From the NCBI GenBank assembly GCA_028822935.1, contig JAPKCM010000023.1:1-64000 (forward strand): a stretch of 64,000 bases of DNA. The letters are read 5' to 3'. Position 1 is the first letter of the stretch, and every line of letters begins with the position of its first letter. Origin of the DNA: Akkermansiaceae bacterium (GTDB lineage Bacteria; Verrucomicrobiota; Verrucomicrobiia; Verrucomicrobiales; Akkermansiaceae). This document shows positions 1-64,000 of this stretch, piece after piece. Under the pieces are notes generated by a model. That model saw only the letters and a list, made by a program, of their open reading frames with translations, made no database searches and was not told the DNA's origin. Both the position numbers and the translations under genes were made by a program.

Positions 1-415
1 CCTGATCGATCACCGCTTTGGTCGCGAGAAACTGGCTGGAGTAGCGGCACTCGAAGCACACGCAACAACGGACGTTAGCAGCACGGACGGCCTCGCGGAT
101 GGCGGTGCAATCGTCGAGCGAAAGCGCGAGCGGCTTTTCAAGGATGAGGTGCTTGCCAGCCTTCGCCGCCGCGATCGCATGGGCCTTGTGCTGATTCGGG
201 TATGAACAAATCGACACCACCGCAATGTCATCGAGCGCGAGTAGATCGTCGATTTCCGTGTAGCTGGTGATTGCGCTGCCGTGCTTCGCCGATAGCTCGG
301 TATCGTTTTGCGGCCGCGAAGAACAGATCGCCGTGACTTCAACGCCTTCGATGGCGTTGAGTGCGTCGATGTGCGCGCCCGCAACCCAGCCGTAGCCAAT
401 GATTCCAATTTTCAT
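1..415 (-). CDS. Gfo/Idh/MocA-family oxidoreductase, N-terminal part (cut by window edge)
   Basis: The minus strand from the ATG at 415 reads MKIGIIGYGWVAGAHIDAL, the glycine-rich Rossmann motif of NAD(P)-dependent sugar dehydrogenases of this family. It continues with the conserved EKPLALS segment (family motif EKP, dinucleotide side). The frame stays open to base 1, so about 138 residues of an expected 330-400 are visible and the C-terminal substrate domain lies outside the window. It probably oxidises a sugar or inositol-like substrate in the cytoplasm; the substrate cannot be inferred. Confidence 0.88.
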   Translation of the reverse strand, partial: MKIGIIGYGWVAGAHIDALNAIEGVEVTAICSSRPQNDTELSAKHGSAITSYTEIDDLLALDDIAVVSICSYPNQHKAHAIAAAKAGKHLILEKPLALSLDDCTAIREAVRAANVRCCVCFECRYSSQFLATKAVIDQ

Positions 416-681
416 GCGCGGAGGCTAGCGGCTCGGGCGAGTGTTGGCGAGGTGATAACAAGCTCCCTGCCGCGCTGGCACTGCCTGTTTTGTAAACTCG
501 AGCAAGATGCCATTTTAAAGTGGCTGGAAGGGTATGCCGCATCCTGTGCTTGCTCTGAGCACAGGAACAATGACGGGCCTCGTTGTGCGATGGCCCGGAG
601 ACCAAGTCACGGAGACCAGCAAGTAGCCGCAGATGGAGGGATCATTAGCATGTTTGCACCGTAATCGCGAGTTGATCCCAG

Positions 682-2865
682 CTATTCTTCGGTCACGCGG
701 TAGTAGGCTTTGGTGAGATCTGCCGGAACAGCCTCATCAACGTAGGAGGTTGAATCGCCTTCCGACGGGACGTTGTCCGTCAGTTCCTCCCAATCGACAA
801 GGTCGGTAGAACGCTCCATGATGTAGAAACGGTTTTTCCGGGACGTCCACGTGAGCGTGGCGTTGCGGGTTGAAGGATCAAGCTGAATGCTGGTGAAGCG
901 AAGAACTTTTCTCGCTGTCTCGACCAGTTGGAGTGCATTGACCGTTGAGTTGGCAGCTTCGTCCCCCTCATCCCAGAAGTTCAAGGTGACGTTGCCATCA
1001 TTGTCAGGCGCAATGTCGTCGAAGCGGACGTAGTTGCCCGTGCCGCGTGCCGCGATATCGGTGCTCGTTACCTGCCTGAACGCCGGACTTAGGTTGTAGT
1101 CGTCCGCGTTCTCCATGGTCATGAAAATGTTTTGCGCGGATTCGAGCTGTTCAAAATCTACGGTGGGAAATTCGAGAGGTCGCGCAACCGAGTAAATCAG
1201 CATCGAATACGATCCATCGGGAACATTTGAGAAAATGATCGTTGCGGGAGCGTCTTCGTTGTCTCCACCTTCGATCAATCCATTGAGGAGTTTGGCGTTG
1301 GTGTCATCCGTTCCGGTTCCTGCGCCCCAGGTGTTGCCGGATATCCATTCCACCGAGATTCCGGAGCTTTCATTTCTGCTGTTCAACAGGTTTTCTTCTA
1401 TACCGGTCGGGATGCCGTCACCTTCAGGCGGCAGGTTGTTCCAGTAGGCCTGGAGAGAGGCACCACCAATTTCAGTGGGTTCGACGCTGGTTGGAGCGCC
1501 ATTGGCGCCGGCGCCGGCGAAGTTTACCCCGATACTAAGCGGCTGGGAGGTGGGCTCAAAAATCACCGCTTGAACCGCCTCACTGGTTTCGCATCCCACG
1601 ATCTCTACGGAATACAGATCTCCGGCATTGGCCGCCGTGATCGGCTCCGTCGTGTAAACTGTCTGAATGGCGCCAGCGATAGGTTCGCCGTTCTTGTACC
1701 ATTGCACCGGCCAGGGGCCGTTAACTTTGGTGAAGAACTGAGCTCTTTGCCCCTGCAGCACCGGAGTGTCGACTGGCTTGGTCAGGAAGAGAGCCTTGTT
1801 ACAATCAGCGGCTCGGCTGAACGCGAGCAATTCGACTTCCGCGATCTGCATGCTGTTCGCGGCTTCGCCCTGGACCTGAAGGACCGTCCAGCGGTAATGC
1901 AGGTAGGAAGCCTCGTGATCCAAAAAGAAAAATTCCTGCGTTTGAAAACGATCCCCGCCCGGGAAAATCTCGCTCCATGCGGGAACTTCTTCATTCTCAT
2001 AGATCACCTCCCAGGTGCCGGCCTCCCAGGTGGGAGCTTCGTCGTTTGATCCCTCCAATCGAATCCGGAGAGGATCGCGCTCGGGAGCGTCGTTTGCCGA
2101 TTGCAAACTGAGGCCAACCACGTTGGTCTCGCCCACTGCAGGAGAAACTACGAACCCCGAGGGAAGGCCGTCGATGCCAACAGTGTCAAAGTTGAGATAC
2201 TTAGTGGGTTGATTGTCAATCGCGTTAGGCGCGGCTTCGGAACCTGGAGTATTGCCCGAACTGGAGATCAACGGATCTCCAGGTTGCGTCACGTCCACCG
2301 GCACCGACCTGCCGAGCAATTCAACTTCGGCAATCTGCATGCTGTTGGCGGCTTCGCCCTGGACCTGAAGGACCGTCCAGCGGTAATGCGTGTAGGGAGC
2401 TTGATTTCCGAAAATGAAGGTTTGAGCCTGGAACCGATCACCATCGGGGAACTGGCCCGTCCAGGCAGGCACTTCCTCATTTTCGTAAATGACGGTCCAG
2501 CTTCCGGTCTCCCATGTGGGGGCCTCGTCATTGGAACCTTCCAGACGCACCCATTTTGGATCTCTTTCCACCGCATCATTGGCCGATTGCATCGTCAGAC
2601 CGGAGAGAACCGTCTTGCCAACCCCGGGAGTGACGACAAATCCGGAAGGGATTCCCTCGATGCCCACGGTGTCGAAGTTGAGATACTTGGTGGGCTGATT
2701 GTCGATCGCGTTGGCGACTCCTTCAGATCCGGGAGTGCTGCCAGAACTGGCGATCAGGGGATCGCCGGGTTGGGTGACGTCGCTTTGGGCGTAGGCTGTG
2801 GTCTGTTGGAGCAACAAACAGCAGAGCACCAATGTGGTGCGCAAGAGGGTTGAGAAAGATTTCAT
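682..2865 (-). CDS. secreted protein with two near-identical discoidin-like repeats and an Ig-like domain
   Basis: 727 residues with a clear signal peptide (about residues 1-27, ending TTAYAQ). Two homologous units of about 160 residues follow (about 28-190 and 191-352). Each starts DVTQPGDPLI and ends SMQIAEVELL, a pattern resembling F5/8-type-C (discoidin-like) carbohydrate-binding modules. Then comes an Ig-like domain (about 355-435, VQWYKNGEPI), a beta-rich region with a YSMLIYSVAR segment, and a C-terminal module (FYIMERSTDLVDWEEL) common at the ends of verrucomicrobial exoproteins. No catalytic motif is visible. It is probably an extracellular glycan-binding or adhesion protein. The two units are very similar at DNA level, suggesting recent duplication or gene conversion. 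Confidence 0.85.
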   Translation of the reverse strand: MKSFSTLLRTTLVLCCLLLQQTTAYAQSDVTQPGDPLIASSGSTPGSEGVANAIDNQPTKYLNFDTVGIEGIPSGFVVTPGVGKTVLSGLTMQSANDAVERDPKWVRLEGSNDEAPTWETGSWTVIYENEEVPAWTGQFPDGDRFQAQTFIFGNQAPYTHYRWTVLQVQGEAANSMQIAEVELLGRSVPVDVTQPGDPLISSSGNTPGSEAAPNAIDNQPTKYLNFDTVGIDGLPSGFVVSPAVGETNVVGLSLQSANDAPERDPLRIRLEGSNDEAPTWEAGTWEVIYENEEVPAWSEIFPGGDRFQTQEFFFLDHEASYLHYRWTVLQVQGEAANSMQIAEVELLAFSRAADCNKALFLTKPVDTPVLQGQRAQFFTKVNGPWPVQWYKNGEPIAGAIQTVYTTEPITAANAGDLYSVEIVGCETSEAVQAVIFEPTSQPLSIGVNFAGAGANGAPTSVEPTEIGGASLQAYWNNLPPEGDGIPTGIEENLLNSRNESSGISVEWISGNTWGAGTGTDDTNAKLLNGLIEGGDNEDAPATIIFSNVPDGSYSMLIYSVARPLEFPTVDFEQLESAQNIFMTMENADDYNLSPAFRQVTSTDIAARGTGNYVRFDDIAPDNDGNVTLNFWDEGDEAANSTVNALQLVETARKVLRFTSIQLDPSTRNATLTWTSRKNRFYIMERSTDLVDWEELTDNVPSEGDSTSYVDEAVPADLTKAYYRVTEE
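1809..2784 (-). repeat. internal tandem duplication of about 490 bp
   Basis: The two discoidin-like units of the exoprotein gene are encoded by adjacent stretches of about 490 bp. Long blocks are identical, for example the segment around 1861-1901 recurs around 2350-2390. Protein identity between the units is high but not complete. Confidence 0.8.
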
Positions 2866-3208
2866 CGTTATAAAGGATTACTAGGGGTTTTAGAATTATT
2901 GCTGGGGAATTTTCTTTTTGAATAGATCGCTTGAGGGCGTCGTTGAGAGGGGGGGAAGGGAGACAAAGTTTAAGCAATGTAAGGTGACGAGTGGACTGCG
3001 GGTCGGCAAGGGAAAACTTGAAGAAAGGGGGGAATGAGCAGGATCGCGGAGGGGACGGTCAATTGATTGCTGGGGGATTTTCTCTTTGAGTTGATCGCTT
3101 GATAAGCCGAACACTGGCGATCAAGTTCTACTGAGAGCGCTATAGCGTTATGCTCGGAATGCGAAATAGAAGATTGGTGGCTATGCGCCGGAACATTGCA
3201 GTACTGTC
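2866..3208. other. intergenic region with a diverged direct repeat
   Basis: No gene is supported in this 343-bp gap between two divergent genes. It holds a pair of 38-bp direct repeats (2898-2935 and 3066-3103), described separately. Short ORFs here read through the repeat and lack family features. Confidence 0.6.
2898..3103. repeat. pair of 38-bp direct repeats, 168 bp apart
   Basis: The units 2898-2935 and 3066-3103 both begin ATTGCTGGGG and end ATCGCTTGA, with about five mismatches between them. Both lie upstream of the exoprotein gene that reads leftward. Their function is unknown; they could be duplicated regulatory sites or footprints of a small insertion. Confidence 0.6.
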
Positions 3209-3616
3209 ATGAAGTTCTACGGCTACCTTGCCGACGCGGTCGTTGTCCTACATTTCGTATTCGTCGCCGTGGTAGTTGTTGGTCTGCTGGCGACCCTGCT
3301 TGGAGCGGCATTGCGATGGCGCTGGGTGCGGAACTTCTGGTTCCGAGTCGTAAATTTGGGACTGATCTCGGTTGTTGCCGTTGAGACGATGATTGGCGTT
3401 TCCTGTCCGCTAACCACGCTCGAAAACAAACTGCGACAGCTAGCGGGAGAAACAGTCACGGAGGGTTGGTTTCTGAGTCGGATGCTTTACGATCTACTGT
3501 CTTTTGATGTGGAGTCTTGGATCGTCAGCGCGCTGGAAATCGGCGGCGCCGTCCTCATTCTCGCGGTGTTTCTGCTGGTGCCACCGCGCTGGCCAAGCAA
3601 ACAACCCCGAGACTAG
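3209..3616 (+). CDS. DUF2784 family membrane protein
   Basis: 135 residues with hydrophobic segments at about 7-33, 45-65 and 105-125 and the pattern of the DUF2784 family (VVVLHFVFVAVVVVG near the N-terminus, then WVRNFWFRVVN and a conserved CPLTTLEN). Family members are small inner-membrane proteins of unknown role, and the length fits the family. It is divergent from the exoprotein at 682-2865 and not obviously in an operon. Confidence 0.85.
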   Translation: MKFYGYLADAVVVLHFVFVAVVVVGLLATLLGAALRWRWVRNFWFRVVNLGLISVVAVETMIGVSCPLTTLENKLRQLAGETVTEGWFLSRMLYDLLSFDVESWIVSALEIGGAVLILAVFLLVPPRWPSKQPRD

Positions 3617-3822
3617 CGAGTGCGAAATCGTAGGAGAGATCGGAACCGACGACACCGTAGTCAGGATGTTTTTCAAAATTGATATGGAGGAAGATGTCGC
3701 CAGAAGAGCCGCCATTGATGCCGGGCAACATCATTCAATCAATTGAAACTTCTCGTCAAAGGAGCCATTCTCTATTCCAATAACCTTGCTCTCGTAACGA
3801 CAACCCAAGCCTCACAAATCTC

Positions 3823-6777
3823 GTGTTCAAATCTCGCCTCTCAAATCTCCTCTCCTGGCTAGGATTTCTCCTCTTCTCAAGTCTAGGATCCTCGGCCACT
3901 AGGCCCAACGTAATCGTCGTCTTTATCGATGACATGGGCTACTCCGATTTCTCCTGCTTCGGCGGCACCGTCGAGACCCAACATATCGACCGTCTTGCCT
4001 CGGAAGGGATTAAGTTCACCAACTTCTATGTCAACTCGCCCATCTGCTCGCCCTCCCGCGTCGCCCTCACCACCGGACAATACCCGCATCGCTGGCGTAT
4101 CACCTCCTACCTCAACAACCGTCGCGATAATAAAAAGCGCGGCATGGCCCAGTGGCTCGACCCCAAGGCCCCGACCCTCGCCCGCCAACTCCAGCAAGTC
4201 GGCTATCAAACGGGCCACTTCGGCAAATGGCACATGGGAGGCCAACGCGATGTCACTGAAGCACCCGAGATTTCTAATTACGGTTTCCATCAGAGTTTGA
4301 CCAACTTCGAAGGTATCGGCCCCAAGCTCCTCCCCCTCACCCTCAAGCCCAGTCCCAAAGGGGGCGACCCCATTGTCGGTAAAATCTGGGGCGATGCCGA
4401 GCGCCTCGGCGAGGGTTTCCAGTGGATGCAGCGCTCCGAAATCACCACTGGCTTCGTCGACGAAGCCCTTGAGTTCATCGACCAAACCCAAGCCGATCAA
4501 AACCCCTTCTACATTAACCTCTGGCCCGATGACGTCCACGGCCCCTTCTGGCCACCGCTTGACAAATGGGGAGGAGATAAGCGAGCCCTCTATAACGGCG
4601 TCCTCGACTCCATGGATGAACAACTCGCCCGCCTTTTCGATCGCGTCCGTAAGGACCCAAAACTCCGCGACAACACCATCATCACGGTGTGCTCTGATAA
4701 CGGCCACGAACCCGGAGCCGGAACCTCTCGTCCCTTCCGCGGAGCCAAGACCTGGATGTATGAAGGCGGCATCCGCTCGCCCCTCGTAGTCTGGGCTCCC
4801 GGTCTCATCCCAGCCGATAAAAACGGCACCACCAACGACACCTCTGTCTTCTCCGCCATCGACCTCAACCGTTCGCTCTACACCCTCACTGGCACCAAGC
4901 CCTCCGAGGAACTCGACGGCGAAGACCTCTCCGACACCCTACTCGGCAAGTCCAACGCCAGCAGAAAAGCGGCCATCTTCTGGCGGCGCCCACCCGACCG
5001 CCCCGGCTTTGGACACGGATACGATGAAGACAATCCCGACCTCGCCACCCGCCATGGCGATTGGAAATACCTCGTCAACATCGACGGCTCAGACCCCCAA
5101 CTTTACAAGCTCCCGGTTGACCCTGGCGAAACCACCAACCTCGCCAAACAACACCCCAACCTCGTCACCCGCCTCGACGAAGCCCTCCGCGCCTGGAACG
5201 CCCAAATGCCCGTCGATGGTTCCGATCCCGTTTTTAAAAAAACCGGAGCCCTTCCCAAAGACTACTTTGTGAATCCCATCGGTGGGGGAGCCGATCCCTG
5301 GATCATCCGCGATCCCAATGCCGACCGCTACCTCTGGTGCGTCTCTGCCGGAGACCGCGGGATCGACCTCTACTCCACCAAGAACCTCACCTCCTTCGGC
5401 CAAAAACACCCCATTTGGACCGTCCCGGAAACCGGCCCCTACTCCAAACAAATCTGGGCACCCGAACTCCACTACCTCCAGGGAAAGTGGCATGTTTACT
5501 TCGCCGCTTCCGACGGTGATAATAAAAACCACCTCTCCTACGTCCTCACCTCGAAAACCGCCGACCCTCTCGGCGAATACGAACTCCACGGCCCCCTTCA
5601 AACCGGCGACACCGATGAGCAAAACCTTTGGGCCATCGACATGACCCCACTCGAACACCGGGGCAAACTCTACGCCCTCTGGTCCGGTTGGAACGGCCCC
5701 GAAACCGATCGCCAATTCCTCTACATTGCCGAAATGGCATCGCCCTCAAAGCTCTCCTCAAAGCGCGTCCTGATCTGTGAAAATGATGACCACTCTTGGG
5801 AGTTCACCGAACCCGCCCCCAAGGGTCGCGGCCTCAACGAAGGTCCCCAGGTCCTTAAAAACAAGGAACGTACTTTCGTCGCCTATTCCTGCGGTGCCTC
5901 CTGGCTCCCCAGTTATAAACTCGGCCTCCTCGAGCTCACCGGAAACGATCCCCTAGATCCCCAATCCTGGAAGAAGTTCAAAAAGCCCGCCTTCCAATCC
6001 ACCCCCGAAACCTTCGGCGTCGGGCACTCCTGCTTCGTTAAATCGCCTGACGGATCCGAGTGGTGGCACATCTTCCACGCCAAGCGCGACCGCGCTCCTG
6101 GCTGGCAACGCACCATCTTTGCCCAACCCTTCAAATGGTCCAAAGACGGCCGGCCCCAGCTCGGAAAACCCATCGCTCCTGGCGAACCTCAACCTCGCCC
6201 GTCCGGAGAAAAAAGCACCTCCCTCACACTTCCCTACAAGTCCGATCTCCGCCGCGATCACTCCTACTACGGTCACCCGCAATTCTATGAACTCACACCC
6301 AAAGGAATCACCCTAGGCACCCCGCCCCCCAACCCGGTCAACGATTACCACTCCGGAGAAAAGATCCTTCTCAATGCACAAGTTCCCAACGACTTCATCG
6401 TTTCTGTTGCCCTCGACTTCCACAACTCCCGCAGAGGTCGGGGCGCCGGTCTCCTTTTCCGCACCACGGCCCCCTCCGTCGGCTACGATGCCCACCGAGG
6501 CTACTTCGTTGGTATTAAGCCTAGCCAAAACACCGTCCTCTTCGGGAAAATGGACGGCTCAGCCTGGCAGGAACTCAGACGTCAAAATGCCCGCGTCGCT
6601 GTTTCCAAAAAACAGCTCCTCAAAGTCACCGCCCAAGGCCCAAGCTTCACCATCTCTCTCAACGGAGAAGACCTCTTCACCCACACTGACACAAGCTACA
6701 AATCAGGCTCCATCGGCCTAAGAGTTGTCGACATCCCCACCACCTTCTCAGAACTCGAATTAGAGAATTTAGAATGA
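3823..6777 (+). CDS. secreted sulfatase fused to a GH43-like glycosidase and a LamG/DUF1080-like module
   Basis: 984 residues starting at a GTG, with a signal peptide of about 25 residues. The sulfatase domain (about 27-470) has the metal-binding DD at 36-37 and the C-S-P-S-R signature at 75-79, whose cysteine is matured to formylglycine. From about 485 to 795 a five-bladed-propeller GH43-like domain follows, with ADPWIIRDP (candidate catalytic base Asp), IWAPELHYL and GLNEGPQVL (candidate acid Glu). The last 180 residues look like a LamG/3-keto-disaccharide-hydrolase-type beta sandwich (GAGLLFRTT, GYFVGIKP). The combination suggests one extracellular or periplasmic enzyme that desulfates and cleaves a sulfated glycan. 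A secreted aldose epimerase follows downstream. The exact glycan is unknown. Confidence 0.9.
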   Translation: MFKSRLSNLLSWLGFLLFSSLGSSATRPNVIVVFIDDMGYSDFSCFGGTVETQHIDRLASEGIKFTNFYVNSPICSPSRVALTTGQYPHRWRITSYLNNRRDNKKRGMAQWLDPKAPTLARQLQQVGYQTGHFGKWHMGGQRDVTEAPEISNYGFHQSLTNFEGIGPKLLPLTLKPSPKGGDPIVGKIWGDAERLGEGFQWMQRSEITTGFVDEALEFIDQTQADQNPFYINLWPDDVHGPFWPPLDKWGGDKRALYNGVLDSMDEQLARLFDRVRKDPKLRDNTIITVCSDNGHEPGAGTSRPFRGAKTWMYEGGIRSPLVVWAPGLIPADKNGTTNDTSVFSAIDLNRSLYTLTGTKPSEELDGEDLSDTLLGKSNASRKAAIFWRRPPDRPGFGHGYDEDNPDLATRHGDWKYLVNIDGSDPQLYKLPVDPGETTNLAKQHPNLVTRLDEALRAWNAQMPVDGSDPVFKKTGALPKDYFVNPIGGGADPWIIRDPNADRYLWCVSAGDRGIDLYSTKNLTSFGQKHPIWTVPETGPYSKQIWAPELHYLQGKWHVYFAASDGDNKNHLSYVLTSKTADPLGEYELHGPLQTGDTDEQNLWAIDMTPLEHRGKLYALWSGWNGPETDRQFLYIAEMASPSKLSSKRVLICENDDHSWEFTEPAPKGRGLNEGPQVLKNKERTFVAYSCGASWLPSYKLGLLELTGNDPLDPQSWKKFKKPAFQSTPETFGVGHSCFVKSPDGSEWWHIFHAKRDRAPGWQRTIFAQPFKWSKDGRPQLGKPIAPGEPQPRPSGEKSTSLTLPYKSDLRRDHSYYGHPQFYELTPKGITLGTPPPNPVNDYHSGEKILLNAQVPNDFIVSVALDFHNSRRGRGAGLLFRTTAPSVGYDAHRGYFVGIKPSQNTVLFGKMDGSAWQELRRQNARVAVSKKQLLKVTAQGPSFTISLNGEDLFTHTDTSYKSGSIGLRVVDIPTTFSELELENLE

Positions 6778-6927
6778 AAATGTTTTATTCTTCCTCTAGC
6801 CTAAGGCTCGCAAGAGGGTGCGTTAAAATTCGTTGCTACCAAGAAGGAAAATAAGTAAGCCTTGGGGGATTCGTAACATTGCCAAGAACAGCCATTTAGC
6901 TAGGATTATCCAAACCACACATATTTA

Positions 6928-8043
6928 ATGAATAAACGACTCCTCGCCCTTGCTGCCTTACTTCCATTCGCCGCTTCTGCTGCCAAATTTTCTATCAGCG
7001 CCCAGCCCTTCGGCGAGGTCGATGGGAAGGCGGTTGAGCTTTACACTCTTTCCAACGAATCCGGAGCAAAAGTCTCCATTACAAACTATGGCGGAACTGT
7101 GACCTCGCTTATCGTGCCCGATAAGGACGGCAAAATGGGGGACGTCGTTCTCGGTTTCGACACGGTTGGAGAATACCTCGAAAAGAGCCCTTACTTCGGC
7201 TGCATCGCCGGACGCTACGCCAACCGTATCGCGAAAGGAAAGTTCACCCTCGATGGCAAGGAATACAGTCTCGCGATCAACAACGAACCCAACACCCTTC
7301 ACGGTGGCGTCAAAGGCTTCGATAAGCAAATTTGGAAGGCCAAGGTCGGCAATCAGGGTGACAACCCCAGTCTCACGCTCACCTACACCAGCCCCGATGG
7401 CGAAGAAGGTTACCCCGGCACCCTCAAAAGCACCGTGACTTACACTTGGACCCAAAAGAATGCGCTGCGGATTCGTTACAAGGCGACCACTGATAAGCCA
7501 ACGGTTCTCAATCTCACCAACCACAGTTACTTCAATCTCGCGGGAGAGGGGAGTGAAACGGTCCTCGATCACCATCTCCAGATCAAAGCAAAGCGCTACA
7601 ATCCCATCGATCCCACGTCGATCCCAACCGGGATCGCACCCGTCAAAGGAACGCCTTTTGACTTCACCAAGTCCACCCGCATCGGTAAGCGCATTGATCA
7701 AGAAAACGAGCAGCTTAAAAATGGCATGGGCTACGATCACAACTTCATTATGAAGGATAGCCGCGATGGCAAGATTGGCGTCGCCGCGATCGTCACCGAG
7801 CCCACCAGCGGCCGCGTCCTCACGGTGAAGACCAGCGAGCCGGGCATCCAGTTCTACTCCGGCAACTTCCTTGACGGCCTCGAAGGCAAAGGTGGCAAGG
7901 GATACGCGCACCGCTCGGCTCTCTGCCTCGAAGCTCAGACCTTCCCCGATTCACCGAACCAAAAGGAGTTTCCATCTCCCGTTCTTCGTCCCGGCGAGAC
8001 CTACATTCAGACCACGATCTACGAACTGGGCGTTAAGAAGTAA
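6928..8043 (+). CDS. galM: aldose 1-epimerase (mutarotase), exported
   Basis: 371 residues with a signal peptide (MNKRLLALAALLPFAASA), so it probably acts in the periplasm. Family landmarks are GRYANRIAKGKF, NTLHGGVKGFD (substrate His), LTNHSYFNL (catalytic acid His) and LEAQTFPDSPN (catalytic base Glu). It interconverts alpha and beta anomers of free aldoses. Its position 150 bp after the sulfatase-GH43 gene fits a role in handling sugars released by that enzyme. A strong intrinsic terminator follows. Confidence 0.93.
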   Translation: MNKRLLALAALLPFAASAAKFSISAQPFGEVDGKAVELYTLSNESGAKVSITNYGGTVTSLIVPDKDGKMGDVVLGFDTVGEYLEKSPYFGCIAGRYANRIAKGKFTLDGKEYSLAINNEPNTLHGGVKGFDKQIWKAKVGNQGDNPSLTLTYTSPDGEEGYPGTLKSTVTYTWTQKNALRIRYKATTDKPTVLNLTNHSYFNLAGEGSETVLDHHLQIKAKRYNPIDPTSIPTGIAPVKGTPFDFTKSTRIGKRIDQENEQLKNGMGYDHNFIMKDSRDGKIGVAAIVTEPTSGRVLTVKTSEPGIQFYSGNFLDGLEGKGGKGYAHRSALCLEAQTFPDSPNQKEFPSPVLRPGETYIQTTIYELGVKK

Positions 8044-8068
8044 AAGGTCATTCCTATTTTTTTAAAGG

Positions 8069-8101
8069 CCGTTCCTGCATCAAGCAGGAGCGGTTTTTTT
8101 T
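8069..8101 (+). terminator. intrinsic terminator after the aldose epimerase
   Basis: Inverted repeat CCGTTCCTGC (8069-8078) / GCAGGAGCGG (8084-8093) with one G-U pair and a 5-nt loop, followed directly by a run of eight T. Confidence 0.9.
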
Positions 8102-8222
8102 GGACTTGTGCTGAGTCGGATCCATCTGCGGTTCAAATCTCCCTGGTGGAGGTGCTCTGAATAAGCCCTCCTGTTTTCAGGATCGTGCCTAGCTGGTAAT
8201 CTGCTAGGCTACAGGAACTTTT

Positions 8223-11200
8223 ATGCTGAAGAACTTTAAAATCTGCACAGGACTTCTGTGGGTCGTCTTGGTCACGCCTGCCTTAGCTGCTCCGCTCACT
8301 TGGGAGTTGGCCGCGGACACTGCTGATCCAAATGTCGTGGTGACTACGGGGGAATTGGTCGAGGCGATCAATGCGAGTGCCGCTGCTGGTGTGGCTTCGG
8401 TGAACGGGGTGACATTCTCTCCTCGTGATACTCTTTTGCCGAATGGTGCTGCGAGCGTCGCCTTGTCGGGCCAGCGCACGCTCGATCCAGGGCTTGATGA
8501 AGTTCTCAATAACGTTGGTTATGGAGGCGGGACCTCGACCTCAGTGAGCGTCGGGGGAGGGTTGCTGGTGATCGGGCAGAGCTATCTCATTCAGGTCTTT
8601 TTTACCGATCTGCGCAGCTGCTGCTCGGGGCGGGTGATGAGCTACGGCGATGGGTTGAATAATACGGTCGATGTGGCGGCGTCGGGAGCGGCGGGGACTT
8701 ATGGGCAGAATGCGCTCGGCAGCTTTGTTGCTGATGGCACGAGCCAAACCTTGAGTATCTCGACCAATAACGCGGGCAACGTTCACCTCAACGCCTACCA
8801 GATTCGCAGCGCCTTTCCTTTGCCCGTGATCGAGAGTTTCGTTGCGGCCCCTTCGATGATTGCGGGAGGGGAGTCGAGCACCTTGATGTGGCAGATCAGT
8901 GAGGCGGATCGCGCGGAGATTGATGCGGGTGTCGGTAGCATTAATGCGACCCCAGGAAGTGTCTCCGTCAGCCCGACGCGCACGACAAGCTATACGCTCA
9001 CGGCGACGAACAGAGGAGGCTCGGTGAGCGCCCAGGTGACGATCGGGGTTGATGTTGTCCTGTTGGAACCGGTGCTCAGTGAGTTCCTTGCCAGCAATGA
9101 GGCAAATCTTTCTGATGAGGATGGCGATTTTTCCGATTGGATCGAGATCTACAATCCAAACGCTTTTGACATTGATCTGGCGGGATACTTCCTCACCGAT
9201 GATGTCTCGAATCTCACCCAGTGGGCATTTCCGGCGGGGACTCATGTTGCTGGTAAATCCCACCTGATTGTTTTTGCTTCCGGGGTCAGTCGCGGACCTC
9301 CCGAGTTGCATGCCAATTTCAAGATTTCCGCGAGTGATGGATCCCTCGCCTTGGTTGCGCCCGACGGAACTACCGTGGTCGACGAGTTTGTAAACTATCC
9401 GTCTCAGCGGGGAGACATTTCTTACGGTGCTGAGGGCTCCTTTTCTCCTCCTTCTCCAGGGGTTGAAAATGGCGCGGCATTTGCGGGATTCGTTGCCGAT
9501 ACTCACTTCGATGTCGATCGTGGATTTTTTGAGGATCCTTTTACGGTGAAGATCGGTTCGTCCACTCTAGGGGCGACGGTTGTTTATACGACAGACGGGA
9601 GTGAGCCTACCCGTACGAATGGAACGGCAGTGGCCCCCTTGAATGGTGCGGTGCCGGGTGCGGCAAGTGTTTTGATCAATGGCACGACGGTTCTGCGGGC
9701 CGCCGCTTTCAAGGATGGGCGTGTTCCTACCAATGTTGATACGCAGACTTACTTGTTCGCGGCCGACATCATCGACCAGGCGCAAATGGACTCAGAGGTA
9801 GTGGACTCGCCAGACTACGGTGCGGAAATGATCTCCGCGATGAAGTCGGTGCGCAGCTTGTCCATCGTCACCGATCCGGACAACTTGTTCAGCAATGCAA
9901 CGGGGATTTTAGCGAATACCAGAGGGCGGGGGATTGCATGGGAACGTCCGATATCGATTGAGTTCATCGACCCGGATCATCCGAGTGATTCCTTCCAAAG
10001 CGGAGCGGGCCTGCGGATGCATGGAAATGGTTCTCGTGGGAATCCTAAGAATTCCTTGAGGCTGCTCTTCCGCGCCGATTACGGAGCGAAGAAACTGGAA
10101 TATCCTCTATTTGGTGAGAATTGGGTGACGCAGAAATTTAACACGATCGTGCTGCGCGCACAAGCTGCCAACAGCTGGACGAGCTCGCGTGCGGAAGACC
10201 GTGCGTCGACGACGTTTCTGCAGGACACTTTTGCGAAAGATACGCAGGGGGCGATGGGGCATCCGACGGCTGGATCGACTTTCGTTCATCTCTTTTTAAA
10301 CGGCACTTACTGGGGACTCTACAATCCTACCGAACGTCCCGACGGCTCCTTTGGTGAAGATCATTTCGGAGGTGATGATACTGACTATGATGCGGTCAAT
10401 CGTCGTTTTAGTGTCGAGGTTTTGTCCGGCACGAAGACGCATTGGGACGAGATGATTACCCATTCGAACACTCTGCTTGATTCTCAAGTGGAATATGAGC
10501 AACTCGACGACTACATCGATGTCGATAACCTCATCGATTACATGCTCGTGCATCAGTTTATGCAAACGCGGGATGGTCCGGATGATCACGGCCACAACAA
10601 CATGCGTCTGGTGCGTCGCAATAACCCGTCGGGTCCGTGGCGTGCCTACGCTTGGGATATGGAATATTCCATGATCGATACGACGGGCACGCGGGACTAC
10701 ACCTATCCGTTCCCGATCTACTCGAGTTCTCGCAGCGGCAATCGTGACATCACTGATAGCATCGCGTCGGTTTATCTCAGGCTGAAGGACAACAATCCCG
10801 AATTCCAACTGCGCTATGCCGACCGTGCCTATCGGCATCTTTACCATGGTGGTGCTCTTTCGGAACAAGGAGCAGCGGCACGCTTCGAGTCACGCGTTCA
10901 CGAAATTGAGAGTGCCGTGGTGGCAGAGTCCGCCCGATGGGGGGATCAGCGCCGAACTGCGCCTTACACTCGCGATGGCGAATGGACCACCGAACGTAAT
11001 CGTCTTCTGACTGAATTTTTCCCCGCGAGGCCCGCTCACGTTATTGCTCAACTCCGCAATAATGGCCTCTATCCCGGCATCGATCCACCGGTGTTCAGCC
11101 AGCACGGAGGCGAGGTTTCGGCTGGTTTTGAGGTCACTCTTACTGCGTCCAGCGGGACGATCTACTACACCGTCGATGGCACTGATCCTCGTGAGTCATG

Positions 11201-12158
11201 GACTGAGATTGTTTTGGGAAACGCATACATGCTTCCTATTGATTTACCGCATTCAATGACAGTGAAGGCGAGGTCGCTAGACAATGGTGAGTGGTCGGCG
11301 CTCACGGAAGCGAGCTTCCTTGTTGGACCACTTGCGGACGTGACAAATCTCGTGATCTCCGAAATTTTCTACAATCCTGTCGGTCCAGCCGAGTCTCTCG
11401 AATTCATTGAACTGGAAAATATCTCCAATAATAGCATCGAACTCGGGGATGTCAGTTTCACCGCTGGAATCGATTATACCTTTGCCCCAAACACTCGTCT
11501 GGCTGCGGGAGCGCGCATCCTTCTCGTGCGCGATCGCATGGCGTTTGAAGCCGAATATCGCTTTGGTCTTCCAATCGTGGGAGAATTTCAAAACGAAACG
11601 GGGCTCTCAAATTCAGGCGAGCAAGTGACTCTTCTCGCTGCGGACAAGACAACGATTAGGGACTTTACCTTCAGTCATCTGCTGCCATGGCCCACCGCCG
11701 CCGATGGTCAAGGGCGCTCGCTCGTGCTGATTCAGGCCAGCCTGCTACCGGATCATTCATTGCCCGAAAGCTGGCGATCAAGCACGCAAATTGGAGGCAA
11801 TCCAGCGAGTGACGATGCGATCTCGTTCACTGGAACCGCAGGTGCCGATGAGGATGGAAACGGGGTCGATGACCTACTTGACTATGCTTTGGGGAAGGGG
11901 ACCCAGTCGGCCCTCATTGCAGAAGTCGATGGCTCCGGAAGTGTCACCATTTCCTACACGCAGGTTCTCGCTGCCGACGACGTGACCTTGAGAGTCGAAT
12001 GGTCCGACGATTTCCTTAGCTGGTCGCCGCTGGGGGAAGCCTTCGTGCTCACGAGTCGCGCTCCGATAGAAGAGGGCGATGAGAAACTGACCTTTAGCTC
12101 GGTCCCTGAAACCTTCAATTTGGCCAATCGCACTTTTTTCCGTTTGGTTGCTGATTAG
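8223..12158 (+). CDS. large secreted CotH-family protein with lamin-tail and chitobiase-type domains
   Basis: 1311 residues with a signal peptide (ends TPALAA). Order: an N-terminal beta domain (about 25-200), an Ig-like segment, a lamin-tail domain (LSEFLASNEANLSDEDGDFS, about 285-395), a CHB_HEX_C-like segment (VVYTTDGSEPT), a CotH kinase-like domain (about 540-900, with LRMHGNGSRG, NTIVLRAQAANSW and the WDMEYSM region), a second CHB segment (IYYTVDGTDPR), a second lamin-tail (VISEIFYNPVG), and a C-terminal module ending FFRLVAD. CotH proteins are atypical protein kinases in Bacillus spores; in Verrucomicrobiota and Planctomycetes such multidomain exoproteins are common and uncharacterised. 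It is probably on the cell surface or secreted. Confidence 0.9.
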   Translation: MLKNFKICTGLLWVVLVTPALAAPLTWELAADTADPNVVVTTGELVEAINASAAAGVASVNGVTFSPRDTLLPNGAASVALSGQRTLDPGLDEVLNNVGYGGGTSTSVSVGGGLLVIGQSYLIQVFFTDLRSCCSGRVMSYGDGLNNTVDVAASGAAGTYGQNALGSFVADGTSQTLSISTNNAGNVHLNAYQIRSAFPLPVIESFVAAPSMIAGGESSTLMWQISEADRAEIDAGVGSINATPGSVSVSPTRTTSYTLTATNRGGSVSAQVTIGVDVVLLEPVLSEFLASNEANLSDEDGDFSDWIEIYNPNAFDIDLAGYFLTDDVSNLTQWAFPAGTHVAGKSHLIVFASGVSRGPPELHANFKISASDGSLALVAPDGTTVVDEFVNYPSQRGDISYGAEGSFSPPSPGVENGAAFAGFVADTHFDVDRGFFEDPFTVKIGSSTLGATVVYTTDGSEPTRTNGTAVAPLNGAVPGAASVLINGTTVLRAAAFKDGRVPTNVDTQTYLFAADIIDQAQMDSEVVDSPDYGAEMISAMKSVRSLSIVTDPDNLFSNATGILANTRGRGIAWERPISIEFIDPDHPSDSFQSGAGLRMHGNGSRGNPKNSLRLLFRADYGAKKLEYPLFGENWVTQKFNTIVLRAQAANSWTSSRAEDRASTTFLQDTFAKDTQGAMGHPTAGSTFVHLFLNGTYWGLYNPTERPDGSFGEDHFGGDDTDYDAVNRRFSVEVLSGTKTHWDEMITHSNTLLDSQVEYEQLDDYIDVDNLIDYMLVHQFMQTRDGPDDHGHNNMRLVRRNNPSGPWRAYAWDMEYSMIDTTGTRDYTYPFPIYSSSRSGNRDITDSIASVYLRLKDNNPEFQLRYADRAYRHLYHGGALSEQGAAARFESRVHEIESAVVAESARWGDQRRTAPYTRDGEWTTERNRLLTEFFPARPAHVIAQLRNNGLYPGIDPPVFSQHGGEVSAGFEVTLTASSGTIYYTVDGTDPRESWTEIVLGNAYMLPIDLPHSMTVKARSLDNGEWSALTEASFLVGPLADVTNLVISEIFYNPVGPAESLEFIELENISNNSIELGDVSFTAGIDYTFAPNTRLAAGARILLVRDRMAFEAEYRFGLPIVGEFQNETGLSNSGEQVTLLAADKTTIRDFTFSHLLPWPTAADGQGRSLVLIQASLLPDHSLPESWRSSTQIGGNPASDDAISFTGTAGADEDGNGVDDLLDYALGKGTQSALIAEVDGSGSVTISYTQVLAADDVTLRVEWSDDFLSWSPLGEAFVLTSRAPIEEGDEKLTFSSVPETFNLANRTFFRLVAD

Positions 12159-12344
12159 TGCTCGGATTGACAAAGGAAAATCGTCCTGATTTCACTGAAG
12201 CGATAAAAATGGCTCTCCGCGAGGTAGGCATGTCAGTGGCGAGCCTTTCATCTTATGAATTTTTGGGCGTTTTTCAGGAAGTTCTAGTTACAATCTAGAA
12301 TCTTTATTGTCGTAGAGAAGGGCAGCGTAGCGTCCGATTTTAAT

Positions 12345-12872
12345 TTATTCTTGAGATGGCTCGTTACGAGGCTCCTGGTGAAAAGAACTGAAGGGTAGTG
12401 GGCCTTCCCAGTTGTCCCTGAGCAGGAAGCATGATTCCTTGCTGCTTATCCTGGTTGGATTGTAATCGTTTCTGCAATATTTCATGTAACGCTTCTTGAA
12501 ACCGTTCCTGTAAGCAGTGACACCCAGCCAATAAAACCTGTTTGTCTGGTGTGACTGAACCTGATCGCACCAGGCATCGTGCCAGGCGGATTCTACCGCT
12601 TTCGTCACGGATGCTCGCTTGGCTCGCCGCTTCTTGAGCTTGGTTTTCAGCTTCGCGATTTTAAGGCCCGGTGCACCGATGAGTTTCAGCCAGGACAGCT
12701 TGAGTTGAATCGCATTGATCGAGCGGCCCAGCCAACGAAGATAGTTTATTTCTCGTTTGTAACCTTCTCTCTTTTTGCGTCTTGCGGCTTCCCGTCTCAA
12801 GTGTTTTCGTGCCTCACGGTGCCCAGGAGCCGAGGGACATTGGTTGATCAGATTGCGGATGTCAGAGGTCAT
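12345..12872 (-). CDS. hypothetical basic protein
   Basis: 175 residues, strongly basic (a central run rich in Lys/Arg around KLKTKLKKRR), no signal peptide and no recognised domain. Local base composition is more AT-rich than the flanking exoprotein genes, and the upstream 300 bp is AT-rich. The reading frame is long enough to be a real gene, but I see no family motif. It could be a horizontally acquired orphan or a spurious frame. Confidence 0.42.
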   Translation of the reverse strand: MTSDIRNLINQCPSAPGHREARKHLRREAARRKKREGYKREINYLRWLGRSINAIQLKLSWLKLIGAPGLKIAKLKTKLKKRRAKRASVTKAVESAWHDAWCDQVQSHQTNRFYWLGVTAYRNGFKKRYMKYCRNDYNPTRISSKESCFLLRDNWEGPLPFSSFHQEPRNEPSQE

Positions 12873-13198
12873 GACCTTACTAAATTAATATATGAGGTAA
12901 TCATTCATATCAAAATAAAAGGTCCGAACACGAATCTCTTCCTGCTTGATTTATCCCGTTTTTTTGAAATTTCCCGCGCGTTTTTCTCATTCTTTAATTA
13001 TGACGAGGCTGGTCGTCTGCTCATGTTCTGGCTCGGGTTAAGGAGATTTCCTCAGGCATCGGCACACTTCACATCTCGGCACCATCGCTACTACGAACTC
13101 GGAAATCGGTTCGAGGCGCCCCGGGATCGAATGGCTCACAGCTACCATTCCCACCAGTTCCGGTTTACTCGCGGTGACGAATGTGTCACGATCCCTTC
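12873..13198. other. intergenic, AT-rich at its left end; nothing recognised
   Basis: No supported gene, repeat or RNA. The left 120 bases are AT-rich and may hold the promoter of the leftward basic-protein gene; the rest is ordinary sequence upstream of the LamG protein. Confidence 0.5.
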
Positions 13199-14071
13199 AT
13201 GGTGAATGTTTCATCGAGATCATCCGCCAGCCTTGCCATCGGCCTTTTGTATTTCTGTGCGGGCGATCTGCTCGCGGACGATGCGGAGATCAAATCCGCG
13301 CTAACCCTGCACGCCTCATTCGACAATGGCATCGATGCCGATTTTTCCAAAGGGGACAAGAAGCTCTACACGTGGATCGACCGAAAAAAGAACGTAGCCA
13401 AAGCTGGCCTGCATACGGAAGGCAAGAGTGGGATTGCCAAGGGAGGGGGCAAATTTGGCAGCGCGCTAGAGTTCAAGGCGAGCGACGCACCGTGGATTTT
13501 CTACCAATCGAAGGAGAATCTCGCCTACAAAGGCAAGAACTGGAGCGGAAGCGTTTCGCTTTGGTTGAAATGCGATCCGGTCGATGGGCTCGCGAAGGGT
13601 TTTTGCGATCCAGTACAGCTTGCTCCGCGTGCGTGGAACGACGCAGCGTTCTTTCTTGATTTTAACAAAGAGGGTTCGCCACGCGACTTCCGGCTCGGAG
13701 CCTATGCCGATCTGAAAGTGTGGAATCCGGAGAAGGCCGATGTTCCAGATTCAGAACGCCCGCTCCTGACCGCAAAGAATCCGGGATTCGGCGAGGATAA
13801 GTGGACGCACATTGTTTTCACTTGGGGAGGATTCAACAGCGGCAGCAAGAAAGCGATCGCCAGCCTCTACATCGACGGAAAACACAACGGCGCACTGACC
13901 GGTTGGAACCAGCAATTCACCTGGAGCGATACGGAAACTTCGCGTCTATTGATCGGGCTCCTCTATGTCGGATTTCTCGATGAGTTCTCGTGTTTTGATC
14001 GGGCGCTCACGCCTGACGAGGTGAAATCGATTTACGAGCGTGACGGTGGAGTTGGGGCGCTTTTGAACTGA
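13199..14071 (+). CDS. secreted LamG-domain protein
   Basis: 290 residues from the ATG at 13199, which gives a better signal peptide (ending FCAGDLLADD) than the in-frame ATG 18 bases upstream. The body is a concanavalin A-like/LamG beta sandwich: ALTLHASFDNG at the front, SVSLWLKCDP in the middle, and near the end DKWTHIVFTW, SLYIDGKHNG, IGLLYVGFLDEF and FDRALTPDEVKSIY, the classic LamG terminal pattern. No catalytic motif is visible; it is likely an exported glycan-binding or surface protein. Confidence 0.85.
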   Translation: MVNVSSRSSASLAIGLLYFCAGDLLADDAEIKSALTLHASFDNGIDADFSKGDKKLYTWIDRKKNVAKAGLHTEGKSGIAKGGGKFGSALEFKASDAPWIFYQSKENLAYKGKNWSGSVSLWLKCDPVDGLAKGFCDPVQLAPRAWNDAAFFLDFNKEGSPRDFRLGAYADLKVWNPEKADVPDSERPLLTAKNPGFGEDKWTHIVFTWGGFNSGSKKAIASLYIDGKHNGALTGWNQQFTWSDTETSRLLIGLLYVGFLDEFSCFDRALTPDEVKSIYERDGGVGALLN

Positions 14072-14248
14072 CCTCTGTGAGTGCCCACGCTGAGGCCGCC
14101 CGCCGTGCTGAAATTGCTGTGGATGGAGTTCGTCTAGCACACACTAGGGAAGGACGCTACACGTTCGAAGTATCTAGCCTCCAATCTGGGCTGTGGTCGA
14201 AGCACTGGGGCTTTGCGTCGGTGGCGTCCCTTTTCCAGTTGAATCAGT

Positions 14249-14476
14249 TCAGGTCGGGTTCGTCGTCGAGAACCCATTCCTTGATGACCTGCCAGGTAAT
14301 AAGTAGCGGGCGGTTTGTCCCTTGGGCGGGAAGTGGAGAAAAGCGGAGGCGATGAAGTAGGGTGCTTTGAAGATCTCGAAGTTGCGCTTGGTGGTGTGGT
14401 GGCGTTTGGAGCGGTAGATGACGATCTTGCTAGTGGGGTTCCAGGTGATCTTCTGGAGAGAGAACTGGTCCCTCAA
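14249..14476 (-). pseudogene. IS91-type transposase remnant
   Basis: The minus-strand frame reads KITWNPTSKIVIYRSKRH, KRNFEIFKAPYFIASAFLHF and PPKGQTARYLL followed by GRSSRNG. This matches the part of IS91/IS801-type transposases that runs through the conserved IPPKG and RRYGLYSSR regions. Only about 75 codons survive, with no start and no flanking catalytic region, so this is a decayed fragment. The reading frame breaks soon after the PPKG motif. Confidence 0.6.
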
Positions 14477-14518
14477 CTGGATTGAAAGTGATGATTAATT
14501 AGGATGGAAATCGATTCG

Positions 14519-14565
14519 TTCGCTGGGAGTGAAGAGGTCGCAGATTCGAATCCGGCCCCTCGGCT
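14519..14565 (+). other. degenerate 3' half of a tRNA gene (proline-like)
   Basis: TTCGC-TGGGA-GTGAA resembles an anticodon arm with a shortened loop. It is followed by GAGGTCGCAGATTCGAATCC, an extra-arm plus T-arm sequence with the TTCGAAT loop, and by an acceptor-like CCCCTCGG. The 5' half is absent and the T stem has only three of five pairs, so it is not a working tRNA. A 3' tRNA fragment beside mobile-element debris suggests an old integration (att) site. Confidence 0.4.
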
Positions 14566-14678
14566 ATTCTAACAAATTGTGAATCAATAGGTTTAGCGAT
14601 TCACTTTACTGATTTTCATTTCAGTCAGTTTGGCACACCGACGCGGGCGTCATTGATGACCGGGCCTCACACGGGTAG

Positions 14679-14801
14679 GACGCGAGCTTTTCTAACAACG
14701 GGGGGCGCACTGCGATGCAGGCCGACGAAATGACAATCGCGAATGTCTTTGCGAACAATCGTTATGCCACGGGCATGGTGGACAAGGGCGTGAAATCGTA
14801 A
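14679..14801 (+). pseudogene. small fragment of a sulfatase gene
   Basis: The plus-strand frame from 14679 reads DEMTIANVFANNRYATGMV, which resembles the sulfatase segment VTIADVFKANGYATGIFGKW that follows the CxPSR active site. The next residues (DKGVKS, stop) depart from the family. About 40 codons remain, without start or active site. Confidence 0.4.
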
Positions 14802-14848
14802 AGGACAAGAACTAGCAAGATCTCGGTGAATTCTTCCAAGCGATCGAG

Positions 14849-15721
14849 TTAGCGATAGACTTGTCGGAGATAGGTCATCGATTGGCTCGCGATTTCGTCC
14901 GGAGAGGGATCGTAGCGGAAGACTTCGACGGAGACCCAGCCTTGGTAGTCGATCTCGTGGAGGGCCTTGGCGGATGCGGTGTGGTCGATTTCTCCCATGC
15001 CCGGACCGAGGAGGTTGGGATCGTTGGCGTGGAAGTGGACGAGGTGGTCTTTTGATGCGCGAATGATGGCTCCCATGTTGGTGTCGATTTGTGCGCGTGT
15101 CGGCGAGTCGAGGTGGTCGAGTTCGTAGGACATGGCCTTGACATCGAGGTGGAGCTGGCAATTCGGGTGGTTGACTTTTTCTAACAACTCGATGGTTTCG
15201 CGGGCGGAAGTGAGGAAATTTGTTTCGGGGGAGCCAAGTGGTTCCATGGCGATCTTGATTCCAAGGGGGGCGCAGTATTCTGCGGCGGCGCGGAGGAGGT
15301 CGGCGGCGCGTTGTGTGGAGTCTTCGATTGACCACTCGTCTTCGAGACTTCTCTGCTGTGGAGATCCCCAGACCATGATGGATCCTTTTAAAGTATGACA
15401 GAGATCGGCGAGCTTTTTGGTGTAGTCGAGGGTGGCGGATCGAAGTTGATCGTCGGGGCTGGTGAGGTGGAATCCGCGCCCGCCATTGAGGTGGTCGGTT
15501 TTGGCGAGGAGCCAATGGAGACCAATAATTTCGAGTCCGTGTTTCTGAGCCGTTTTTAGAAGGTCTTCGGCTACCGATGGATCGAGGCGGGTGACGTCGT
15601 TGTCTGGAGCGATGGTGAAGGGCGCGACCTCCAGGCCGGTGTATCCCAGCTTCGCAGCCGTCTCACATTGCTGTTCGAAGGAGCGATCCTGAAAGGTCTC
15701 ATTGCAGATGGCGAATTTCAT
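14849..15721 (-). CDS. sugar phosphate isomerase/epimerase, TIM barrel (AP endonuclease 2 family)
   Basis: 290 residues, cytoplasmic, starting MKFAICNETF. Family markers are LGYTGLEVAPF near the N-terminus, EIIGLHWLLA, KIAMEPLGSPE (metal-binding Glu), CQLHLDVKAMSYE, VHFHANDPNLLGPG and WVSVEVF. These proteins isomerise or epimerise keto-sugars or inosose-like compounds. It is the last gene of a minus-strand cluster of oxidoreductase, DUF6807 and PVC dehydrogenase genes, 54 bp after the preceding gene, so it probably acts on the product of a sugar or polyol oxidation. Confidence 0.9.
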   Translation of the reverse strand: MKFAICNETFQDRSFEQQCETAAKLGYTGLEVAPFTIAPDNDVTRLDPSVAEDLLKTAQKHGLEIIGLHWLLAKTDHLNGGRGFHLTSPDDQLRSATLDYTKKLADLCHTLKGSIMVWGSPQQRSLEDEWSIEDSTQRAADLLRAAAEYCAPLGIKIAMEPLGSPETNFLTSARETIELLEKVNHPNCQLHLDVKAMSYELDHLDSPTRAQIDTNMGAIIRASKDHLVHFHANDPNLLGPGMGEIDHTASAKALHEIDYQGWVSVEVFRYDPSPDEIASQSMTYLRQVYR

Positions 15722-15775
15722 GAACTGCCGAGAGATACATTTTCACCGTCAACTTGTGAAGCTTGGGGATTTTTT

Positions 15776-18700
15776 CTATTTTAGGGTGGCGAGGTAGGCG
15801 AGGATGTCTTCGATTTCCTGGAGCTTGAGGATGAGGCCCATGGGGGGCATGGGAGAGATGGGAAGGGGGTAGCCTTCGGCGATCTCAGCGTTTGGGTCGA
15901 GGACGGATGAGCGAATGTAGTCGGGCCCTTTGCGGGTGGCGATGCCATCGAGGGCGGGTCCGACGATGCCGCCTTCTCCGCCGACGATGTGACAGCGCGC
16001 ACAAGCGGCTACTTCGTGGTGGAGGAAGAGATCCTTACCGCGGACGGCGTCGGCCACGCGGATTTTTTCCTCCTGTGCTTCTTGCGCGACGGGAACGAGC
16101 TCGGAGAGACGGACATTTTTATAAAATGCGGTGCCGGTCGATTGTCCCCAGCCGCCGTAGAGGGCATTGAAGCTGAGCTTCTGGTAGTTCTGGGAATCGA
16201 AATCAACGGAGACGTCGGTCCAGTCGTTTTTACCCTTGAGGGGCTTGGTGTGGACGCGTGGATCTTGGAGTTCGTGGACGTTCAGAACGGCTCCGAGGCC
16301 GCTGCCTTTGATTCCCATTGTTTTGATCTGTGCGCTGAGGCGGTAGCGGGTATCGGGCTTGACTTTGAGGTTGGTGATCCAAGAGGTGTCGGTGAGGTTT
16401 TTAGAGCTGATTTTAAAGATGTTGTCTTTTGAGTGCTCATGGGTCGCTCCTTTGCCGGAGTGGATTTTCTTGGCCCACTTTGCTCCGTCTAAGATATTGG
16501 TGTCGGCTTGCTGGTAGACGATTTCCGAGAGGATGGCGATCTGGTGCTGTTTTCCAGCTGCTTCGAGTGCTGCTTTGAGCAGTTTATCGCTGAGGTTTCC
16601 TCTATTTTTGGCGAGGCTGGTGATCGCGTTCTTCAACGGGTCACTGGTGGGGAATTGGGCGAGGGCGACGAACGCGGCGAGGCGGGTGGTGAGGTCGGGG
16701 TCGTTGATGACGCCGGACTGGAAGAGGAGGCTGCTTCCTTTTTCATCAGCGGCGAGGGCGCGGGTGGCGTTGCGCCGGAGGATGGGATCGGTGGAGAGGA
16801 GGGCGGCGCGGTGGGTGTCGTCATGGAGGGTGCCGAGGCCGTGGAGGGTCCAGAGGGCGTGGATCGCTCCGATGCCGGGTTGGGCGACCATTTCCTTGAG
16901 GGAGTCGGTGACGGCGGTTTGTTTACGGTCGACGAGGAGTCGCTGGGCGGTGAGGCGCCAAAATTGGTTATCGTTTCCCAGGGCGGCGACGAGTTGTGCG
17001 GCAGAAGCCCCGTGAAGGGAGGTGAGTTTTGATTTGGGTGCCTTGTCCCAGACGAGTCGGTAGATGCGGCCGTGTTGGCGATCGCGGTTGGGATTCACGT
17101 GGGCGTTGCCTTTTCCGGTTTTGGCTGCGTAGCCGCCGCGACCTTCGCTTGGAGTCGGGTTGTGCTGGATGATGAAGTTATACCAATCGGAGATCCAGAG
17201 GTTGCCATCGGGGCCGACTTCGGCGGCGACGGGGGAGAACCATTCGTCGGCGGAGGCGATGAAGGCGAAGTCGTTTTGGGAATGGTATCCTGCGCCTTTG
17301 CGGGAGGTTTGAAATTTCCCGAGGAGGTTGCCGGTGGGGCCGCAGACGAAGGCGGTATTGCCCTGCCATGATGCGGGGAAGTTGGCCGAGTTAGCGAAGG
17401 CGTGGCCGGCAGCGGCGGTGTAGCCCCCGAAGACATCGACCTGCCGAACGTTTGGGGTGATGGGGTGGAAGGTGGGCGAGGAGGCGATGACGTCAGCGCT
17501 GGGGCCACGTCCGCCGGGGAGGATGGTGGCGGGGATGCCGCCGAAGAAGCTGGGGTTGTTATTGGCGGTGGAGCCAAAGGTGTCGCCGGCATTGTTGAAG
17601 CCGAGTCCCCAGGTGTTGTTGTTGAACTGGTGAAGGAACTGGAGATCCGAGCCGTCTTTTTGGAAACGGTAGACGCCCATGCCGAATCTTTGGCCGTCGT
17701 GATTGTAGGCGGAGTATCCGACGGTGCCGTAGAGTTGGTTATCGAGTCCGTAGCGGAGGTTGGACGGGCCGGCGTGGGTGTCGCCGGTGCCCCAACCGGT
17801 GAGGACGACCTCGCGGATGTCCGCTTTGTCGTCGCCGTCGGTGTCTTTTAGGAAAAGGGTTTCGGAGGCGTGGTGAACGTAGATGCCTCCGTTTGCGAAG
17901 GTGAGCGAGGTGGGGATGTTGAGGCCATCGGCAAAGACGGTGACCTTGTCGCAGCGTCCGTCGCCATCGGTGTCCTCGAGGATTTTGATTTTATCGTCGC
18001 CGACACGCTCGGATTTAATTTCGTTCGGATAGTCGACGGTTTCGGCGGCCCAGAGGCGGCCGCGTTCGTCCCAAGCGAGGCTGATGGGATTGACGATTTG
18101 TGGTTCGGCAGCGAAGAGTTCGAGTTTCCAACCGACGGGGACTTGCGTGTATTTCAGGCTATCTTCAGGGCTGAGCGGGTGCTGATACTGAAGGGGCTTG
18201 GGGCGCTTTTCGTAGTTTGGGATGTTCTCGCGGGTTTCGTAAGTGAGTGCGGGACGTGAAGTGAGGAAGGTGTCGTAAGCGGCTTTTCGTTTTTCGCCGA
18301 CGGCCCAGAGGATGCCGGATTTGAGGAGTTGGTGGAAATTGGGTTGGGTCCAGACGCGCTGGTCGTGGCCGGAGGCGGTGTAAAAGACGCGGCCTTTTCC
18401 TTGCGTGCGAGTCCAGGTCCAGGGTTCGGGTTCGGTGATGTTGTCGTCGCCCTCGGGCTTGCGGACCATGAGGATGTCGCGGTCGGAGCCGTGCTTGGAG
18501 TGGACGTATGTTTCGTCCCAGGCGTGAAAGGGCTCGAGACCATTCATGGCAGGATGGTTCGGCTTGATGATGGTGGGGGAAAACTCCTTGCCTTTGTGGT
18601 GCTTGAACTGAGCTCCGACGAGTTTGACGAAACCGGGTTCATTTCTGAAACAGAAGCTGGCAGAGTGGACGGGGATGAAGCCGCCACCTTCCTCGACGAA

Positions 18701-19018
18701 TTTGACGAGGTTTTGATATTGGTGTGGCTCGATCTTGTCGTGGTTGGCGTAGAGGAGGATGCCGTCGAATTGGCTCAAGTACGAAAAATTTCCGAGAGCT
18801 TCCTCGACGGAGGTGGTGTAGTCGAAGTAAATGGCATCCCGGCCGAGGGTTTCGGCGAGGATGGGGTAATACTTGTTGGAATTGTGGGCTTCTTTTTCGT
18901 GACCGAGAAAGAGAATTCTGATGGGGCCTTCTTTCTCTGTCGGCCTCTCAGGAGAGGTTTGGGCGAGGGAAAGAACCGCGATGAGAGCGAGCGGGAAGAG
19001 GAGTAAAAAGTGTTTCAT
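15776..19018 (-). CDS. ThuA-PVC membrane-bound dehydrogenase-cytochrome c fusion
   Basis: 1080 residues with a signal peptide. Residues about 30-245 are a ThuA-like domain (IRILFLGHEKEAHNSNKY, GGGFIPVHSASFCF). Residues about 290-690 are the PVC-type dehydrogenase propeller (GWKLELFAAEPQIVNPISLA, DTDGDGRCDKVTVFADGLNI). HEAT-like repeats follow, then a beta-sandwich, and a C-terminal cytochrome c domain with CARCH and a GPALDGI segment. Such proteins are typical of Planctomycetes and Verrucomicrobia and are thought to oxidise sugars or polyols in the periplasm, with electrons leaving through the haem domain. It is fourth in the minus-strand cluster. Confidence 0.9.
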   Translation of the reverse strand: MKHFLLLFPLALIAVLSLAQTSPERPTEKEGPIRILFLGHEKEAHNSNKYYPILAETLGRDAIYFDYTTSVEEALGNFSYLSQFDGILLYANHDKIEPHQYQNLVKFVEEGGGFIPVHSASFCFRNEPGFVKLVGAQFKHHKGKEFSPTIIKPNHPAMNGLEPFHAWDETYVHSKHGSDRDILMVRKPEGDDNITEPEPWTWTRTQGKGRVFYTASGHDQRVWTQPNFHQLLKSGILWAVGEKRKAAYDTFLTSRPALTYETRENIPNYEKRPKPLQYQHPLSPEDSLKYTQVPVGWKLELFAAEPQIVNPISLAWDERGRLWAAETVDYPNEIKSERVGDDKIKILEDTDGDGRCDKVTVFADGLNIPTSLTFANGGIYVHHASETLFLKDTDGDDKADIREVVLTGWGTGDTHAGPSNLRYGLDNQLYGTVGYSAYNHDGQRFGMGVYRFQKDGSDLQFLHQFNNNTWGLGFNNAGDTFGSTANNNPSFFGGIPATILPGGRGPSADVIASSPTFHPITPNVRQVDVFGGYTAAAGHAFANSANFPASWQGNTAFVCGPTGNLLGKFQTSRKGAGYHSQNDFAFIASADEWFSPVAAEVGPDGNLWISDWYNFIIQHNPTPSEGRGGYAAKTGKGNAHVNPNRDRQHGRIYRLVWDKAPKSKLTSLHGASAAQLVAALGNDNQFWRLTAQRLLVDRKQTAVTDSLKEMVAQPGIGAIHALWTLHGLGTLHDDTHRAALLSTDPILRRNATRALAADEKGSSLLFQSGVINDPDLTTRLAAFVALAQFPTSDPLKNAITSLAKNRGNLSDKLLKAALEAAGKQHQIAILSEIVYQQADTNILDGAKWAKKIHSGKGATHEHSKDNIFKISSKNLTDTSWITNLKVKPDTRYRLSAQIKTMGIKGSGLGAVLNVHELQDPRVHTKPLKGKNDWTDVSVDFDSQNYQKLSFNALYGGWGQSTGTAFYKNVRLSELVPVAQEAQEEKIRVADAVRGKDLFLHHEVAACARCHIVGGEGGIVGPALDGIATRKGPDYIRSSVLDPNAEIAEGYPLPISPMPPMGLILKLQEIEDILAYLATLK

Positions 19019-19130
19019 GGTGATTGGGAGATTGATGCCGAAGGGGGTGGTGGGGTCGTTGTGAAATTAGGTCACCCCTTCAGGGCTTGGGTGATTTTGG
19101 TGCGTCGCTCATGGCGTTCCGTCGACGCGT

Positions 19131-21395
19131 TTAGGGGTGGGTGATTTTGACATGGCCCCAGTAGCCGAACTCGTTGTGCCAATCATTGGCCCGGTTTTCG
19201 AGGGAGAGCTGGATGTTCTTTCCTGCAAATTTGGTGAGGTCAACTTTGATTTTGAGCCACTGTTTTTTGACTGAGCCAAAGCTGACGAGCTGATTGAAGA
19301 GGACTTCGTTATCTGCGATGACGCGGAGTTGCCAATCGCCGTGGGCGTGGTAGCTGACGCGAGCTTCGAGGAAAGTGGACTTTCCTTTTGGGACATGAAA
19401 TTCACGCTTGAGAGCGCAGGGAATCTTGCGGTCGAGAGGATGAGTTTGCACGGCTTTCTCATTTCGAAAACTGTCGAGGGGGACGACGCCGCCTTCGCCG
19501 ACATTCTCAACTCGGAAACCGGGGGCTACGGTTTGGATTGTTTTGTTCCATTTGGAGATGAGGGCGCGATTGGGTTTTTTGTGATTGGAGGGTGAGCCGC
19601 TGACCATGCGTCGGGCCACGCATTCGGTAAGGAAGGGGATGGTGGTCTTGGTGGCAATGGCGAGGGCTGCTTCCGGGTGCTCCGGGACAAGAGGCTCGAG
19701 GGCGAACCAGATCATGCGGGGGATCAATGGATCTGTGACGTCTTCGGTTCGTTGGGCGAGCTTGGTGAGAAGGGGGAGACGATAGTCGAGAGGGAGCCGG
19801 GGGATGGCTGAGGCAAGGGAACGTCGGACGGTGGCTGAGGGGTCGTTTTTTGCCATCTGGTGGAAGAGAGCCCTGGTGATCTCGGGTGGGTCCTGGTCTT
19901 CAGAAAGAAGTTGAATGGCCCAGGCGCGGACGTGTTCGTCGGAGTGGGAGAGAAGTTTGACGAGCTCGGTTTCGGCTTGGCCGGTGAAGCGCTTGGTCAC
20001 GTGCAGGGCCCAGAGGGCGCGGAGGCGTTTCGGGGAAGTGGGAGCCTCTTTGAAAAATTGAGTGAGCGCCTGGTGAGCGGTCTTACGATCGAGAGTTCCA
20101 CTGATGGTGCGGTGGTGGAGTTCGGTGCGCGCTTGACGGACAAACCAATCGTTGGGGTGGTCTTGGAGGTGGCAGAGTTCGAGGTCGCTGAGGGCGGGGA
20201 TGTTGGGCCTTGCGACGGGCTTGGCTCCCTTGGGCATGATGCGGTAGATGCGTCCGGTGTCGGGGAAGTTGATGGCATTTCCGCAGATGTCGGTATCGTG
20301 CCAGTCGAGGATGTAGACGCCGCCGTCGGGTCCGATTTCCATGCTGAAGCCAACCCAGGCGAGGTCGTTGGTGGGCATGAAGTCGCTGCCGTGGCGTCCG
20401 ATATAGCTGGAGCCATTGGGTTCCATGTAGTCGACGAGAACGGCGTGCTCGTGGATATTGCACATGAAAAGCTGGTCGCGGTATTCGGGAGGGAAGGTGT
20501 CGGCGAGGTAAAAGCGGGCACCGCCGTGAGCGGAAAGGTGGGTGTGATCGCGGATGGTTTGGATGGGGGCGTAGGTGTAGGGATTGAGGTTGGGTCGTGA
20601 TTGTTTGTCATAAATTCCGCCTTGGACGATGTGGAAGAGGTGGGGGATGACACAACAGGTTGCGAAGCCGTGGCCGAGGTCGTTGAAGTCAAAGCCCCAG
20701 GGGTTGGAGAGGCCGCGCGCGAAGATTTCGAAGTCCTTGGTTTCGGGGTGGAAGCGCCAGATGCCGGCATCGAGGAAGATGCGATCTTCTTTTTTTGCAC
20801 CCGGCTTGCCGATGAGGGAGTGGGTGAAGACGCCCTGGCAGCCGTAGAGCCAGCCATCGGGACCCCAGATGAAGGAGTTGAGGGTTTCGTGTCGATCTTG
20901 GATGCCCCAGCCGTCGAGGAGGACTTCAGGTTCGGCGTCGGGGATGTCGTCGCCATTCGTATCGGGAATAAAGACGAGGTTGGGCGGGGCTCCGAGGTAG
21001 ACGCCGCCGTGTCCGATGGCGATGCCGGAGGCGAAGGTGATTTTGTCGTGGAAGAGTTTCTTGGTGTCGAAGGTGCCATCGCTGTCGGTGTCTTCGAAAA
21101 TTTGGATGCGGCTGAGTTGCTCGTTCTTGTGGGAGCGACGGTTGACGTAGTTGTAGTTTTCGACGACCCAGACGCGGCCTTTGGCATCGAAGGTGAAAGC
21201 GATGGGTTCGCCGATGTGAGGCTCGGAGGCGTAGATCGAGACCTCGAAATTTTCGGGGATGTCCATGGCGGCGACGGCTTCCTGGGGAGTGAGGAAGGGA
21301 GCGTCGCTGCTTTTGTGTTGCTTGCCGCGGTTTTGGGCGAGCAGGGAGGTGATCGCCAGAGAGGAGATGCAGAGGAATGGGATGAGTGTTTTCAT
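19131..21395 (-). CDS. PVC-type membrane-bound dehydrogenase domain protein
   Basis: 754 residues, signal peptide (ITSLLAQ). The propeller starts with FEVSIYASEPHIGEPIAFTF and contains DTDSDGTFDTKKLF, IPDTNGDDIPDAEPEVLLDG and DIYGR-like blades including YILDWHDTDICG. HEAT-like repeats occupy about 440-600, and the last 100 residues form a beta-sandwich (LEARVSYHAHGDWQLRVI). Unlike its neighbour it has no CXXCH motif, so electrons would have to pass to a partner, probably the haem domain of an adjacent gene product. Gap to the upstream gene is 12 bp. Confidence 0.87.
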   Translation of the reverse strand: MKTLIPFLCISSLAITSLLAQNRGKQHKSSDAPFLTPQEAVAAMDIPENFEVSIYASEPHIGEPIAFTFDAKGRVWVVENYNYVNRRSHKNEQLSRIQIFEDTDSDGTFDTKKLFHDKITFASGIAIGHGGVYLGAPPNLVFIPDTNGDDIPDAEPEVLLDGWGIQDRHETLNSFIWGPDGWLYGCQGVFTHSLIGKPGAKKEDRIFLDAGIWRFHPETKDFEIFARGLSNPWGFDFNDLGHGFATCCVIPHLFHIVQGGIYDKQSRPNLNPYTYAPIQTIRDHTHLSAHGGARFYLADTFPPEYRDQLFMCNIHEHAVLVDYMEPNGSSYIGRHGSDFMPTNDLAWVGFSMEIGPDGGVYILDWHDTDICGNAINFPDTGRIYRIMPKGAKPVARPNIPALSDLELCHLQDHPNDWFVRQARTELHHRTISGTLDRKTAHQALTQFFKEAPTSPKRLRALWALHVTKRFTGQAETELVKLLSHSDEHVRAWAIQLLSEDQDPPEITRALFHQMAKNDPSATVRRSLASAIPRLPLDYRLPLLTKLAQRTEDVTDPLIPRMIWFALEPLVPEHPEAALAIATKTTIPFLTECVARRMVSGSPSNHKKPNRALISKWNKTIQTVAPGFRVENVGEGGVVPLDSFRNEKAVQTHPLDRKIPCALKREFHVPKGKSTFLEARVSYHAHGDWQLRVIADNEVLFNQLVSFGSVKKQWLKIKVDLTKFAGKNIQLSLENRANDWHNEFGYWGHVKITHP

Positions 21396-21407
21396 CGATT
21401 TGGTCAG

Positions 21408-23495
21408 TTACTTTGAAAGGGGAACTTGTTGCTTGGTCTGCATGTATTTGAAGAGGGCGACGACATCTTCGTTTTTGAGCGTCTGGAGGAGGCCGGCGGG
21501 CATCATGGAGAAGTCAGAGACGGTGCGGGATTTGATGTCGCCTTTTGGGATGGTGGATTTTTGGCCGATCATGTTGAGGACGACTTTTTGCCCGTCTTCT
21601 TCGGTAATATTTCCGGAGAGGGAGCGGCCGTCTTTTGTGTTGATGGTGACGGTCTTGTAAGAGTCGGCGATGTCGTCGCTGGGGTAGAGAATATTGAGAA
21701 GGAGGTAGTTGAGGTCGGCGCGGTTGGAGCCGGTGAGTTCGGGTCCGATTTTTCCTCCTTCGCCATACATGACGTGGCAGGCGAAGCAGAGGGACTGGTA
21801 GATTTTTCGACCGAAGGAAACGTCGGCTCGGTCGAGGGCGGCGGGTGTGGCGAGGGCTTTGTACTTCGCGATCTCTGCTTCTTTGTCAGCGGGGAGTTTT
21901 TTGAGGCCGAACTCTTTGGTGAAGTCGGGCCCGAGGAGGAGGGAAAGCGAGCGAGCAACGTAAGCAGGGAGAGCCTCCCGGGAGATTTTTTTCTCCTTCA
22001 AGGCGGTGTGGAGCGCTTCGGCGTATGCTTTGCGCGTGGCGAGGGTTTCGATGATGGCGCGTTGGGCGTCGGGTTCGAATTTGGGATAGAGGCCGAGGAG
22101 GAGTTTTGCGGCATCGGGCGTTGGAGCGGAAGTGAAGGCGCGGATAGCGTTGATGCGCAGGGCGGGCTCATCAATGATTGATTTGAGAATGGGAGCGAGT
22201 CCGGGATGGCGTTGGGTGAGGAGGGAGGCGAGGGCTTGTTTGCGATCGGGGAGGGAAGCGGCCTTGTTCTTGAGGGTGGCGAGGGCGCGCGCGACAGCTT
22301 CTTTGTCACCGAAGACCTGGCTGAGTCGTTCGACGAGTTTGGTGAGTTCGGGATCCTTTTGATCTAGGAAATTGGCGCGGAGGCGGAGCCAGCCGGGAGG
22401 GGGGGGTAGGTTGCGTTGGCCGTCGAGTCCAAGGAGGATGCCCTTGAGGAGGCTTCTTCGAGTGATGGGGTTTTCTGTTTTTGCAAGCTGGTCGAAGAGG
22501 AGGAAGAAGGCGTGGTCGCGGTCCATCTCGATGATGTTTTCGAGGCGGGCTTGATTGAGGTCGATGAGAGGGACGGGTTTGGCAGGAGTGGAGATGAAGG
22601 TCACGTCGCGGTAGGGAAGCTTACTGTAGTTTTCCCACTTTTTAGTGAGGGCTTCGGGATTGAGTTTTCCAGTGTGGATAAGAAAGCGGTGTCGGATGGT
22701 TTCAGTTTGGCCTTTTGGGATTTTCCAGTCGCCGAGGATGGCGCGGGAGGGGCCGATTCCGAGTTGTCCGTCGACTCGCCAAGGGAGAGGGAAATCGCTG
22801 TTCTTCGGGTGGTCAAAGATGGCGATGTGGCCCCAGTCGTCACGGTCCTCAATGTCCATTCCGACGTCGACCCAGACGGCGCGTTTTCCTTCGGCCTGAT
22901 TATTTTTTTGAAGAGCGGAGTTGATGACTTCTCCTTTCGTTTTTTCTTTGTGCCAGGGCATGCGGAGGAAGAGTCCGCCATAATTCCATTTGCCAATGGT
23001 AACGTCTGTTTTGGCGGTTCCTTGCCAGTTGAGATCTAGGGTGTGCTCCTGGTTTGAGGAGGACATGGTCCAGGTTTGAGTCTGGGTGAGAACGGCTTGA
23101 CCTTTGTCGTCGAGGAGGTCGTAGGAGGTTTGCCAGGAGACGGTTTGACCGGATTGTGCGAGGATTTGGACAGAATTTCTCTTCCAGTAGTCGCTTTTAA
23201 GATTGTGGAAAAAGTCACGTCCGTTGACGCGGGTGAAGCCCCAGTAGAGACCCGTTTGATGTTTGTGGTGTCCGGGGCTGAATTCGGTGAGGACTCCTTT
23301 TCCATCCGGGGCAACGATGGGGTGGAGAAAGGGCCGCTGGCCAGGTCTCGCGGATTGGGTGAGGATAGGATTGGCCAAGTTCGCGCGGTAAACAGAAATC
23401 GTTCCAGCTTTCTCGTCCCTCCCAAGGCGTAGATTTTCAGTGGCGAGAAGTGAGGGCACGGTGGAGAGGACAAAGGATGTGAGAAGTCGGATCAT
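21408..23495 (-). CDS. DUF6807 (PmoA-like) protein with C-terminal PVC haem-binding domain
   Basis: 695 residues with a short signal peptide. The N-terminal half (about 20-290) matches DUF6807, formerly labelled PmoA: FLHPIVAPDGKGVLTEFSPG, HHKHQTGLYWGF, HIAIFDHPKN and HRFLIHTGKL. HEAT-like repeats follow, then a PVC-type cytochrome domain with CFACH, GGKIGPELTGSNRADLNYLL and the terminal KNEDVVALFKYMQT. DUF6807 proteins commonly co-occur with oxidoreductases of sugar catabolism. It sits 24 bp after the Gfo/Idh/MocA gene and 12 bp before a PVC dehydrogenase, so an operon is likely. Confidence 0.87.
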   Translation of the reverse strand: MIRLLTSFVLSTVPSLLATENLRLGRDEKAGTISVYRANLANPILTQSARPGQRPFLHPIVAPDGKGVLTEFSPGHHKHQTGLYWGFTRVNGRDFFHNLKSDYWKRNSVQILAQSGQTVSWQTSYDLLDDKGQAVLTQTQTWTMSSSNQEHTLDLNWQGTAKTDVTIGKWNYGGLFLRMPWHKEKTKGEVINSALQKNNQAEGKRAVWVDVGMDIEDRDDWGHIAIFDHPKNSDFPLPWRVDGQLGIGPSRAILGDWKIPKGQTETIRHRFLIHTGKLNPEALTKKWENYSKLPYRDVTFISTPAKPVPLIDLNQARLENIIEMDRDHAFFLLFDQLAKTENPITRRSLLKGILLGLDGQRNLPPPPGWLRLRANFLDQKDPELTKLVERLSQVFGDKEAVARALATLKNKAASLPDRKQALASLLTQRHPGLAPILKSIIDEPALRINAIRAFTSAPTPDAAKLLLGLYPKFEPDAQRAIIETLATRKAYAEALHTALKEKKISREALPAYVARSLSLLLGPDFTKEFGLKKLPADKEAEIAKYKALATPAALDRADVSFGRKIYQSLCFACHVMYGEGGKIGPELTGSNRADLNYLLLNILYPSDDIADSYKTVTINTKDGRSLSGNITEEDGQKVVLNMIGQKSTIPKGDIKSRTVSDFSMMPAGLLQTLKNEDVVALFKYMQTKQQVPLSK

Positions 23496-23519
23496 TGCTC
23501 AGTGGGTTGTGGTTAGAAT

Positions 23520-24650
23520 TCAGTCGCGGAAGGACCATTCGGGGAGGCGGATGAGTTCGCCTCCTTTTTGGGCTGACTCGTGAGCGAGGATTCCGGTGAG
23601 GGTGATATTGGCGGATTCCTGTGCGTTCGGGTAGGCGTCGTTGGTGCTGCGCAGCATTTCCACGAATTGGTGCACAAGGTGCGGGTGGGAGCCGCCGTGG
23701 CCGCCGCCTTGGGTGAAGCTCAAGTGATCATCGCCTTCGTCGCCACCGTAAACGCCACCGGTGGTGAAGGGGGCGATTTCATCGGGAAGGAGGTGCGCGT
23801 AGTCCGGGCAGTCGACGCGTTCGGGGATTTCGGGCTCGGGCTTCTTTGCGGTATGAACGACGAGTTGCTCGCCTTCGATGAGGGGCCATTCAACGCCTTT
23901 TTTATCACCGTAGACCTCGATCGATTCGCGGTATTGGCGGGCGACATCGAAGAGTGAGCGGTAAACGAGGCCGGAGAGATCGGAGTCCTTAAATTTGACG
24001 TGGCAGCTCTCGACGGCGTAGGGGGAACCGTAGCATTCGTGCATTTCTTCGCGGATCGTTCCGGAGCCGAAACAGGAAACATACTCTGCTTGATGGCGGC
24101 CCAGGCCGAGAAGGGGGCCGACGCAGTGAGTGGCGTAGTGCATGGGAGGAAGTCCGGGCCAGTAGCCGGGCCAACCGTCCATGTCTTGTTGATGGGAGGC
24201 TTTGAGGAACTGGAGCTTGCCGAGTTCGCCATTATCGTAAAGCTCTTTCATGAAGAGGAACTCGCGGGCGTAGACGACGGTTTCCATCATCATGTATTTC
24301 AGGCCCGTGGAGTCGCAAAGATCGACGATTGTTTTACAGTCCTCGACGGAGGTCGCCATGGGGACGGTGCAGGCGACGTGCTTGCCAGCCTTGAGGGCGG
24401 CGATGGTTTGCTCGGCGTGATTGGGAATGGGGGAGTTGATGTGGACGGCGTCGATCGCGGGATCAGCGAGGACGTCTTCGAAATTGGGGTAGCGCTTTTC
24501 GATGCCATATTTATCGCCGATCTCGTTGAGCGAGGATTCGGTGCGCTGACAAATGGCCACGAGATTGGCGTTAGGATGGCGTTGGTAAATGGGGATGAAT
24601 TCGGCACCGAAGCCGAGGCCGACGATTGCGATGTTTGGTGAGTTCGACAT
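23520..24650 (-). CDS. Gfo/Idh/MocA-family NAD(P)-dependent oxidoreductase
   Basis: 376 residues, cytoplasmic, starting MSNSPNIAIVGLGFGAEFIP with the Rossmann GxGxxx motif. It then has AIDAVHINSPIPNHAEQTIA and AGKHVACTVPMATSVEDCK at the place of the family EKP motif (here TVP). The C-terminal domain contains PMHYATHCVGPLLGL, with the conserved His of the family. It probably oxidises a sugar or derivative released by the exported enzymes. It is first in the minus-strand cluster and divergent from the PAS-AraC regulator, with a 75-bp shared intergenic region. Confidence 0.9.
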   Translation of the reverse strand: MSNSPNIAIVGLGFGAEFIPIYQRHPNANLVAICQRTESSLNEIGDKYGIEKRYPNFEDVLADPAIDAVHINSPIPNHAEQTIAALKAGKHVACTVPMATSVEDCKTIVDLCDSTGLKYMMMETVVYAREFLFMKELYDNGELGKLQFLKASHQQDMDGWPGYWPGLPPMHYATHCVGPLLGLGRHQAEYVSCFGSGTIREEMHECYGSPYAVESCHVKFKDSDLSGLVYRSLFDVARQYRESIEVYGDKKGVEWPLIEGEQLVVHTAKKPEPEIPERVDCPDYAHLLPDEIAPFTTGGVYGGDEGDDHLSFTQGGGHGGSHPHLVHQFVEMLRSTNDAYPNAQESANITLTGILAHESAQKGGELIRLPEWSFRD

Positions 24651-24725
24651 ATCTGAGAGGGGACTTTATACCGCCGAAGAAAGATCGGCTTGTATGGGAT
24701 CGGATTATTTGTGTATTTTTACGAC
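24651..24725. promoter_or_regulatory. shared divergent promoter region
   Basis: This 75-bp gap separates the oxidoreductase cluster (leftward) from the AraC-type regulator (rightward). It is AT-rich on the right side (ATTATTTGTGTATTTTTACG). A divergent regulator normally binds such a gap; no convincing palindrome could be assigned by eye. Confidence 0.45.
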
Positions 24726-25475
24726 ATGAACAGCGCGTGTGTTTCTGAGTGGATTGAAACTCTGCGCCCGGGGACGGTGCGGGACCTCTTTGAGTGCCTG
24801 CCGGACTTGATGTATTTTGCGAAGGATTCTCATTTAAGACTGATGGCCGGGAATCGGGCCTTTGTTCATCATTGTGGATTTAAAAACGAAAGCGAACTCA
24901 TCGGAAAAACAGATCATGAGATCTTTCCTCCGCAAATGGCGGAGAAGTTTGCACAGGATGATCGTCAGATTCTGGAGAGCGGCAAAGCGATGAACGACAT
25001 GGTGGAACTCTTTCCCAATGAAATAGGGATGCCTGGATGGTATACAACCGACAAAATTCCCCTCTTTACTCGAAGTGGTGAAATCGCGGGGCTTTGTGGA
25101 TTGGTTCGCACTTATCAAGTGGAGGGAGACGAGCAATTGAAGTCGGTGACTGAATCGCTCATGAAGAATTTTGCAAAGAAGAACTCGATGAACACAATCG
25201 CGAAAAATACGGGGATTTCGGTGCGGCAAATGGAGCGACGTTTTCAGGAGGTCTACAAGACAACGCCGATTCAGTATGTCATGAGACTGCGTATACTGAG
25301 GGCCTGTGAGATGCTGACTACGAGTCATCAGCTCGTGACGAGCATCGCGCTCGAGGTTGGTTTTTATGATCACAGTGCCTTTTCCCGTAAATTCTCCGCG
25401 CTGATGGGGGAGTCACCACGCGCCTATCGGCAACGCTATCAGCGGAAGGAGCTTAGTAGAGTAATCCCGAGATAG
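24726..25475 (+). CDS. AraC-family transcriptional regulator with N-terminal PAS domain
   Basis: 249 residues from the ATG at 24726; an upstream in-frame start would add 12 residues without family support. Residues about 15-135 form a PAS sensor (LPDLMYFAKDSHLRLMAGN, GKTDHEIFPP, DKIPLFTRSGEIAGLCGLVR). Residues about 150-245 carry two AraC helix-turn-helix motifs (MNTIAKNTGISVRQMERRF and SIALEVGFYDHSAFSRKFSA). It probably senses a small ligand or redox cue and regulates the divergent sugar-oxidation cluster, and perhaps itself. Confidence 0.93.
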   Translation: MNSACVSEWIETLRPGTVRDLFECLPDLMYFAKDSHLRLMAGNRAFVHHCGFKNESELIGKTDHEIFPPQMAEKFAQDDRQILESGKAMNDMVELFPNEIGMPGWYTTDKIPLFTRSGEIAGLCGLVRTYQVEGDEQLKSVTESLMKNFAKKNSMNTIAKNTGISVRQMERRFQEVYKTTPIQYVMRLRILRACEMLTTSHQLVTSIALEVGFYDHSAFSRKFSALMGESPRAYRQRYQRKELSRVIPR

Positions 25476-25522
25476 GTTCGACTGATCGTCTTTAAATCGG
25501 ATGACGGTGCTTTGCTTAGGGA

Positions 25523-25557
25523 CAAAAAACGGCCACCTCAGAAAGGTGGCCGCTTTG
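25523..25557 (-). terminator. intrinsic terminator of the PEP-CTERM gene
   Basis: CGGCCACCT (25530-25538) / AGGTGGCCG (25544-25552) hairpin with a 5-nt loop. Read on the minus strand it is followed by TTTTTTG, giving a terminator just after the PEP-CTERM gene. Confidence 0.9.
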
Positions 25558-25578
25558 AAAAAAGAGAGTCGATTCAGT

Positions 25579-26445
25579 CTAGCGACGACGACGACCAGCA
25601 GCGAATCCGAGAGCAAGCAAGCCAAGAAGCGAGGTTGATGGCTCGGGAACGGCAGTCAGCGGAGTGGCGAAGTCGATGGCCGAAACCAATGCTGCGGCAC
25701 CGGTTGCAGACATGTTGGCGACGTCATTAACACCGTTGTTTCCGGCGTTTGGATCGTTGTCGATGTTGAAGAGAAGGCGGTTTGCCGGGAAAGTTGCTAC
25801 TCCGGAATTGACACCACCAGGAGCGGCACCAGCTTTCCAAAAAGCGGCCAGAGTATCGCCGCCAACAGTAGCGAGAATGTTACCGTCTCCAAAGCCTGTT
25901 TGTCCTGAAGCCAAGCCATTAAAGTTATCGGCCGCCGCAGCACTTGCTGTCAAAAAGTCATAGGTCCCGGCGGCAACTCCAAAGATTTCGGCTCCAAATG
26001 CGGTCACGGTAGTCTCGTTTCCGGCAATAAGGGTTCCGGTGCTGGTGCTATTCAAATGCCAGCCCATGCGGTTTCCCGCATCACGGGCGGTGTAGCTCGT
26101 GAGGTTGACGACTGGGATGCTGACGGCGTTCCATCCATCAGCATTACCTGAAGAGTAGCCTCCACTGGAGAGCGAGCGACCGATGATGAAGACATCAGCG
26201 GCACCATTTCCTGCGTGGCTACCAGTCCCGTTGAGGGCGTCCTGGCTGCCTGCAGAAGAAAAATTGGCGTAGTCGGCGTGGCGAACCTCGGTAACGTTCG
26301 AGAAGTTGCTGGCGATGAAGCCCTCAAGAGCGCTCCCTGCAGGAACCAAATCTGAGATCATCACGACGAGGGCCGATGATGGAGCGGTGCTCAAAGCAAG
26401 GAGGGATAGTGAAGAAGCTACGGTGAGTTTTTTGCGTGTAGTCAT
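25579..26445 (-). CDS. PEP-CTERM sorting domain exoprotein
   Basis: 288 residues with a signal peptide (ends APSSALVV) and a C-terminal PEP-CTERM tail: VPEPS, a hydrophobic stretch GLLALGFAAG and RRRR at the end. The tail directs export and processing by an exosortase, which is not in this window. The central region is Gly/Ala/Asn-rich without catalytic motifs, and resembles short surface or matrix proteins of PEP-CTERM bacteria. It is expressed as a single gene ending at a strong terminator. Confidence 0.92.
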   Translation of the reverse strand: MTTRKKLTVASSLSLLALSTAPSSALVVMISDLVPAGSALEGFIASNFSNVTEVRHADYANFSSAGSQDALNGTGSHAGNGAADVFIIGRSLSSGGYSSGNADGWNAVSIPVVNLTSYTARDAGNRMGWHLNSTSTGTLIAGNETTVTAFGAEIFGVAAGTYDFLTASAAAADNFNGLASGQTGFGDGNILATVGGDTLAAFWKAGAAPGGVNSGVATFPANRLLFNIDNDPNAGNNGVNDVANMSATGAAALVSAIDFATPLTAVPEPSTSLLGLLALGFAAGRRRR

Positions 26446-26585
26446 GGTTGTTTGCGTATTTAACCTAGCGAAGATCTGATATTACTTTAAGAAAGGGGAA
26501 GCCAGTATTATTTTCAATGGGTGTGCTCTTCATCTGTTGAGTGGGTTGCAATGTCCACTCGAAGGCAGGGAGGATTGACATCGTA

Positions 26586-27230
26586 ATGGAGTTTCCGTTG
26601 TTTCGGGCAATGCCGAATTTGGAATATGAAAATCGATACGCCAAGGCGGGATGCACTCCGGTGATCGGGGTGGACGAGGCGGGAAGGGGACCACTCGCTG
26701 GTCCGGTTGTCGTGGGAGCGGTGATTCTTCCGAAGGGTTTTTCCCATCAGAAGGTCAACGATTCGAAAAAGCTCAGCGAGAAAGTGCGGGAGGGGATCTA
26801 CGACGAATTGATCGAGATTGAGGGTCTGCAATGGGCCGTGAGCGTTGTGGAGGCAGCGGAAGTCGATGAGATCAACATTCTTAAGGCGACTCACGCGGGA
26901 ATGGCGCGATCGGTAGAGAAATTGGGAGTGACTCCGGGGATGTGTCTCATTGATGGATTACCCGTTCCGAACTATCCTTTCCCGCATGAAGGGATCGTAA
27001 AAGGAGACGGAAAGAGTCTTTCTATTGCCACGGCGAGTATTTTCGCCAAAGTGACGCGGGATCGTATTATGAGGGAAGCTGCTGAATATTATCCTGAGTA
27101 TGGTTTCGAACGTCATAAGGGATATGGGACAAAAGCGCATCTGGAAGCTCTCACACGCCATGGGCCGTGTCCGCTCCACCGTCGCTCGTTTCAGCCCGTT
27201 GCTCAACTCTGTCTCCCATCTGACGATTAA
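26586..27230 (+). CDS. rnhB: ribonuclease HII
   Basis: 214 residues from the ATG at 26586, which has GGGAGG upstream; an in-frame upstream start is less likely. The RNase HII signature VIGVDEAGRGPLAGPVVV (catalytic Asp-Glu), then NDSKKLSE, CLIDGLPVPNYP and KGDGKSLSIATASIFAKVTRD with later catalytic Asp residues are all present. It removes RNA from RNA-DNA hybrids and misincorporated ribonucleotides. It is followed by yraN after a 19-bp gap, a common bacterial pairing. Confidence 0.96.
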   Translation: MEFPLFRAMPNLEYENRYAKAGCTPVIGVDEAGRGPLAGPVVVGAVILPKGFSHQKVNDSKKLSEKVREGIYDELIEIEGLQWAVSVVEAAEVDEINILKATHAGMARSVEKLGVTPGMCLIDGLPVPNYPFPHEGIVKGDGKSLSIATASIFAKVTRDRIMREAAEYYPEYGFERHKGYGTKAHLEALTRHGPCPLHRRSFQPVAQLCLPSDD

Positions 27231-27249
27231 GGGGGAGCGGATTGGCCAC

Positions 27250-27636
27250 ATGGAGGTGGGCCATCTCGGGGAACGGATCGCGGCTCGCTACCTTCAGAGA
27301 AGAGGTTGGAAATTGTTTTACCGGAATTTTCGCGCGCCGAAAGGAGGAGAGATCGACTTGGTCATGCGGGGAGGACAGGAACTCAATCAGCTCGTTTTTG
27401 TCGAAGTGAAGACCCGAACGAGGCGCGGTTTCGGTCGGCCCTTGGAGGCAGTGGATCGTGAGAAGCAGGCGCTGATCGAGAGAGGAGCCCGCGAATGGCT
27501 CCGATTGCTGGCGGAAGAACATCGGGGCGATGAGGAAGATTTCCGCAGGACCATTTCCTGGCGCTATGACGTGGTGGAAATCATCCTGCAAGAGGGAGAA
27601 AAACCGGACGTGAACTTGGTAGAGAACGCCTTTTAG
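27250..27636 (+). CDS. yraN: YraN family (UPF0102) nuclease-fold protein
   Basis: 128 residues from the ATG at 27250, preceded by a purine-rich AAGGGGGAG. The longer frame starting inside rnhB is unlikely. Conserved features are GHLGERIAARYLQRRGWKL, NFRAPKGGEIDLVM and LVFVEVKTRTRRGFGRPLEA, matching the restriction-endonuclease-like fold with catalytic E-I-D-L and V-E-V-K residues. Its function is unknown in most bacteria. It is downstream of rnhB and converges with an arginase-family fragment, sharing a few bases at the stops. Confidence 0.9.
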   Translation: MEVGHLGERIAARYLQRRGWKLFYRNFRAPKGGEIDLVMRGGQELNQLVFVEVKTRTRRGFGRPLEAVDREKQALIERGAREWLRLLAEEHRGDEEDFRRTISWRYDVVEIILQEGEKPDVNLVENAF

Positions 27637-27968
27637 CGTTTAGCGGGCTGAGGACGATTTAAGAGGAACTCGCGCATCACCTTGGCGGCGACGAGCGAGG
27701 AGTAGCCGGTCATATCGGGATCAGGAAAGAGACCGGAAAAGTCCAAGTCGTGAATTTGTCCCCAAGGAACCGCTTTTACGAGGTCCCGGAAGTCATTCCA
27801 AAAGAGTCCACCGGGCTCGTGGATACCGGTGGCCGTAACAAAAGAGGGATCGAAGACTGAAAGCTGAAAGCTAAGGTAGATCGGGCTATCAGATGGTGAA
27901 AACGGCAGTGACGATAAGCTCCAAATCTCGGGAGGGAAATCCTTTAAGTCGAATCTCCTGTAATTCTC
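27633..27968 (-). pseudogene. truncated arginase/agmatinase-family gene
   Basis: The minus-strand frame (about 110 codons, no start codon, preceded in frame by TAA) reads PIYLSFQLSVFDPSFVTAT and GIHEPGGLFWNDF, then HDLDFSGLFPDPDMTGYSSL. This is the C-terminal half of the ureohydrolase family. The N-terminal half is missing. The metal-binding D-x-D-x-x-D motif is changed to Q-L-S-V-F-D, so two ligands are lost. It is non-functional unless a divergent short protein is made. Confidence 0.7.
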
Positions 27969-28037
27969 TTAAAAAAGGACTGACAACTTTCGGTTTCTGA
28001 AGCGTTCTTTTTTGTGTAACGTCCTGCCAGAGACAGT
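27969..28037 (+). promoter_or_regulatory. upstream region of the secretion operon
   Basis: A 69-bp AT-rich stretch between the arginase remnant and gspG (AAAAAAGGACTGACAACTTT near its start) is the likely promoter area for the nine-gene operon. No sharp -35/-10 pair can be assigned by eye. Confidence 0.35.
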
Positions 28038-28490
28038 ATGAAAATTCAATCAACTACTACAAACCGACAGTTCCGCGGTCTCGCTCGTGGATTCAGCCTT
28101 TTTGAAATGGTCATCGTGATGGGAATCATCGGGGTGATTTTGGGTGGCGTGATTTTCTCCTCCAGATCCTTCGGAGAAAAAGCACGAATCCAACGGGTCC
28201 GAAGTGACTTTAATACGGTAGGGAGTCACATCGACACCTATGAGATGCTTGGAAAACAAGGTTTTCCAACCGAGGCACAAGGATTAGAGTCCTTGGTTAG
28301 TAAGCCCAGCACCTCTCCGATTCCCCGTGATTGGACCCAGTCGCTCCCTGAGATTCCAAAGGATCCATGGAATATCGCTTACCAATACAATATGCCGGGT
28401 TCGAAAAACCCCTCAAGCTACGAGCTGGTGAGTGCCGGTCCTGACAAGGTGTTTGGAAACGAGGATGATCTGAGTAGTCAGGACAAGTAA
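28038..28490 (+). CDS. gspG: type II secretion major pseudopilin GspG
   Basis: 150 residues. A type IV prepilin leader precedes RGFSLFEMVIVMGIIG (cleavage after Gly, Glu at +5), followed by a hydrophobic N-terminal helix. The C-terminal part carries GFPTEAQGLESLVSKP, KDPWNIAYQYNMPG and SYELVSAGPDKVFGNEDD, the GspG signature with its calcium-binding loop. It forms the main subunit of the T2SS pseudopilus. It is first in the operon. Confidence 0.95.
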   Translation: MKIQSTTTNRQFRGLARGFSLFEMVIVMGIIGVILGGVIFSSRSFGEKARIQRVRSDFNTVGSHIDTYEMLGKQGFPTEAQGLESLVSKPSTSPIPRDWTQSLPEIPKDPWNIAYQYNMPGSKNPSSYELVSAGPDKVFGNEDDLSSQDK

Positions 28491-28515
28491 GATTCAGCAA
28501 TTCTCCGATACCGCA

Positions 28516-29100
28516 GTGATCCTTCAGCAAGCAAGATTCAGAACCCGCTCTTTTCGGAGAGGGTTCTCGCTGTTGGAAATCGTGGTGGTCCTCACTGTCG
28601 CAGCAGTCGTGCTTGGGGCTGCGGTGGTCATTATGAGTTCGCCCAAGGAGGAGCAAAGTCTCCGTGAGGAGCACGGCAAAATAGAGGACATGGTGAGGCA
28701 GGGAAGAGCGCTGGCAGTCACGTATCAGCAACCTTTTGTGATCGAACTCACCCAGTTTGAAGCGAAGCTTCGGCCATTGGCGAATCCTCACGAGGCACGA
28801 AGCTACGGCGAGGATGAACGGGAACGTTCGAGCGTCAGGCCGTTGGAAGAGATGAACTGGCCCCGCATCGAGTTCATCAACGAAGACTATGAGATTTTAA
28901 TCCGCCGGTGGGGGCAGCTGGATTTTGTCCTCTTAGACGACAAGAAGGCGGAGAGTTGGATTCTTGAGCCCGACGGCCTATGTGAACCACTTTCACTGAA
29001 GCTTTCGAAAGACTTTGGTGACATTAGCCTGGCCCGAATCTATCACCCGCTTACCGGGTTGGCGGAAGACGAGGAGCTTACGATTACCGCAAAAAGATGA
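28516..29100 (+). CDS. gspH: type II secretion minor pseudopilin GspH
   Basis: 194 residues from a GTG start, with prepilin motif RRGFSLLEIVVVLTVAA and GspH-like RQGRALAVTYQQPFVIEL. The C-terminal part is long and acidic. It is a minor pseudopilin of the T2SS pseudopilus tip complex. It overlaps the next gene by 4 bp (ATGA). Confidence 0.88.
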   Translation: MILQQARFRTRSFRRGFSLLEIVVVLTVAAVVLGAAVVIMSSPKEEQSLREEHGKIEDMVRQGRALAVTYQQPFVIELTQFEAKLRPLANPHEARSYGEDERERSSVRPLEEMNWPRIEFINEDYEILIRRWGQLDFVLLDDKKAESWILEPDGLCEPLSLKLSKDFGDISLARIYHPLTGLAEDEELTITAKR

Positions 29101-29507
29101 AGATTCTCGCAGTCAGAAAGCGTCGGCGCGGCTTTCTCCTCATGGAGGTGGTGCTGGCGATGATGGTCTTTGCGGTGATGTCGGTGGGGTTCACGAGGGC
29201 GCTCTCCGCGATGCGCAAGAACTCCCGGCTTGTTTCCGAGCAAATGCAGATCGCCCAAGTGGTCGACAGTGCTCTCACCGAAGCGCTCACCCTTTCCTCT
29301 CTCGAAGAGGGAGAGACCCTCAGCTCGGTGGGTGAGAATAACATGGAGGTTTTGACGATCGTCGAACCCTTGGAACTCGAGAATGAAGAGGGTCGCGTTC
29401 TTCAGCAGATGTTCAGCATCAGAATCATCGCCACTTGGAATAAAAATGGACAACAGCGCGAAGTATCAGCAGAAGGCTGGCGTAATCTGAGACTCTACAA
29501 ACCATGA
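29097..29507 (+). CDS. gspI: type II secretion minor pseudopilin GspI
   Basis: 136 residues with prepilin motif RRGFLLMEVVLAMMVFAV and the GspI/GspV-like helix. A tip subunit of the pseudopilus. It overlaps gspH and gspJ by 4 bp each, indicating tight translational coupling. Confidence 0.83.
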   Translation: MKILAVRKRRRGFLLMEVVLAMMVFAVMSVGFTRALSAMRKNSRLVSEQMQIAQVVDSALTEALTLSSLEEGETLSSVGENNMEVLTIVEPLELENEEGRVLQQMFSIRIIATWNKNGQQREVSAEGWRNLRLYKP

Positions 29508-30193
29508 AAATCCACGCTGCTCGCTCACCGCGTGGTTTCACGCTCCTCGAACTCGTCCTTGCGATGATCATTTCGGGGCTCTTGGTCACTTCGATCATGA
29601 ATTTGGCGGATGCCACGATCAAGACGACTCGCTTGACGGTGGATCGGCAGAACGAGCAGATCACCCAGGATGCTTTTTTTACCCTGATGCGGCGCCATTT
29701 TGAAAAGCTCCCCGGCAATGCGCGCATGGAGCTGACTTTCAATGAGCAGGGCGAGCAGTATCTCTCGGATATGACCTTCCAAAATGTTCCCACCTCTTTT
29801 AACTGGGGTGGCACTTCGCTTTCTTCGGAGGCGATGCGCATCACGACGACTCCTCTCCGTGATGGTCAGCTCGATATTGTGCTGCAGTATTTTGATGAGC
29901 CCATTCTCGATTCAGAGGAGTCTCTCGCGGAACGGGGGATTGAACCGATTGCCAGCATCACCTTGCTCAATGGAGTGCGTCTTTGTGAATGGCGCGTCCT
30001 GAGTGGGAGTGGGAAAACTTATCCGGTCGATTGGACCGATCCCAAAGTGGGCCTCTATGAGTGGGACACGGCTCGTCTTCCGACCCAGGTCGAACTCAAC
30101 ATCGCCTTCGGGCAGAATGGCGAAGTCATCCGACGGGTCTTTTGGATTCCCAAAAGACAGAACCCCCAGCAAACCACCACCCCGGCAAAATGA
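29504..30193 (+). CDS. gspJ: type II secretion minor pseudopilin GspJ
   Basis: 229 residues, prepilin motif PRGFTLLELVLAMIISGLL. The length and the later beta-rich part, including GLYEWDTARLPTQVELNI, fit GspJ. A member of the GspI-J-K tip complex. Overlaps gspK by 4 bp. Confidence 0.87.
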   Translation: MKIHAARSPRGFTLLELVLAMIISGLLVTSIMNLADATIKTTRLTVDRQNEQITQDAFFTLMRRHFEKLPGNARMELTFNEQGEQYLSDMTFQNVPTSFNWGGTSLSSEAMRITTTPLRDGQLDIVLQYFDEPILDSEESLAERGIEPIASITLLNGVRLCEWRVLSGSGKTYPVDWTDPKVGLYEWDTARLPTQVELNIAFGQNGEVIRRVFWIPKRQNPQQTTTPAK

Positions 30194-31113
30194 TTACGCA
30201 GCCCTCTCAGCGTCGTGGCGCGGCCTTGGTCGCGGTCTTTTGGATCATGGCCATTCTTGGTTTGGCGATTGTCACCTTGATGCGTGTCGTTTCCTATCAG
30301 GTCGATGTGGTGGCCTCGCAAACTTCCGGGATTGAAGCGCGACAGCAGGCTGAAAAAGGCTTGGCGGTAGCCTCGAATTCTCTCGTGAATAAGTGGGACC
30401 CGCTCTTGAAGCAAAATTTTGGAGATGGGACCGGCTACAATGTTGAGATTACCTCGGAAGGCCAGTTTTTCGACATCAACTATATTTTAGGAAAGGGCGA
30501 TAAAGCGCTTCTCCGCCAAATTTTCGATTACTGGGGAATCGAGTCGGATATGCAGTCGGAGATCGCCGATGCTCTTTTGGATTGGTGGGATAAGGGAGAT
30601 GGAGAGGAGCTCAACGGAGCGGAGTTTGAGTGGTATGAAACCCTGGGAATTTATAATCAGCCCTATAATCGGCCCTTTTACTCGCTCGATGAGATGCGGC
30701 TCGTGAAGGGAATGGCCCTTGTGGAAGCGGCCCAGCCTCGTTGGCGGGACTGGTTTACGGTATATACGAACAAGGGACTCGACGTGGGGGAGGCCTCGGC
30801 TGAGTTCATGGCGATTGCCGCGGAGGGCGAGGTGGTTGACGCGGAATCTGTCGTAGATATGCGACTTGGTCCCGATGGGATTAAGAATACCGAAGATGAT
30901 CCAGGCGTCACGAAACAGGCCGCCATTACCCAGCTCGGTCTCGATGGAGACGAGGAGGGGAAGAAAGGAGATCGATTTTCAGATGAAGGATCGACTGATC
31001 GTATTGAAAGTGTTGGTTTCTCCGGCAGTGTCCGCCGAAAACTTGTGCTTATCCTCAATAACCGCAGTGGAAACCCCACCATCCTTGACCGTAAAGAAGA
31101 ACTTGTAAAATGA
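30190..31113 (+). CDS. gspK: type II secretion pseudopilin GspK
   Basis: 307 residues from ATG 30190, which overlaps the gspJ stop (ATGA). The leader RRGAALVAVFWIMAILG lacks the +5 glutamate, as is normal for GspK. The large globular domain shows GIESDMQSEIADALLDWWDK, FYSLDEMRLVKGM and the expected size. It caps the pseudopilus. Confidence 0.92.
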   Translation: MITQPSQRRGAALVAVFWIMAILGLAIVTLMRVVSYQVDVVASQTSGIEARQQAEKGLAVASNSLVNKWDPLLKQNFGDGTGYNVEITSEGQFFDINYILGKGDKALLRQIFDYWGIESDMQSEIADALLDWWDKGDGEELNGAEFEWYETLGIYNQPYNRPFYSLDEMRLVKGMALVEAAQPRWRDWFTVYTNKGLDVGEASAEFMAIAAEGEVVDAESVVDMRLGPDGIKNTEDDPGVTKQAAITQLGLDGDEEGKKGDRFSDEGSTDRIESVGFSGSVRRKLVLILNNRSGNPTILDRKEELVK

Positions 31114-32402
31114 GCACTAAAAAAGGAGACCTAACCCTTCTGATTCCAGGAGCCAATGGCTGGGAAATTTGGAACGGCTCGCCCACTGAAGGTCTAAGCA
31201 GACATTCTGAGAGCGTGCAATATCGTGCTCTCGATGTGAGCGGCTTGCCCTCGGGACCCATCCAGATGGCTTTACCCGTGCGTCAACTGGTGGCACTTCC
31301 ATTCCGGGCCCAAACGACGGACCTTGCCCTCATCGATGATCTCGCTGAGATGCATCTGGAGCGCAATGGAGTGCGCCCTTCGCTTGATGGAGGACAGCTG
31401 ACCGATCATTTCGTTTATGCGATCGATGAGGAGGAAACTTCCTTGTCTGCCGTTGTCCTTTCGCCGCCTCGGGAAGGGGACCTGCCGAAGCGGAGTCCGA
31501 AAGCTTTCGATCTTTCTCCACGCTGCCTCTCACTTCCGGCGGGAAAAGTGGCGGTTTGGAAAGAGCTGGGTCGCTGGGTTTTCGGGATCGGTCATGGAGA
31601 CAAGGTGCTTTATTTTCAATGTCTTCCCGGCGAGCGTCTCGATGATCGCGGAGGCAAAGACGTGCGCCTGGCGCTGACCCAACTTCAGCTTCAAGGGCTT
31701 CTTCCTGAAAAGCCCGGAGAGGCCGTCGTTTGGACAAGCGGTGGAATTGGGGACGCCCGTCCCGAGGAACTCGAATCATTTTCCCGAGGGCTTGGGCTTG
31801 AAGTTCAGTCTTCTCCCAAACCTAATCCGGTTTGGCCAACGCCACCTAGTAAGCTTCTTCCGGAAGATGTGCGGGCCGAGCGCATGGAAATGGCCTCGAA
31901 GCGGAATCGCACGATCGCCATTGCCGCTCTCGTGCTGGCTTACATTGGGGTCGCTGGTTACTTCTTCCTCGATCTCAAGAAGGCAGAAAAGGAAGCCAAT
32001 CTGGCGGAACGCAAAGTCACCGAATTGAGTGGGGGAACAACCCAGCTCATGGCCCTGCAGGAGAAGTGGTTCGAACTTGCCCCTGTAGTCGAATCTAACT
32101 TCTATCCTTATGAAGTTTACCATCGGGTTGCCGAGTGCCTGCCCAATAAGCCGGAGCGGAAGGTGCGCCTCACGCAGGTGACCATTTACAATCAGCCTAA
32201 GTTCGTTGAGGGCGAGGGGATGTCGATGAGCCGCGAGATTTTCGTCTCCGGTGAAGCTGCGGACACCAACGATATTGCCAAATTTGCCATCGCTTTGAAG
32301 AAGAGCGAAGATCTCCAGAAGTATGAATGGACGATTGAGCCAGAATCACAGACAAGAACAGGTGCCTGGGGCTTTAGATACACAGCGAAGATGTCCTTTT
32401 AA
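31110..32402 (+). CDS. gspL: type II secretion GspL-like inner-membrane protein
   Basis: 430 residues. A cytoplasmic actin-like N-terminal part (about 1-250; LPVRQLVALPFRAQTTDLAL) precedes a single membrane helix (about 268-288, IAIAALVLAYIGVAGYFFL) and a periplasmic ferredoxin-like domain (about 300-430). This is the GspL/PilM-PilN layout, linking the ATPase to the pseudopilus. Divergent in sequence but in the right operon position. Confidence 0.75.
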   Translation: MSTKKGDLTLLIPGANGWEIWNGSPTEGLSRHSESVQYRALDVSGLPSGPIQMALPVRQLVALPFRAQTTDLALIDDLAEMHLERNGVRPSLDGGQLTDHFVYAIDEEETSLSAVVLSPPREGDLPKRSPKAFDLSPRCLSLPAGKVAVWKELGRWVFGIGHGDKVLYFQCLPGERLDDRGGKDVRLALTQLQLQGLLPEKPGEAVVWTSGGIGDARPEELESFSRGLGLEVQSSPKPNPVWPTPPSKLLPEDVRAERMEMASKRNRTIAIAALVLAYIGVAGYFFLDLKKAEKEANLAERKVTELSGGTTQLMALQEKWFELAPVVESNFYPYEVYHRVAECLPNKPERKVRLTQVTIYNQPKFVEGEGMSMSREIFVSGEAADTNDIAKFAIALKKSEDLQKYEWTIEPESQTRTGAWGFRYTAKMSF

Positions 32403-32417
32403 CAATTTACCGATCAC

Positions 32418-32957
32418 ATGTCGTCCCGCGAAAAATCTCTCCTAGCCCTCCTTCTTGGCGCCCTCTTTCTGGTGTTCAGTGTTTTGGCCTATAAAAATCT
32501 CTACGAGTCTAAGAAAGTCACTCTCACCAGCCGCAAGGCCGCAGCGGAACTGAAGTTCCAGCAGGCGGAGAAAGTGATGCTCCGAGGCGACGATTGGGAA
32601 GATGCCAAGAACTGGCTAGCTCGCAGTGAAGGGAAGCCCATCGCTTATCAAACTGCCCAAGCCTCACTGCAGTCCTACATCGAACGTGAAGCGAAGAAGC
32701 GGGGCCTGATTACGAGAGATCAGAAGATTCTCCCTTGGCAGGAAGGGGTTTATTACAACCGCGTCCGAGTCCGCTACAAGGTGAGCGGAATGGAACAGCA
32801 GATTCAGCAATGGCTCATGACTCTTCGCCAGAATCGCCAACTTCAGGTGATGACCAAATTTGATATGAAACCCGTGAATAACGATCTTACTAAAGTCGAC
32901 TGTGAAGTTGAGGTCGAGAAATTCATCATCCCTCCAACTGACGACCCAGCCCTCTAG
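32418..32957 (+). CDS. gspM: type II secretion GspM-like protein
   Basis: 179 residues with one N-terminal membrane helix (LLALLLGALFLVFSVLAYK) and a periplasmic part with coiled-coil propensity and a ferredoxin-like ending. Size, topology and position after gspL support GspM/PilO. Sequence similarity is weak, so the call rests on context. Confidence 0.65.
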   Translation: MSSREKSLLALLLGALFLVFSVLAYKNLYESKKVTLTSRKAAAELKFQQAEKVMLRGDDWEDAKNWLARSEGKPIAYQTAQASLQSYIEREAKKRGLITRDQKILPWQEGVYYNRVRVRYKVSGMEQQIQQWLMTLRQNRQLQVMTKFDMKPVNNDLTKVDCEVEVEKFIIPPTDDPAL

Positions 32958-32961
32958 TCCG

Positions 32962-33522
32962 ATGAAAGCTCTCCTTATTTCCCTCACTCTCATCTTGCAA
33001 GTTTGCGCGGTCGAACTGCCGCAGACTTACATTGTAAGCCGCTATAACCATCTTTGGCAAAACTCGCCAATTAGTGATCCTCCTCCCCCACCTGAGGAAG
33101 GAGATGTTAAAAATGACATCGACGACTGGGTCTTAGTGGGTCTCGAGGAATACGTGGGTGGAAAGGTGGTTACCTTGGTGAACAAGAAGAACACCAAGGA
33201 GCGTGTTCGAGTTCCCAGTAACGAGGAACTCGCGAAAGACTTCGCCGTTCTTGAGGTCAAGAAATCAGACGGAAGCTATCTCGAAAGTGAGGTGCATATT
33301 CAAAAAGGCCCTCACCGTGGCTGGGTGAAGTTTGACTCCAAGTATCTGGTCCTCCGCAAGGCGCCTGTTGTCAATTCGAGTAAGAAGAAGATCAAAACGT
33401 CAGCTCAAAAGACTCCTGGCAAAGGAACTCCTCCTGGTCTTCCTGCGGGCGCCACCAAAACCATTCCTGCCAAGGAAACCAAGAAACCTCCTCGGACACG
33501 CTACATTCCGAAGCCTAAGTAA
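32962..33522 (+). CDS. exported protein of the secretion operon (GspC/PilP-position)
   Basis: 186 residues from ATG 32962, which gives a signal peptide (LLISLTLILQVCAVE); the in-frame upstream start lies inside gspM. It has a proline run (SDPPPPPEEGD), a small beta-rich region (GWVKFDSKYLVL) and a basic, Pro/Thr-rich C-terminus. No domain is recognised. Its place between gspM and gspD suggests a clamp between inner-membrane platform and secretin, as GspC or PilP provides. Confidence 0.6.
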   Translation: MKALLISLTLILQVCAVELPQTYIVSRYNHLWQNSPISDPPPPPEEGDVKNDIDDWVLVGLEEYVGGKVVTLVNKKNTKERVRVPSNEELAKDFAVLEVKKSDGSYLESEVHIQKGPHRGWVKFDSKYLVLRKAPVVNSSKKKIKTSAQKTPGKGTPPGLPAGATKTIPAKETKKPPRTRYIPKPK

Positions 33523-33637
33523 TATTTTTTTTCAAACTGGCACTTCCATCAAAAAATATCTCTCCTAAGAAAGCCCCCGGACTCGCTACATTCTGACTCC
33601 TTAAAAGTAATTTTTCCTAATCTGATTCCACTATCTC

Positions 33638-36052
33638 ATGAAACGATCTCTCGCACTCCTTTTTGGCTTCACGGTTCTCGCCGGGGCTCAGGAACCTGAA
33701 AAGCAAGTCCCTCCTCCGGGAATTCCCGGCTTTCCTGGTGCTACGCCCGCTGTTCCTGAAAAACCGACACCGACACCAGGCCTGGCCGTCCGTGCTTCGA
33801 AGGAGCATGATCCCAATGCCATCGCCGTGGCCGATGGTGACTCGATTCTCCGTCCTGAGATGACCGGTATCGATGCCTCTGAGCTTTACTTTCTCTATAC
33901 CCAAAAGCGGGTCATCCTCACGTCGCAGGCGTCCACGGTGCAGGCTTACTTTGTACAAAAGGGACCGCTTACCAATGCGGAGGCGGCCAAGCTTCTCGAG
34001 ATTACCCTTCTCGCTGAAGGACTCTCAATCCTCCCTGATCCGCTCGATCCTAATATTGTTCGGATCGTCGCATCCGGTCCCGCTCCCCCAAGCGCCGCCC
34101 CTACGGCTTATATTGATGAGGCTATAGATCTTCCCCTTACGGACCAGATGGTCACCTACCGGATGCACTTCAAGAATCTCAAACCTGACGAAGCCCTTCG
34201 GGTCTTTCAACAGGTTCTGGGTGGAAATACTCCTGGTGGCAGTCTTACGGCGGTGGCTAATGCCTCTTCATTGATCATCAAAGAAAACTCCTCGCTCATT
34301 CGGCAACTAATCAAGTTGAAGGAAGATATTGATGTCTCCAGCGAAATCACTGAAGCTTGGATTAAATTAGTCTATTCCGATGTGGATCAAGTTGCCGAGC
34401 AACTCAACGAGATTTATAATCAGCAGTCCGGTGCAAAGTCTACCACGGCGACTCGCAGAACAGGAGCTACAGCGCCTCCAGGATTGCCAGCTGCCGCCGG
34501 TGGGACCTCTGGGGCAGGGGTTGACATTCCATTGCGAATTCTCCCAAATACTAGGACAAGTAGGATTCTCTTAGTGGGCCGTCCTTCAGACATTGCGACG
34601 GCTCGCTCGCTGATTGAGGGCTACGATATCCCTAGCTCTGAAGATAACAAATTTATCTACCGCCTTAAGTTTCTGCGAGTGGGAGAGTTTCTTCCCATCG
34701 CCTACGATGCGATCGAGGCCACTCTAAGCCCAGACGCGGCAGGAGGAGCGGCAGGAGGAGCGGCAGGTGGTCGGGCCAATCCGACCCAGAATAACCGGAA
34801 TACCGGTAGTAACAACAACGCACGTGGTGCGGGTGGTGCGGGTGGCGCGGGTGGCGCGGGTGGCGGTGGAAGCCGGACTTCGTTGCAAGCCCAGGACATT
34901 CCTACTGCTCCCGAAGCTCAGATCGTGGGTGGCAAGACGCTCTTGGTAGCGAACAACATCGAGAACTCTATTATTGTCAATGGACCTCCTCATCACATCC
35001 AGATCGTGAAGGACCTTCTGGAAGGACTCGATACCGAGGGTGACCAAGTTGTGATCTCTGCCGTGATCGGAAGCTATGGACTCGGAGACAATATGAACTT
35101 TGGTATCGAATTGGCACAGCTCATTCAAGGAGCAGAGAATGGAGGGGCCGGGAGGTTCTCCTTCGACAGTGGCTCAGGCACTCCAGCGACTTTAGATCCA
35201 AGGACTCTTACTGATCTTGCCGGACTTCTGACAGCCACAGGCGCTGGCGGAAATGGAATGTCACTATATGGCGCATTCGATGATTTCGGAGTTTTTGTGA
35301 ATGCTTTGGAAGGAACCTCGAACTTTAAATCACTTGACCGTCCGGTTATCACTACCCGTAACAATCGCGTCGCTCGTATTTCTTCAGGTAAACGGATTGC
35401 CATTCCTGCAAACACCTTCACGGGTGGGGTGAACAATGGGGGGACGACGACGAATATCGAATACGAAGATGTCGTGCTGGAGCTTGAAATTCAGCCACTG
35501 ATCAATGGTCCTGATAAAGTAACTCTCGAGATTTCACTGGTCCGTGACGACATTGGAAACAACCGGACGGTTGGTGAGTTGACCGTTCCCGACATTTCAA
35601 CCGAAGAGCTGACGACCACCGTGACGGTGGAAAATGGCGCGGCCATTATCCTCGGGGGATTGATCACCGATGATGAGCGTAAGACAGTAACCGGGGTCCC
35701 TTATCTGAGTAGAATCCCCGGTATAGGAAATTTGTTCAAGAGCACAACAAAGAGTGGAGGTCGCAACGAACTCGTGGTGATCCTCCGACCACAGATTATT
35801 AGTAATGCTGACAAGTATGGTGAGTTCCGTGATGGTTACGAAACTGAGAGCCCCTTTACTTTGGAAGCTCGTGAGTCTCTTCCAAACACCGGTCTACTTC
35901 CGCCTAAAGGTGCTCTTGAAGAAAGTGCACTCCCTCAGGCTGCTCCGGCGAAGAAGTCGCTCTTCACTGCACCGAGCAAGAGCAAATCAAGATCGGTTCA
36001 TCCATCTTCGAAGAATGGAGCAGGCTTCATGAAGTTTCGCCGTCGCCGATAG
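33638..36052 (+). CDS. gspD: type II secretion secretin GspD
   Basis: 804 residues, signal peptide (ends LAGAQ), N0/N1-type periplasmic domains (about 90-380), and a secretin channel domain (about 500-730) with NFKSLDRPVITTRNN, ANTFTGGVNNGGTTTNIEYE, VTVENGAAIILGGLI and GVPYLSRIPGIGNLFKSTTK. A Gly/Ala/Asn-rich loop (about 370-410) is unusual, and the tail ends FMKFRRRR. It forms the outer-membrane gate of the secretion machine. A terminator follows about 31 bp after the stop. Confidence 0.95.
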   Translation: MKRSLALLFGFTVLAGAQEPEKQVPPPGIPGFPGATPAVPEKPTPTPGLAVRASKEHDPNAIAVADGDSILRPEMTGIDASELYFLYTQKRVILTSQASTVQAYFVQKGPLTNAEAAKLLEITLLAEGLSILPDPLDPNIVRIVASGPAPPSAAPTAYIDEAIDLPLTDQMVTYRMHFKNLKPDEALRVFQQVLGGNTPGGSLTAVANASSLIIKENSSLIRQLIKLKEDIDVSSEITEAWIKLVYSDVDQVAEQLNEIYNQQSGAKSTTATRRTGATAPPGLPAAAGGTSGAGVDIPLRILPNTRTSRILLVGRPSDIATARSLIEGYDIPSSEDNKFIYRLKFLRVGEFLPIAYDAIEATLSPDAAGGAAGGAAGGRANPTQNNRNTGSNNNARGAGGAGGAGGAGGGGSRTSLQAQDIPTAPEAQIVGGKTLLVANNIENSIIVNGPPHHIQIVKDLLEGLDTEGDQVVISAVIGSYGLGDNMNFGIELAQLIQGAENGGAGRFSFDSGSGTPATLDPRTLTDLAGLLTATGAGGNGMSLYGAFDDFGVFVNALEGTSNFKSLDRPVITTRNNRVARISSGKRIAIPANTFTGGVNNGGTTTNIEYEDVVLELEIQPLINGPDKVTLEISLVRDDIGNNRTVGELTVPDISTEELTTTVTVENGAAIILGGLITDDERKTVTGVPYLSRIPGIGNLFKSTTKSGGRNELVVILRPQIISNADKYGEFRDGYETESPFTLEARESLPNTGLLPPKGALEESALPQAAPAKKSLFTAPSKSKSRSVHPSSKNGAGFMKFRRRR

Positions 36053-36082
36053 CATAAATCTTCAAATTCCTTAAGATCCCTC

Positions 36083-36112
36083 AAAAAGCGGACGGAAAGT
36101 CCGCTCTTTTTG
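36083..36112 (+). terminator. intrinsic terminator after gspD
   Basis: AGCGGAC (36087-36093) / GTCCGCT (36099-36105) hairpin with a 5-nt loop, preceded by AAAA and followed by CTTTTT. Confidence 0.9.
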
Positions 36113-36213
36113 CCTTCTCAAGCTGGAAAATCTCCACTTTTGGCCTGTATGCTTGCCAAGGGATCAGATTCTCGCTTGATTTTGACAGTTACCCTACGAT
36201 TAACGCACACATC

Positions 36214-37611
36214 ATGTCAGACATTAGAGAAATTACCGAAGCGGAACTTCCCGCAGAGCTCAAAGATCACTGGAAGAGCGCGAAGGCCAGCGTCGAGCGG
36301 AAGAACCCCGGCTATGCCGTAAAGTTCCTCCAAGCCATCCTCAAGCAAGAGCCGGGATTCTTAAACGCACGGAAGCTTCTTCGCCAAGCCGAAATCTATG
36401 AAACCGGGGCCTCTCCCGGTTCTGGAAAAAAAGGTCTTTTTGGGACTTCTGGAGGAGGTGCCGGCACCTTGGCTCGCGCCAGCAAGAAAGATCCCGTCGC
36501 TGCTCTCGTGGCGATCGAGAAGGAGCTTGAAAAGGACCCATTCAACGGAGCCATCAATGATGTTCTCCACGACACCTGCCTGAAGGTTAATCTTCTCTCC
36601 ACTGCAGCCTTCGCCCTAGAGACCGCAAAGAAAGGAAATCCCGAGAACACCAAGCTCTCTCATAAGCTCGCCCAATTCTACATCCTGCGGGATATGCATG
36701 CCGAAGCTGCGATCGTCTACCAGGACATTGTGAAGCAGGATCAGTCCGATGGTGCCGCTATCAAAGGGGAGAAAGACAGCTCCGCGAAAGCCTCGATGCA
36801 GAAGAACAATCTCTCCGAGTCCTCCAGCTTTAGAGACATCATCATGAGTGATGAAGCGGCCGAACTCGAGATGGCTTCCCGCTCCGCTTTGACCAAGGAC
36901 CAGCTCCTTGAAAAGGTCGGAATCCTGGCAGCCAAGTATCAGGAAGATCCAAACGATCTTAATGTCGTCAAAGATCTCGCAGCGACCTACGAACAGCTCG
37001 AAGATTGGGCTAGTGCGCAACAGTTCTTCGACTGGGCGCACCAGATCTCCGGCGGGGACGTGGCACTCCGCTCAAAGGCGGAAGCGATGGGTGACAGGTC
37101 CAAGGCCTTGGGGATTGCCGATCTCGAGGCACAAGCGGCCGCAGATCCGGACAATGCCGACCTTCAATCCCAGCTTGCTGGAATTAAGGCAGGACGTCTT
37201 GATGAGCGCCTTGTTGAGTGTAAGCAGCGTGTCGATCAGAACCCCACCGATCCTAAGCTTCGCTACGAACTTGGTCATGCCTTCTACGATGCTGGAAAGC
37301 ACAGTGAGGCGATTCCTCACCTGCAGCAGGCCACACGCAACCCGCACATTCGCACCAAGGTTCTCCTCCTCCTTGGTCGGACCTTCTACGCGAAGGGGAT
37401 GATTGATCTCGCCATCAAGCAGCTGAAGGATGCCAATGCGGAGCTCGTAGCGATGGATTCCACCAAGAAGGAGATCCTCTTCGAATTGGGAGTGATCTAC
37501 CACGATGCGGGCCGTAAGGATGAAGGCCTGGAGTGCTTCAAGCAGATCTACGAGATCGACTATGGCTACCGCGATGTCGCGGCACGCGTGGAAGGTTCCT
37601 ACGAGGGCTAG
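36214..37611 (+). CDS. tetratricopeptide-repeat protein
   Basis: 465 residues, no signal peptide or membrane helix. It contains several TPR-like helix pairs, for example KFLQAILKQEPGFLNARKLL, LRYELGHAFYDAGKHSEAI, LLLLGRTFYAKGMIDLAIK and LFELGVIYHDAGRKDEGLE. A Gly/Ser-rich linker lies at about 70-85. Likely a cytoplasmic scaffold. It is separated from the secretion operon by a terminator, so a functional link is possible but not shown. Confidence 0.85.
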   Translation: MSDIREITEAELPAELKDHWKSAKASVERKNPGYAVKFLQAILKQEPGFLNARKLLRQAEIYETGASPGSGKKGLFGTSGGGAGTLARASKKDPVAALVAIEKELEKDPFNGAINDVLHDTCLKVNLLSTAAFALETAKKGNPENTKLSHKLAQFYILRDMHAEAAIVYQDIVKQDQSDGAAIKGEKDSSAKASMQKNNLSESSSFRDIIMSDEAAELEMASRSALTKDQLLEKVGILAAKYQEDPNDLNVVKDLAATYEQLEDWASAQQFFDWAHQISGGDVALRSKAEAMGDRSKALGIADLEAQAAADPDNADLQSQLAGIKAGRLDERLVECKQRVDQNPTDPKLRYELGHAFYDAGKHSEAIPHLQQATRNPHIRTKVLLLLGRTFYAKGMIDLAIKQLKDANAELVAMDSTKKEILFELGVIYHDAGRKDEGLECFKQIYEIDYGYRDVAARVEGSYEG

Positions 37612-37634
37612 AGCCGACTGAAACAAGTAATTTC

Positions 37635-37668
37635 AAAAGCGCTTCTCGATTTTCGGGAAGCGCTTTTT
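37635..37668 (+). terminator. intrinsic terminator after the TPR gene
   Basis: AAAGCGCTTC (37636-37645) / GAAGCGCTTT (37657-37666) hairpin followed by T residues. Confidence 0.9.
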
Positions 37669-37765
37669 CATTGCTTGCGAGAGGAGGAGCTGAGTGTCCG
37701 CTCAAAGTAGACATGATTTGGCTGTCCCTATGAGGTTAACCTTCAGCGAACAATGTGGCATAGTA

Positions 37766-37793
37766 TCGAAAACCCCGTGCGCTGCACGGGGCT
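37766..37793 (-). terminator. intrinsic terminator of the DUF455/ATP-grasp gene
   Basis: CCCCGTGC (37773-37780) / GCACGGGG (37784-37791) with a 3-nt loop, and AAAA at its left edge, which is TTTT on the minus strand. It lies about 50 bp past the stop of the leftward gene. Confidence 0.8.
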
Positions 37794-37839
37794 GGTATGA
37801 ATGAGGGCGTTGGCCAATGGGATCTCTCTTTCCAGGAGC

Positions 37840-39729
37840 TTAGCTGAGGTGGACGACTGGAACGCGGGCGGATGATGTGCTGGGATCGCCGAGGGCGATT
37901 GCGCCCGAGCGGAAGTGGTTACCGTCGGGTTCTGGGGGAGAAAGTTCTTTCGCTTCTGCAGGGCTGCAAGTGGTGAGCTTGAGGGAGCGGTTGGGGGCGC
38001 CTTTGAGGCGGAGCTGGTGGGCGATGCGGCCCATCGTCCAACGGGCGTTGAGTTCGACGACGGGTTGCCATTTGGCGGAGCCATCGGGGCCGCGGTAGAA
38101 GAAGGAGTCGAGGCAGAGGGGGCCATGGTAGTCGTCTTCGCTCAGGAGAGTTTCAAGCGCGGGCATGAGGTCTTCTTTTACCGAGGGGAAGACGACTTGA
38201 TTGAGGAGGCTGGCGAGTTCGGGGGTGAGACCTTGCGATGGTTTGGCACGGGACTCGGAGCTGAGCCATTGGCCATCGCGGGAGGTTTCCTGGTGGACGA
38301 TGCCGATGGAGCGGAGGCCGCCTTCGTGCTCCGGGTTGCGTTGGAAGAGGAAGGAGATCTCGTGGATTTTCTCGAGCCAGGGTTCGATAAGGAGAGGCTT
38401 TTTCGGGAGCTGATCGACGGTTTCTTTTGTGAAGCGGTGGATGCCTCGTCCGGCAGCTCCGTGGAGTTCTTTGGCGACCCAGTTTTCGAAGGGGTGAAGA
38501 GCGATAAAATCGGAGGTTTCGTTTTGGCAGAGCTGCGAGGGGATGGGGACGAGATGCTCGGGAAGAAGATCGCGTAGTCTCAAGGTGGCGGACTTGGAAA
38601 GGAGCGGGGAGAGTTGAGCCCAAGGGCGGATGAAGCGGAGTTTACGGTCCTTTTTGAGGGCTTCGATTTCGGAGAGCGGGGCGACTTCGGGGAAGGTGAG
38701 GCCAAAGCGGGCAAGGTGGTCGCGCTGGGCGTCATCGGGGAGACGTCGCATGAGCATGATGTCGTCTTGCGAGGGGGCGGCGAGGGCGAAGGCGGGTTCG
38801 AGATCGGCTGCGAGTTCGTTCAGCTTGCGTGGACAGGTCCAGCCGGGTTGGGCGAATTCGATTTCGGCAAAGGGATTGAAGTAGCAAAGATCGGGGGAGC
38901 GTCCGCGCGAGGATTGGTAGCGCTTCAGGGAGGCAATAAAATCTTCACTCAATCCGGCTTTGTGGCGGCCTTCTTCGTTAAAGGGAGTGACGCCCTTTGC
39001 GCGGATCGGTGAGACGGGGAAGTGGAGTTGTTTGTGCCAGGCGTCCCAGTCGGTCTGCGATTTTTCCTTCCATCGGCGGAGCCACTTGATGCCGAGGCCG
39101 ACGTGGGCGATCTCATCTTGGTAGACGGTGTGGAGGATTTTTGCGCTCTTGGTATCACCGAGATTATGAAGAACTTTGGAGTAGTAGTGCGCGTAATCGA
39201 GATTGGCCTGCTCGAAGGTGAGGGAAAGCCGCGCGACGTAATCGAGCGGGCTTTCCATATCAGCGATATGTTCCCAGATCATGGGGCTCACGGGAAGGTC
39301 GCCGAATTGGATGCCGCATTCCTGCATGCGCTGGACATACCACTTGGTGTGGTTTTGCTCCTCCTTAAGGGTGTGGAAGACGCCCTTCCGAAACGAGTCC
39401 GGTGCGTCGGGGAATTTTAAAAGGGCGAGCGCCATGAGCTCGACCGCGAGGAGTTCGTGATTGGCGAAAAAGTGGAGGAGGGTGGCGCGCTGTTCTTCGT
39501 TCGCGAGTTGCTGGGCGCTCGGGAAGCGGTTTTTATGCTGAGTCTTGTAGGGGATGAGATCGGCTGGGCGACCGGGAAGATCCGGTGCGCGGTAGCTGCC
39601 GCGCTGGGGAGGGTCGAGCGTGAGCGACTTAGGCGCGTGGGTGAGCTTCTCCTCCAGGGAATTGGAGAGGAGAATGCGCTCGGCGAATTCGCGGACTGAC
39701 TGGGGCTCGGTGATGAACGGAGAGAACAG
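37840..39729 (-). CDS. ferritin-like DUF455 protein fused to an ATP-grasp domain
   Basis: Coding clearly starts before the ATG at 39435: codons between 39435 and 39729 encode family sequence (VREFAERILLSNSLEEKL, then HFFANHELLAVELM). From 39729 down to 37840 there would be about 629 residues. There is no ATG, GTG or TTG in frame from the upstream TAA to 39435, so the start given is a CTG. The N-terminal part is the DUF455 ferritin-like helical bundle (YQDEIAHVGLGIKWL, with His/Glu metal-type residues). The C-terminal part looks like ATP-grasp (HPFENWVAKELHGAAGRGIH, PLLIEPWLEKIHEISFLFQR, VVELNARWTMGRIAHQL). Its substrate is unknown; ligation of an amine or carboxylate by an ATP-grasp is an inference. 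Confidence 0.72.
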   Translation of the reverse strand: MFSPFITEPQSVREFAERILLSNSLEEKLTHAPKSLTLDPPQRGSYRAPDLPGRPADLIPYKTQHKNRFPSAQQLANEEQRATLLHFFANHELLAVELMALALLKFPDAPDSFRKGVFHTLKEEQNHTKWYVQRMQECGIQFGDLPVSPMIWEHIADMESPLDYVARLSLTFEQANLDYAHYYSKVLHNLGDTKSAKILHTVYQDEIAHVGLGIKWLRRWKEKSQTDWDAWHKQLHFPVSPIRAKGVTPFNEEGRHKAGLSEDFIASLKRYQSSRGRSPDLCYFNPFAEIEFAQPGWTCPRKLNELAADLEPAFALAAPSQDDIMLMRRLPDDAQRDHLARFGLTFPEVAPLSEIEALKKDRKLRFIRPWAQLSPLLSKSATLRLRDLLPEHLVPIPSQLCQNETSDFIALHPFENWVAKELHGAAGRGIHRFTKETVDQLPKKPLLIEPWLEKIHEISFLFQRNPEHEGGLRSIGIVHQETSRDGQWLSSESRAKPSQGLTPELASLLNQVVFPSVKEDLMPALETLLSEDDYHGPLCLDSFFYRGPDGSAKWQPVVELNARWTMGRIAHQLRLKGAPNRSLKLTTCSPAEAKELSPPEPDGNHFRSGAIALGDPSTSSARVPVVHLS

Positions 39730-39762
39730 CGGAAGGCCTGAAGGTGCAAGGTGTTAGATTAT

Positions 39763-39812
39763 CGGAGTGCGGGAGCGGAGTGAAGCTCGGCAGGCTTCGT
39801 TTCCGCACTCCG
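39763..39812. repeat. palindromic element with a nested hairpin
   Basis: CGGAGTGCGG (39763-39772) pairs with CCGCACTCCG (39803-39812). Inside it GAAGC (39782-39786) pairs with GCTTC (39794-39798), giving a cruciform-like fold. It sits 11 bp past the stop of the alpha/beta hydrolase gene and just upstream of the DUF455 gene. The shape fits a REP-type interspersed element, but copy number cannot be checked here. Confidence 0.6.
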
Positions 39813-39823
39813 AAACATATCCA

Positions 39824-40855
39824 TCACTGCGGATGAACCTTCAGGCAGGAATCATCGGGCGGCATGGGCGCTCCAACTTGGTCAACGGGGTGGGTGAAGA
39901 GGTATTTCCAGACGGCCGCGTGGGTGTATTTACCGCCCTTTGTTCTTGGTGAGTATTTGCGGGGGAGGACTCCGGAGTGCGCTTTTCCTGCGCCATTTCC
40001 GACGTCGTAGTCGGTGATGAGGCGGCGGGTATTTTTGTAGGGAGGCTTTAATTTTTCGACGTTCACGATGGGGCCGTAGCCGTTCATGCCGAGGAGTTCC
40101 CAGGAGCGGCAGTAGTGGTCGGCTTCCCAGCCCATGTCGAGGACGTGGGAGAATCCGAAGTAGCGATTTTTCGGAGTGGCCGAAGGGAGGGCTTGCCAGG
40201 TTTGGTGTTGGTCGCGGGGACCACAGAAGGCAACGACGCGGCTGACTTTGGTGTGCTTTGCGAGGCGGCAGGCGGTGGTGGAACCGTGGGAGCTGCCGGA
40301 GAGGATAACGTCATCCCAGCGAAGATCGCTTTTGTCCTTATTCAAAAAGTAGCCCCATTTCCCTTGTGGATTCTCCTTGGCGAGATATTTGACGAATTGG
40401 AAGGCGCGCTCCTTGAGGGAGTCGGGCTTGGGGATCGCGACTTCGTCGGAGTGGTCTTCGCCGGTGGCGGCTTCGAGGCGGATGTTTCCCCGGCAGTGCT
40501 CGGAGACGGGTCGGCCTTTGCAGCAAATGCCGAACCACTTGTTGGCATAGTGGACGCGGATGGTGTGGAGCCCATGGCTATTGAGCTGTCGGACAAAGTC
40601 GCTGTTGTGTCCCATGAGCCAGATCACGAGCTTGCCGCGCGGCGTGACGCGGGTATCGACACTGGCGTCTTGGAAATCGGCAGGCTGTCCGCTCTTCGAT
40701 TCGACAAGGAAATTGATCTTTGGATGGGCCTTAACGCGGGGATCGATCTTGCTGGCTCGCGCTTTCAACTCATAGAGCTGAGGTTTTGGGTCATCGAAGG
40801 TGGGCGGGGCCGCGTAGGCGTGGGCGGCGAGAACTAGAAAAAGGAGGCGGAACAT
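39824..40855 (-). CDS. secreted alpha/beta-hydrolase-fold protein (BPSS1187-like)
   Basis: 343 residues with a signal peptide (MFRLLFLVLAAHAYA). The segment DVILSGSSHGSTTACRLAK contains a nucleophile-elbow-like G-S-S-H-G, and RVVAFCGPRDQHQTW and ADHYCRSWELLG follow, consistent with an alpha/beta hydrolase. Several cysteines (GICCKGRPVSEHC) suggest disulfides in the exported protein. The overall pattern resembles the BPSS1187 family. The natural substrate is unknown; an ester or acyl-glycan substrate would fit the sulfatase neighbourhood. Confidence 0.7.
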   Translation of the reverse strand: MFRLLFLVLAAHAYAAPPTFDDPKPQLYELKARASKIDPRVKAHPKINFLVESKSGQPADFQDASVDTRVTPRGKLVIWLMGHNSDFVRQLNSHGLHTIRVHYANKWFGICCKGRPVSEHCRGNIRLEAATGEDHSDEVAIPKPDSLKERAFQFVKYLAKENPQGKWGYFLNKDKSDLRWDDVILSGSSHGSTTACRLAKHTKVSRVVAFCGPRDQHQTWQALPSATPKNRYFGFSHVLDMGWEADHYCRSWELLGMNGYGPIVNVEKLKPPYKNTRRLITDYDVGNGAGKAHSGVLPRKYSPRTKGGKYTHAAVWKYLFTHPVDQVGAPMPPDDSCLKVHPQ

Positions 40856-40869
40856 GGAAGAGGAGGATG

Positions 40870-40902
40870 AACGTTCAACATCGAACTTTCAACGTTCAAC
40901 AT
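40870..40902. repeat. short repeat AACGTTCAACAT, two copies
   Basis: The 12-mer occurs at 40870-40881 and 40891-40902, separated by a related CGAACTTTC. It lies upstream of the rightward sulfatase. Such AACGTT/CAAC microrepeats are typical intergenic decorations in PVC genomes (family-level knowledge); no function is apparent. Confidence 0.5.
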
Positions 40903-40977
40903 GGAAGTCTTGGTTGCCCTACTTGGTTGGGGGGATTTGTGGGTTGCGGGGATGACGGGGTTCTCTAGGATTGAAGG

Positions 40978-43020
40978 ATGTTGATCCGTCGATTGTTGGT
41001 TTTGTCAGGTTTGGCTTTGTCTTTGGTGCACGCTGCGTCGAAGCCGAATATCATTTTTATTCTCACCGATGATCTCGGTTATGGGGACTACGGGGTCTTT
41101 TTTCAGAACCTGAGGAAGGAGCAGGGAGTCAAGTCAGAGCCGTGGCATATCACACCTGAGCTGGATGCGATGGCGGCTGAGGGGATTCAGTTGCGACACT
41201 ACTATTGTTCGGCGCCCGTTTGTGCGCCGTCGCGAGGATCACTTTTGCACGGCGTGCATCAAGGGCATGCGAATATCCGGGACAATATGTTTGATCAGGA
41301 ACTGGAGGACAATCACACGCTCGCGACAGTCTTAAAGGGGGCTGGCTATACGACAGCAGCGATTGGAAAGTGGGGACTGCAGGGCGGTGGTAAAGAGGAG
41401 AAGGCGCCTCATGGAAAACGGGCTAAGAAAAAAGGGGATCCGAAGCTCTGGCCAAGTTATCCCACGAAGCGTGGGTTTGATTTCTTCCATGGCTATGTGA
41501 GGCACCGTGATGGGCACATGCACTATCCGCTGGAGGACAAGAAGGAGGTTTGGGAGAACGAACGTGAGATCTCGGAAGATTTGGCAAAATGTTTTACGAC
41601 GGATCTTTTTACAGCGCGGGCGAAGAAGTGGATCACGGATCAAAAGGAGGCCGATCCGGAGAAGCCCTTCTTTCTCTATCTCGCTTACGACACGCCGCAC
41701 GCTATTTTACAACTCCCACCGAGTCCCTTTCCCAAGGAAGGCCTGAAGTGGTTGGGGAAGAAGGGGAAGATGATTAATTCGGCGGTGGGAAAGAAGGATA
41801 GTTACATCCATCCGGATTACGCGAAGGCGAAGTGGGACCATGATCAGGATGCCTCGACGCCGGAGACGGCGTGGCCGAATGTTTATCAGCGCTATGCCAC
41901 GAACGTGCGTCGCATTGACGATTGCGTGGGTGATTTGCTGAATCTGCTTAAAGAATTGAGGATCGATGAGGATACCTTGGTGGTATTCACAACGGATAAT
42001 GGGCCGAGTAGGGAGTCGTATTTGCCGGAAGGCTATCGGCCGGACTTTTTTAATTCGTTCGGTCCTTTCGATGGAATCAAACGAGATGTTTATGAGGGTG
42101 GAGTCCGTGCGGGAGCCTTGGTGAGATGGCCGGGTTCGAAGGTCAAAGGGGCGGTGAGCGACTTGCCCTGTCAGGCGCACGATTGGATGGCGACTTTTGC
42201 AGAGTTGGCTGGGGTGGCGGCGCCCGCGAGGAGTGATGGAGCTTCCCTGGTGCCGACATTGACAGGAGCGGAGGGGCAGAAGGAACCGCAGGTTTATGTC
42301 GAGTATTTCAATGGAGGAAAGATACCGAATTATCCGGAGTTTGAGAAGAAGCGGAAGGGTGCGGTGCGAAAGCAAATGCAGATGATTCGTTTTGGGCAAC
42401 ATGTGGGAGTGCGCTACAACATTCGAAAGCACACTGATTTGTTCGAAATTTACAATATCGTCGAAGATCCGAAGCAGATCAAGAACCTGGCGAAGGAGCT
42501 TCCGGATCTGCAGAAGAAAATGCATGACTCCGTGCTGCAACATCGTCGCTCTGAGCCCCGTGCGAAGCGTCCCTACGATGATGAGTTTGTTTCTTCCTTG
42601 GAGGACTTTGCCGATCAGAAGGGAGTGAAGTGGCAGAGCTTTGAAAATTCAACGCCGTGGTTGGGGAAGCTGGAGGACTTGGAGTCTGTTGAATCAGGAA
42701 CGGCGAATCAGCTGAGCCAGATCAAGCCGACAAAAGGGAATGCAACGTTGGTGAGTGGGTATTTCAATGCTCCGAAAGATGGGATTTACTTCTTCTTGGT
42801 CCCCGCTGGCGAATTGGCTCTTCTGCGAATTCATGACGCGACGGTGATCGATGCTGCCTTCAAGGCAGGGAAAGAGGAGATTAAGGGAATGATCAAGCTC
42901 AAGGCAGGGAAGCATCCGTTCCGCTTCTATCGCATGAAGTCGGCAAAACCTCTGAGCCTCACGATGATGGTTTCGTGGCTGCAGCCGGGGGAGATTTCAG
43001 AGGCGATGTTGACGCATTAG
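40978..43020 (+). CDS. secreted arylsulfatase-family protein
   Basis: 680 residues with a signal peptide (ends LSLVHAA). Metal-binding ILTDDLGYGDYG near residue 25 and the signature CAPSR (in YYCSAPVCAPSRGSLL) mark the formylglycine site; also GYTTAAIGKWGLQGG and VVFTTDNGPS. Past the sulfatase domain (about 20-520) a C-terminal beta-rich module occurs (GYFNAPKDGIYFFLVPAGEL and later), resembling PA14-like sandwich domains and probably helping glycan binding. It hydrolyses sulfate esters in the periplasm or outside the cell. It is an independent gene and not part of the earlier sulfatase locus. Confidence 0.93.
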   Translation: MLIRRLLVLSGLALSLVHAASKPNIIFILTDDLGYGDYGVFFQNLRKEQGVKSEPWHITPELDAMAAEGIQLRHYYCSAPVCAPSRGSLLHGVHQGHANIRDNMFDQELEDNHTLATVLKGAGYTTAAIGKWGLQGGGKEEKAPHGKRAKKKGDPKLWPSYPTKRGFDFFHGYVRHRDGHMHYPLEDKKEVWENEREISEDLAKCFTTDLFTARAKKWITDQKEADPEKPFFLYLAYDTPHAILQLPPSPFPKEGLKWLGKKGKMINSAVGKKDSYIHPDYAKAKWDHDQDASTPETAWPNVYQRYATNVRRIDDCVGDLLNLLKELRIDEDTLVVFTTDNGPSRESYLPEGYRPDFFNSFGPFDGIKRDVYEGGVRAGALVRWPGSKVKGAVSDLPCQAHDWMATFAELAGVAAPARSDGASLVPTLTGAEGQKEPQVYVEYFNGGKIPNYPEFEKKRKGAVRKQMQMIRFGQHVGVRYNIRKHTDLFEIYNIVEDPKQIKNLAKELPDLQKKMHDSVLQHRRSEPRAKRPYDDEFVSSLEDFADQKGVKWQSFENSTPWLGKLEDLESVESGTANQLSQIKPTKGNATLVSGYFNAPKDGIYFFLVPAGELALLRIHDATVIDAAFKAGKEEIKGMIKLKAGKHPFRFYRMKSAKPLSLTMMVSWLQPGEISEAMLTH

Positions 43021-43141
43021 AAAGCCTTCGGTCTTTAACGGCTAAAATAACGCTCCAGAGGATGAGGCCCACGATGGAAATAGTTTTGGGCGCTGGAATA
43101 AATACCGTTTTGCGCTATCCTACCTTCCAGAAGCAAGAAAT

Positions 43142-43924
43142 ATGATGAAATGTAAAACAATCGCCACTTTTGGAATTGGAACTTTTTTAGCAATGACTGG
43201 AATTCACGCGCTCGCCTCCGAGAAGCTTGTCACAGAAGATGGCAAGGTCGCCGCCAAGAAGCTCAAGCTCGATCAGGAGCTTGCCGATAAAAAATACGAA
43301 ACGGCCACCTTCGGGATGGGATGATTTTGGGGGCCGGATTCCCAGTTTGGGAGTCTTAAAGGAGTGTTGCGGACGCGCGTGGGATATTGTGGAGGGGACA
43401 AGGAAAAGCCCAATTACTATTCGCTGGGCGACCAGACCGAAGCCATCACGATCGACTATGATCCCGAAGTATTGAGCTACGATGAGATGCTCAACCTTTT
43501 TTGGAATGGGCATCGCTGCGATCAGATCAATCGAAGTCGCCAGTATATGAATGCGGTTTTCTATCGAAACGAGGAGCAAAGGAAGGTCGCCGAAGCGTCG
43601 CTTGTGAAAGAGGCTGCTCGTCGTGGCATCTCAGTTGCTGAAGTTCAGACTGAGATTCTGCCAATGAAGACCTTTACGTATGCGGAGGGCTATCATCAGA
43701 AATACTACCTGACGCGCTTCTCGGACGTCCGGGGATTCTTGAATGAGGCCTATCCGGATGCCAAGAGTCTCGCCGATTCCACGGTCGCGACCCGGCTCAA
43801 TGCTTATCTCGGCTCAGGGATGGATTTGGACTGGAAAATATTCCTCAAAGAGCTGCCCAAGTATGGGCTCTCGGAGGAGCTGGAAAGTCTCCTGACGAAA
43901 GCTGCCAAGAGACAGATCAATTAA
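43142..43924 (+). CDS. msrA: peptide-methionine (S)-S-oxide reductase with in-frame TGA (putative selenocysteine)
   Basis: Reading through the TGA at 43322-43324 (codon 61) gives 260 residues. A signal peptide (ends GIHALA) is followed by ATFGMG-[TGA]-FWGPDSQFG. In MsrA proteins the TGA position is the catalytic Cys of the GCFWG motif. After it the family sequence is intact: GVLRTRVGYCGG, YSLGDQTEAITIDYDPEVLS, MNAVFYRNEEQRK and KTFTYAEGYHQKYYLTR. Nothing else is disrupted. The simplest reading is selenocysteine insertion, as known for some MsrA proteins in other organisms; a nonsense mutation is the alternative. The enzyme repairs oxidised methionine, here probably in the periplasm. The start at 43142 is the first of two adjacent ATG codons. 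Confidence 0.85.
43336..43356 (+). promoter_or_regulatory. candidate bacterial SECIS hairpin in msrA
   Basis: GATTCCCA (43337-43344) pairs with TGGGAGTC (43348-43355), with one G-U wobble, and a further G-U pair closes 43336/43356. The apical loop is GTT (43345-43347). The loop begins 20 nt after the TGA at 43322-43324. Bacterial SECIS elements have an apical loop with an early G at 16-37 nt from the UGA, so the geometry fits. Confidence 0.6.
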
Positions 43925-43945
43925 AGAGATTGATTTTAAAAGAAA

Positions 43946-43976
43946 ACCCCAAGCCCGTGAGGACTTGGAGTTTTTT
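43946..43976. terminator. bidirectional intrinsic terminator between msrA and typA
   Basis: CCAAG-C-CC / GG-A-CTTGG hairpin around 43949-43968 with a GTGA loop and a C/A mismatch. It is followed by TTTTTT on the plus strand, and by a T-rich stretch on the minus strand, so it can serve both convergent genes. Confidence 0.7.
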
Positions 43977-43989
43977 GTAGATTGATAGT

Positions 43990-45816
43990 TTAACCCTCCA
44001 TCTTGGCTGCCTTGACCATGCGCTTCCGCACGTTGGGATCAAGGATGCGCTTGCGGAGACGAAGGTAGTTTGGAGTCACTTCGACGAGTTCATCGGGGTC
44101 GATATATTCGATGGCGCGTTCAAGGGAGAACTTAAGCGCGGGGGCGAGCTTAGCGGTGTTTTCCTTGGTGGCGGAGCGAATGTTGTCGAGCTTCTTAGCC
44201 TTGACCGGGTTGACTGGAAGGTCATCGGCGCGGGAGTTTTCGCCGACGATCATGCCGGTGTAAACTTCTTCGGTGGGGTTGACGAAGAGGGTTCCGCGGC
44301 CCTCGAGGGCGAGGAGTGAGTAGGCGGTCGCGGGACCGGTGTCCATCGAGACGAGGGTTCCAGCCTGGCGGGTCTGGATGGGCCCTGCCCATGGCTTATA
44401 CTCATCAAAGAGGTGCGACATGATGCCGTGGCCGGAGGTGATATTTACGAGCTCGAATTCGAAGCCGATGATGCCACGAGTCGGGATACTGGCAGTGATG
44501 AGGCTGCGGTCAGAGACGTCGTTGGTCTCCATATCCTGCAGGATACCTTTACGGTCATTCAGGACCTTCAAGATGGAATTCGCATACTGGCTCGGCATCT
44601 CGAGGTAGAGGACCTCCCATGGCTCGAGGCGCTTGTCGTTTTCATCGCGTTTGATAATAACAGTCGGTCGGGAAACGAGAACTTCGAAGCCTTCGCGGCG
44701 CATTGTCTCGACGAGAACGGCGATCTGCATCGCTCCACGAGCGGAGACGTTGAAGACGCCGGCAAGATCAGAATCTTCCACGTGAATGGAGACGTTGGTC
44801 TTCATCTCGCGGAAGAGACGATCACGGATGGCGCGAGACTGAACGTGCTTCCCATCTCTTCCAACGAACGGCCCATCATTGATGGAGAACTGCATCTGGA
44901 CGGAAGGGGGGTCGATGTTGACGGGAGGAAGTGCTTCCGCATTTTCGTCGCCTGCAAGAGTTTCGCCGATATCGGCATCTTCGAAGCCAGCGATGCCCAC
45001 GATGTTTCCAGCAACTCCGTCTTCGGTCTCCTGGATACCCATGTTGGTGTATTCGAAGACTTTCCCAATCTTGGTGCGGACCTTGGTGCCATCCTTGAGG
45101 AAGCGGAAAACGGTGTCGCCTTTCTTAATCGTGCCAGCGAGGATTTTACCAATCGCGATTCGGCCGACGTAGTCATCCCAATCGATATTGGAGACGAGCA
45201 TTTTGAGAGGGACATCTTGATCGACTACCGGAGCTGGGATGTGCTCGATGATGGCCTCGATGAGAGGAACGCAGTCACCTTCAGTCGCTAGGTGAGAAGC
45301 TGAGAAATACCCGTTCTTAGCTGAACCGTAAAGGGTGGGGGCGTCGAACTGATCTTCGGTGGCATCAAGCTCAAGGAAGAGCTCAAGGACCTTTTCGTGG
45401 ACGGCAAGGGGATCAGAGTTGGGACGGTCGATCTTATTGACGACGATGATGGGCTTAAGGCCTTCCTGGAGGGCTTTGCGGAGCACGAAGCGGGTCTGGG
45501 CCTGGGGGCCGCCGAAGGCATCGACAACGAGAATGACACCGTCGACCATTTTCATGACGCGCTCGACCTCGCCACCGAAGTCGGCGTGTCCCGGAGTATC
45601 CACGATATTGATGATCTTGTCTTTCCAGTGAACGGCGGTGTTCTTAGACTTAATAGTGATCCCTTTTTCACGCTCGAGGTCCATGGAATCCATGGCGCGT
45701 TCGGTGACGGCCTGGTTCTCACGGTAGGTTCCGCCGGCCTTTAGGAGTTCGTCGACGAGGGTTGTTTTGCCATGGTCAACGTGTGCGATGATGGCGAGAT
45801 TTCGGAACTTGGACAT
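43990..45816 (-). CDS. typA: translational GTPase TypA/BipA
   Basis: 608 residues. GTPase motifs are [17 protein letters not shown] (P-loop), the switch region with [24 protein letters not shown] (G3), and VVNKIDRPN (G4). Later domains contain [20 protein letters not shown] and [20 protein letters not shown], typical of EF-G-like domains III and V plus the TypA-specific C-terminal domain. It binds the ribosome and aids assembly and stress adaptation. Length matches the family. Confidence 0.98.
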
Positions 45817-45909
45817 TGTTTTAGGAGCTAGACTCTGGAAGGAGAGTGGCGTGGCATGCCCTGACTCAGGAGGATTGGCAAGCTTGGTTTGCGGAAAATA
45901 GTGGCCTTT

Positions 45910-46305
45910 TTAGAAATCGGGACGCAGGATGTTTACTTCGTCGATGTGATCAAAATGGTGATCGGAGGTGAGGATCCAGGCTTCTTCCGCAATTGCGCAG
46001 GTGGCAATGGCGAGATCGGTGAGGGGAAGAACTCGTCCTTTTCGGTCAAGCTGCCACGCTCTTTTCCACGTTTGGTCCCATGTCATGACACGGGTGGGAG
46101 CGAAGCGCATGAGATCAAAAAACGACTCCAGCTGAGCTCGGGCCTTGAGGGATTTGATGCCACGGAGGACCTCGGCTTTGACTACTCCACAGGTCACGAG
46201 GTCGGTCGAGTCATAGCAGGAGAGGAGTTCGCGGACGGGATCGCGTCCGCGCTTCATGTAGTCCATGAAGACATTGGAATCGACGAGAACGGATTCCGGT
46301 TTCAT
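45910..46305 (-). CDS. vapC: PIN-domain toxin VapC
   Basis: 131 residues. The PIN motif SVLVDSNVFMDYMKRG has the first catalytic Asp, followed by VVKAEVLRGI (Glu), LTDLAIATCAI (Asp) and ILTSDHHFDHI. VapC enzymes are metal-dependent RNases, often acting on tRNA or rRNA. It overlaps vapB by 4 bp, so antitoxin is made first. All expected acidic residues are present. Confidence 0.93.
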   Translation of the reverse strand: MKPESVLVDSNVFMDYMKRGRDPVRELLSCYDSTDLVTCGVVKAEVLRGIKSLKARAQLESFFDLMRFAPTRVMTWDQTWKRAWQLDRKGRVLPLTDLAIATCAIAEEAWILTSDHHFDHIDEVNILRPDF

Positions 46306-46556
46306 TTCTTCTTTTTAGGGGAATCATTAGCGGGTTCCTCAGCAACCATGATGGCATCTGGCGAATAGTCCTCATAGAAGGCGTCTTTCAATTCATCAGG
46401 GGTCAATCCCAAGCCCTTCTTCATAAAGGCACGCAGTTTCTTGCGACGGTCCAGCTCACGCAAGGAGAAATCGATCGCTTCGGTTTTCGTTTCAAAGTGG
46501 TGAGCCTTCATGACTTCCGCCAATAGATGCTCATCAATATGTAATGTCATCTTCAT
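46302..46556 (-). CDS. vapB: VapB-type antitoxin
   Basis: 84 residues from the ATG at 46556, with MKMTLHIDEHLLAEVMKAH and KTEAIDFSLRELDRRKKL, the ribbon-helix-helix pattern of VapB family antitoxins. The C-terminal part, acidic then Lys-rich (KKKK), would wrap the toxin. An upstream in-frame GTG at 46565 lies inside the operator palindrome and is less likely. It neutralises and represses the vapBC unit. Confidence 0.88.
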   Translation of the reverse strand: MKMTLHIDEHLLAEVMKAHHFETKTEAIDFSLRELDRRKKLRAFMKKGLGLTPDELKDAFYEDYSPDAIMVAEEPANDSPKKKK

Positions 46557-46574
46557 GCCATACACGGTATGGCA
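46556..46574. promoter_or_regulatory. vapBC operator palindrome
   Basis: Perfect inverted repeat TGCCATAC (46556-46563) and GTATGGCA (46567-46574) with a 3-nt spacer. It directly abuts the vapB start codon, the usual place for autoregulation by the VapBC complex. Confidence 0.75.
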
Positions 46575-46614
46575 AGGGGTGAGTTTGTAAAGCTGAAAGG
46601 TGGAGTAGCGGTGG

Positions 46615-47574
46615 CTAAGGGAGGACCTTGAGCCCGTTGGTTCCAGCGTGGAGGTAGCGGTAGGCGACGAGGGAGGTCATCCAGACGACAGGAATGGCGA
46701 TGATGAGACCGACGAAGAGAGCGATAAAGCCAGCGACCACGATGAGAATGGAGATGATCGCAAGGCCTAAGCGGGAGAAGGTGTTTTCCCGGGTGAGCCG
46801 ATAGCTGTATTTAAGGGCGCTGATGGCATCGAGTTTTTTTTCGACGATCGCTTCCATGAAAAATCCGAAGCGAAGGGCAATGAAAATTCCGGGGATGATG
46901 AAGCAAATTAATCCTAGAACGAACATGATGACAAAAAAGAGAGTCGCGAGGGCTCCATTTAGGAACTTATTACCCTGTGAAAACATTTCGCCAACTTGTG
47001 GATGTTCACCACGAAGGATGCGTAGTCCGATGTGAGTTGTTCCGAGACTGAGAAAGATGGAGACACATTGGTTGATGAGTCCGCCGATGAGAGAAAGAGG
47101 ACTTCCGGAATTAGTCTGCAAATCGTGTTCATTCATCTGGACATCCGACTGTCCACCAAAGATGAGGGTGGTGACGATCCCGACGCCGAAGGAAATGGCG
47201 AGATAGATGAGACCAACTAAGCAGATCGTGCCAAAGTTTGCGAAGGTGTGCTTCCAGCCTTGTCCGAGGCAAAACCCGATATCGAGAGGGATTGGAGGCT
47301 CGGGAGGCTCTTCCAATCCGGGGGCAGCTATTGTGGGTTCAAGAGCAACGCTTGTTGCGGGTGCCGAATATGGATTGGATGGATCTGAGATCGCTTGTGG
47401 GATGAGGTCAGGGATTGCTGAGGCCGGGACCCAATTCGCTTCACCCTCTGTCCAGACAAGTGTCGACGGAGAAAGTCCTTCTGCGAGGAGTTGCTGGAGG
47501 TCGGAAAAAGAAACGGGGCCTTCCTGCGTTCCACCTTTCGAGTAAAACCACAGGCTGCTCGGTGATGTGTTCAT
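46615..47574 (-). CDS. GYF-domain (DUF4339) multipass membrane protein
   Basis: 319 residues. Residues 1-60 form a GYF_2-type domain (WFYSKGGTQEGPVSFSDLQ, TLVWTEGEANWVPAS). A proline-rich linker (EEPPEPPIPLDIG) is followed by about five hydrophobic segments (ICLVGLIYLAISFGVGIV, LGLICFIIPGIFIALRFGFF, IVVAGFIALFVGLIIAIPVV). The transmembrane part resembles DUF975-like integral proteins. Function is unknown; GYF_2 domains are thought to bind proline-rich ligands. It is 49 bp from the vapB region and unlikely to be co-regulated. Confidence 0.85.
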   Translation of the reverse strand: MNTSPSSLWFYSKGGTQEGPVSFSDLQQLLAEGLSPSTLVWTEGEANWVPASAIPDLIPQAISDPSNPYSAPATSVALEPTIAAPGLEEPPEPPIPLDIGFCLGQGWKHTFANFGTICLVGLIYLAISFGVGIVTTLIFGGQSDVQMNEHDLQTNSGSPLSLIGGLINQCVSIFLSLGTTHIGLRILRGEHPQVGEMFSQGNKFLNGALATLFFVIMFVLGLICFIIPGIFIALRFGFFMEAIVEKKLDAISALKYSYRLTRENTFSRLGLAIISILIVVAGFIALFVGLIIAIPVVWMTSLVAYRYLHAGTNGLKVLP

Positions 47575-47906
47575 TCCTGCGACTTAATCAGAGACGATGA
47601 ACTGGTGCCAGAAGGAATTCAGGCGGTTTCGGTCAAGAGCCGTCTCCAAGGGAGCACTTTGTAAAAAGATTTCCTGGAGTTGGAAAACTGGATGGGGCCG
47701 TGCGTAGGATCGGTATGGTTGGAAAACCATGCGCTGGTCGGGGAGATACTTTTGAGGTCTGGGAGGGACGCGCTCCCAATATTCGAACGGAATTAGGATC
47801 AGTTCTTAAGGAGATGGCATCGTCGGCTGACCTGCTCACGGCGAAGTGGGTGGCCCAGCCGAGTGCGCGCTCGTTCTGTAGGACCGACAGCCTCTGGAAG
47901 TTTCGG
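47575..47906. other. intergenic, nothing certain; hairpin-prone sequence
   Basis: No gene is supported. Frames overlapping here are shadows of the DAHP synthase or lack family features. It holds short GC-rich inverted motifs (for example GGGAGGGACGCGCTCCC near 47762), possibly small interspersed repeats. Confidence 0.5.
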
Positions 47907-48947
47907 CTACAGCTTTGCTGCGGCCTCGCGCACAATGCGCTCGGTGGTCTCCCAATCGATGCATTGATCGGTGATGGACTGGCCGTAGGTGAGTTGGTCG
48001 AGGGGCTGGGGGAACTTTTGATTCCCGGCGACGAGGTGGCTTTCGAGCATGGCTCCAATGACTGAAGTGGCGCCTTCGGCCCGTTGACGGATGATTTCTT
48101 CGAAGACGGCGGCCATTTTAGTGCAGTCCTTTCCGCAGTTGGCATGGGAGGCGTCGACCATGATGCCGGGAGCGAGCTTGTGTTTGAGAAGGATATCGCG
48201 GGTGGCTTTGATGGAGTCAGCGTCAAAGTTAGGGCCATCGTCGCCGCCACGGAGGATGAGGTGGCAGTCGGGATTTCCGGCGGTGGAAACGGCAGAGGCC
48301 ACTCCTTCAGAGGAGACTCCGAGGAATGTTTGAGGCTGGCTGGCGGCTTTGACGGCATTGATGGCTGCGGTGACATCGCCTGAAGTGGTATTTTTAAACC
48401 CGAGAGGCATGGAAAGGCCTGAGGCCATTTGGCGATGGGTCTGGCTTTCGCTCGTGCGAGCTCCAATGGCAGACCAGCTGATGAGGTCGGCAATATATTG
48501 CGGGGTGATGGGATCAAGGAGTTCGGTGGCGGTGGGCAGGCCGAGCGAAAGGGTCTCTTTGAGAAAGGCGCGCGCTTTTTCGAGTCCTTTTAGGATGTTG
48601 TCCGAGCCATCGAGATGAGGATCCATGATGAGTCCTTTCCAGCCGACGGTGGTACGTGGTTTTTCGAAGTAGACCCGCATAACGACGAGGATTTTGTCTT
48701 TCACTTCCTCTGCGAGGATCGCGAGCTTTTCGGCATAGCTTCGGCAAGCTTCGGTGTCGTGAATCGAGCAGGGGCCGACGATGAGCAGGAATCGAGAACC
48801 GGGGACGAAGAGCGATTTCTGAATCTCAGCGCGGGAATTGACGACGAGTTGCGCTTCCTCGGCGCTGGGTGCGGTTTCCCTCATGAGGAAGTCAGGCGAG
48901 GGGAGGACGGCGTTTTTGAGGACACGTAAATCGGAGACAGAAGCCAT
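47907..48947 (-). CDS. aroG: class I 3-deoxy-7-phosphoheptulonate (DAHP) synthase
   Basis: 346 residues from the ATG at 48947; the longer frame to 48986 uses a TTG and is not clearly better. It has FLLIVGPCSIHDTEAC, MRVYFEKPRTTVGWKGLI, DPHLDGSDNILKGLEKAR, GARTSESQTHRQMASGLS, MPLGFKNTTSGDV, ILRGGDDGPNFD and GIMVDASHANCGKD, all diagnostic of the AroG/F/H type. It condenses phosphoenolpyruvate and erythrose 4-phosphate as the first step of aromatic amino acid synthesis, usually feedback-regulated. Whether it is Phe, Tyr or Trp sensitive cannot be read by eye. Confidence 0.95.
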   Translation of the reverse strand: MASVSDLRVLKNAVLPSPDFLMRETAPSAEEAQLVVNSRAEIQKSLFVPGSRFLLIVGPCSIHDTEACRSYAEKLAILAEEVKDKILVVMRVYFEKPRTTVGWKGLIMDPHLDGSDNILKGLEKARAFLKETLSLGLPTATELLDPITPQYIADLISWSAIGARTSESQTHRQMASGLSMPLGFKNTTSGDVTAAINAVKAASQPQTFLGVSSEGVASAVSTAGNPDCHLILRGGDDGPNFDADSIKATRDILLKHKLAPGIMVDASHANCGKDCTKMAAVFEEIIRQRAEGATSVIGAMLESHLVAGNQKFPQPLDQLTYGQSITDQCIDWETTERIVREAAAKL

Positions 48948-49004
48948 GTGGAGGAGAGTTATTGAGTTTTCGGGTTCAGGTTTCAAGGCTCGGTTGATAG
49001 AGAT

Positions 49005-50078
49005 ATGACCATGAAGGCCGAAGGACTCCGATTATTAAAGGCTCTAACCCAGGCGCACAGCGTGCCGGGCTATGAGGATGAGGTGCGTGATATTTTCGTG
49101 GAAGAGCTCCGTGAACACGGAGAATTAGGGGCGGATCAGTGTGGGTCGGTGTATTGTCGGAAGGGGAAGGGCGCGAAGGTTTTGGTGGCAGGGCACATGG
49201 ATGAGGTGGGGTTTCGGGTGCAGGGTATTTTGCCGAATGGTTTTTTGAAATTGGTTCCGGTGGGGGGATGGTGGGGGCATACTTTGCTTGCCCAGCGAGT
49301 AGAGGTGAAGACTTCGCGAGGGGATAAAATCATCGGGACGATTGCGTCGAAGCCACCGCATTTTTTGCCCGAATCTGAGAGATCGAGAGTCTTGGGAGTG
49401 GAGAGTATGTTTGTCGATATTTCGGCAGCAACCCAGAGTGAGGCGGAAATGTGGGGAGTGAAATTGGGTGATCCGGTGTGCCCGGTGAGTCCGTGGACGC
49501 CGATGCGCCAGGAAGATCATTACATGACCAAGGCGTTTGATAATCGCGTAGGAATGGCGGGTGCGATTCAAGTGGGGCAAGTCGCGCAAGCGACGCCTTG
49601 TGAGTTGATCGTGGCGGGGACTGTGCAGGAAGAGGTTGGACTGCGAGGAGCGAAGGCCCTGGCGAACGTGCTGGAGCCCGATGTAGCAATCGTTTTAGAA
49701 GGTCCACCGGCCGATGATACGCCGGGGATGCCACTTTCGGAGAGCCAAGGTGCCTTGGGACGCGGGGTGCAGATTCGTTTGCACGATCCGAGTGCGATTA
49801 TGAATCCGCGCTTGGCACGGTTTGCGATCGAGACCGCAATTGAAGAGGGGATTCCTCATCAGGTGACCGTGCGGACGAGCGGCGGGACGGATGCAGGGTC
49901 TTTTAATATTGCGAATGAAGGGATTCCTTCAGTGGTGCTGGGAACTCCGGCGCGTTATATTCACTCTCACAACGGAATCATTTGTTCGGATGATTATCTC
50001 GCGATGGTGGCGCTGGTGCTTGCGATGGTGAAGCGACTTGATCAAGAGACAGTTAGTGGCTTTACGAAGTTTATCTAA
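49005..50078 (+). CDS. M42-family metallopeptidase (glutamyl aminopeptidase-like)
   Basis: 357 residues. Features are HSVPGYEDEVRDIFVEEL, KVLVAGHMDEVGFRV (metal His/Asp), TKAFDNRVGMAGAIQV, VAGTVQEEVGLRGAKALA (catalytic Glu pair), RTSGGTDAGSFNIANEGIPS and the late HSHNGIICSDDY (metal His). M42 enzymes are dinuclear cytosolic aminopeptidases that form dodecameric assemblies and finish peptide degradation. It is divergent from the DAHP synthase with a 57-bp gap. Confidence 0.93.
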   Translation: MTMKAEGLRLLKALTQAHSVPGYEDEVRDIFVEELREHGELGADQCGSVYCRKGKGAKVLVAGHMDEVGFRVQGILPNGFLKLVPVGGWWGHTLLAQRVEVKTSRGDKIIGTIASKPPHFLPESERSRVLGVESMFVDISAATQSEAEMWGVKLGDPVCPVSPWTPMRQEDHYMTKAFDNRVGMAGAIQVGQVAQATPCELIVAGTVQEEVGLRGAKALANVLEPDVAIVLEGPPADDTPGMPLSESQGALGRGVQIRLHDPSAIMNPRLARFAIETAIEEGIPHQVTVRTSGGTDAGSFNIANEGIPSVVLGTPARYIHSHNGIICSDDYLAMVALVLAMVKRLDQETVSGFTKFI

Positions 50079-50232
50079 CAAGCTTCTGGGAGTGGCGTGC
50101 CCCCGTTCCTGTTCAGGTCGATATCAAAGTCGTTCCGGTGCAGGATGATGGGGAGACCATTGAGAGTATTTCGAAAGGGTCAACATCGCCGATCGAGATC
50201 GATCCTGAGGTGAGGCAGGGGGATCCAGAGAG

Positions 50233-50727
50233 CTAATCGAGATTTCTGCGAGGCAAAACAACTTTTGACTTGCGAGGATTCCTCTGGGCTTCCTTGGGGC
50301 GATTCTGATCAGAAAGAAGGTCAGAAGACAATTTTCGTATTTTTGGATCTACGTAGTTAGTCGAGAACGTTTCACCACAGAAAATACAGGTAAAGCTGGG
50401 GCGACAAAGAACAGTGACAGCGAGTCGAAGCCGGTAGCTTTTGAGCAAAGAGGAGGCGTTGCGATGCATCGCGCATGTTTGGAGCGAGAGAAGAGACCCC
50501 TGACACAACTGGCACTGGGCCCTCGCGCAACAAATGAGGCTTAGAATACGAAAAAGGAATACCAAGGCCAGACTGCCTCCAGCGAAAATGACCGTATTGA
50601 GTTCTCTTTCTATAAGGATGTATACTGCTCCTCCCAGAAAGCAAAGAAGAGATAGGGCAGACAAGACAAAGAAGAAGCTTCCAAGCCTTAGGGCCCGGAC
50701 CATATGCTTGTGCCTTAAGTAGTGCAT
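50233..50727 (-). CDS. hypothetical membrane protein with zinc-ribbon-like cysteines
   Basis: 164 residues. Two membrane helices (about 17-38, FFFVLSALSLLCFLGGAVYI, and about 45-65) are followed by cysteine pairs (CQLCQG, CIFCGETF), a zinc-ribbon-like arrangement, and a basic tail. The sequence MHRNASSLLKSYRLRLAV lies between the cysteine pairs. The family is not recognised by name; it looks like a conserved membrane-anchored zinc-binding protein. Confidence 0.65.
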   Translation of the reverse strand: MHYLRHKHMVRALRLGSFFFVLSALSLLCFLGGAVYILIERELNTVIFAGGSLALVFLFRILSLICCARAQCQLCQGSLLSLQTCAMHRNASSLLKSYRLRLAVTVLCRPSFTCIFCGETFSTNYVDPKIRKLSSDLLSDQNRPKEAQRNPRKSKVVLPRRNLD

Positions 50728-51045
50728 AATTAACGAATACGAGAAATTTTGCGGCTCATCTTGAGTAAGGCTCTTCTTAAGAAGAGTTTTTATTTTTTAG
50801 CGATTCGATTAAGCGGAGTCGAGAAAATGCCGAGAAATTTTAAAGATGTTCAATATTTGTAACTTTGGATTTCTTACCACTTCATTTTTTCGTTTCCAAG
50901 TTGAAAGACATAGAATGATTCTTCCGATAAATACGGTTAGATCGCACTTTCTGTGTTCCTGATTTCCTGGTTGAGGGGAGATGCCAGGGCGCCGCTTTGC
51001 TTACCCTTCGCTACGTTAGGGCTCACCTTTGGTGCTTGGGAATTC
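50728..51045. other. AT-rich intergenic region with a hairpin and a GC-rich motif
   Basis: No gene is seen. The left part is AT-rich and probably holds the promoter of the leftward membrane protein; a hairpin at 50771 is listed separately. The right part (about 50980-51046) has a GC-rich stretch with internal inverted motifs that may be an interspersed repeat. Confidence 0.5.
50771..50798 (+). terminator. hairpin followed by T-rich tract
   Basis: CTCTTC (50771-50776) / GAAGAG (50781-50786) with TTAA loop, followed by TTTTTATTTTTT. It has the form of an intrinsic terminator on the plus strand, but no plus-strand gene ends nearby, so its role is uncertain. Confidence 0.5.
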
Positions 51046-52464
51046 CTACAGGATTGAGCCAGGAACGTAGTCGGCTGCTTCCGGATGTTCCTTTTTAGCG
51101 GAGGCGACGAGGCTTTGGAAGTGGGCGATTTGGTTGGGGGCGGCGCCGGCGTTGTTTTGGCTCGTTTCGAGGATGGAGGCGAGGGTGGCTTCGTCGAGGG
51201 GGAAGCGGTCGTCAGCACCGAGGCGGGTGACGAGGTTGTTTTCCATCACTTCGCCGGTGCGGAGGTCGTTGACGGTGGCGACGGCGTGCTCCTTGATAAT
51301 CTCGTGAGCGGTCTCGCGGCCGACTCCGGCTTTGACGGCTTCCATCATGAAGGTGGTGGTCATGAGGAAGGGGAAGTAGCGTGTGTTCTCGGCTCCGATG
51401 ACGGCTTCGTAGGCATCAATTTGACTGAGGATGGTGAGGAAGGTTTCGAAGAGTCCATCGGTGGCGAAGAAGGCGTCGGGGAGCATGACGCGTCGGACGA
51501 CGGAGCAGGAGACGTCGCCTTCATTCCATTGGTCGCCGGCGAGGCCTCCGGCCATCGTGAGGTAGCCTTTGAGGATGGTATGGAAGCCGTTGACGCGCTC
51601 GCAGGAGCGGGAGTTCATCTTGTGCGGCATGGCACTGGAGCCGGTCTGGCCGGGGGCGAATCCTTCCGAGGCGGTTTCGTGGCCGGCCATGAGGCGGAGG
51701 GTTTTGCAGAAGGAACTGGGTGCGCTGCCGAGATCCGTAAGGGCGCTGACGGTGGCGAGGTCGAGGCTACGCGGGTAGACTTGACCAACGTTGACGAAGA
51801 GGTCGGGGATGCCGAGGTGGCTGACGATGCGCTTTTCGAGGTCGGCTACTTTGGAGGCGTCGCCATTGAACAGTGAGATGGTGTCCATCTGGGTGCCGAC
51901 GGCTCCTTTGAGGCCGCGAACCTTGTAGTGGCCGATGAGATTTTCGAGAGAGGAGTAGGCACCGTGGAGTTCCTCGCCGAACATCGCGATACGCTTGCCG
52001 AAGGTGGTGGGCTGGGCCGCGACGTTGTGGGTGCGGGCAGTGATGATGAGGTCCTTCCACTGCTCGCTGCGCTCACCGAGGCGTGCGAGGGTGGTGACGG
52101 CTTTGTCGCGGATGATGAGGAGGGAGCGGAAGACCTGGAGTTGTTCGACGTTCTCGGTGAGGTCACGGGAGGTCATGCCTTTGTGGATGTGCTCGTGGCC
52201 GGCGAGGTCGTTGAACTCCTCGATGCGGGCTTTGACATCATGACGTGTGATGCGCTCGCGTTCGGCAATGGCGGGGAGGTTGACCTGGTTGATGACTTTT
52301 TCGTATGCGGCGATGGCGTCGGCCGGGATGTCGAGGCCGAGGTCGTGCTGGGCCTTCATGACGGCGATCCAGAACTCGCGTTCGAGGATGATGCGTCCTT
52401 CAGCGGACCAGATGTTGGCAATGGCGGGGGAGGCGTAGCGTTCGGCGAGGACGTTTTGGATCAC
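51046..52464 (-). CDS. purB: adenylosuccinate lyase
   Basis: 472 residues. It has AHEHIHKGMTSRDLTENV-like substrate-binding sequence (GHEHIHKGMTSRDLTENVE), THNVAAQPTTFGKR, and the fumarase/lyase signature GSSAMPHKMNS with the catalytic Ser loop. It catalyses two steps of purine synthesis, releasing fumarate from SAICAR and from adenylosuccinate. Length matches the family. Adjacent genes suggest an independent unit. Confidence 0.96.
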   Translation of the reverse strand: MIQNVLAERYASPAIANIWSAEGRIILEREFWIAVMKAQHDLGLDIPADAIAAYEKVINQVNLPAIAERERITRHDVKARIEEFNDLAGHEHIHKGMTSRDLTENVEQLQVFRSLLIIRDKAVTTLARLGERSEQWKDLIITARTHNVAAQPTTFGKRIAMFGEELHGAYSSLENLIGHYKVRGLKGAVGTQMDTISLFNGDASKVADLEKRIVSHLGIPDLFVNVGQVYPRSLDLATVSALTDLGSAPSSFCKTLRLMAGHETASEGFAPGQTGSSAMPHKMNSRSCERVNGFHTILKGYLTMAGGLAGDQWNEGDVSCSVVRRVMLPDAFFATDGLFETFLTILSQIDAYEAVIGAENTRYFPFLMTTTFMMEAVKAGVGRETAHEIIKEHAVATVNDLRTGEVMENNLVTRLGADDRFPLDEATLASILETSQNNAGAAPNQIAHFQSLVASAKKEHPEAADYVPGSIL

Positions 52465-52653
52465 AAAGGGAGGAAAATCCTAAAATCTAGAAATTGAAAC
52501 TCTAAATAAAATCAAATGTTCGAAATGAGTGCTTGTGAAATTGAAAGGGGAGAGTTTGTCGACAGATTTTGCAACTGGAGGAAAATTAAGGCAGATGGCT
52601 GAGGCAAAGGAGTTGGGGGCTGGACTTTTTGGGGGAGTGATGGAGATTTGGAT

Positions 52654-53091
52654 ATGATTGATGTGAAGCGATTGAAGGCGGTCTTGGGAGAGAATCCGGG
52701 GAAGAGCGTGCAGCTGGTGTTGCCGGGGGGTGAGGCGGTGCCGCAGCATTTTCATGTCACGGAGATTGGGGGGGTGCGGAAGGATTTTATTGATTGCGGG
52801 GGGACGCAGCGGGTGAACTCGACCTGCCTCATCCAGTGCTGGGTGGCGACGGATGTGGATCATCGGATTGGGACGGAGAAGGTGTTGAAGATCGTGGAGA
52901 TGGGCGCGAAGGTGCTGGTGGGTAATTTTTTGCCGGTGGAAATCGAGTATGAAGAGGGGGTGATCTCGCAGTATCCGCTTGATGAACTAGAGGTGACGGC
53001 TGAGGCAGTGGTGTTTCGTCTGACGACGAAGCACACGGATTGTCTCGCGAAGGAAAAGTGTGGAATTCCGGAGGCGGAAGAAGATTGCTGA
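52654..53091 (+). CDS. DUF6428 family protein
   Basis: 145 residues from the ATG at 52654; an in-frame TTG two codons upstream is less likely. The family pattern is present: LVLPGGEAVPQHFHVTEIG, VRKDFIDCGGTQRVNSTCLI, WVATDVDHRIG and the late CLAKEKCGIPEAEEDC, with conserved His and Cys residues that suggest metal binding. In other genomes DUF6428 genes often lie beside ArsR-type regulators; no such neighbour is visible here. Its function is unknown. Confidence 0.82.
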   Translation: MIDVKRLKAVLGENPGKSVQLVLPGGEAVPQHFHVTEIGGVRKDFIDCGGTQRVNSTCLIQCWVATDVDHRIGTEKVLKIVEMGAKVLVGNFLPVEIEYEEGVISQYPLDELEVTAEAVVFRLTTKHTDCLAKEKCGIPEAEEDC

Positions 53092-53196
53092 GGCCCGCTT
53101 GGAGGAGGCTGCTAGTTAGCGGCTCGCAAAAGGTATTTTAGTGGGATTTAGAGGCTCGGAACTTGGATTTATGGGCGGGATTTACTATACAAAGGA

Positions 53197-53508
53197 ATGA
53201 AATTTTCAGTGATGTTTCTTCTTGGTGTGATGAGACTGATGGTTGCTTGTCAGTAGGTGCAGGATATTGCGACTCCGGTGCCTTCGCCTCAGATGGCTCA
53301 GGCCAGCGGTAAGCCGTATCCTAAATTGAAAAGAGGACACGGCGTTTATATGCGCCAATGTGCTCAGTGTCATGAGCATCGGATTCCGTCTTCGGCGACT
53401 TTGCCTGAGTGGCATGACAAGGTCAGCGCGATGTCAATGCGGGCGGGAATTTCGAAAGAGGAAGAGAGAGATTTACAAATCTATCTGGGAGAGTTTTCAG
53501 ATCGCTAG
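53197..53508 (+). pseudogene. small c-type cytochrome lipoprotein, interrupted by an amber codon
   Basis: From the ATG at 53197, preceded by AAAGGA, the frame reads MKFSVMFLLGVMRLMVACQ, a lipoprotein signal with a lipobox ending VAC. TAG follows (53254-53256). In the same frame it continues VQDIATPVPSPQMAQASGKP and then MRQCAQCHEHRIP with a CXXCH haem motif and a helical tail. A GTG directly after the TAG could initiate an unexported form. One C-to-T change (CAG to TAG) would explain the break, as would a sequencing error. Confidence 0.6.
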
Positions 53509-54384
53509 AATCTCTGCGAGAGCGTTGATGAGCTTTTCTCGGAGCTTAAGTCCTTTAAGATAGAGGGTGTGTTGCTCGCGTTCGTATTCACGGCGGCCAT
53601 CGCTTGTTTCGACTTTGATGGGCTGATAGCCCCATGCGGTGAGATCATAAGGCGCAGCGCGCATGTCAATCTCACGGGCTTCGATGGCGAAGAAGAGGGT
53701 TTCGCGGAGGAGGTCGGAGGAAATCCACGGGGAGCTTTTGTAAGCCCATTTGTAGAGGTCCATGTTGGCGTGGAGACAGCCGGGTTGCTCGTGTTTCTCG
53801 CGAGTTGGAAGAGTGGGGAAAAGTTTATTGAATGCTACGGTGTCGGGCGCAAAGAAGCGAAAGGCGTCGAAGTGCGAGCAAGCAATCGGCCGGGAGGCGA
53901 CTAGATCATCGATCTCTTTTTGCGGGAGCCGGAGGGGGGCAGATTCGCGGTGGCGGATATCGGCTCCGGAGTAAACCATGGCCCACTCGTGGAGTCCGTG
54001 GCAGGCGAAGTGGGGAGGGCGGGACTGAGTGAGGGAAAGGAGGTTGTGGACCCACTTGAGTCGGTCGTGGCCTTTCTCGGTGAGAAGGGAAGGATCAATG
54101 GAAGTTAACCTGTCTGAATGACGGTAATATTTCTCAGAGAACTGAGTGGGGTCGGCACCTTCGAGAATAACCCCAAGTCCTGGATGCCATCGTTCCAGTC
54201 TGCCGAATGAGTAAGAGTAATAGGTGTGAAGGAAGTCGTAGACCGGATGTTTTTCCTGGTGGGATTTACGAGCCCGCATCGGAACGGAGATGGTCTCGAT
54301 CATTTCCCGATGCTCAAGAGCCCGCGCTTGCCAAGCGGCAGCACTAAGAATATCAGGTTGATCGATGTGAAAGGGGATGTTCAT
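53497..54384 (-). CDS. uncharacterised protein of a family often annotated as 3-methyladenine DNA glycosylase
   Basis: 295 residues from the ATG at 54384, preceded on its strand by AGGAAGGA; a longer frame to 54444 exists. It contains EKHPVYDFLHTYYSYSFG, RLERWHPGLGVILEG, HEWAMVYSG, and C-terminal RAAPYDLTAWGYQPIKVET. This pattern is shared by actinobacterial and PVC proteins named 3-methyladenine DNA glycosylase without clear support; no helix-hairpin-helix is obvious. It overlaps the cytochrome lipoprotein stop by 12 bp in convergent orientation. Function is best left open. Confidence 0.8.
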   Translation of the reverse strand: MNIPFHIDQPDILSAAAWQARALEHREMIETISVPMRARKSHQEKHPVYDFLHTYYSYSFGRLERWHPGLGVILEGADPTQFSEKYYRHSDRLTSIDPSLLTEKGHDRLKWVHNLLSLTQSRPPHFACHGLHEWAMVYSGADIRHRESAPLRLPQKEIDDLVASRPIACSHFDAFRFFAPDTVAFNKLFPTLPTREKHEQPGCLHANMDLYKWAYKSSPWISSDLLRETLFFAIEAREIDMRAAPYDLTAWGYQPIKVETSDGRREYEREQHTLYLKGLKLREKLINALAEILAI

Positions 54385-54631
54385 TTCCTTCCTGACCCCG
54401 GCGAGCTTCGAAAGAACAAGAGATTTACTGACCAGCTGTTTCAAGCAAATAGAAGTTTTTTGAACTGTTCATTCTAAAGAAAGGAATCATTCGCGTCGGT
54501 TTAATCGCAAGGCGCTAATTATAAAAGAATTAACTAAAAAATAGCTCTTTTGTGACTGACGTGGCACGCGGGTTGGCAGACTTGGGATATCTAAAGATTT
54601 ACCCGCCAACTGCTCAAGACTTGTCCTGCCC

Positions 54632-54913
54632 GACCTCGATCTCACCGCCTCGCACCTTGAGCCCAAAACAGATGGATTCCGCAACTTCCTCGGAAGGAAA
54701 CTCGACCGCCCTGCGCTAAAGAAGCTCCTCAATCGTGCACAACTGCTGACGCTCACGGCTCCAGAAATGACCGTCTTTATCGGTGGCATGCGCGTCCTCA
54801 ATACCAATGTTGGGTTCCCTAACATGGGCGTATTCGCCAAGAATCCCGAGAGCCTAACGAATGACTTCTTCGTGAACCTGCTCGACATGAACACGGAATG
54901 GGTGGGGCCATGA
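54632..54913 (+). pseudogene. katG: internal fragment of a catalase-peroxidase gene
   Basis: About 93 codons with no start. The frame reads [12 protein letters not shown], then [40 protein letters not shown], and DMNTEWVGP stop. These match the C-terminal half of KatG ([16 protein letters not shown] and [11 protein letters not shown] motifs). The haem-binding N-terminal half and the last 90 or so residues are absent, so it cannot be functional. Confidence 0.7.
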
Positions 54914-55009
54914 AGCATGCCTGACTTTCATTGTGTAGGGCATTTCTGGAACGTCTTTTCAGACTAGCAATGGCCAAGATGAAAACGGCAAGCTTGAGAC
55001 GCGCGTCAT

Positions 55010-57031
55010 CTATTGCTGCGGAATCGCGTCAGGTTTGCCACCGTTGAAGAGCTTCAGTGCATCCGTAGTGGAGAGGACGGTCTGCCGGACCGCAACCTCA
55101 TCGATCAGGCCGTCGAAATTTCTCCCTGTGCCGGTGCGATGTCCTCCGATGATCAACCCTCCGAACTCGGCCGCCGGGCCGGGAGGGTCGAGTTTGTGGG
55201 AGCCTGCCAGTTTCCCGTTCAGAAAGATTTGCAACTGTGCAGAATCGAAAGTGACGATGAGGTGCGACCACTGGTTCTCGAGCTGTGCGCGTGGGTGGTT
55301 TGTCTGGAACGGGCCATGCACGGTCGGGGTTGGCGCGGCCTCAGGTTTGGAAGCTGGTTTGAGGGTCTGCGAGTGCAAGCGGATCGCGACTTTCTTTGGA
55401 TCATCGGATTGGCTGAGTTCGAGCGAGAGATGGTAAGCGGCCTTGGCGTCAGGTTTGCCTTCGGCAGTGGATTCGAGGATAAAATGGCGTGCCTTGCTGC
55501 CGTGGGCAGGCAGGGAACCCGGCTTGATCCAGCAGGAGATCGAATGGCCGGCTGAATTATCGTCGAGAAAACTACGCGAGATGTTGGCGAACTGTTGTTG
55601 GTCGCGAGCCAGCCGCAAGGCCCCACCGCGGATGCCGCAATCGCGGGCGATACTGGCACCATTATGGGCGACGGCATCAAGTCGCTCGCCGAGCGGAGAG
55701 GCGTTAGCAAGATCACTGTCGAATGACCAGTAAGCTCGCAGCGGATCTGGCTTCTCTGGAGAAACGAGCTGGGAGTGCCTGATGACAACTGTCTTGTTCA
55801 CCTTGCCGCCTGGTTGACTAAAACGGACGGTGAGCGTCGGATCCTCGAGAGTGGGGTCGGCCTCGAGAGTGAGAAACTGCTGACCCTCGACGAGCGACCA
55901 CTCGAGAGAAGGGTGGTAGACGTTCAGCGATGGGATGATGCGCTTGTGTCCGGGCGACATAATGAAGTCGTGCAGGTCATAGCCGACGCGTCCGGGGTGG
56001 AGCAGATAGCGGGAGACGTGGATATCGCCGCCGTGCAGGATGACGCCATCGATGCGCTCGCGCCGGATGAAATCGAGAAGTGCGTCGCGCTCATACCAGT
56101 AGGTAAACATGTCGTCTGTCTCCGAGTTCTTCTTGTCCTGCCAGATAGCGCCCATCGAAAGCACCTTAAACGGGGCCTTGGACTCCTTAAGCGACTTCAA
56201 GATCCATGCCCACTGGTCCTTGCCGAAACAGGAAGGCTGAGATGGATCGACGGGAGATGGCTCCGACTGTGAGAACCAGCGCGGATCGAGGTGAAAGATC
56301 TCGATCGCTCCGAGATCTGTCTTGTGGTAGACTCCCTCGCGATCGTTGCCGTAGTTCCGGTGGGCGCGGTATTCGACGAAGGCCTTGCGAGTCGCGGCCT
56401 TGCCATCCTTCAAGTTCCTGCCGTTGCCATTGTTGAGCCCGAAGTCGTGGTCGTCCCAGATTCCTACGATCGATGTCCGGCGGGCCAAGCTTGCCAGGGG
56501 TGCTTCGTTGAGAAGAGCGCGGTGTTTGCGACGCACGTCCCCGAGCTTGATCGTATCGATGTAGGGCGTGTCGCCGGAGAGGCAGAGCAGGTCGGGCGAG
56601 AGTCGGCCAATTTCTTCCCACACCGGTGCGGTATCATCCTTGTTCACGCAGGAGATCATTACCGCTGTCACCTTACTCTTTCGCGAGGCGTCGACTGTTC
56701 GGAATTTCAGATCATCTCCAGCGGCGATGAGCGCTGGCTCGTCGGACGAAGATAGCTCGGCGATCTGGTAGCGATAGCGTGTGCCGCTCTCGAGCTGAGT
56801 CACATGGAACTTGGCGACGAAGTCATCGATCGCGGCGCTCTCCGCGTCGGCGCTCGCTACGATCTCCCCGGATTCGGAGAGCACCGAGAGGCGCAAATTT
56901 AGTGTTGACTCCCCGGGCCGGAAGAGAAAATAGGCATCGTTCGGGCCGACGCTGCCGACGCAGGGGCCAACAGTCTCGACCTGTCCAAGTGAGGTGCACC
57001 AAAGAGTCAGGAATAGGAGTAAAATCTTCAT
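55010..57031 (-). CDS. PhoD-like metallophosphatase with C-terminal LamG domain
   Basis: 673 residues, signal peptide (ends CTSLGQ). An N-terminal Fn3-like lead (about 20-110) precedes a PhoD-type catalytic domain (about 115-430): MISCVNKDDTAPVWEEIG, LLCLSGDTPYIDT (metal-binding Asp), SIVGIWDDHDFGLNNGNG and GVILHGGDIHVSRYLL (metal His). From about 440 a LamG beta sandwich is attached (SISCWIKPGSLP, WSHLIVTFDSAQLQIFLNGK). PhoD enzymes hydrolyse phosphate mono- and diesters outside the membrane, and the LamG module may bind a glycan substrate. It is a single-gene unit. Confidence 0.9.
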   Translation of the reverse strand: MKILLLFLTLWCTSLGQVETVGPCVGSVGPNDAYFLFRPGESTLNLRLSVLSESGEIVASADAESAAIDDFVAKFHVTQLESGTRYRYQIAELSSSDEPALIAAGDDLKFRTVDASRKSKVTAVMISCVNKDDTAPVWEEIGRLSPDLLCLSGDTPYIDTIKLGDVRRKHRALLNEAPLASLARRTSIVGIWDDHDFGLNNGNGRNLKDGKAATRKAFVEYRAHRNYGNDREGVYHKTDLGAIEIFHLDPRWFSQSEPSPVDPSQPSCFGKDQWAWILKSLKESKAPFKVLSMGAIWQDKKNSETDDMFTYWYERDALLDFIRRERIDGVILHGGDIHVSRYLLHPGRVGYDLHDFIMSPGHKRIIPSLNVYHPSLEWSLVEGQQFLTLEADPTLEDPTLTVRFSQPGGKVNKTVVIRHSQLVSPEKPDPLRAYWSFDSDLANASPLGERLDAVAHNGASIARDCGIRGGALRLARDQQQFANISRSFLDDNSAGHSISCWIKPGSLPAHGSKARHFILESTAEGKPDAKAAYHLSLELSQSDDPKKVAIRLHSQTLKPASKPEAAPTPTVHGPFQTNHPRAQLENQWSHLIVTFDSAQLQIFLNGKLAGSHKLDPPGPAAEFGGLIIGGHRTGTGRNFDGLIDEVAVRQTVLSTTDALKLFNGGKPDAIPQQ

Positions 57032-57121
57032 GTGATTGTTCTGATAGGAGTGAGCGATCTGACTGCAGTGGCCCGAAACATCTCTTGAAATAAGTTCCGG
57101 CGGGTGCGGTCTCTGTCGATA

Positions 57122-58681
57122 TCACCCCATTCGCTTGATGCCGAGCGGATTGGATTCCTGAAGCTCGACTGGAAGGGCTGCATCAGGGAAGCTCTGCCAT
57201 GATACTGGGCGGCAGAAGCGGTAGATCGCCATCGTTCCTACCGAAGTACTACGTCCATCCGAGGTCGCTGGGAACGGGCCACCGTGCACCATGCTTGAGC
57301 AGACTTCGACACCGGTCGGGAAATTATTAAAAATGAGCCGTCCCGCGCGTTGCTGAAGTGCGGTGACGAGCTTCGCGTTAGTCGTGAGCTCTTCATCGGT
57401 TCCCTGGACGGTTGCGGTGAGCTGGCCTTCAAGTTTCGCGATGGCTGTCTCGATTTCCGCGACACTACCGCGAACGATCAACGAACCCGGACCGAACAAC
57501 TCAGCCTGCAAATCTTCGTTTTCGAGGAAATCCTTGATGGAAACAGTGAACACGACCGGTGCGCCCTGGCCGTATCCAGATTCGGTGGTGCATTTGGCGA
57601 GCGTTTCCACACCGGGCTTAGCTGCGAACGAACCGGTCGCTTCCTTGTAGGCCTCACAGATCGAAGCGTTCAGGAGAGTCGCGGGCTGACCACCCTCGAC
57701 GAGGGTTTTCAAGTGCGCGATAAATTCGTCACCCTGAGCCTCGGGTAGGAAAACCAATCCGGGATTGGTGCAGAATTGGCCGCCGCCGAGTGTTAGCGAT
57801 CCGTAGTAACCTTCAGCAAGAGCGGTTTCCCCACGGGCGAGGGCTCCGGGAAGAATGACCAGCGGATTAACCGAGCTCATTTCCGCATAAACCGGGATCG
57901 GCTGGGGGCGGGCTGCCGCACTGGCCATCAGCGCGGTTCCTGCGCCACGAGATCCGGTGAATCCGACCGCTTGGATCACAGGATGTTTCACGATAGCTTG
58001 ACCGACCGTCCGGCCACCACCGTAGAGCAGAGAGAAAACACCTTCGGGCATACCCTTCTCCTTGGCGGCCGCGATAACCGCGTTGCCGACGATTTCAGCG
58101 ATGCCGGGATGCGAGGAGTGCGCAATGACCACTACCGGACATCCAGATGCCAAAGCGGAGGCAGTATCGCCACCTGCCACGGAGAACGCGAGTGGGAAGT
58201 TACTAGCGCAGAAAACGGCGACCGGGCCGAGCGGACGCAGCATCGAGCGTAGATCCGGCTTGGGAACTGGCTGGCGATCCGGTTGAGCACGTTCGATCCG
58301 CGCATCGACCCAAGAGCCTTCTTCCAGCAGAGTTGCAAATAAGCGGAGTTGGCCGGTAGTGCGGCCAGTTTCACCGCGCATGCGACCTTCGGGGAGACCG
58401 GTTTCCTGTGGACCGCGTGCGGCGATATCTTCCACAGAAGCTTCGATCTTGTCAGCGATAGCACGGAGGAATCCTGCACGGGCGCTGCCGGGCAGATTCG
58501 AGTATGCGGGAAACGCTCCAGCAGCAAGGGACATTGCCTTCTCCACTTCCTCGGAGGTGGCAGTCATGTATTGCGGAGAAAGTTTCTCGCCGGAGGCTGG
58601 ATTTACCGCTTGCCCGCATGGCGCGGTGCCAGCGGAGCGTGAGAAACCGATGAATGATGTTCCGGTGAGTTCAGTAGGCAT
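57122..58681 (-). CDS. aldehyde dehydrogenase, 2,5-dioxovalerate (alpha-ketoglutaric semialdehyde) type
   Basis: 519 residues. Features are GPVAVFCASNFPLAFSVAGG, AVGFTGSRGAGTALM (NAD(P)-binding), PVYAEMSSVNPLVILPGAL (general-base Glu) and GGGQFCTNPGLVFLP (catalytic Cys). The IFNNFPTGVEVCSSMVHGGP segment and the overall length match the KGSADH subgroup, which completes oxidative pentose and hexuronate routes. This fits an organism that degrades polysaccharides. It is transcribed divergently from the redoxin-cytochrome gene. Confidence 0.9.
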   Translation of the reverse strand: MPTELTGTSFIGFSRSAGTAPCGQAVNPASGEKLSPQYMTATSEEVEKAMSLAAGAFPAYSNLPGSARAGFLRAIADKIEASVEDIAARGPQETGLPEGRMRGETGRTTGQLRLFATLLEEGSWVDARIERAQPDRQPVPKPDLRSMLRPLGPVAVFCASNFPLAFSVAGGDTASALASGCPVVVIAHSSHPGIAEIVGNAVIAAAKEKGMPEGVFSLLYGGGRTVGQAIVKHPVIQAVGFTGSRGAGTALMASAAARPQPIPVYAEMSSVNPLVILPGALARGETALAEGYYGSLTLGGGQFCTNPGLVFLPEAQGDEFIAHLKTLVEGGQPATLLNASICEAYKEATGSFAAKPGVETLAKCTTESGYGQGAPVVFTVSIKDFLENEDLQAELFGPGSLIVRGSVAEIETAIAKLEGQLTATVQGTDEELTTNAKLVTALQQRAGRLIFNNFPTGVEVCSSMVHGGPFPATSDGRSTSVGTMAIYRFCRPVSWQSFPDAALPVELQESNPLGIKRMG

Positions 58682-58923
58682 GAAATATTTGGATTAGTGT
58701 TTTTTGCCCGAGGGCATTGGTTGAAGTGACTTCATCGCCCACCTTCGCGCTATGGTCAATGGCAGGCTTGAATTGCTTCGTGCTGGCCGTGCTTCAGGTG
58801 ATCATTACCGCTGTTCTTCGATGCGAAGCTAGAACGGCGAATTGCTCGTCTAACGCTCTGCCCAAATCCACTATTCTTCCTTGTCCTGGTATCAGAAAAA
58901 TTCCTACTCTACGTCCCAAACCC

Positions 58924-60651
58924 ATGTGTTCATTTCTTTCTCTTCTCACACTCCTTTCGACCGTTCTCTTACTAGCCGGTCATGTGGTTCAAGCCGCTGA
59001 ACTTAAGGTGGAGAATTTCGCTCTGATCGATCACGAAGGACGATTTCACGAATTCGACTACTACCGCCGTAACCCCAAGGTCAAAGGGATTGTCTTGTTT
59101 GTCCAAGGAAATGGTTGCCCCCTCGTCCGTAAACGAATTCCTGAACTGAAGAGATTGAGAAATTCATTCCAATCTAAAGGCATCCTTTTTGGAATGCTCA
59201 ATGCCAGTATTCAAGATGAACGAGAGGATATCCTCGAAGAAGCCAAAGAATTTAAAATCGACATCCCCATTCTCAAGGACACGAGTCAGCTAGTCGCCGG
59301 AATGCTCCAAGTAACCCGAACTGCCGAAGCTATCCTCATCGACACTAAGAAAAGGGGCATTATCTTTCGGGGACCCATCGACGACGGTCTTTCCTACCAG
59401 TCTGAAAAGTCTACGGTCACCAAACGCTACCTCAGCGAGGCCATCGATGCCTTCTTGAATGGTAAGGAAATCAACGAGCCGAAAGTTGAGTCCCCGGGCT
59501 GCCTCATCACCCTCGACGATGTAAAAAAGGAAGAGGTCGGCTACGCCGAACATGTTGCTCCCATCCTGAAGCAACGATGTGTCGAATGTCACACTAAGGG
59601 CGGGGTAGGCCCCTTCTCGATGTCCAGCCACAAGAAAGTAAAGGGCTGGTCCGATATGATGGCTGAGATGATTCTCACTAAACAGATGCCTCCTTGGCAT
59701 GCCGATCCTCACTTCGGGAAATTTTCAAACTCCGGAGCTCTCACTGATAAAGAGAGCAAAACCATCATTCAATGGATCCGTGCCGGAAGCCCTCGTGGTG
59801 AAGGCCCCGATCCCCTTGCTGAATACCAACCCGAGTTCCCCGAATGGTCGCTAGGTAAGCCCGATAAAGTCATCTCTCTCCCACTCCAAAAAGTCCCGGC
59901 GGAAGGAATTCTCGAATACCGATACGCCTACATCGATTCCCCTTTCGATCGCGACGTTTGGATTCGGGCCGCCGAAATCAACCCGGGAAACCTAAAGGTT
60001 CTTCATCACGCTATCGCTACCATTGAGAACCAACATGCGCCAAAGAAGCGTAACATCAGCGGGCACTGGATCACGGGATACGCCCCAGGCACCGATCCCA
60101 AAGCATATCCGATAGGAACGGGAGTTCTTCTCAAAAAAGATCAACGTATCAAAGTCGAGATACACTACACCGTATCCGGACGTGCCACCGAAGACACCAC
60201 TCGTATTGGCCTCCACCTCCTAGATACACCTCCAGCGAAAGTCTTCCAAACCGGTGTCGTGGCCCACCACAAGTTTTCTATCCCTTCTTTCACCTCGGAT
60301 CACCCCGAGACCTACACCCTACCGATCGACCGCGACATTATCCTCTATAGCATTAACCCCCACATGCATTTCCGTGGAAAGCGAATGAGCTTTACCATCA
60401 AAAAGCCAGGGGTAGACGGAAGCGAACAAGTCATCCTCTCTGTCCCAAACTACAACTTCAACTGGCAACGGACTTACCAATTTGAAAAACCACTGCGTAT
60501 CACTGCAGGATCAAAGCTCATCGTCGACAACGCCTGGGACAACTCGTCCTTGAATCTTGCAAATCCCGATCCCTCAGAAACTGTTAGCTGGGGTGATCAG
60601 ACCTTCGATGAAATGTTCTTTGCAACCTTCACCTACGTGAGAGTCAACTAG
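58924..60651 (+). CDS. redoxin-cytochrome c-copper monooxygenase-like fusion protein
   Basis: 575 residues from the ATG at 58924, which gives a signal peptide (ends VVQAAE); the longer frame has no family support before it. Residues about 30-190 are a thioredoxin-fold redoxin domain with GNGCPLVRKRIPELK (Cys about 65). A cytochrome-like region carries CVECH (about 219-223) and GGVGPFSM. The C-terminal part has VLHHAIATIE (His-His) and SINPHMHFRGKRM (His-Met-His), which correspond to the copper sites of peptidylglycine/dopamine-type monooxygenases. It is probably a periplasmic redox enzyme of unknown substrate; such fusions are frequent in Planctomycetes and Verrucomicrobia. Confidence 0.87.
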   Translation: MCSFLSLLTLLSTVLLLAGHVVQAAELKVENFALIDHEGRFHEFDYYRRNPKVKGIVLFVQGNGCPLVRKRIPELKRLRNSFQSKGILFGMLNASIQDEREDILEEAKEFKIDIPILKDTSQLVAGMLQVTRTAEAILIDTKKRGIIFRGPIDDGLSYQSEKSTVTKRYLSEAIDAFLNGKEINEPKVESPGCLITLDDVKKEEVGYAEHVAPILKQRCVECHTKGGVGPFSMSSHKKVKGWSDMMAEMILTKQMPPWHADPHFGKFSNSGALTDKESKTIIQWIRAGSPRGEGPDPLAEYQPEFPEWSLGKPDKVISLPLQKVPAEGILEYRYAYIDSPFDRDVWIRAAEINPGNLKVLHHAIATIENQHAPKKRNISGHWITGYAPGTDPKAYPIGTGVLLKKDQRIKVEIHYTVSGRATEDTTRIGLHLLDTPPAKVFQTGVVAHHKFSIPSFTSDHPETYTLPIDRDIILYSINPHMHFRGKRMSFTIKKPGVDGSEQVILSVPNYNFNWQRTYQFEKPLRITAGSKLIVDNAWDNSSLNLANPDPSETVSWGDQTFDEMFFATFTYVRVN

Positions 60652-60653
60652 GA

Positions 60654-60900
60654 TTACTCGAAGGTCAGGTTGAGACCGATGCTCGTTCCGGGGGATCCGA
60701 CGTATCCGAAAGTCCGGGAGACTCGCTTCGCGAGGGTCGGCGGCGTGATCCCGAGTTTGAAGGTGGGGGTGGTTGGATGCCGGAGGGGCGAGACGAACTG
60801 GCTTTCGGTTTCCACTCCAGACGAGGGAACTATTTTGGGCAGGTCTCGATTGGGCGGGGAACTCTGGGGAGTTGCTGGTGGAAAAAGAGAGCGACCGCGT
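60654..60900 (-). pseudogene. possible C-terminal fragment of an exported or outer-membrane protein
   Basis: The minus-strand frame ending at the stop at 60654-60656 reads TFGYVGSPGTSIGLNLTFE, with a final pattern like the last strand of a beta-barrel protein. A second frame nearby contains SSLVWSGNRKPVRLAP. There is no start codon or complete domain. The assignment is tentative. Confidence 0.28.
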
Positions 60901-60903
60901 GCC

Positions 60904-63048
60904 TCACGGCACGAAGATTCGGAAGAAATTCAGTGGCCCGCTGACCCCAGTGTAGGTGTAAGTAGTGGAGGCGCCCTGGCTCTCGATCGAGTCTTCTAGC
61001 TCCTGCCAAGTTGGCTCGCCGAGACCGGGTTGCAGCGTGGTGCTTCCTTCCAGATAGTAGGTCTGTCCGGGGATCGAGTCCCAAGTCAAGGTGAAGCTGC
61101 CGGCGTCCATGTCATAACTGACGTCGGTGATGCGCAGTTCGGGCGCTTCCATGGAAGCGGTGAGGCCGGGCGCGTTGAACATGGTGTTGACCTGCTCGGG
61201 GGTGATCTCGATCGAGTAGATCTGAAGGTCATCGAGCAACCCGTCCAAACCTGAGCCGGCGGCGGTGCGACTCGCAATGAAAAGGCTGCGCGTTGAAGCG
61301 CTGCTGGGGTAGACATCGAACCCGGTCGGCTCGGTGTTCTCATCGACCATCACGCCGTCGATATACATCCGCGCGCGGGTGGCGGTATCGTTGCCGAAGC
61401 CGTCCTCATCGAGGTGGGTGATGACCACATGGTGCTTGCTACCCGTGGGGACAGCGCCTTCGGCGGACTGCAGCACCACCTCGCCGCCTGCACGGTAGGT
61501 CACTATGCCGAAATCGTCGACCATGCAGCCGTAGATGGCATCCGCGCCGGTGAAGCCGGGGTCGCGGTTGAAAAGGACGTCTTCGCCCACCGAATCAGCG
61601 TCGCGCTGCACCCAGAGCGAGATGCTGGTGGTTGGCACGTGTAAGGGCGCGGCCAGCGCAAGGTTTCCGGAATCGCCGGAATCCGCGGCGCTGAAGCCGA
61701 TGGCGGTCCCGGTGGCGAGTGCGGCCTTGGCATAGTCGAGCGGGTCTCGGATGATAAACGCCCCGTTGGGACCGTTTCCGGTGGCTTCGACCATGATTAC
61801 GCCTTCGGTTTCGTCGAGCTTGTAGTGGGCGAGCAGTGTCTCCGCGTAGGTCGCAGAAAGCGCAAGTATCACGGAAGGTTCTAACCCGTCGGTGGAAACA
61901 AATTCCAGTTGCGCGGTTTTGCCGCCCGTATCGCCAGAAGCGGTATAGATGATGTCCACCCCCTCGATCTCGAACGGGTCGATCACCAGTGGCAGGTCGG
62001 TGTCCAGCGAGAAGCTCGCGGCGTCCTCGCCAGTGAAGTTCAGCTCGTTCAGGGTGATCGGGGTGAGTCCGCGGTTCTCGATCGAGAACAGGGAATGGCT
62101 GGTCGCGTTCTCTTGGTTTAGGGTGGCGAAGTTCTGCAACTGTGTGATGCGAATTGTCGAGGCCTGGGCGACCTCGACCACGAGATTATCGATGAGGCAG
62201 AAGCTGAGCTGGGCGTTGTCGGAGACTGAGCTGAAAATGTCCATCATGCCGACCGTGGCACTGCCATCGGTGGCGAAACTGTCGCCGATGCCTGCGTCGA
62301 GCGTGGCAATTCGCAACCCATCGATGGTCCACGTCACCGCCGCCGCTCCGCCTGTGCCGCCGGTGGAGTCGACCGCTAAGGTCACGCGGTGCCAGGCGAA
62401 GCCGAAGCTACCCGTAGCGCTGGTGCCGTTCTGTTGGGCGATGTTCCCTTGCACGGGGAAAGTGCCGACATCGATACCGCCGAAGCTGGAGTAGTAGAGG
62501 TCGTTATTATTCTGACTCGCGGCATACTGGCCGCTCTCCGTAAACTGCTCGGCGTCGTTTTTGTAGGCGCGGTAGTCGCGGCTCGAGCCACCCTCACCAC
62601 TGGCCACCGCCCAGGAACCGCTACCAGTAGCGCCCCCTTGATTGACGGTCGAGCCGTCGCTACCGAGGCCGATCGTGATGAATTCCGTTGAGCCGCCGCC
62701 ACCGCCAGGAAAAGGCCCATTGGCGTTAATCCAGCCGTCGAAGCTGACTGAGAAATTGCCCGTGAACTGCATGATCGTCGCCAGCGTCACCGCCTCTGCC
62801 CCTCCTGGGTCGACGAGGTTCCCCGCCAATCTTAAACCAAGTGTGCTGGCATCGGTCGTATTCGGCGCGACCGGAATGCCGAGCGTGGAGTAATCGAACC
62901 CAAACTCGACCTCCGTGTCATCGGACGAAGTATTGAGGGTGTAGTCCGCCGAGCTGTCGGAGTTGAAATCGTCGGAGAAGAGTTCTTGAGCCGGTGTGAT
63001 GCTCGCCAAGGCAAGTGAGATCAGGGCGATTGAGGCGTAAACTTTCAT
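60904..63048 (-). CDS. secreted LamG-domain protein with C-terminal verrucomicrobial module
   Basis: 714 residues, signal peptide (ends ASITPAQ). An N-terminal beta domain (about 20-290) is Gly/Ser rich; an ASPM/HYDIN-type Ig-like segment follows (LFSIENRGLTPITLNELNF, about 295-410). A LamG sandwich spans about 410-620 (LLAHYKLDETEGVIMVEATG, SISLWVQRDADSVGEDVLFN, YIDGVMVDENTEPTG, GLLDDLQIYSIEITPEQVN). The C-terminal module (SFTLTWDSIPGQTYYLEGST) resembles the ends of other exoproteins in this window. No catalytic motif is visible; likely a surface protein. Confidence 0.85.
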   Translation of the reverse strand: MKVYASIALISLALASITPAQELFSDDFNSDSSADYTLNTSSDDTEVEFGFDYSTLGIPVAPNTTDASTLGLRLAGNLVDPGGAEAVTLATIMQFTGNFSVSFDGWINANGPFPGGGGGSTEFITIGLGSDGSTVNQGGATGSGSWAVASGEGGSSRDYRAYKNDAEQFTESGQYAASQNNNDLYYSSFGGIDVGTFPVQGNIAQQNGTSATGSFGFAWHRVTLAVDSTGGTGGAAAVTWTIDGLRIATLDAGIGDSFATDGSATVGMMDIFSSVSDNAQLSFCLIDNLVVEVAQASTIRITQLQNFATLNQENATSHSLFSIENRGLTPITLNELNFTGEDAASFSLDTDLPLVIDPFEIEGVDIIYTASGDTGGKTAQLEFVSTDGLEPSVILALSATYAETLLAHYKLDETEGVIMVEATGNGPNGAFIIRDPLDYAKAALATGTAIGFSAADSGDSGNLALAAPLHVPTTSISLWVQRDADSVGEDVLFNRDPGFTGADAIYGCMVDDFGIVTYRAGGEVVLQSAEGAVPTGSKHHVVITHLDEDGFGNDTATRARMYIDGVMVDENTEPTGFDVYPSSASTRSLFIASRTAAGSGLDGLLDDLQIYSIEITPEQVNTMFNAPGLTASMEAPELRITDVSYDMDAGSFTLTWDSIPGQTYYLEGSTTLQPGLGEPTWQELEDSIESQGASTTYTYTGVSGPLNFFRIFVP

Positions 63049-63160
63049 AGCAATGGTCGGACCTTAACTAGGTCGACGGGAGGGTGTTAAGCAAAATGGG
63101 TGCCGAGAGATACTGTTTTTTAATCTTTGGTCTTAATACACGCTGAGTGAAGCGGTGCCA

Positions 63161-63856
63161 CTAGCGATCATAACTCCCCTTCAAGACCTCCACTAGCGCT
63201 GGTAGCTGCGTGGCGAACATCGCCTCGATCGAGTGCGGAGCGAACTCCCAAGTGATGATCGGGATGCCCTGTTCCGCGGCCCAAGTCCCCATCGAGCCGG
63301 GCGTGGCATAGCCGACGCTTTCTACCAAGGGTAAGCCCGAATGTTCTGCCGCCCAGCGGCCGAACTTCGAACCTGCCGGGTCTTCGATGCAGTCGAGATG
63401 CCCGTGCAGCGAGACGATTCGCTTCGGCTGCAACCGCGTGATCAAGGCCGTCAGCGCGGTAATCTCAGGCTCAGAGGCCGGCGCGGAGCCGGGGCTGAGC
63501 TGCACGGTGCTGTCGTGCTCGAAGCTCCAGCGGTGCGTAATGGGCTCGGGTTGCCAGTCGGCGGTGGAGAAATTCCGGTTCAAATCGACACCGTTGGCGT
63601 TGCCACGCGTCCCGCGGGTGATGCCGTCCGGGTTCGCGGCGGTGATCACCGCCGCTCGTGCAGACTGATGTCGTAATGACCGCAGCGCGCGCGAAAGCAG
63701 CACCGTGGTGTCCGGTTCCTCACCGTGGATACCGCCCACGAGCAGGACATCGGTTTCCTCGGCTGCGGGCCAGAATTCCAAGGCCTTGCCTAAAACAGAC
63801 TGGCCGTATTCTTGGGGCTGGTGGGAGAAGACTCCCCGTTCGGTTATCGAGCGCAT
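63161..63856 (-). CDS. mpaA: murein peptide amidase-like M14 zinc carboxypeptidase
   Basis: 231 residues. The metal-binding HxxE motif appears in VLLVGGIHGEEPDTTVLL, then NPDGITRGTRGNANGVDLNR (substrate Arg/Asn), KRIVSLHGHLDCIEDP (third metal His) and IIITWEFAPHS-like IPIITWEFAP (catalytic Glu). This is the pattern of MpaA, which removes meso-diaminopimelate from murein tripeptide. It has no signal peptide, so it is cytoplasmic. The upstream neighbour is a dipeptide epimerase, reproducing the ycjG-mpaA pair of enteric bacteria. Confidence 0.88.
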   Translation of the reverse strand: MRSITERGVFSHQPQEYGQSVLGKALEFWPAAEETDVLLVGGIHGEEPDTTVLLSRALRSLRHQSARAAVITAANPDGITRGTRGNANGVDLNRNFSTADWQPEPITHRWSFEHDSTVQLSPGSAPASEPEITALTALITRLQPKRIVSLHGHLDCIEDPAGSKFGRWAAEHSGLPLVESVGYATPGSMGTWAAEQGIPIITWEFAPHSIEAMFATQLPALVEVLKGSYDR

Positions 63857-63877
63857 GGCGGTCGGAAAGCTGTCGCA

Positions 63878-64000
63878 TCAATCGCGACCGGGCGAGACCA
63901 AAGTGACGCCGAGCCCAGGAGCGTTCGGCAGTGTTAGGACTCCGCGATCGCAGCGCAAGCCAACATATGAATCATCCGAGACCAGCAAGTTGCCGTCCAG
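63878..64000 (-). CDS. dipeptide epimerase, C-terminal end (cut by window edge)
   Basis: The minus-strand frame reads LDGNLLVSDDSYVGLRCDRG and VLTLPNAPGLGVTLV before the stop, matching the last 40 residues of L-Ala-D/L-Glu epimerases of the enolase superfamily. The remainder lies beyond base 64000. It would convert L-Ala-D-Glu released from murein peptides and is 21 bp upstream of mpaA, so an operon is likely. Confidence 0.7.
   Translation of the reverse strand: MDGNLLVSDDSYVGLRCDRGVLTLPNAPGLGVTLVSPGRD

Follow-up and report, generated by a model that had tools for sequence, protein, structure and literature searches.

Methionine-S-sulfoxide reductases (MsrA) carrying selenocysteine (Sec) are an established family of bacterial selenoproteins (PMC13188914, PMC9312934), and a 2008 count in ocean metagenomes arrived at nine selenoprotein MsrA sequences (PMC2398784). 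Among solved structures, the nearest to the protein described here, by sequence as by fold, are those of the Clostridium (Alkaliphilus) oremlandii OhILAs selenoprotein MsrA (PDB 4LWJ, 4LWM, 4U66; E 1.7e-48, TM-score 0.89 by target length); the titles of the matched structures name U16C mutants. The C. oremlandii enzyme, natively a Sec protein which exceeds its Cys form in activity about 20-fold, measures 209 residues, has no Cys, requires Glu55 for catalysis and is recycled by glutaredoxin (PMC4479559). Canonical 2- and 3-Cys MsrA (E. coli, M. tuberculosis, mammals) have the PMSR domain and the catalytic motif in common with the protein described here, but feature a catalytic Cys instead of Sec and separate resolving Cys residues, and their sequence matches stop at about residue 190-195, short of a C-terminal helical domain.

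The 64-kb stretch of DNA analyzed (the window) derives from a genome of the Akkermansiaceae family (4.59 Mb, 156 contigs, 96% complete), and carries an msrA gene which almost certainly encodes a selenoprotein MsrA, with the activity predicted from sequence. The original prediction had described a reading frame with a single in-frame stop, a TGA which takes exactly the place of the catalytic Cys codon in an MsrA that is intact before and after it. Translation of the gene, with TGA read as U, bears this out on each count: the TGA at residue 61 is the only stop, it lies in the context ATFGMG-U-FWGPDSQFG, at the catalytic position of the GMG-U-FWG motif and within the PF01625 match (E 6e-37), and the MsrA motifs 3' of it are complete. 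The features of the locus are listed in Table 1. The window protein and C. oremlandii MsrA have the same catalytic Sec position, GUFWG motif and catalytic Glu, and a common fold including the C-terminal helical domain (about 38-40% identity in the fold alignment). The window protein differs from the C. oremlandii enzyme by a signal-like extension at the N-terminus and by two cysteines, Cys83 and Cys126, neither of them C-terminal.

Table 1. Features of the selenoprotein msrA locus and of selD in the source genome
Feature	Coordinates	Strand	Remarks
msrA selenoprotein gene	43142..43924	+	260 aa, UGA read as Sec
Putative signal peptide (MMKCKTIATFGIGTFLAMTGIHALA/S)	43142..43216	+	inferred; hydrophobic N-terminus in most verrucomicrobial orthologues
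MsrA (PMSR) domain	43301..43711	+	residues 54-190, Pfam PF01625 match
TGA = Sec61, catalytic Cys position of MsrA	43322..43324	+	= Cys/Sec16 of C. oremlandii MsrA
SECIS hairpin in mRNA	43336..43356	+	9 bp stem, 43336-43344 with 43348-43356; loop GUU 43345-43347
Glu100, counterpart of C. oremlandii MsrA catalytic Glu55	43439..43441	+	from alignment; invariant among homologues
Cys126, lineage-specific, candidate resolving residue	43517..43519	+	33/37 verrucomicrobial, 0/51 other homologues
C-terminal helical domain, common to C. oremlandii MsrA	43712..43921	+	sequence and fold comparison
selD	L103:1399-2451, genome C53	-	own in-frame TGA, LASCGG-U

The conservation of the TGA was assessed at 80 fetched loci, on which the codon was read by tblastn. 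Together with a survey of the family, these provided 52 distinct TGA sequences, 37 verrucomicrobial and 15 from other phyla. All the 37 distinct verrucomicrobial homologues covering the site have TGA, no other stop and never Cys, and the 15 sequences from other phyla likewise lack a second stop. Orthologues reside in 37 of the 195 Akkermansiaceae genomes surveyed; 36 feature exactly one TGA, one is cut off before the site, and none has Cys. In a phylum-wide sample of 388 genomes, orthologues (E <= 1e-32) were found in the window's own family only. The verrucomicrobial sequences group together in the tree, as a single all-Sec clade (support 100/100) set among lineages of mixed Sec and Cys types.

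TGA at the catalytic codon is found also in homologues from Desulfobacterota, Myxococcota, Bacillota and one Planctomycetota MAG. The TGA-type MsrA of Desulfobacterota, Bacillota and the Planctomycetota MAG (L041-L044, L047-L050, L052, L053, L058, L062, L068, L078, L079) feature a covarying hairpin, mostly with a GUU loop, and the C-terminal domain, as the window gene does, but lack Cys126 and lie on separate tree branches. Cys-type MsrA of Bacillales, haloarchaea and Atribacterota (L045, L046, L051, L055, L056, L063 and others) belong to the same subfamily and have the C-terminal domain, but feature TGT or TGC at the catalytic codon and no consistent hairpin. Signal-like starts vary among these proteins. 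They are often lipoprotein-like in Sec-type MsrA of Desulfobacterota and Bacillota (L041-L044, L047, L048, L050, L053, L062, L068), and mostly missing in the Cys-type groups just named.

The TGA could represent a nonsense change in a decaying msrA, or a sequencing error. The source genome carries a second, Cys-type msrA (C72:25893-26420, minus strand, 34% identical), so that loss of the gene in the window would be tolerable. Against decay or misreading, the same lone TGA recurs in tens of separately assembled genomes, in proteins which differ by 20-50%, the protein is conserved 3' of the TGA, and the hairpin described below covaries. Since relatives have TGA at exactly this codon, and not random stops, a read error and decay are both implausible; with the TGA kept across Akkermansiaceae, this explanation was rejected as extremely improbable. 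The second msrA (L011) has TGC at the catalytic codon and a lipobox-like N-terminus.

Genes required for Sec decoding were searched for in the source genome, and selA, selB, selC and selD were all found. As the selB and tRNA-Sec models weakly match ordinary elongation factors and tRNAs, only matches above cut-off were counted. The selA gene (C126:126878-128224) scored 485.6 bits, above its cut-off. The selB match on C125 (278 bits, cut-off 242) lies in an ORF of 644 aa, featuring GTP_EFTU, SelB beta-barrel and C-terminal SelB-wing_3 domains. The selD gene scored 386.5 bits and has one in-frame TGA, which makes SelD of this genome probably a selenoprotein itself. A tRNA-Sec was identified at C155:1453-1541, minus strand (53.9 bits, gathering score 47), and ARAGORN called a tRNA-SeC with anticodon TCA at the same position. 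The window itself, on another contig, contains no detected tRNA, and no match to Rfam at gathering thresholds. Across the Akkermansiaceae surveyed, selA was detected in 35 of the 37 genomes with the msrA gene and in 35 of the 158 without it (Fisher p = 9e-17, a rough value because the genomes are related). The two exceptions, both with a TGA-type msrA, are G109, 86% complete and with no tRNA-Sec match above cut-off, and G060, 96% complete and with a tRNA-Sec match scoring 56.5 bits; the failure to detect selA may be due to incomplete assemblies.

UGA is decoded as an amino acid without selenium in some organisms. Accordingly, the codon could encode Cys, Trp or some other amino acid, through a reassigned code or ordinary read-through. 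TGA, however, is the terminator of 11 of the 34 frames in the window which span 300 codons or more from stop to stop; the full Sec machinery is present, a SECIS directly follows the codon, and homologues with a standard codon carry Cys exactly at the TGA site. Recoding without selenium is thus very improbable.

Just downstream of the UGA, the mRNA can fold as GGAUUCCCA-GUU-UGGGAGUCU, with 20 nt between the UGA and the apical loop. Tested against published constraints for bacterial SECIS elements (PMC13188914), this hairpin fits the model (loop GUU, 9 bp, 20 nt, -11.2 kcal/mol). The constraints were passed by 43 of the 52 TGA homologues, nearly all with AGUU or GUU loops at 19-20 nt, and in most of the nine failing sequences this hairpin is present as well, with an energy close to the limit. 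By themselves the constraints are not specific, as they are satisfied somewhere in 24 of 36 Cys homologues too, with scattered loops. The TGA inside the selD frame is followed by a hairpin outside the bacterial model, hence SECIS rules in the source genome are not fully understood.

Relative to dinucleotide shuffles, the 28-nt hairpin stretch of the window (-11.8 kcal/mol) has a z of -3.95, and the full 49-nt stretch beginning at the TGA gives no folding signal (z -0.41). The 28-nt stretch was picked after the hairpin had been seen, and a test with synonymous codons across relatives is therefore more reliable. Compared to shuffles which keep the protein sequence, TGA homologues reach a mean z of -1.75 at codon offset +4, where the scan peaks, versus -0.59 for Cys homologues; outside overlapping windows, no comparable signal was found elsewhere in the scanned stretch. 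The codons involved vary in a concerted manner. Three main codon sets were recognized among the 52 TGA sequences: CAG-TTT-GGG (11 sequences), CGG-TTC-GGG (8) and GAG-TTC-GGA (27). In the CAG and CGG sets the third base of the Phe codon tracks its pairing partner, giving A-U or G-C pairs, except in two CAG-TTC cases. In the GAG-TTC-GGA set the hairpin is shifted by one base in register, and has an AGUU loop. Covariation among the 22 sequences that fold in the first register, with AU/GC and UA/GC exchanges, scored 0.342 versus 0.162 in shuffled sets (0 of 500 shuffles reached 0.342), and the score drops once a strand is slid. The selenoprotein interpretation put forward in the original prediction is thus supported by the sel genes, by TGA conservation and by a hairpin directly after the codon.

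The list of ORFs includes one of 186 aa starting at the GTG at 43364, and translation from this site could produce a truncated functional protein, the TGA serving as a regulatory stop. Such a product would lack the GxFWG motif as well as the catalytic residue, both conserved among homologues, and coding conservation continues past the TGA, reaching the upstream portion of the gene; we consider this possibility remote in the extreme. Decoding of the UGA as Sec is the reading followed below. According to this proposal, SelB and Sec-tRNA(Sec) would be recruited by the hairpin, enabling the ribosome to decode the UGA as Sec.

The N-terminus of the window protein is hydrophobic and has an AXA-like site, as judged by eye and hydropathy. 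Most verrucomicrobial orthologues have a hydrophobic signal-like N-terminus, and the segment in the window protein is weaker than those of its relatives. The signal-like N-terminus makes it likely that the protein is exported, and among the MsrA of Desulfobacterota, Bacillota (Bacillales included) and haloarchaea Sec seems to go with the exported form. The four verrucomicrobial homologues without Cys126 (L034, L035, L037, L038) all lack the hydrophobic segment, and Cys126 may therefore serve the exported form. This pattern suggests that Cys126 is the resolving residue of that form, an assignment which is a guess and about as apt to fail as to hold, if not somewhat more so.

The enzyme would thus probably be taken out of the cytoplasm by the N-terminal signal. 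Sec61, aided by Glu100, would attack oxidised Met residues of envelope proteins at the sulfoxide, with release of Met and conversion of Sec61 to a selenenic acid. The latter could be resolved by Cys126, giving a Se-S bond which a thioredoxin-like reductant of the envelope would subsequently open; alternatively, in the manner of 1-Cys enzymes, an external thiol could resolve the selenenic acid directly. We tentatively envisage, as a somewhat doubtful elaboration, an extracytoplasmic verrucomicrobial Sec-Cys MsrA, in which an internal Sec61-Cys126 selenenylsulfide would be an adaptation to repair in the envelope, where the cytoplasmic glutaredoxin that recycles the C. oremlandii enzyme would be absent.

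No conserved gene partner was found beside msrA in the 28 loci compared, the most widespread neighbor being common to 13. The typA and sulfatase genes are shared with one locus. The neighbor found at 13 of the 28 loci is a homologue of a long protein encoded at 37840-39714 (minus strand) in the window, by eye a fusion of ferritin-like and ATP-grasp-like parts; in L017 it lies directly upstream of msrA in divergent orientation, and in the window it is separated from msrA by two genes, one a sulfatase. A frameshift suspected in this gene was rejected, as a relative aligns in one frame. At 45910-46565 (minus strand), overlapping small ORFs of 131 and 87 aa resemble, by eye, a VapC-type PIN toxin/antitoxin pair.

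The original prediction regarded the gene as a new case. No published selenoprotein MsrA from Verrucomicrobiota was found in the literature searched, which omits most subscription journals, and to this extent the claim stands; the type of protein was already known from C. oremlandii. The verrucomicrobial MsrA is best viewed as a known kind of protein in a new lineage, possibly variant in recycling and location. Standard annotation would label the gene in the window a truncated or broken msrA, and the covarying SECIS provides a usable signature to locate further cases. The data extend selenoprotein MsrA, with clear evidence for Sec decoding, to one family of Verrucomicrobiota. As signal-bearing Sec forms can be set against mostly cytoplasmic Cys forms, where Sec pays off becomes a testable question.
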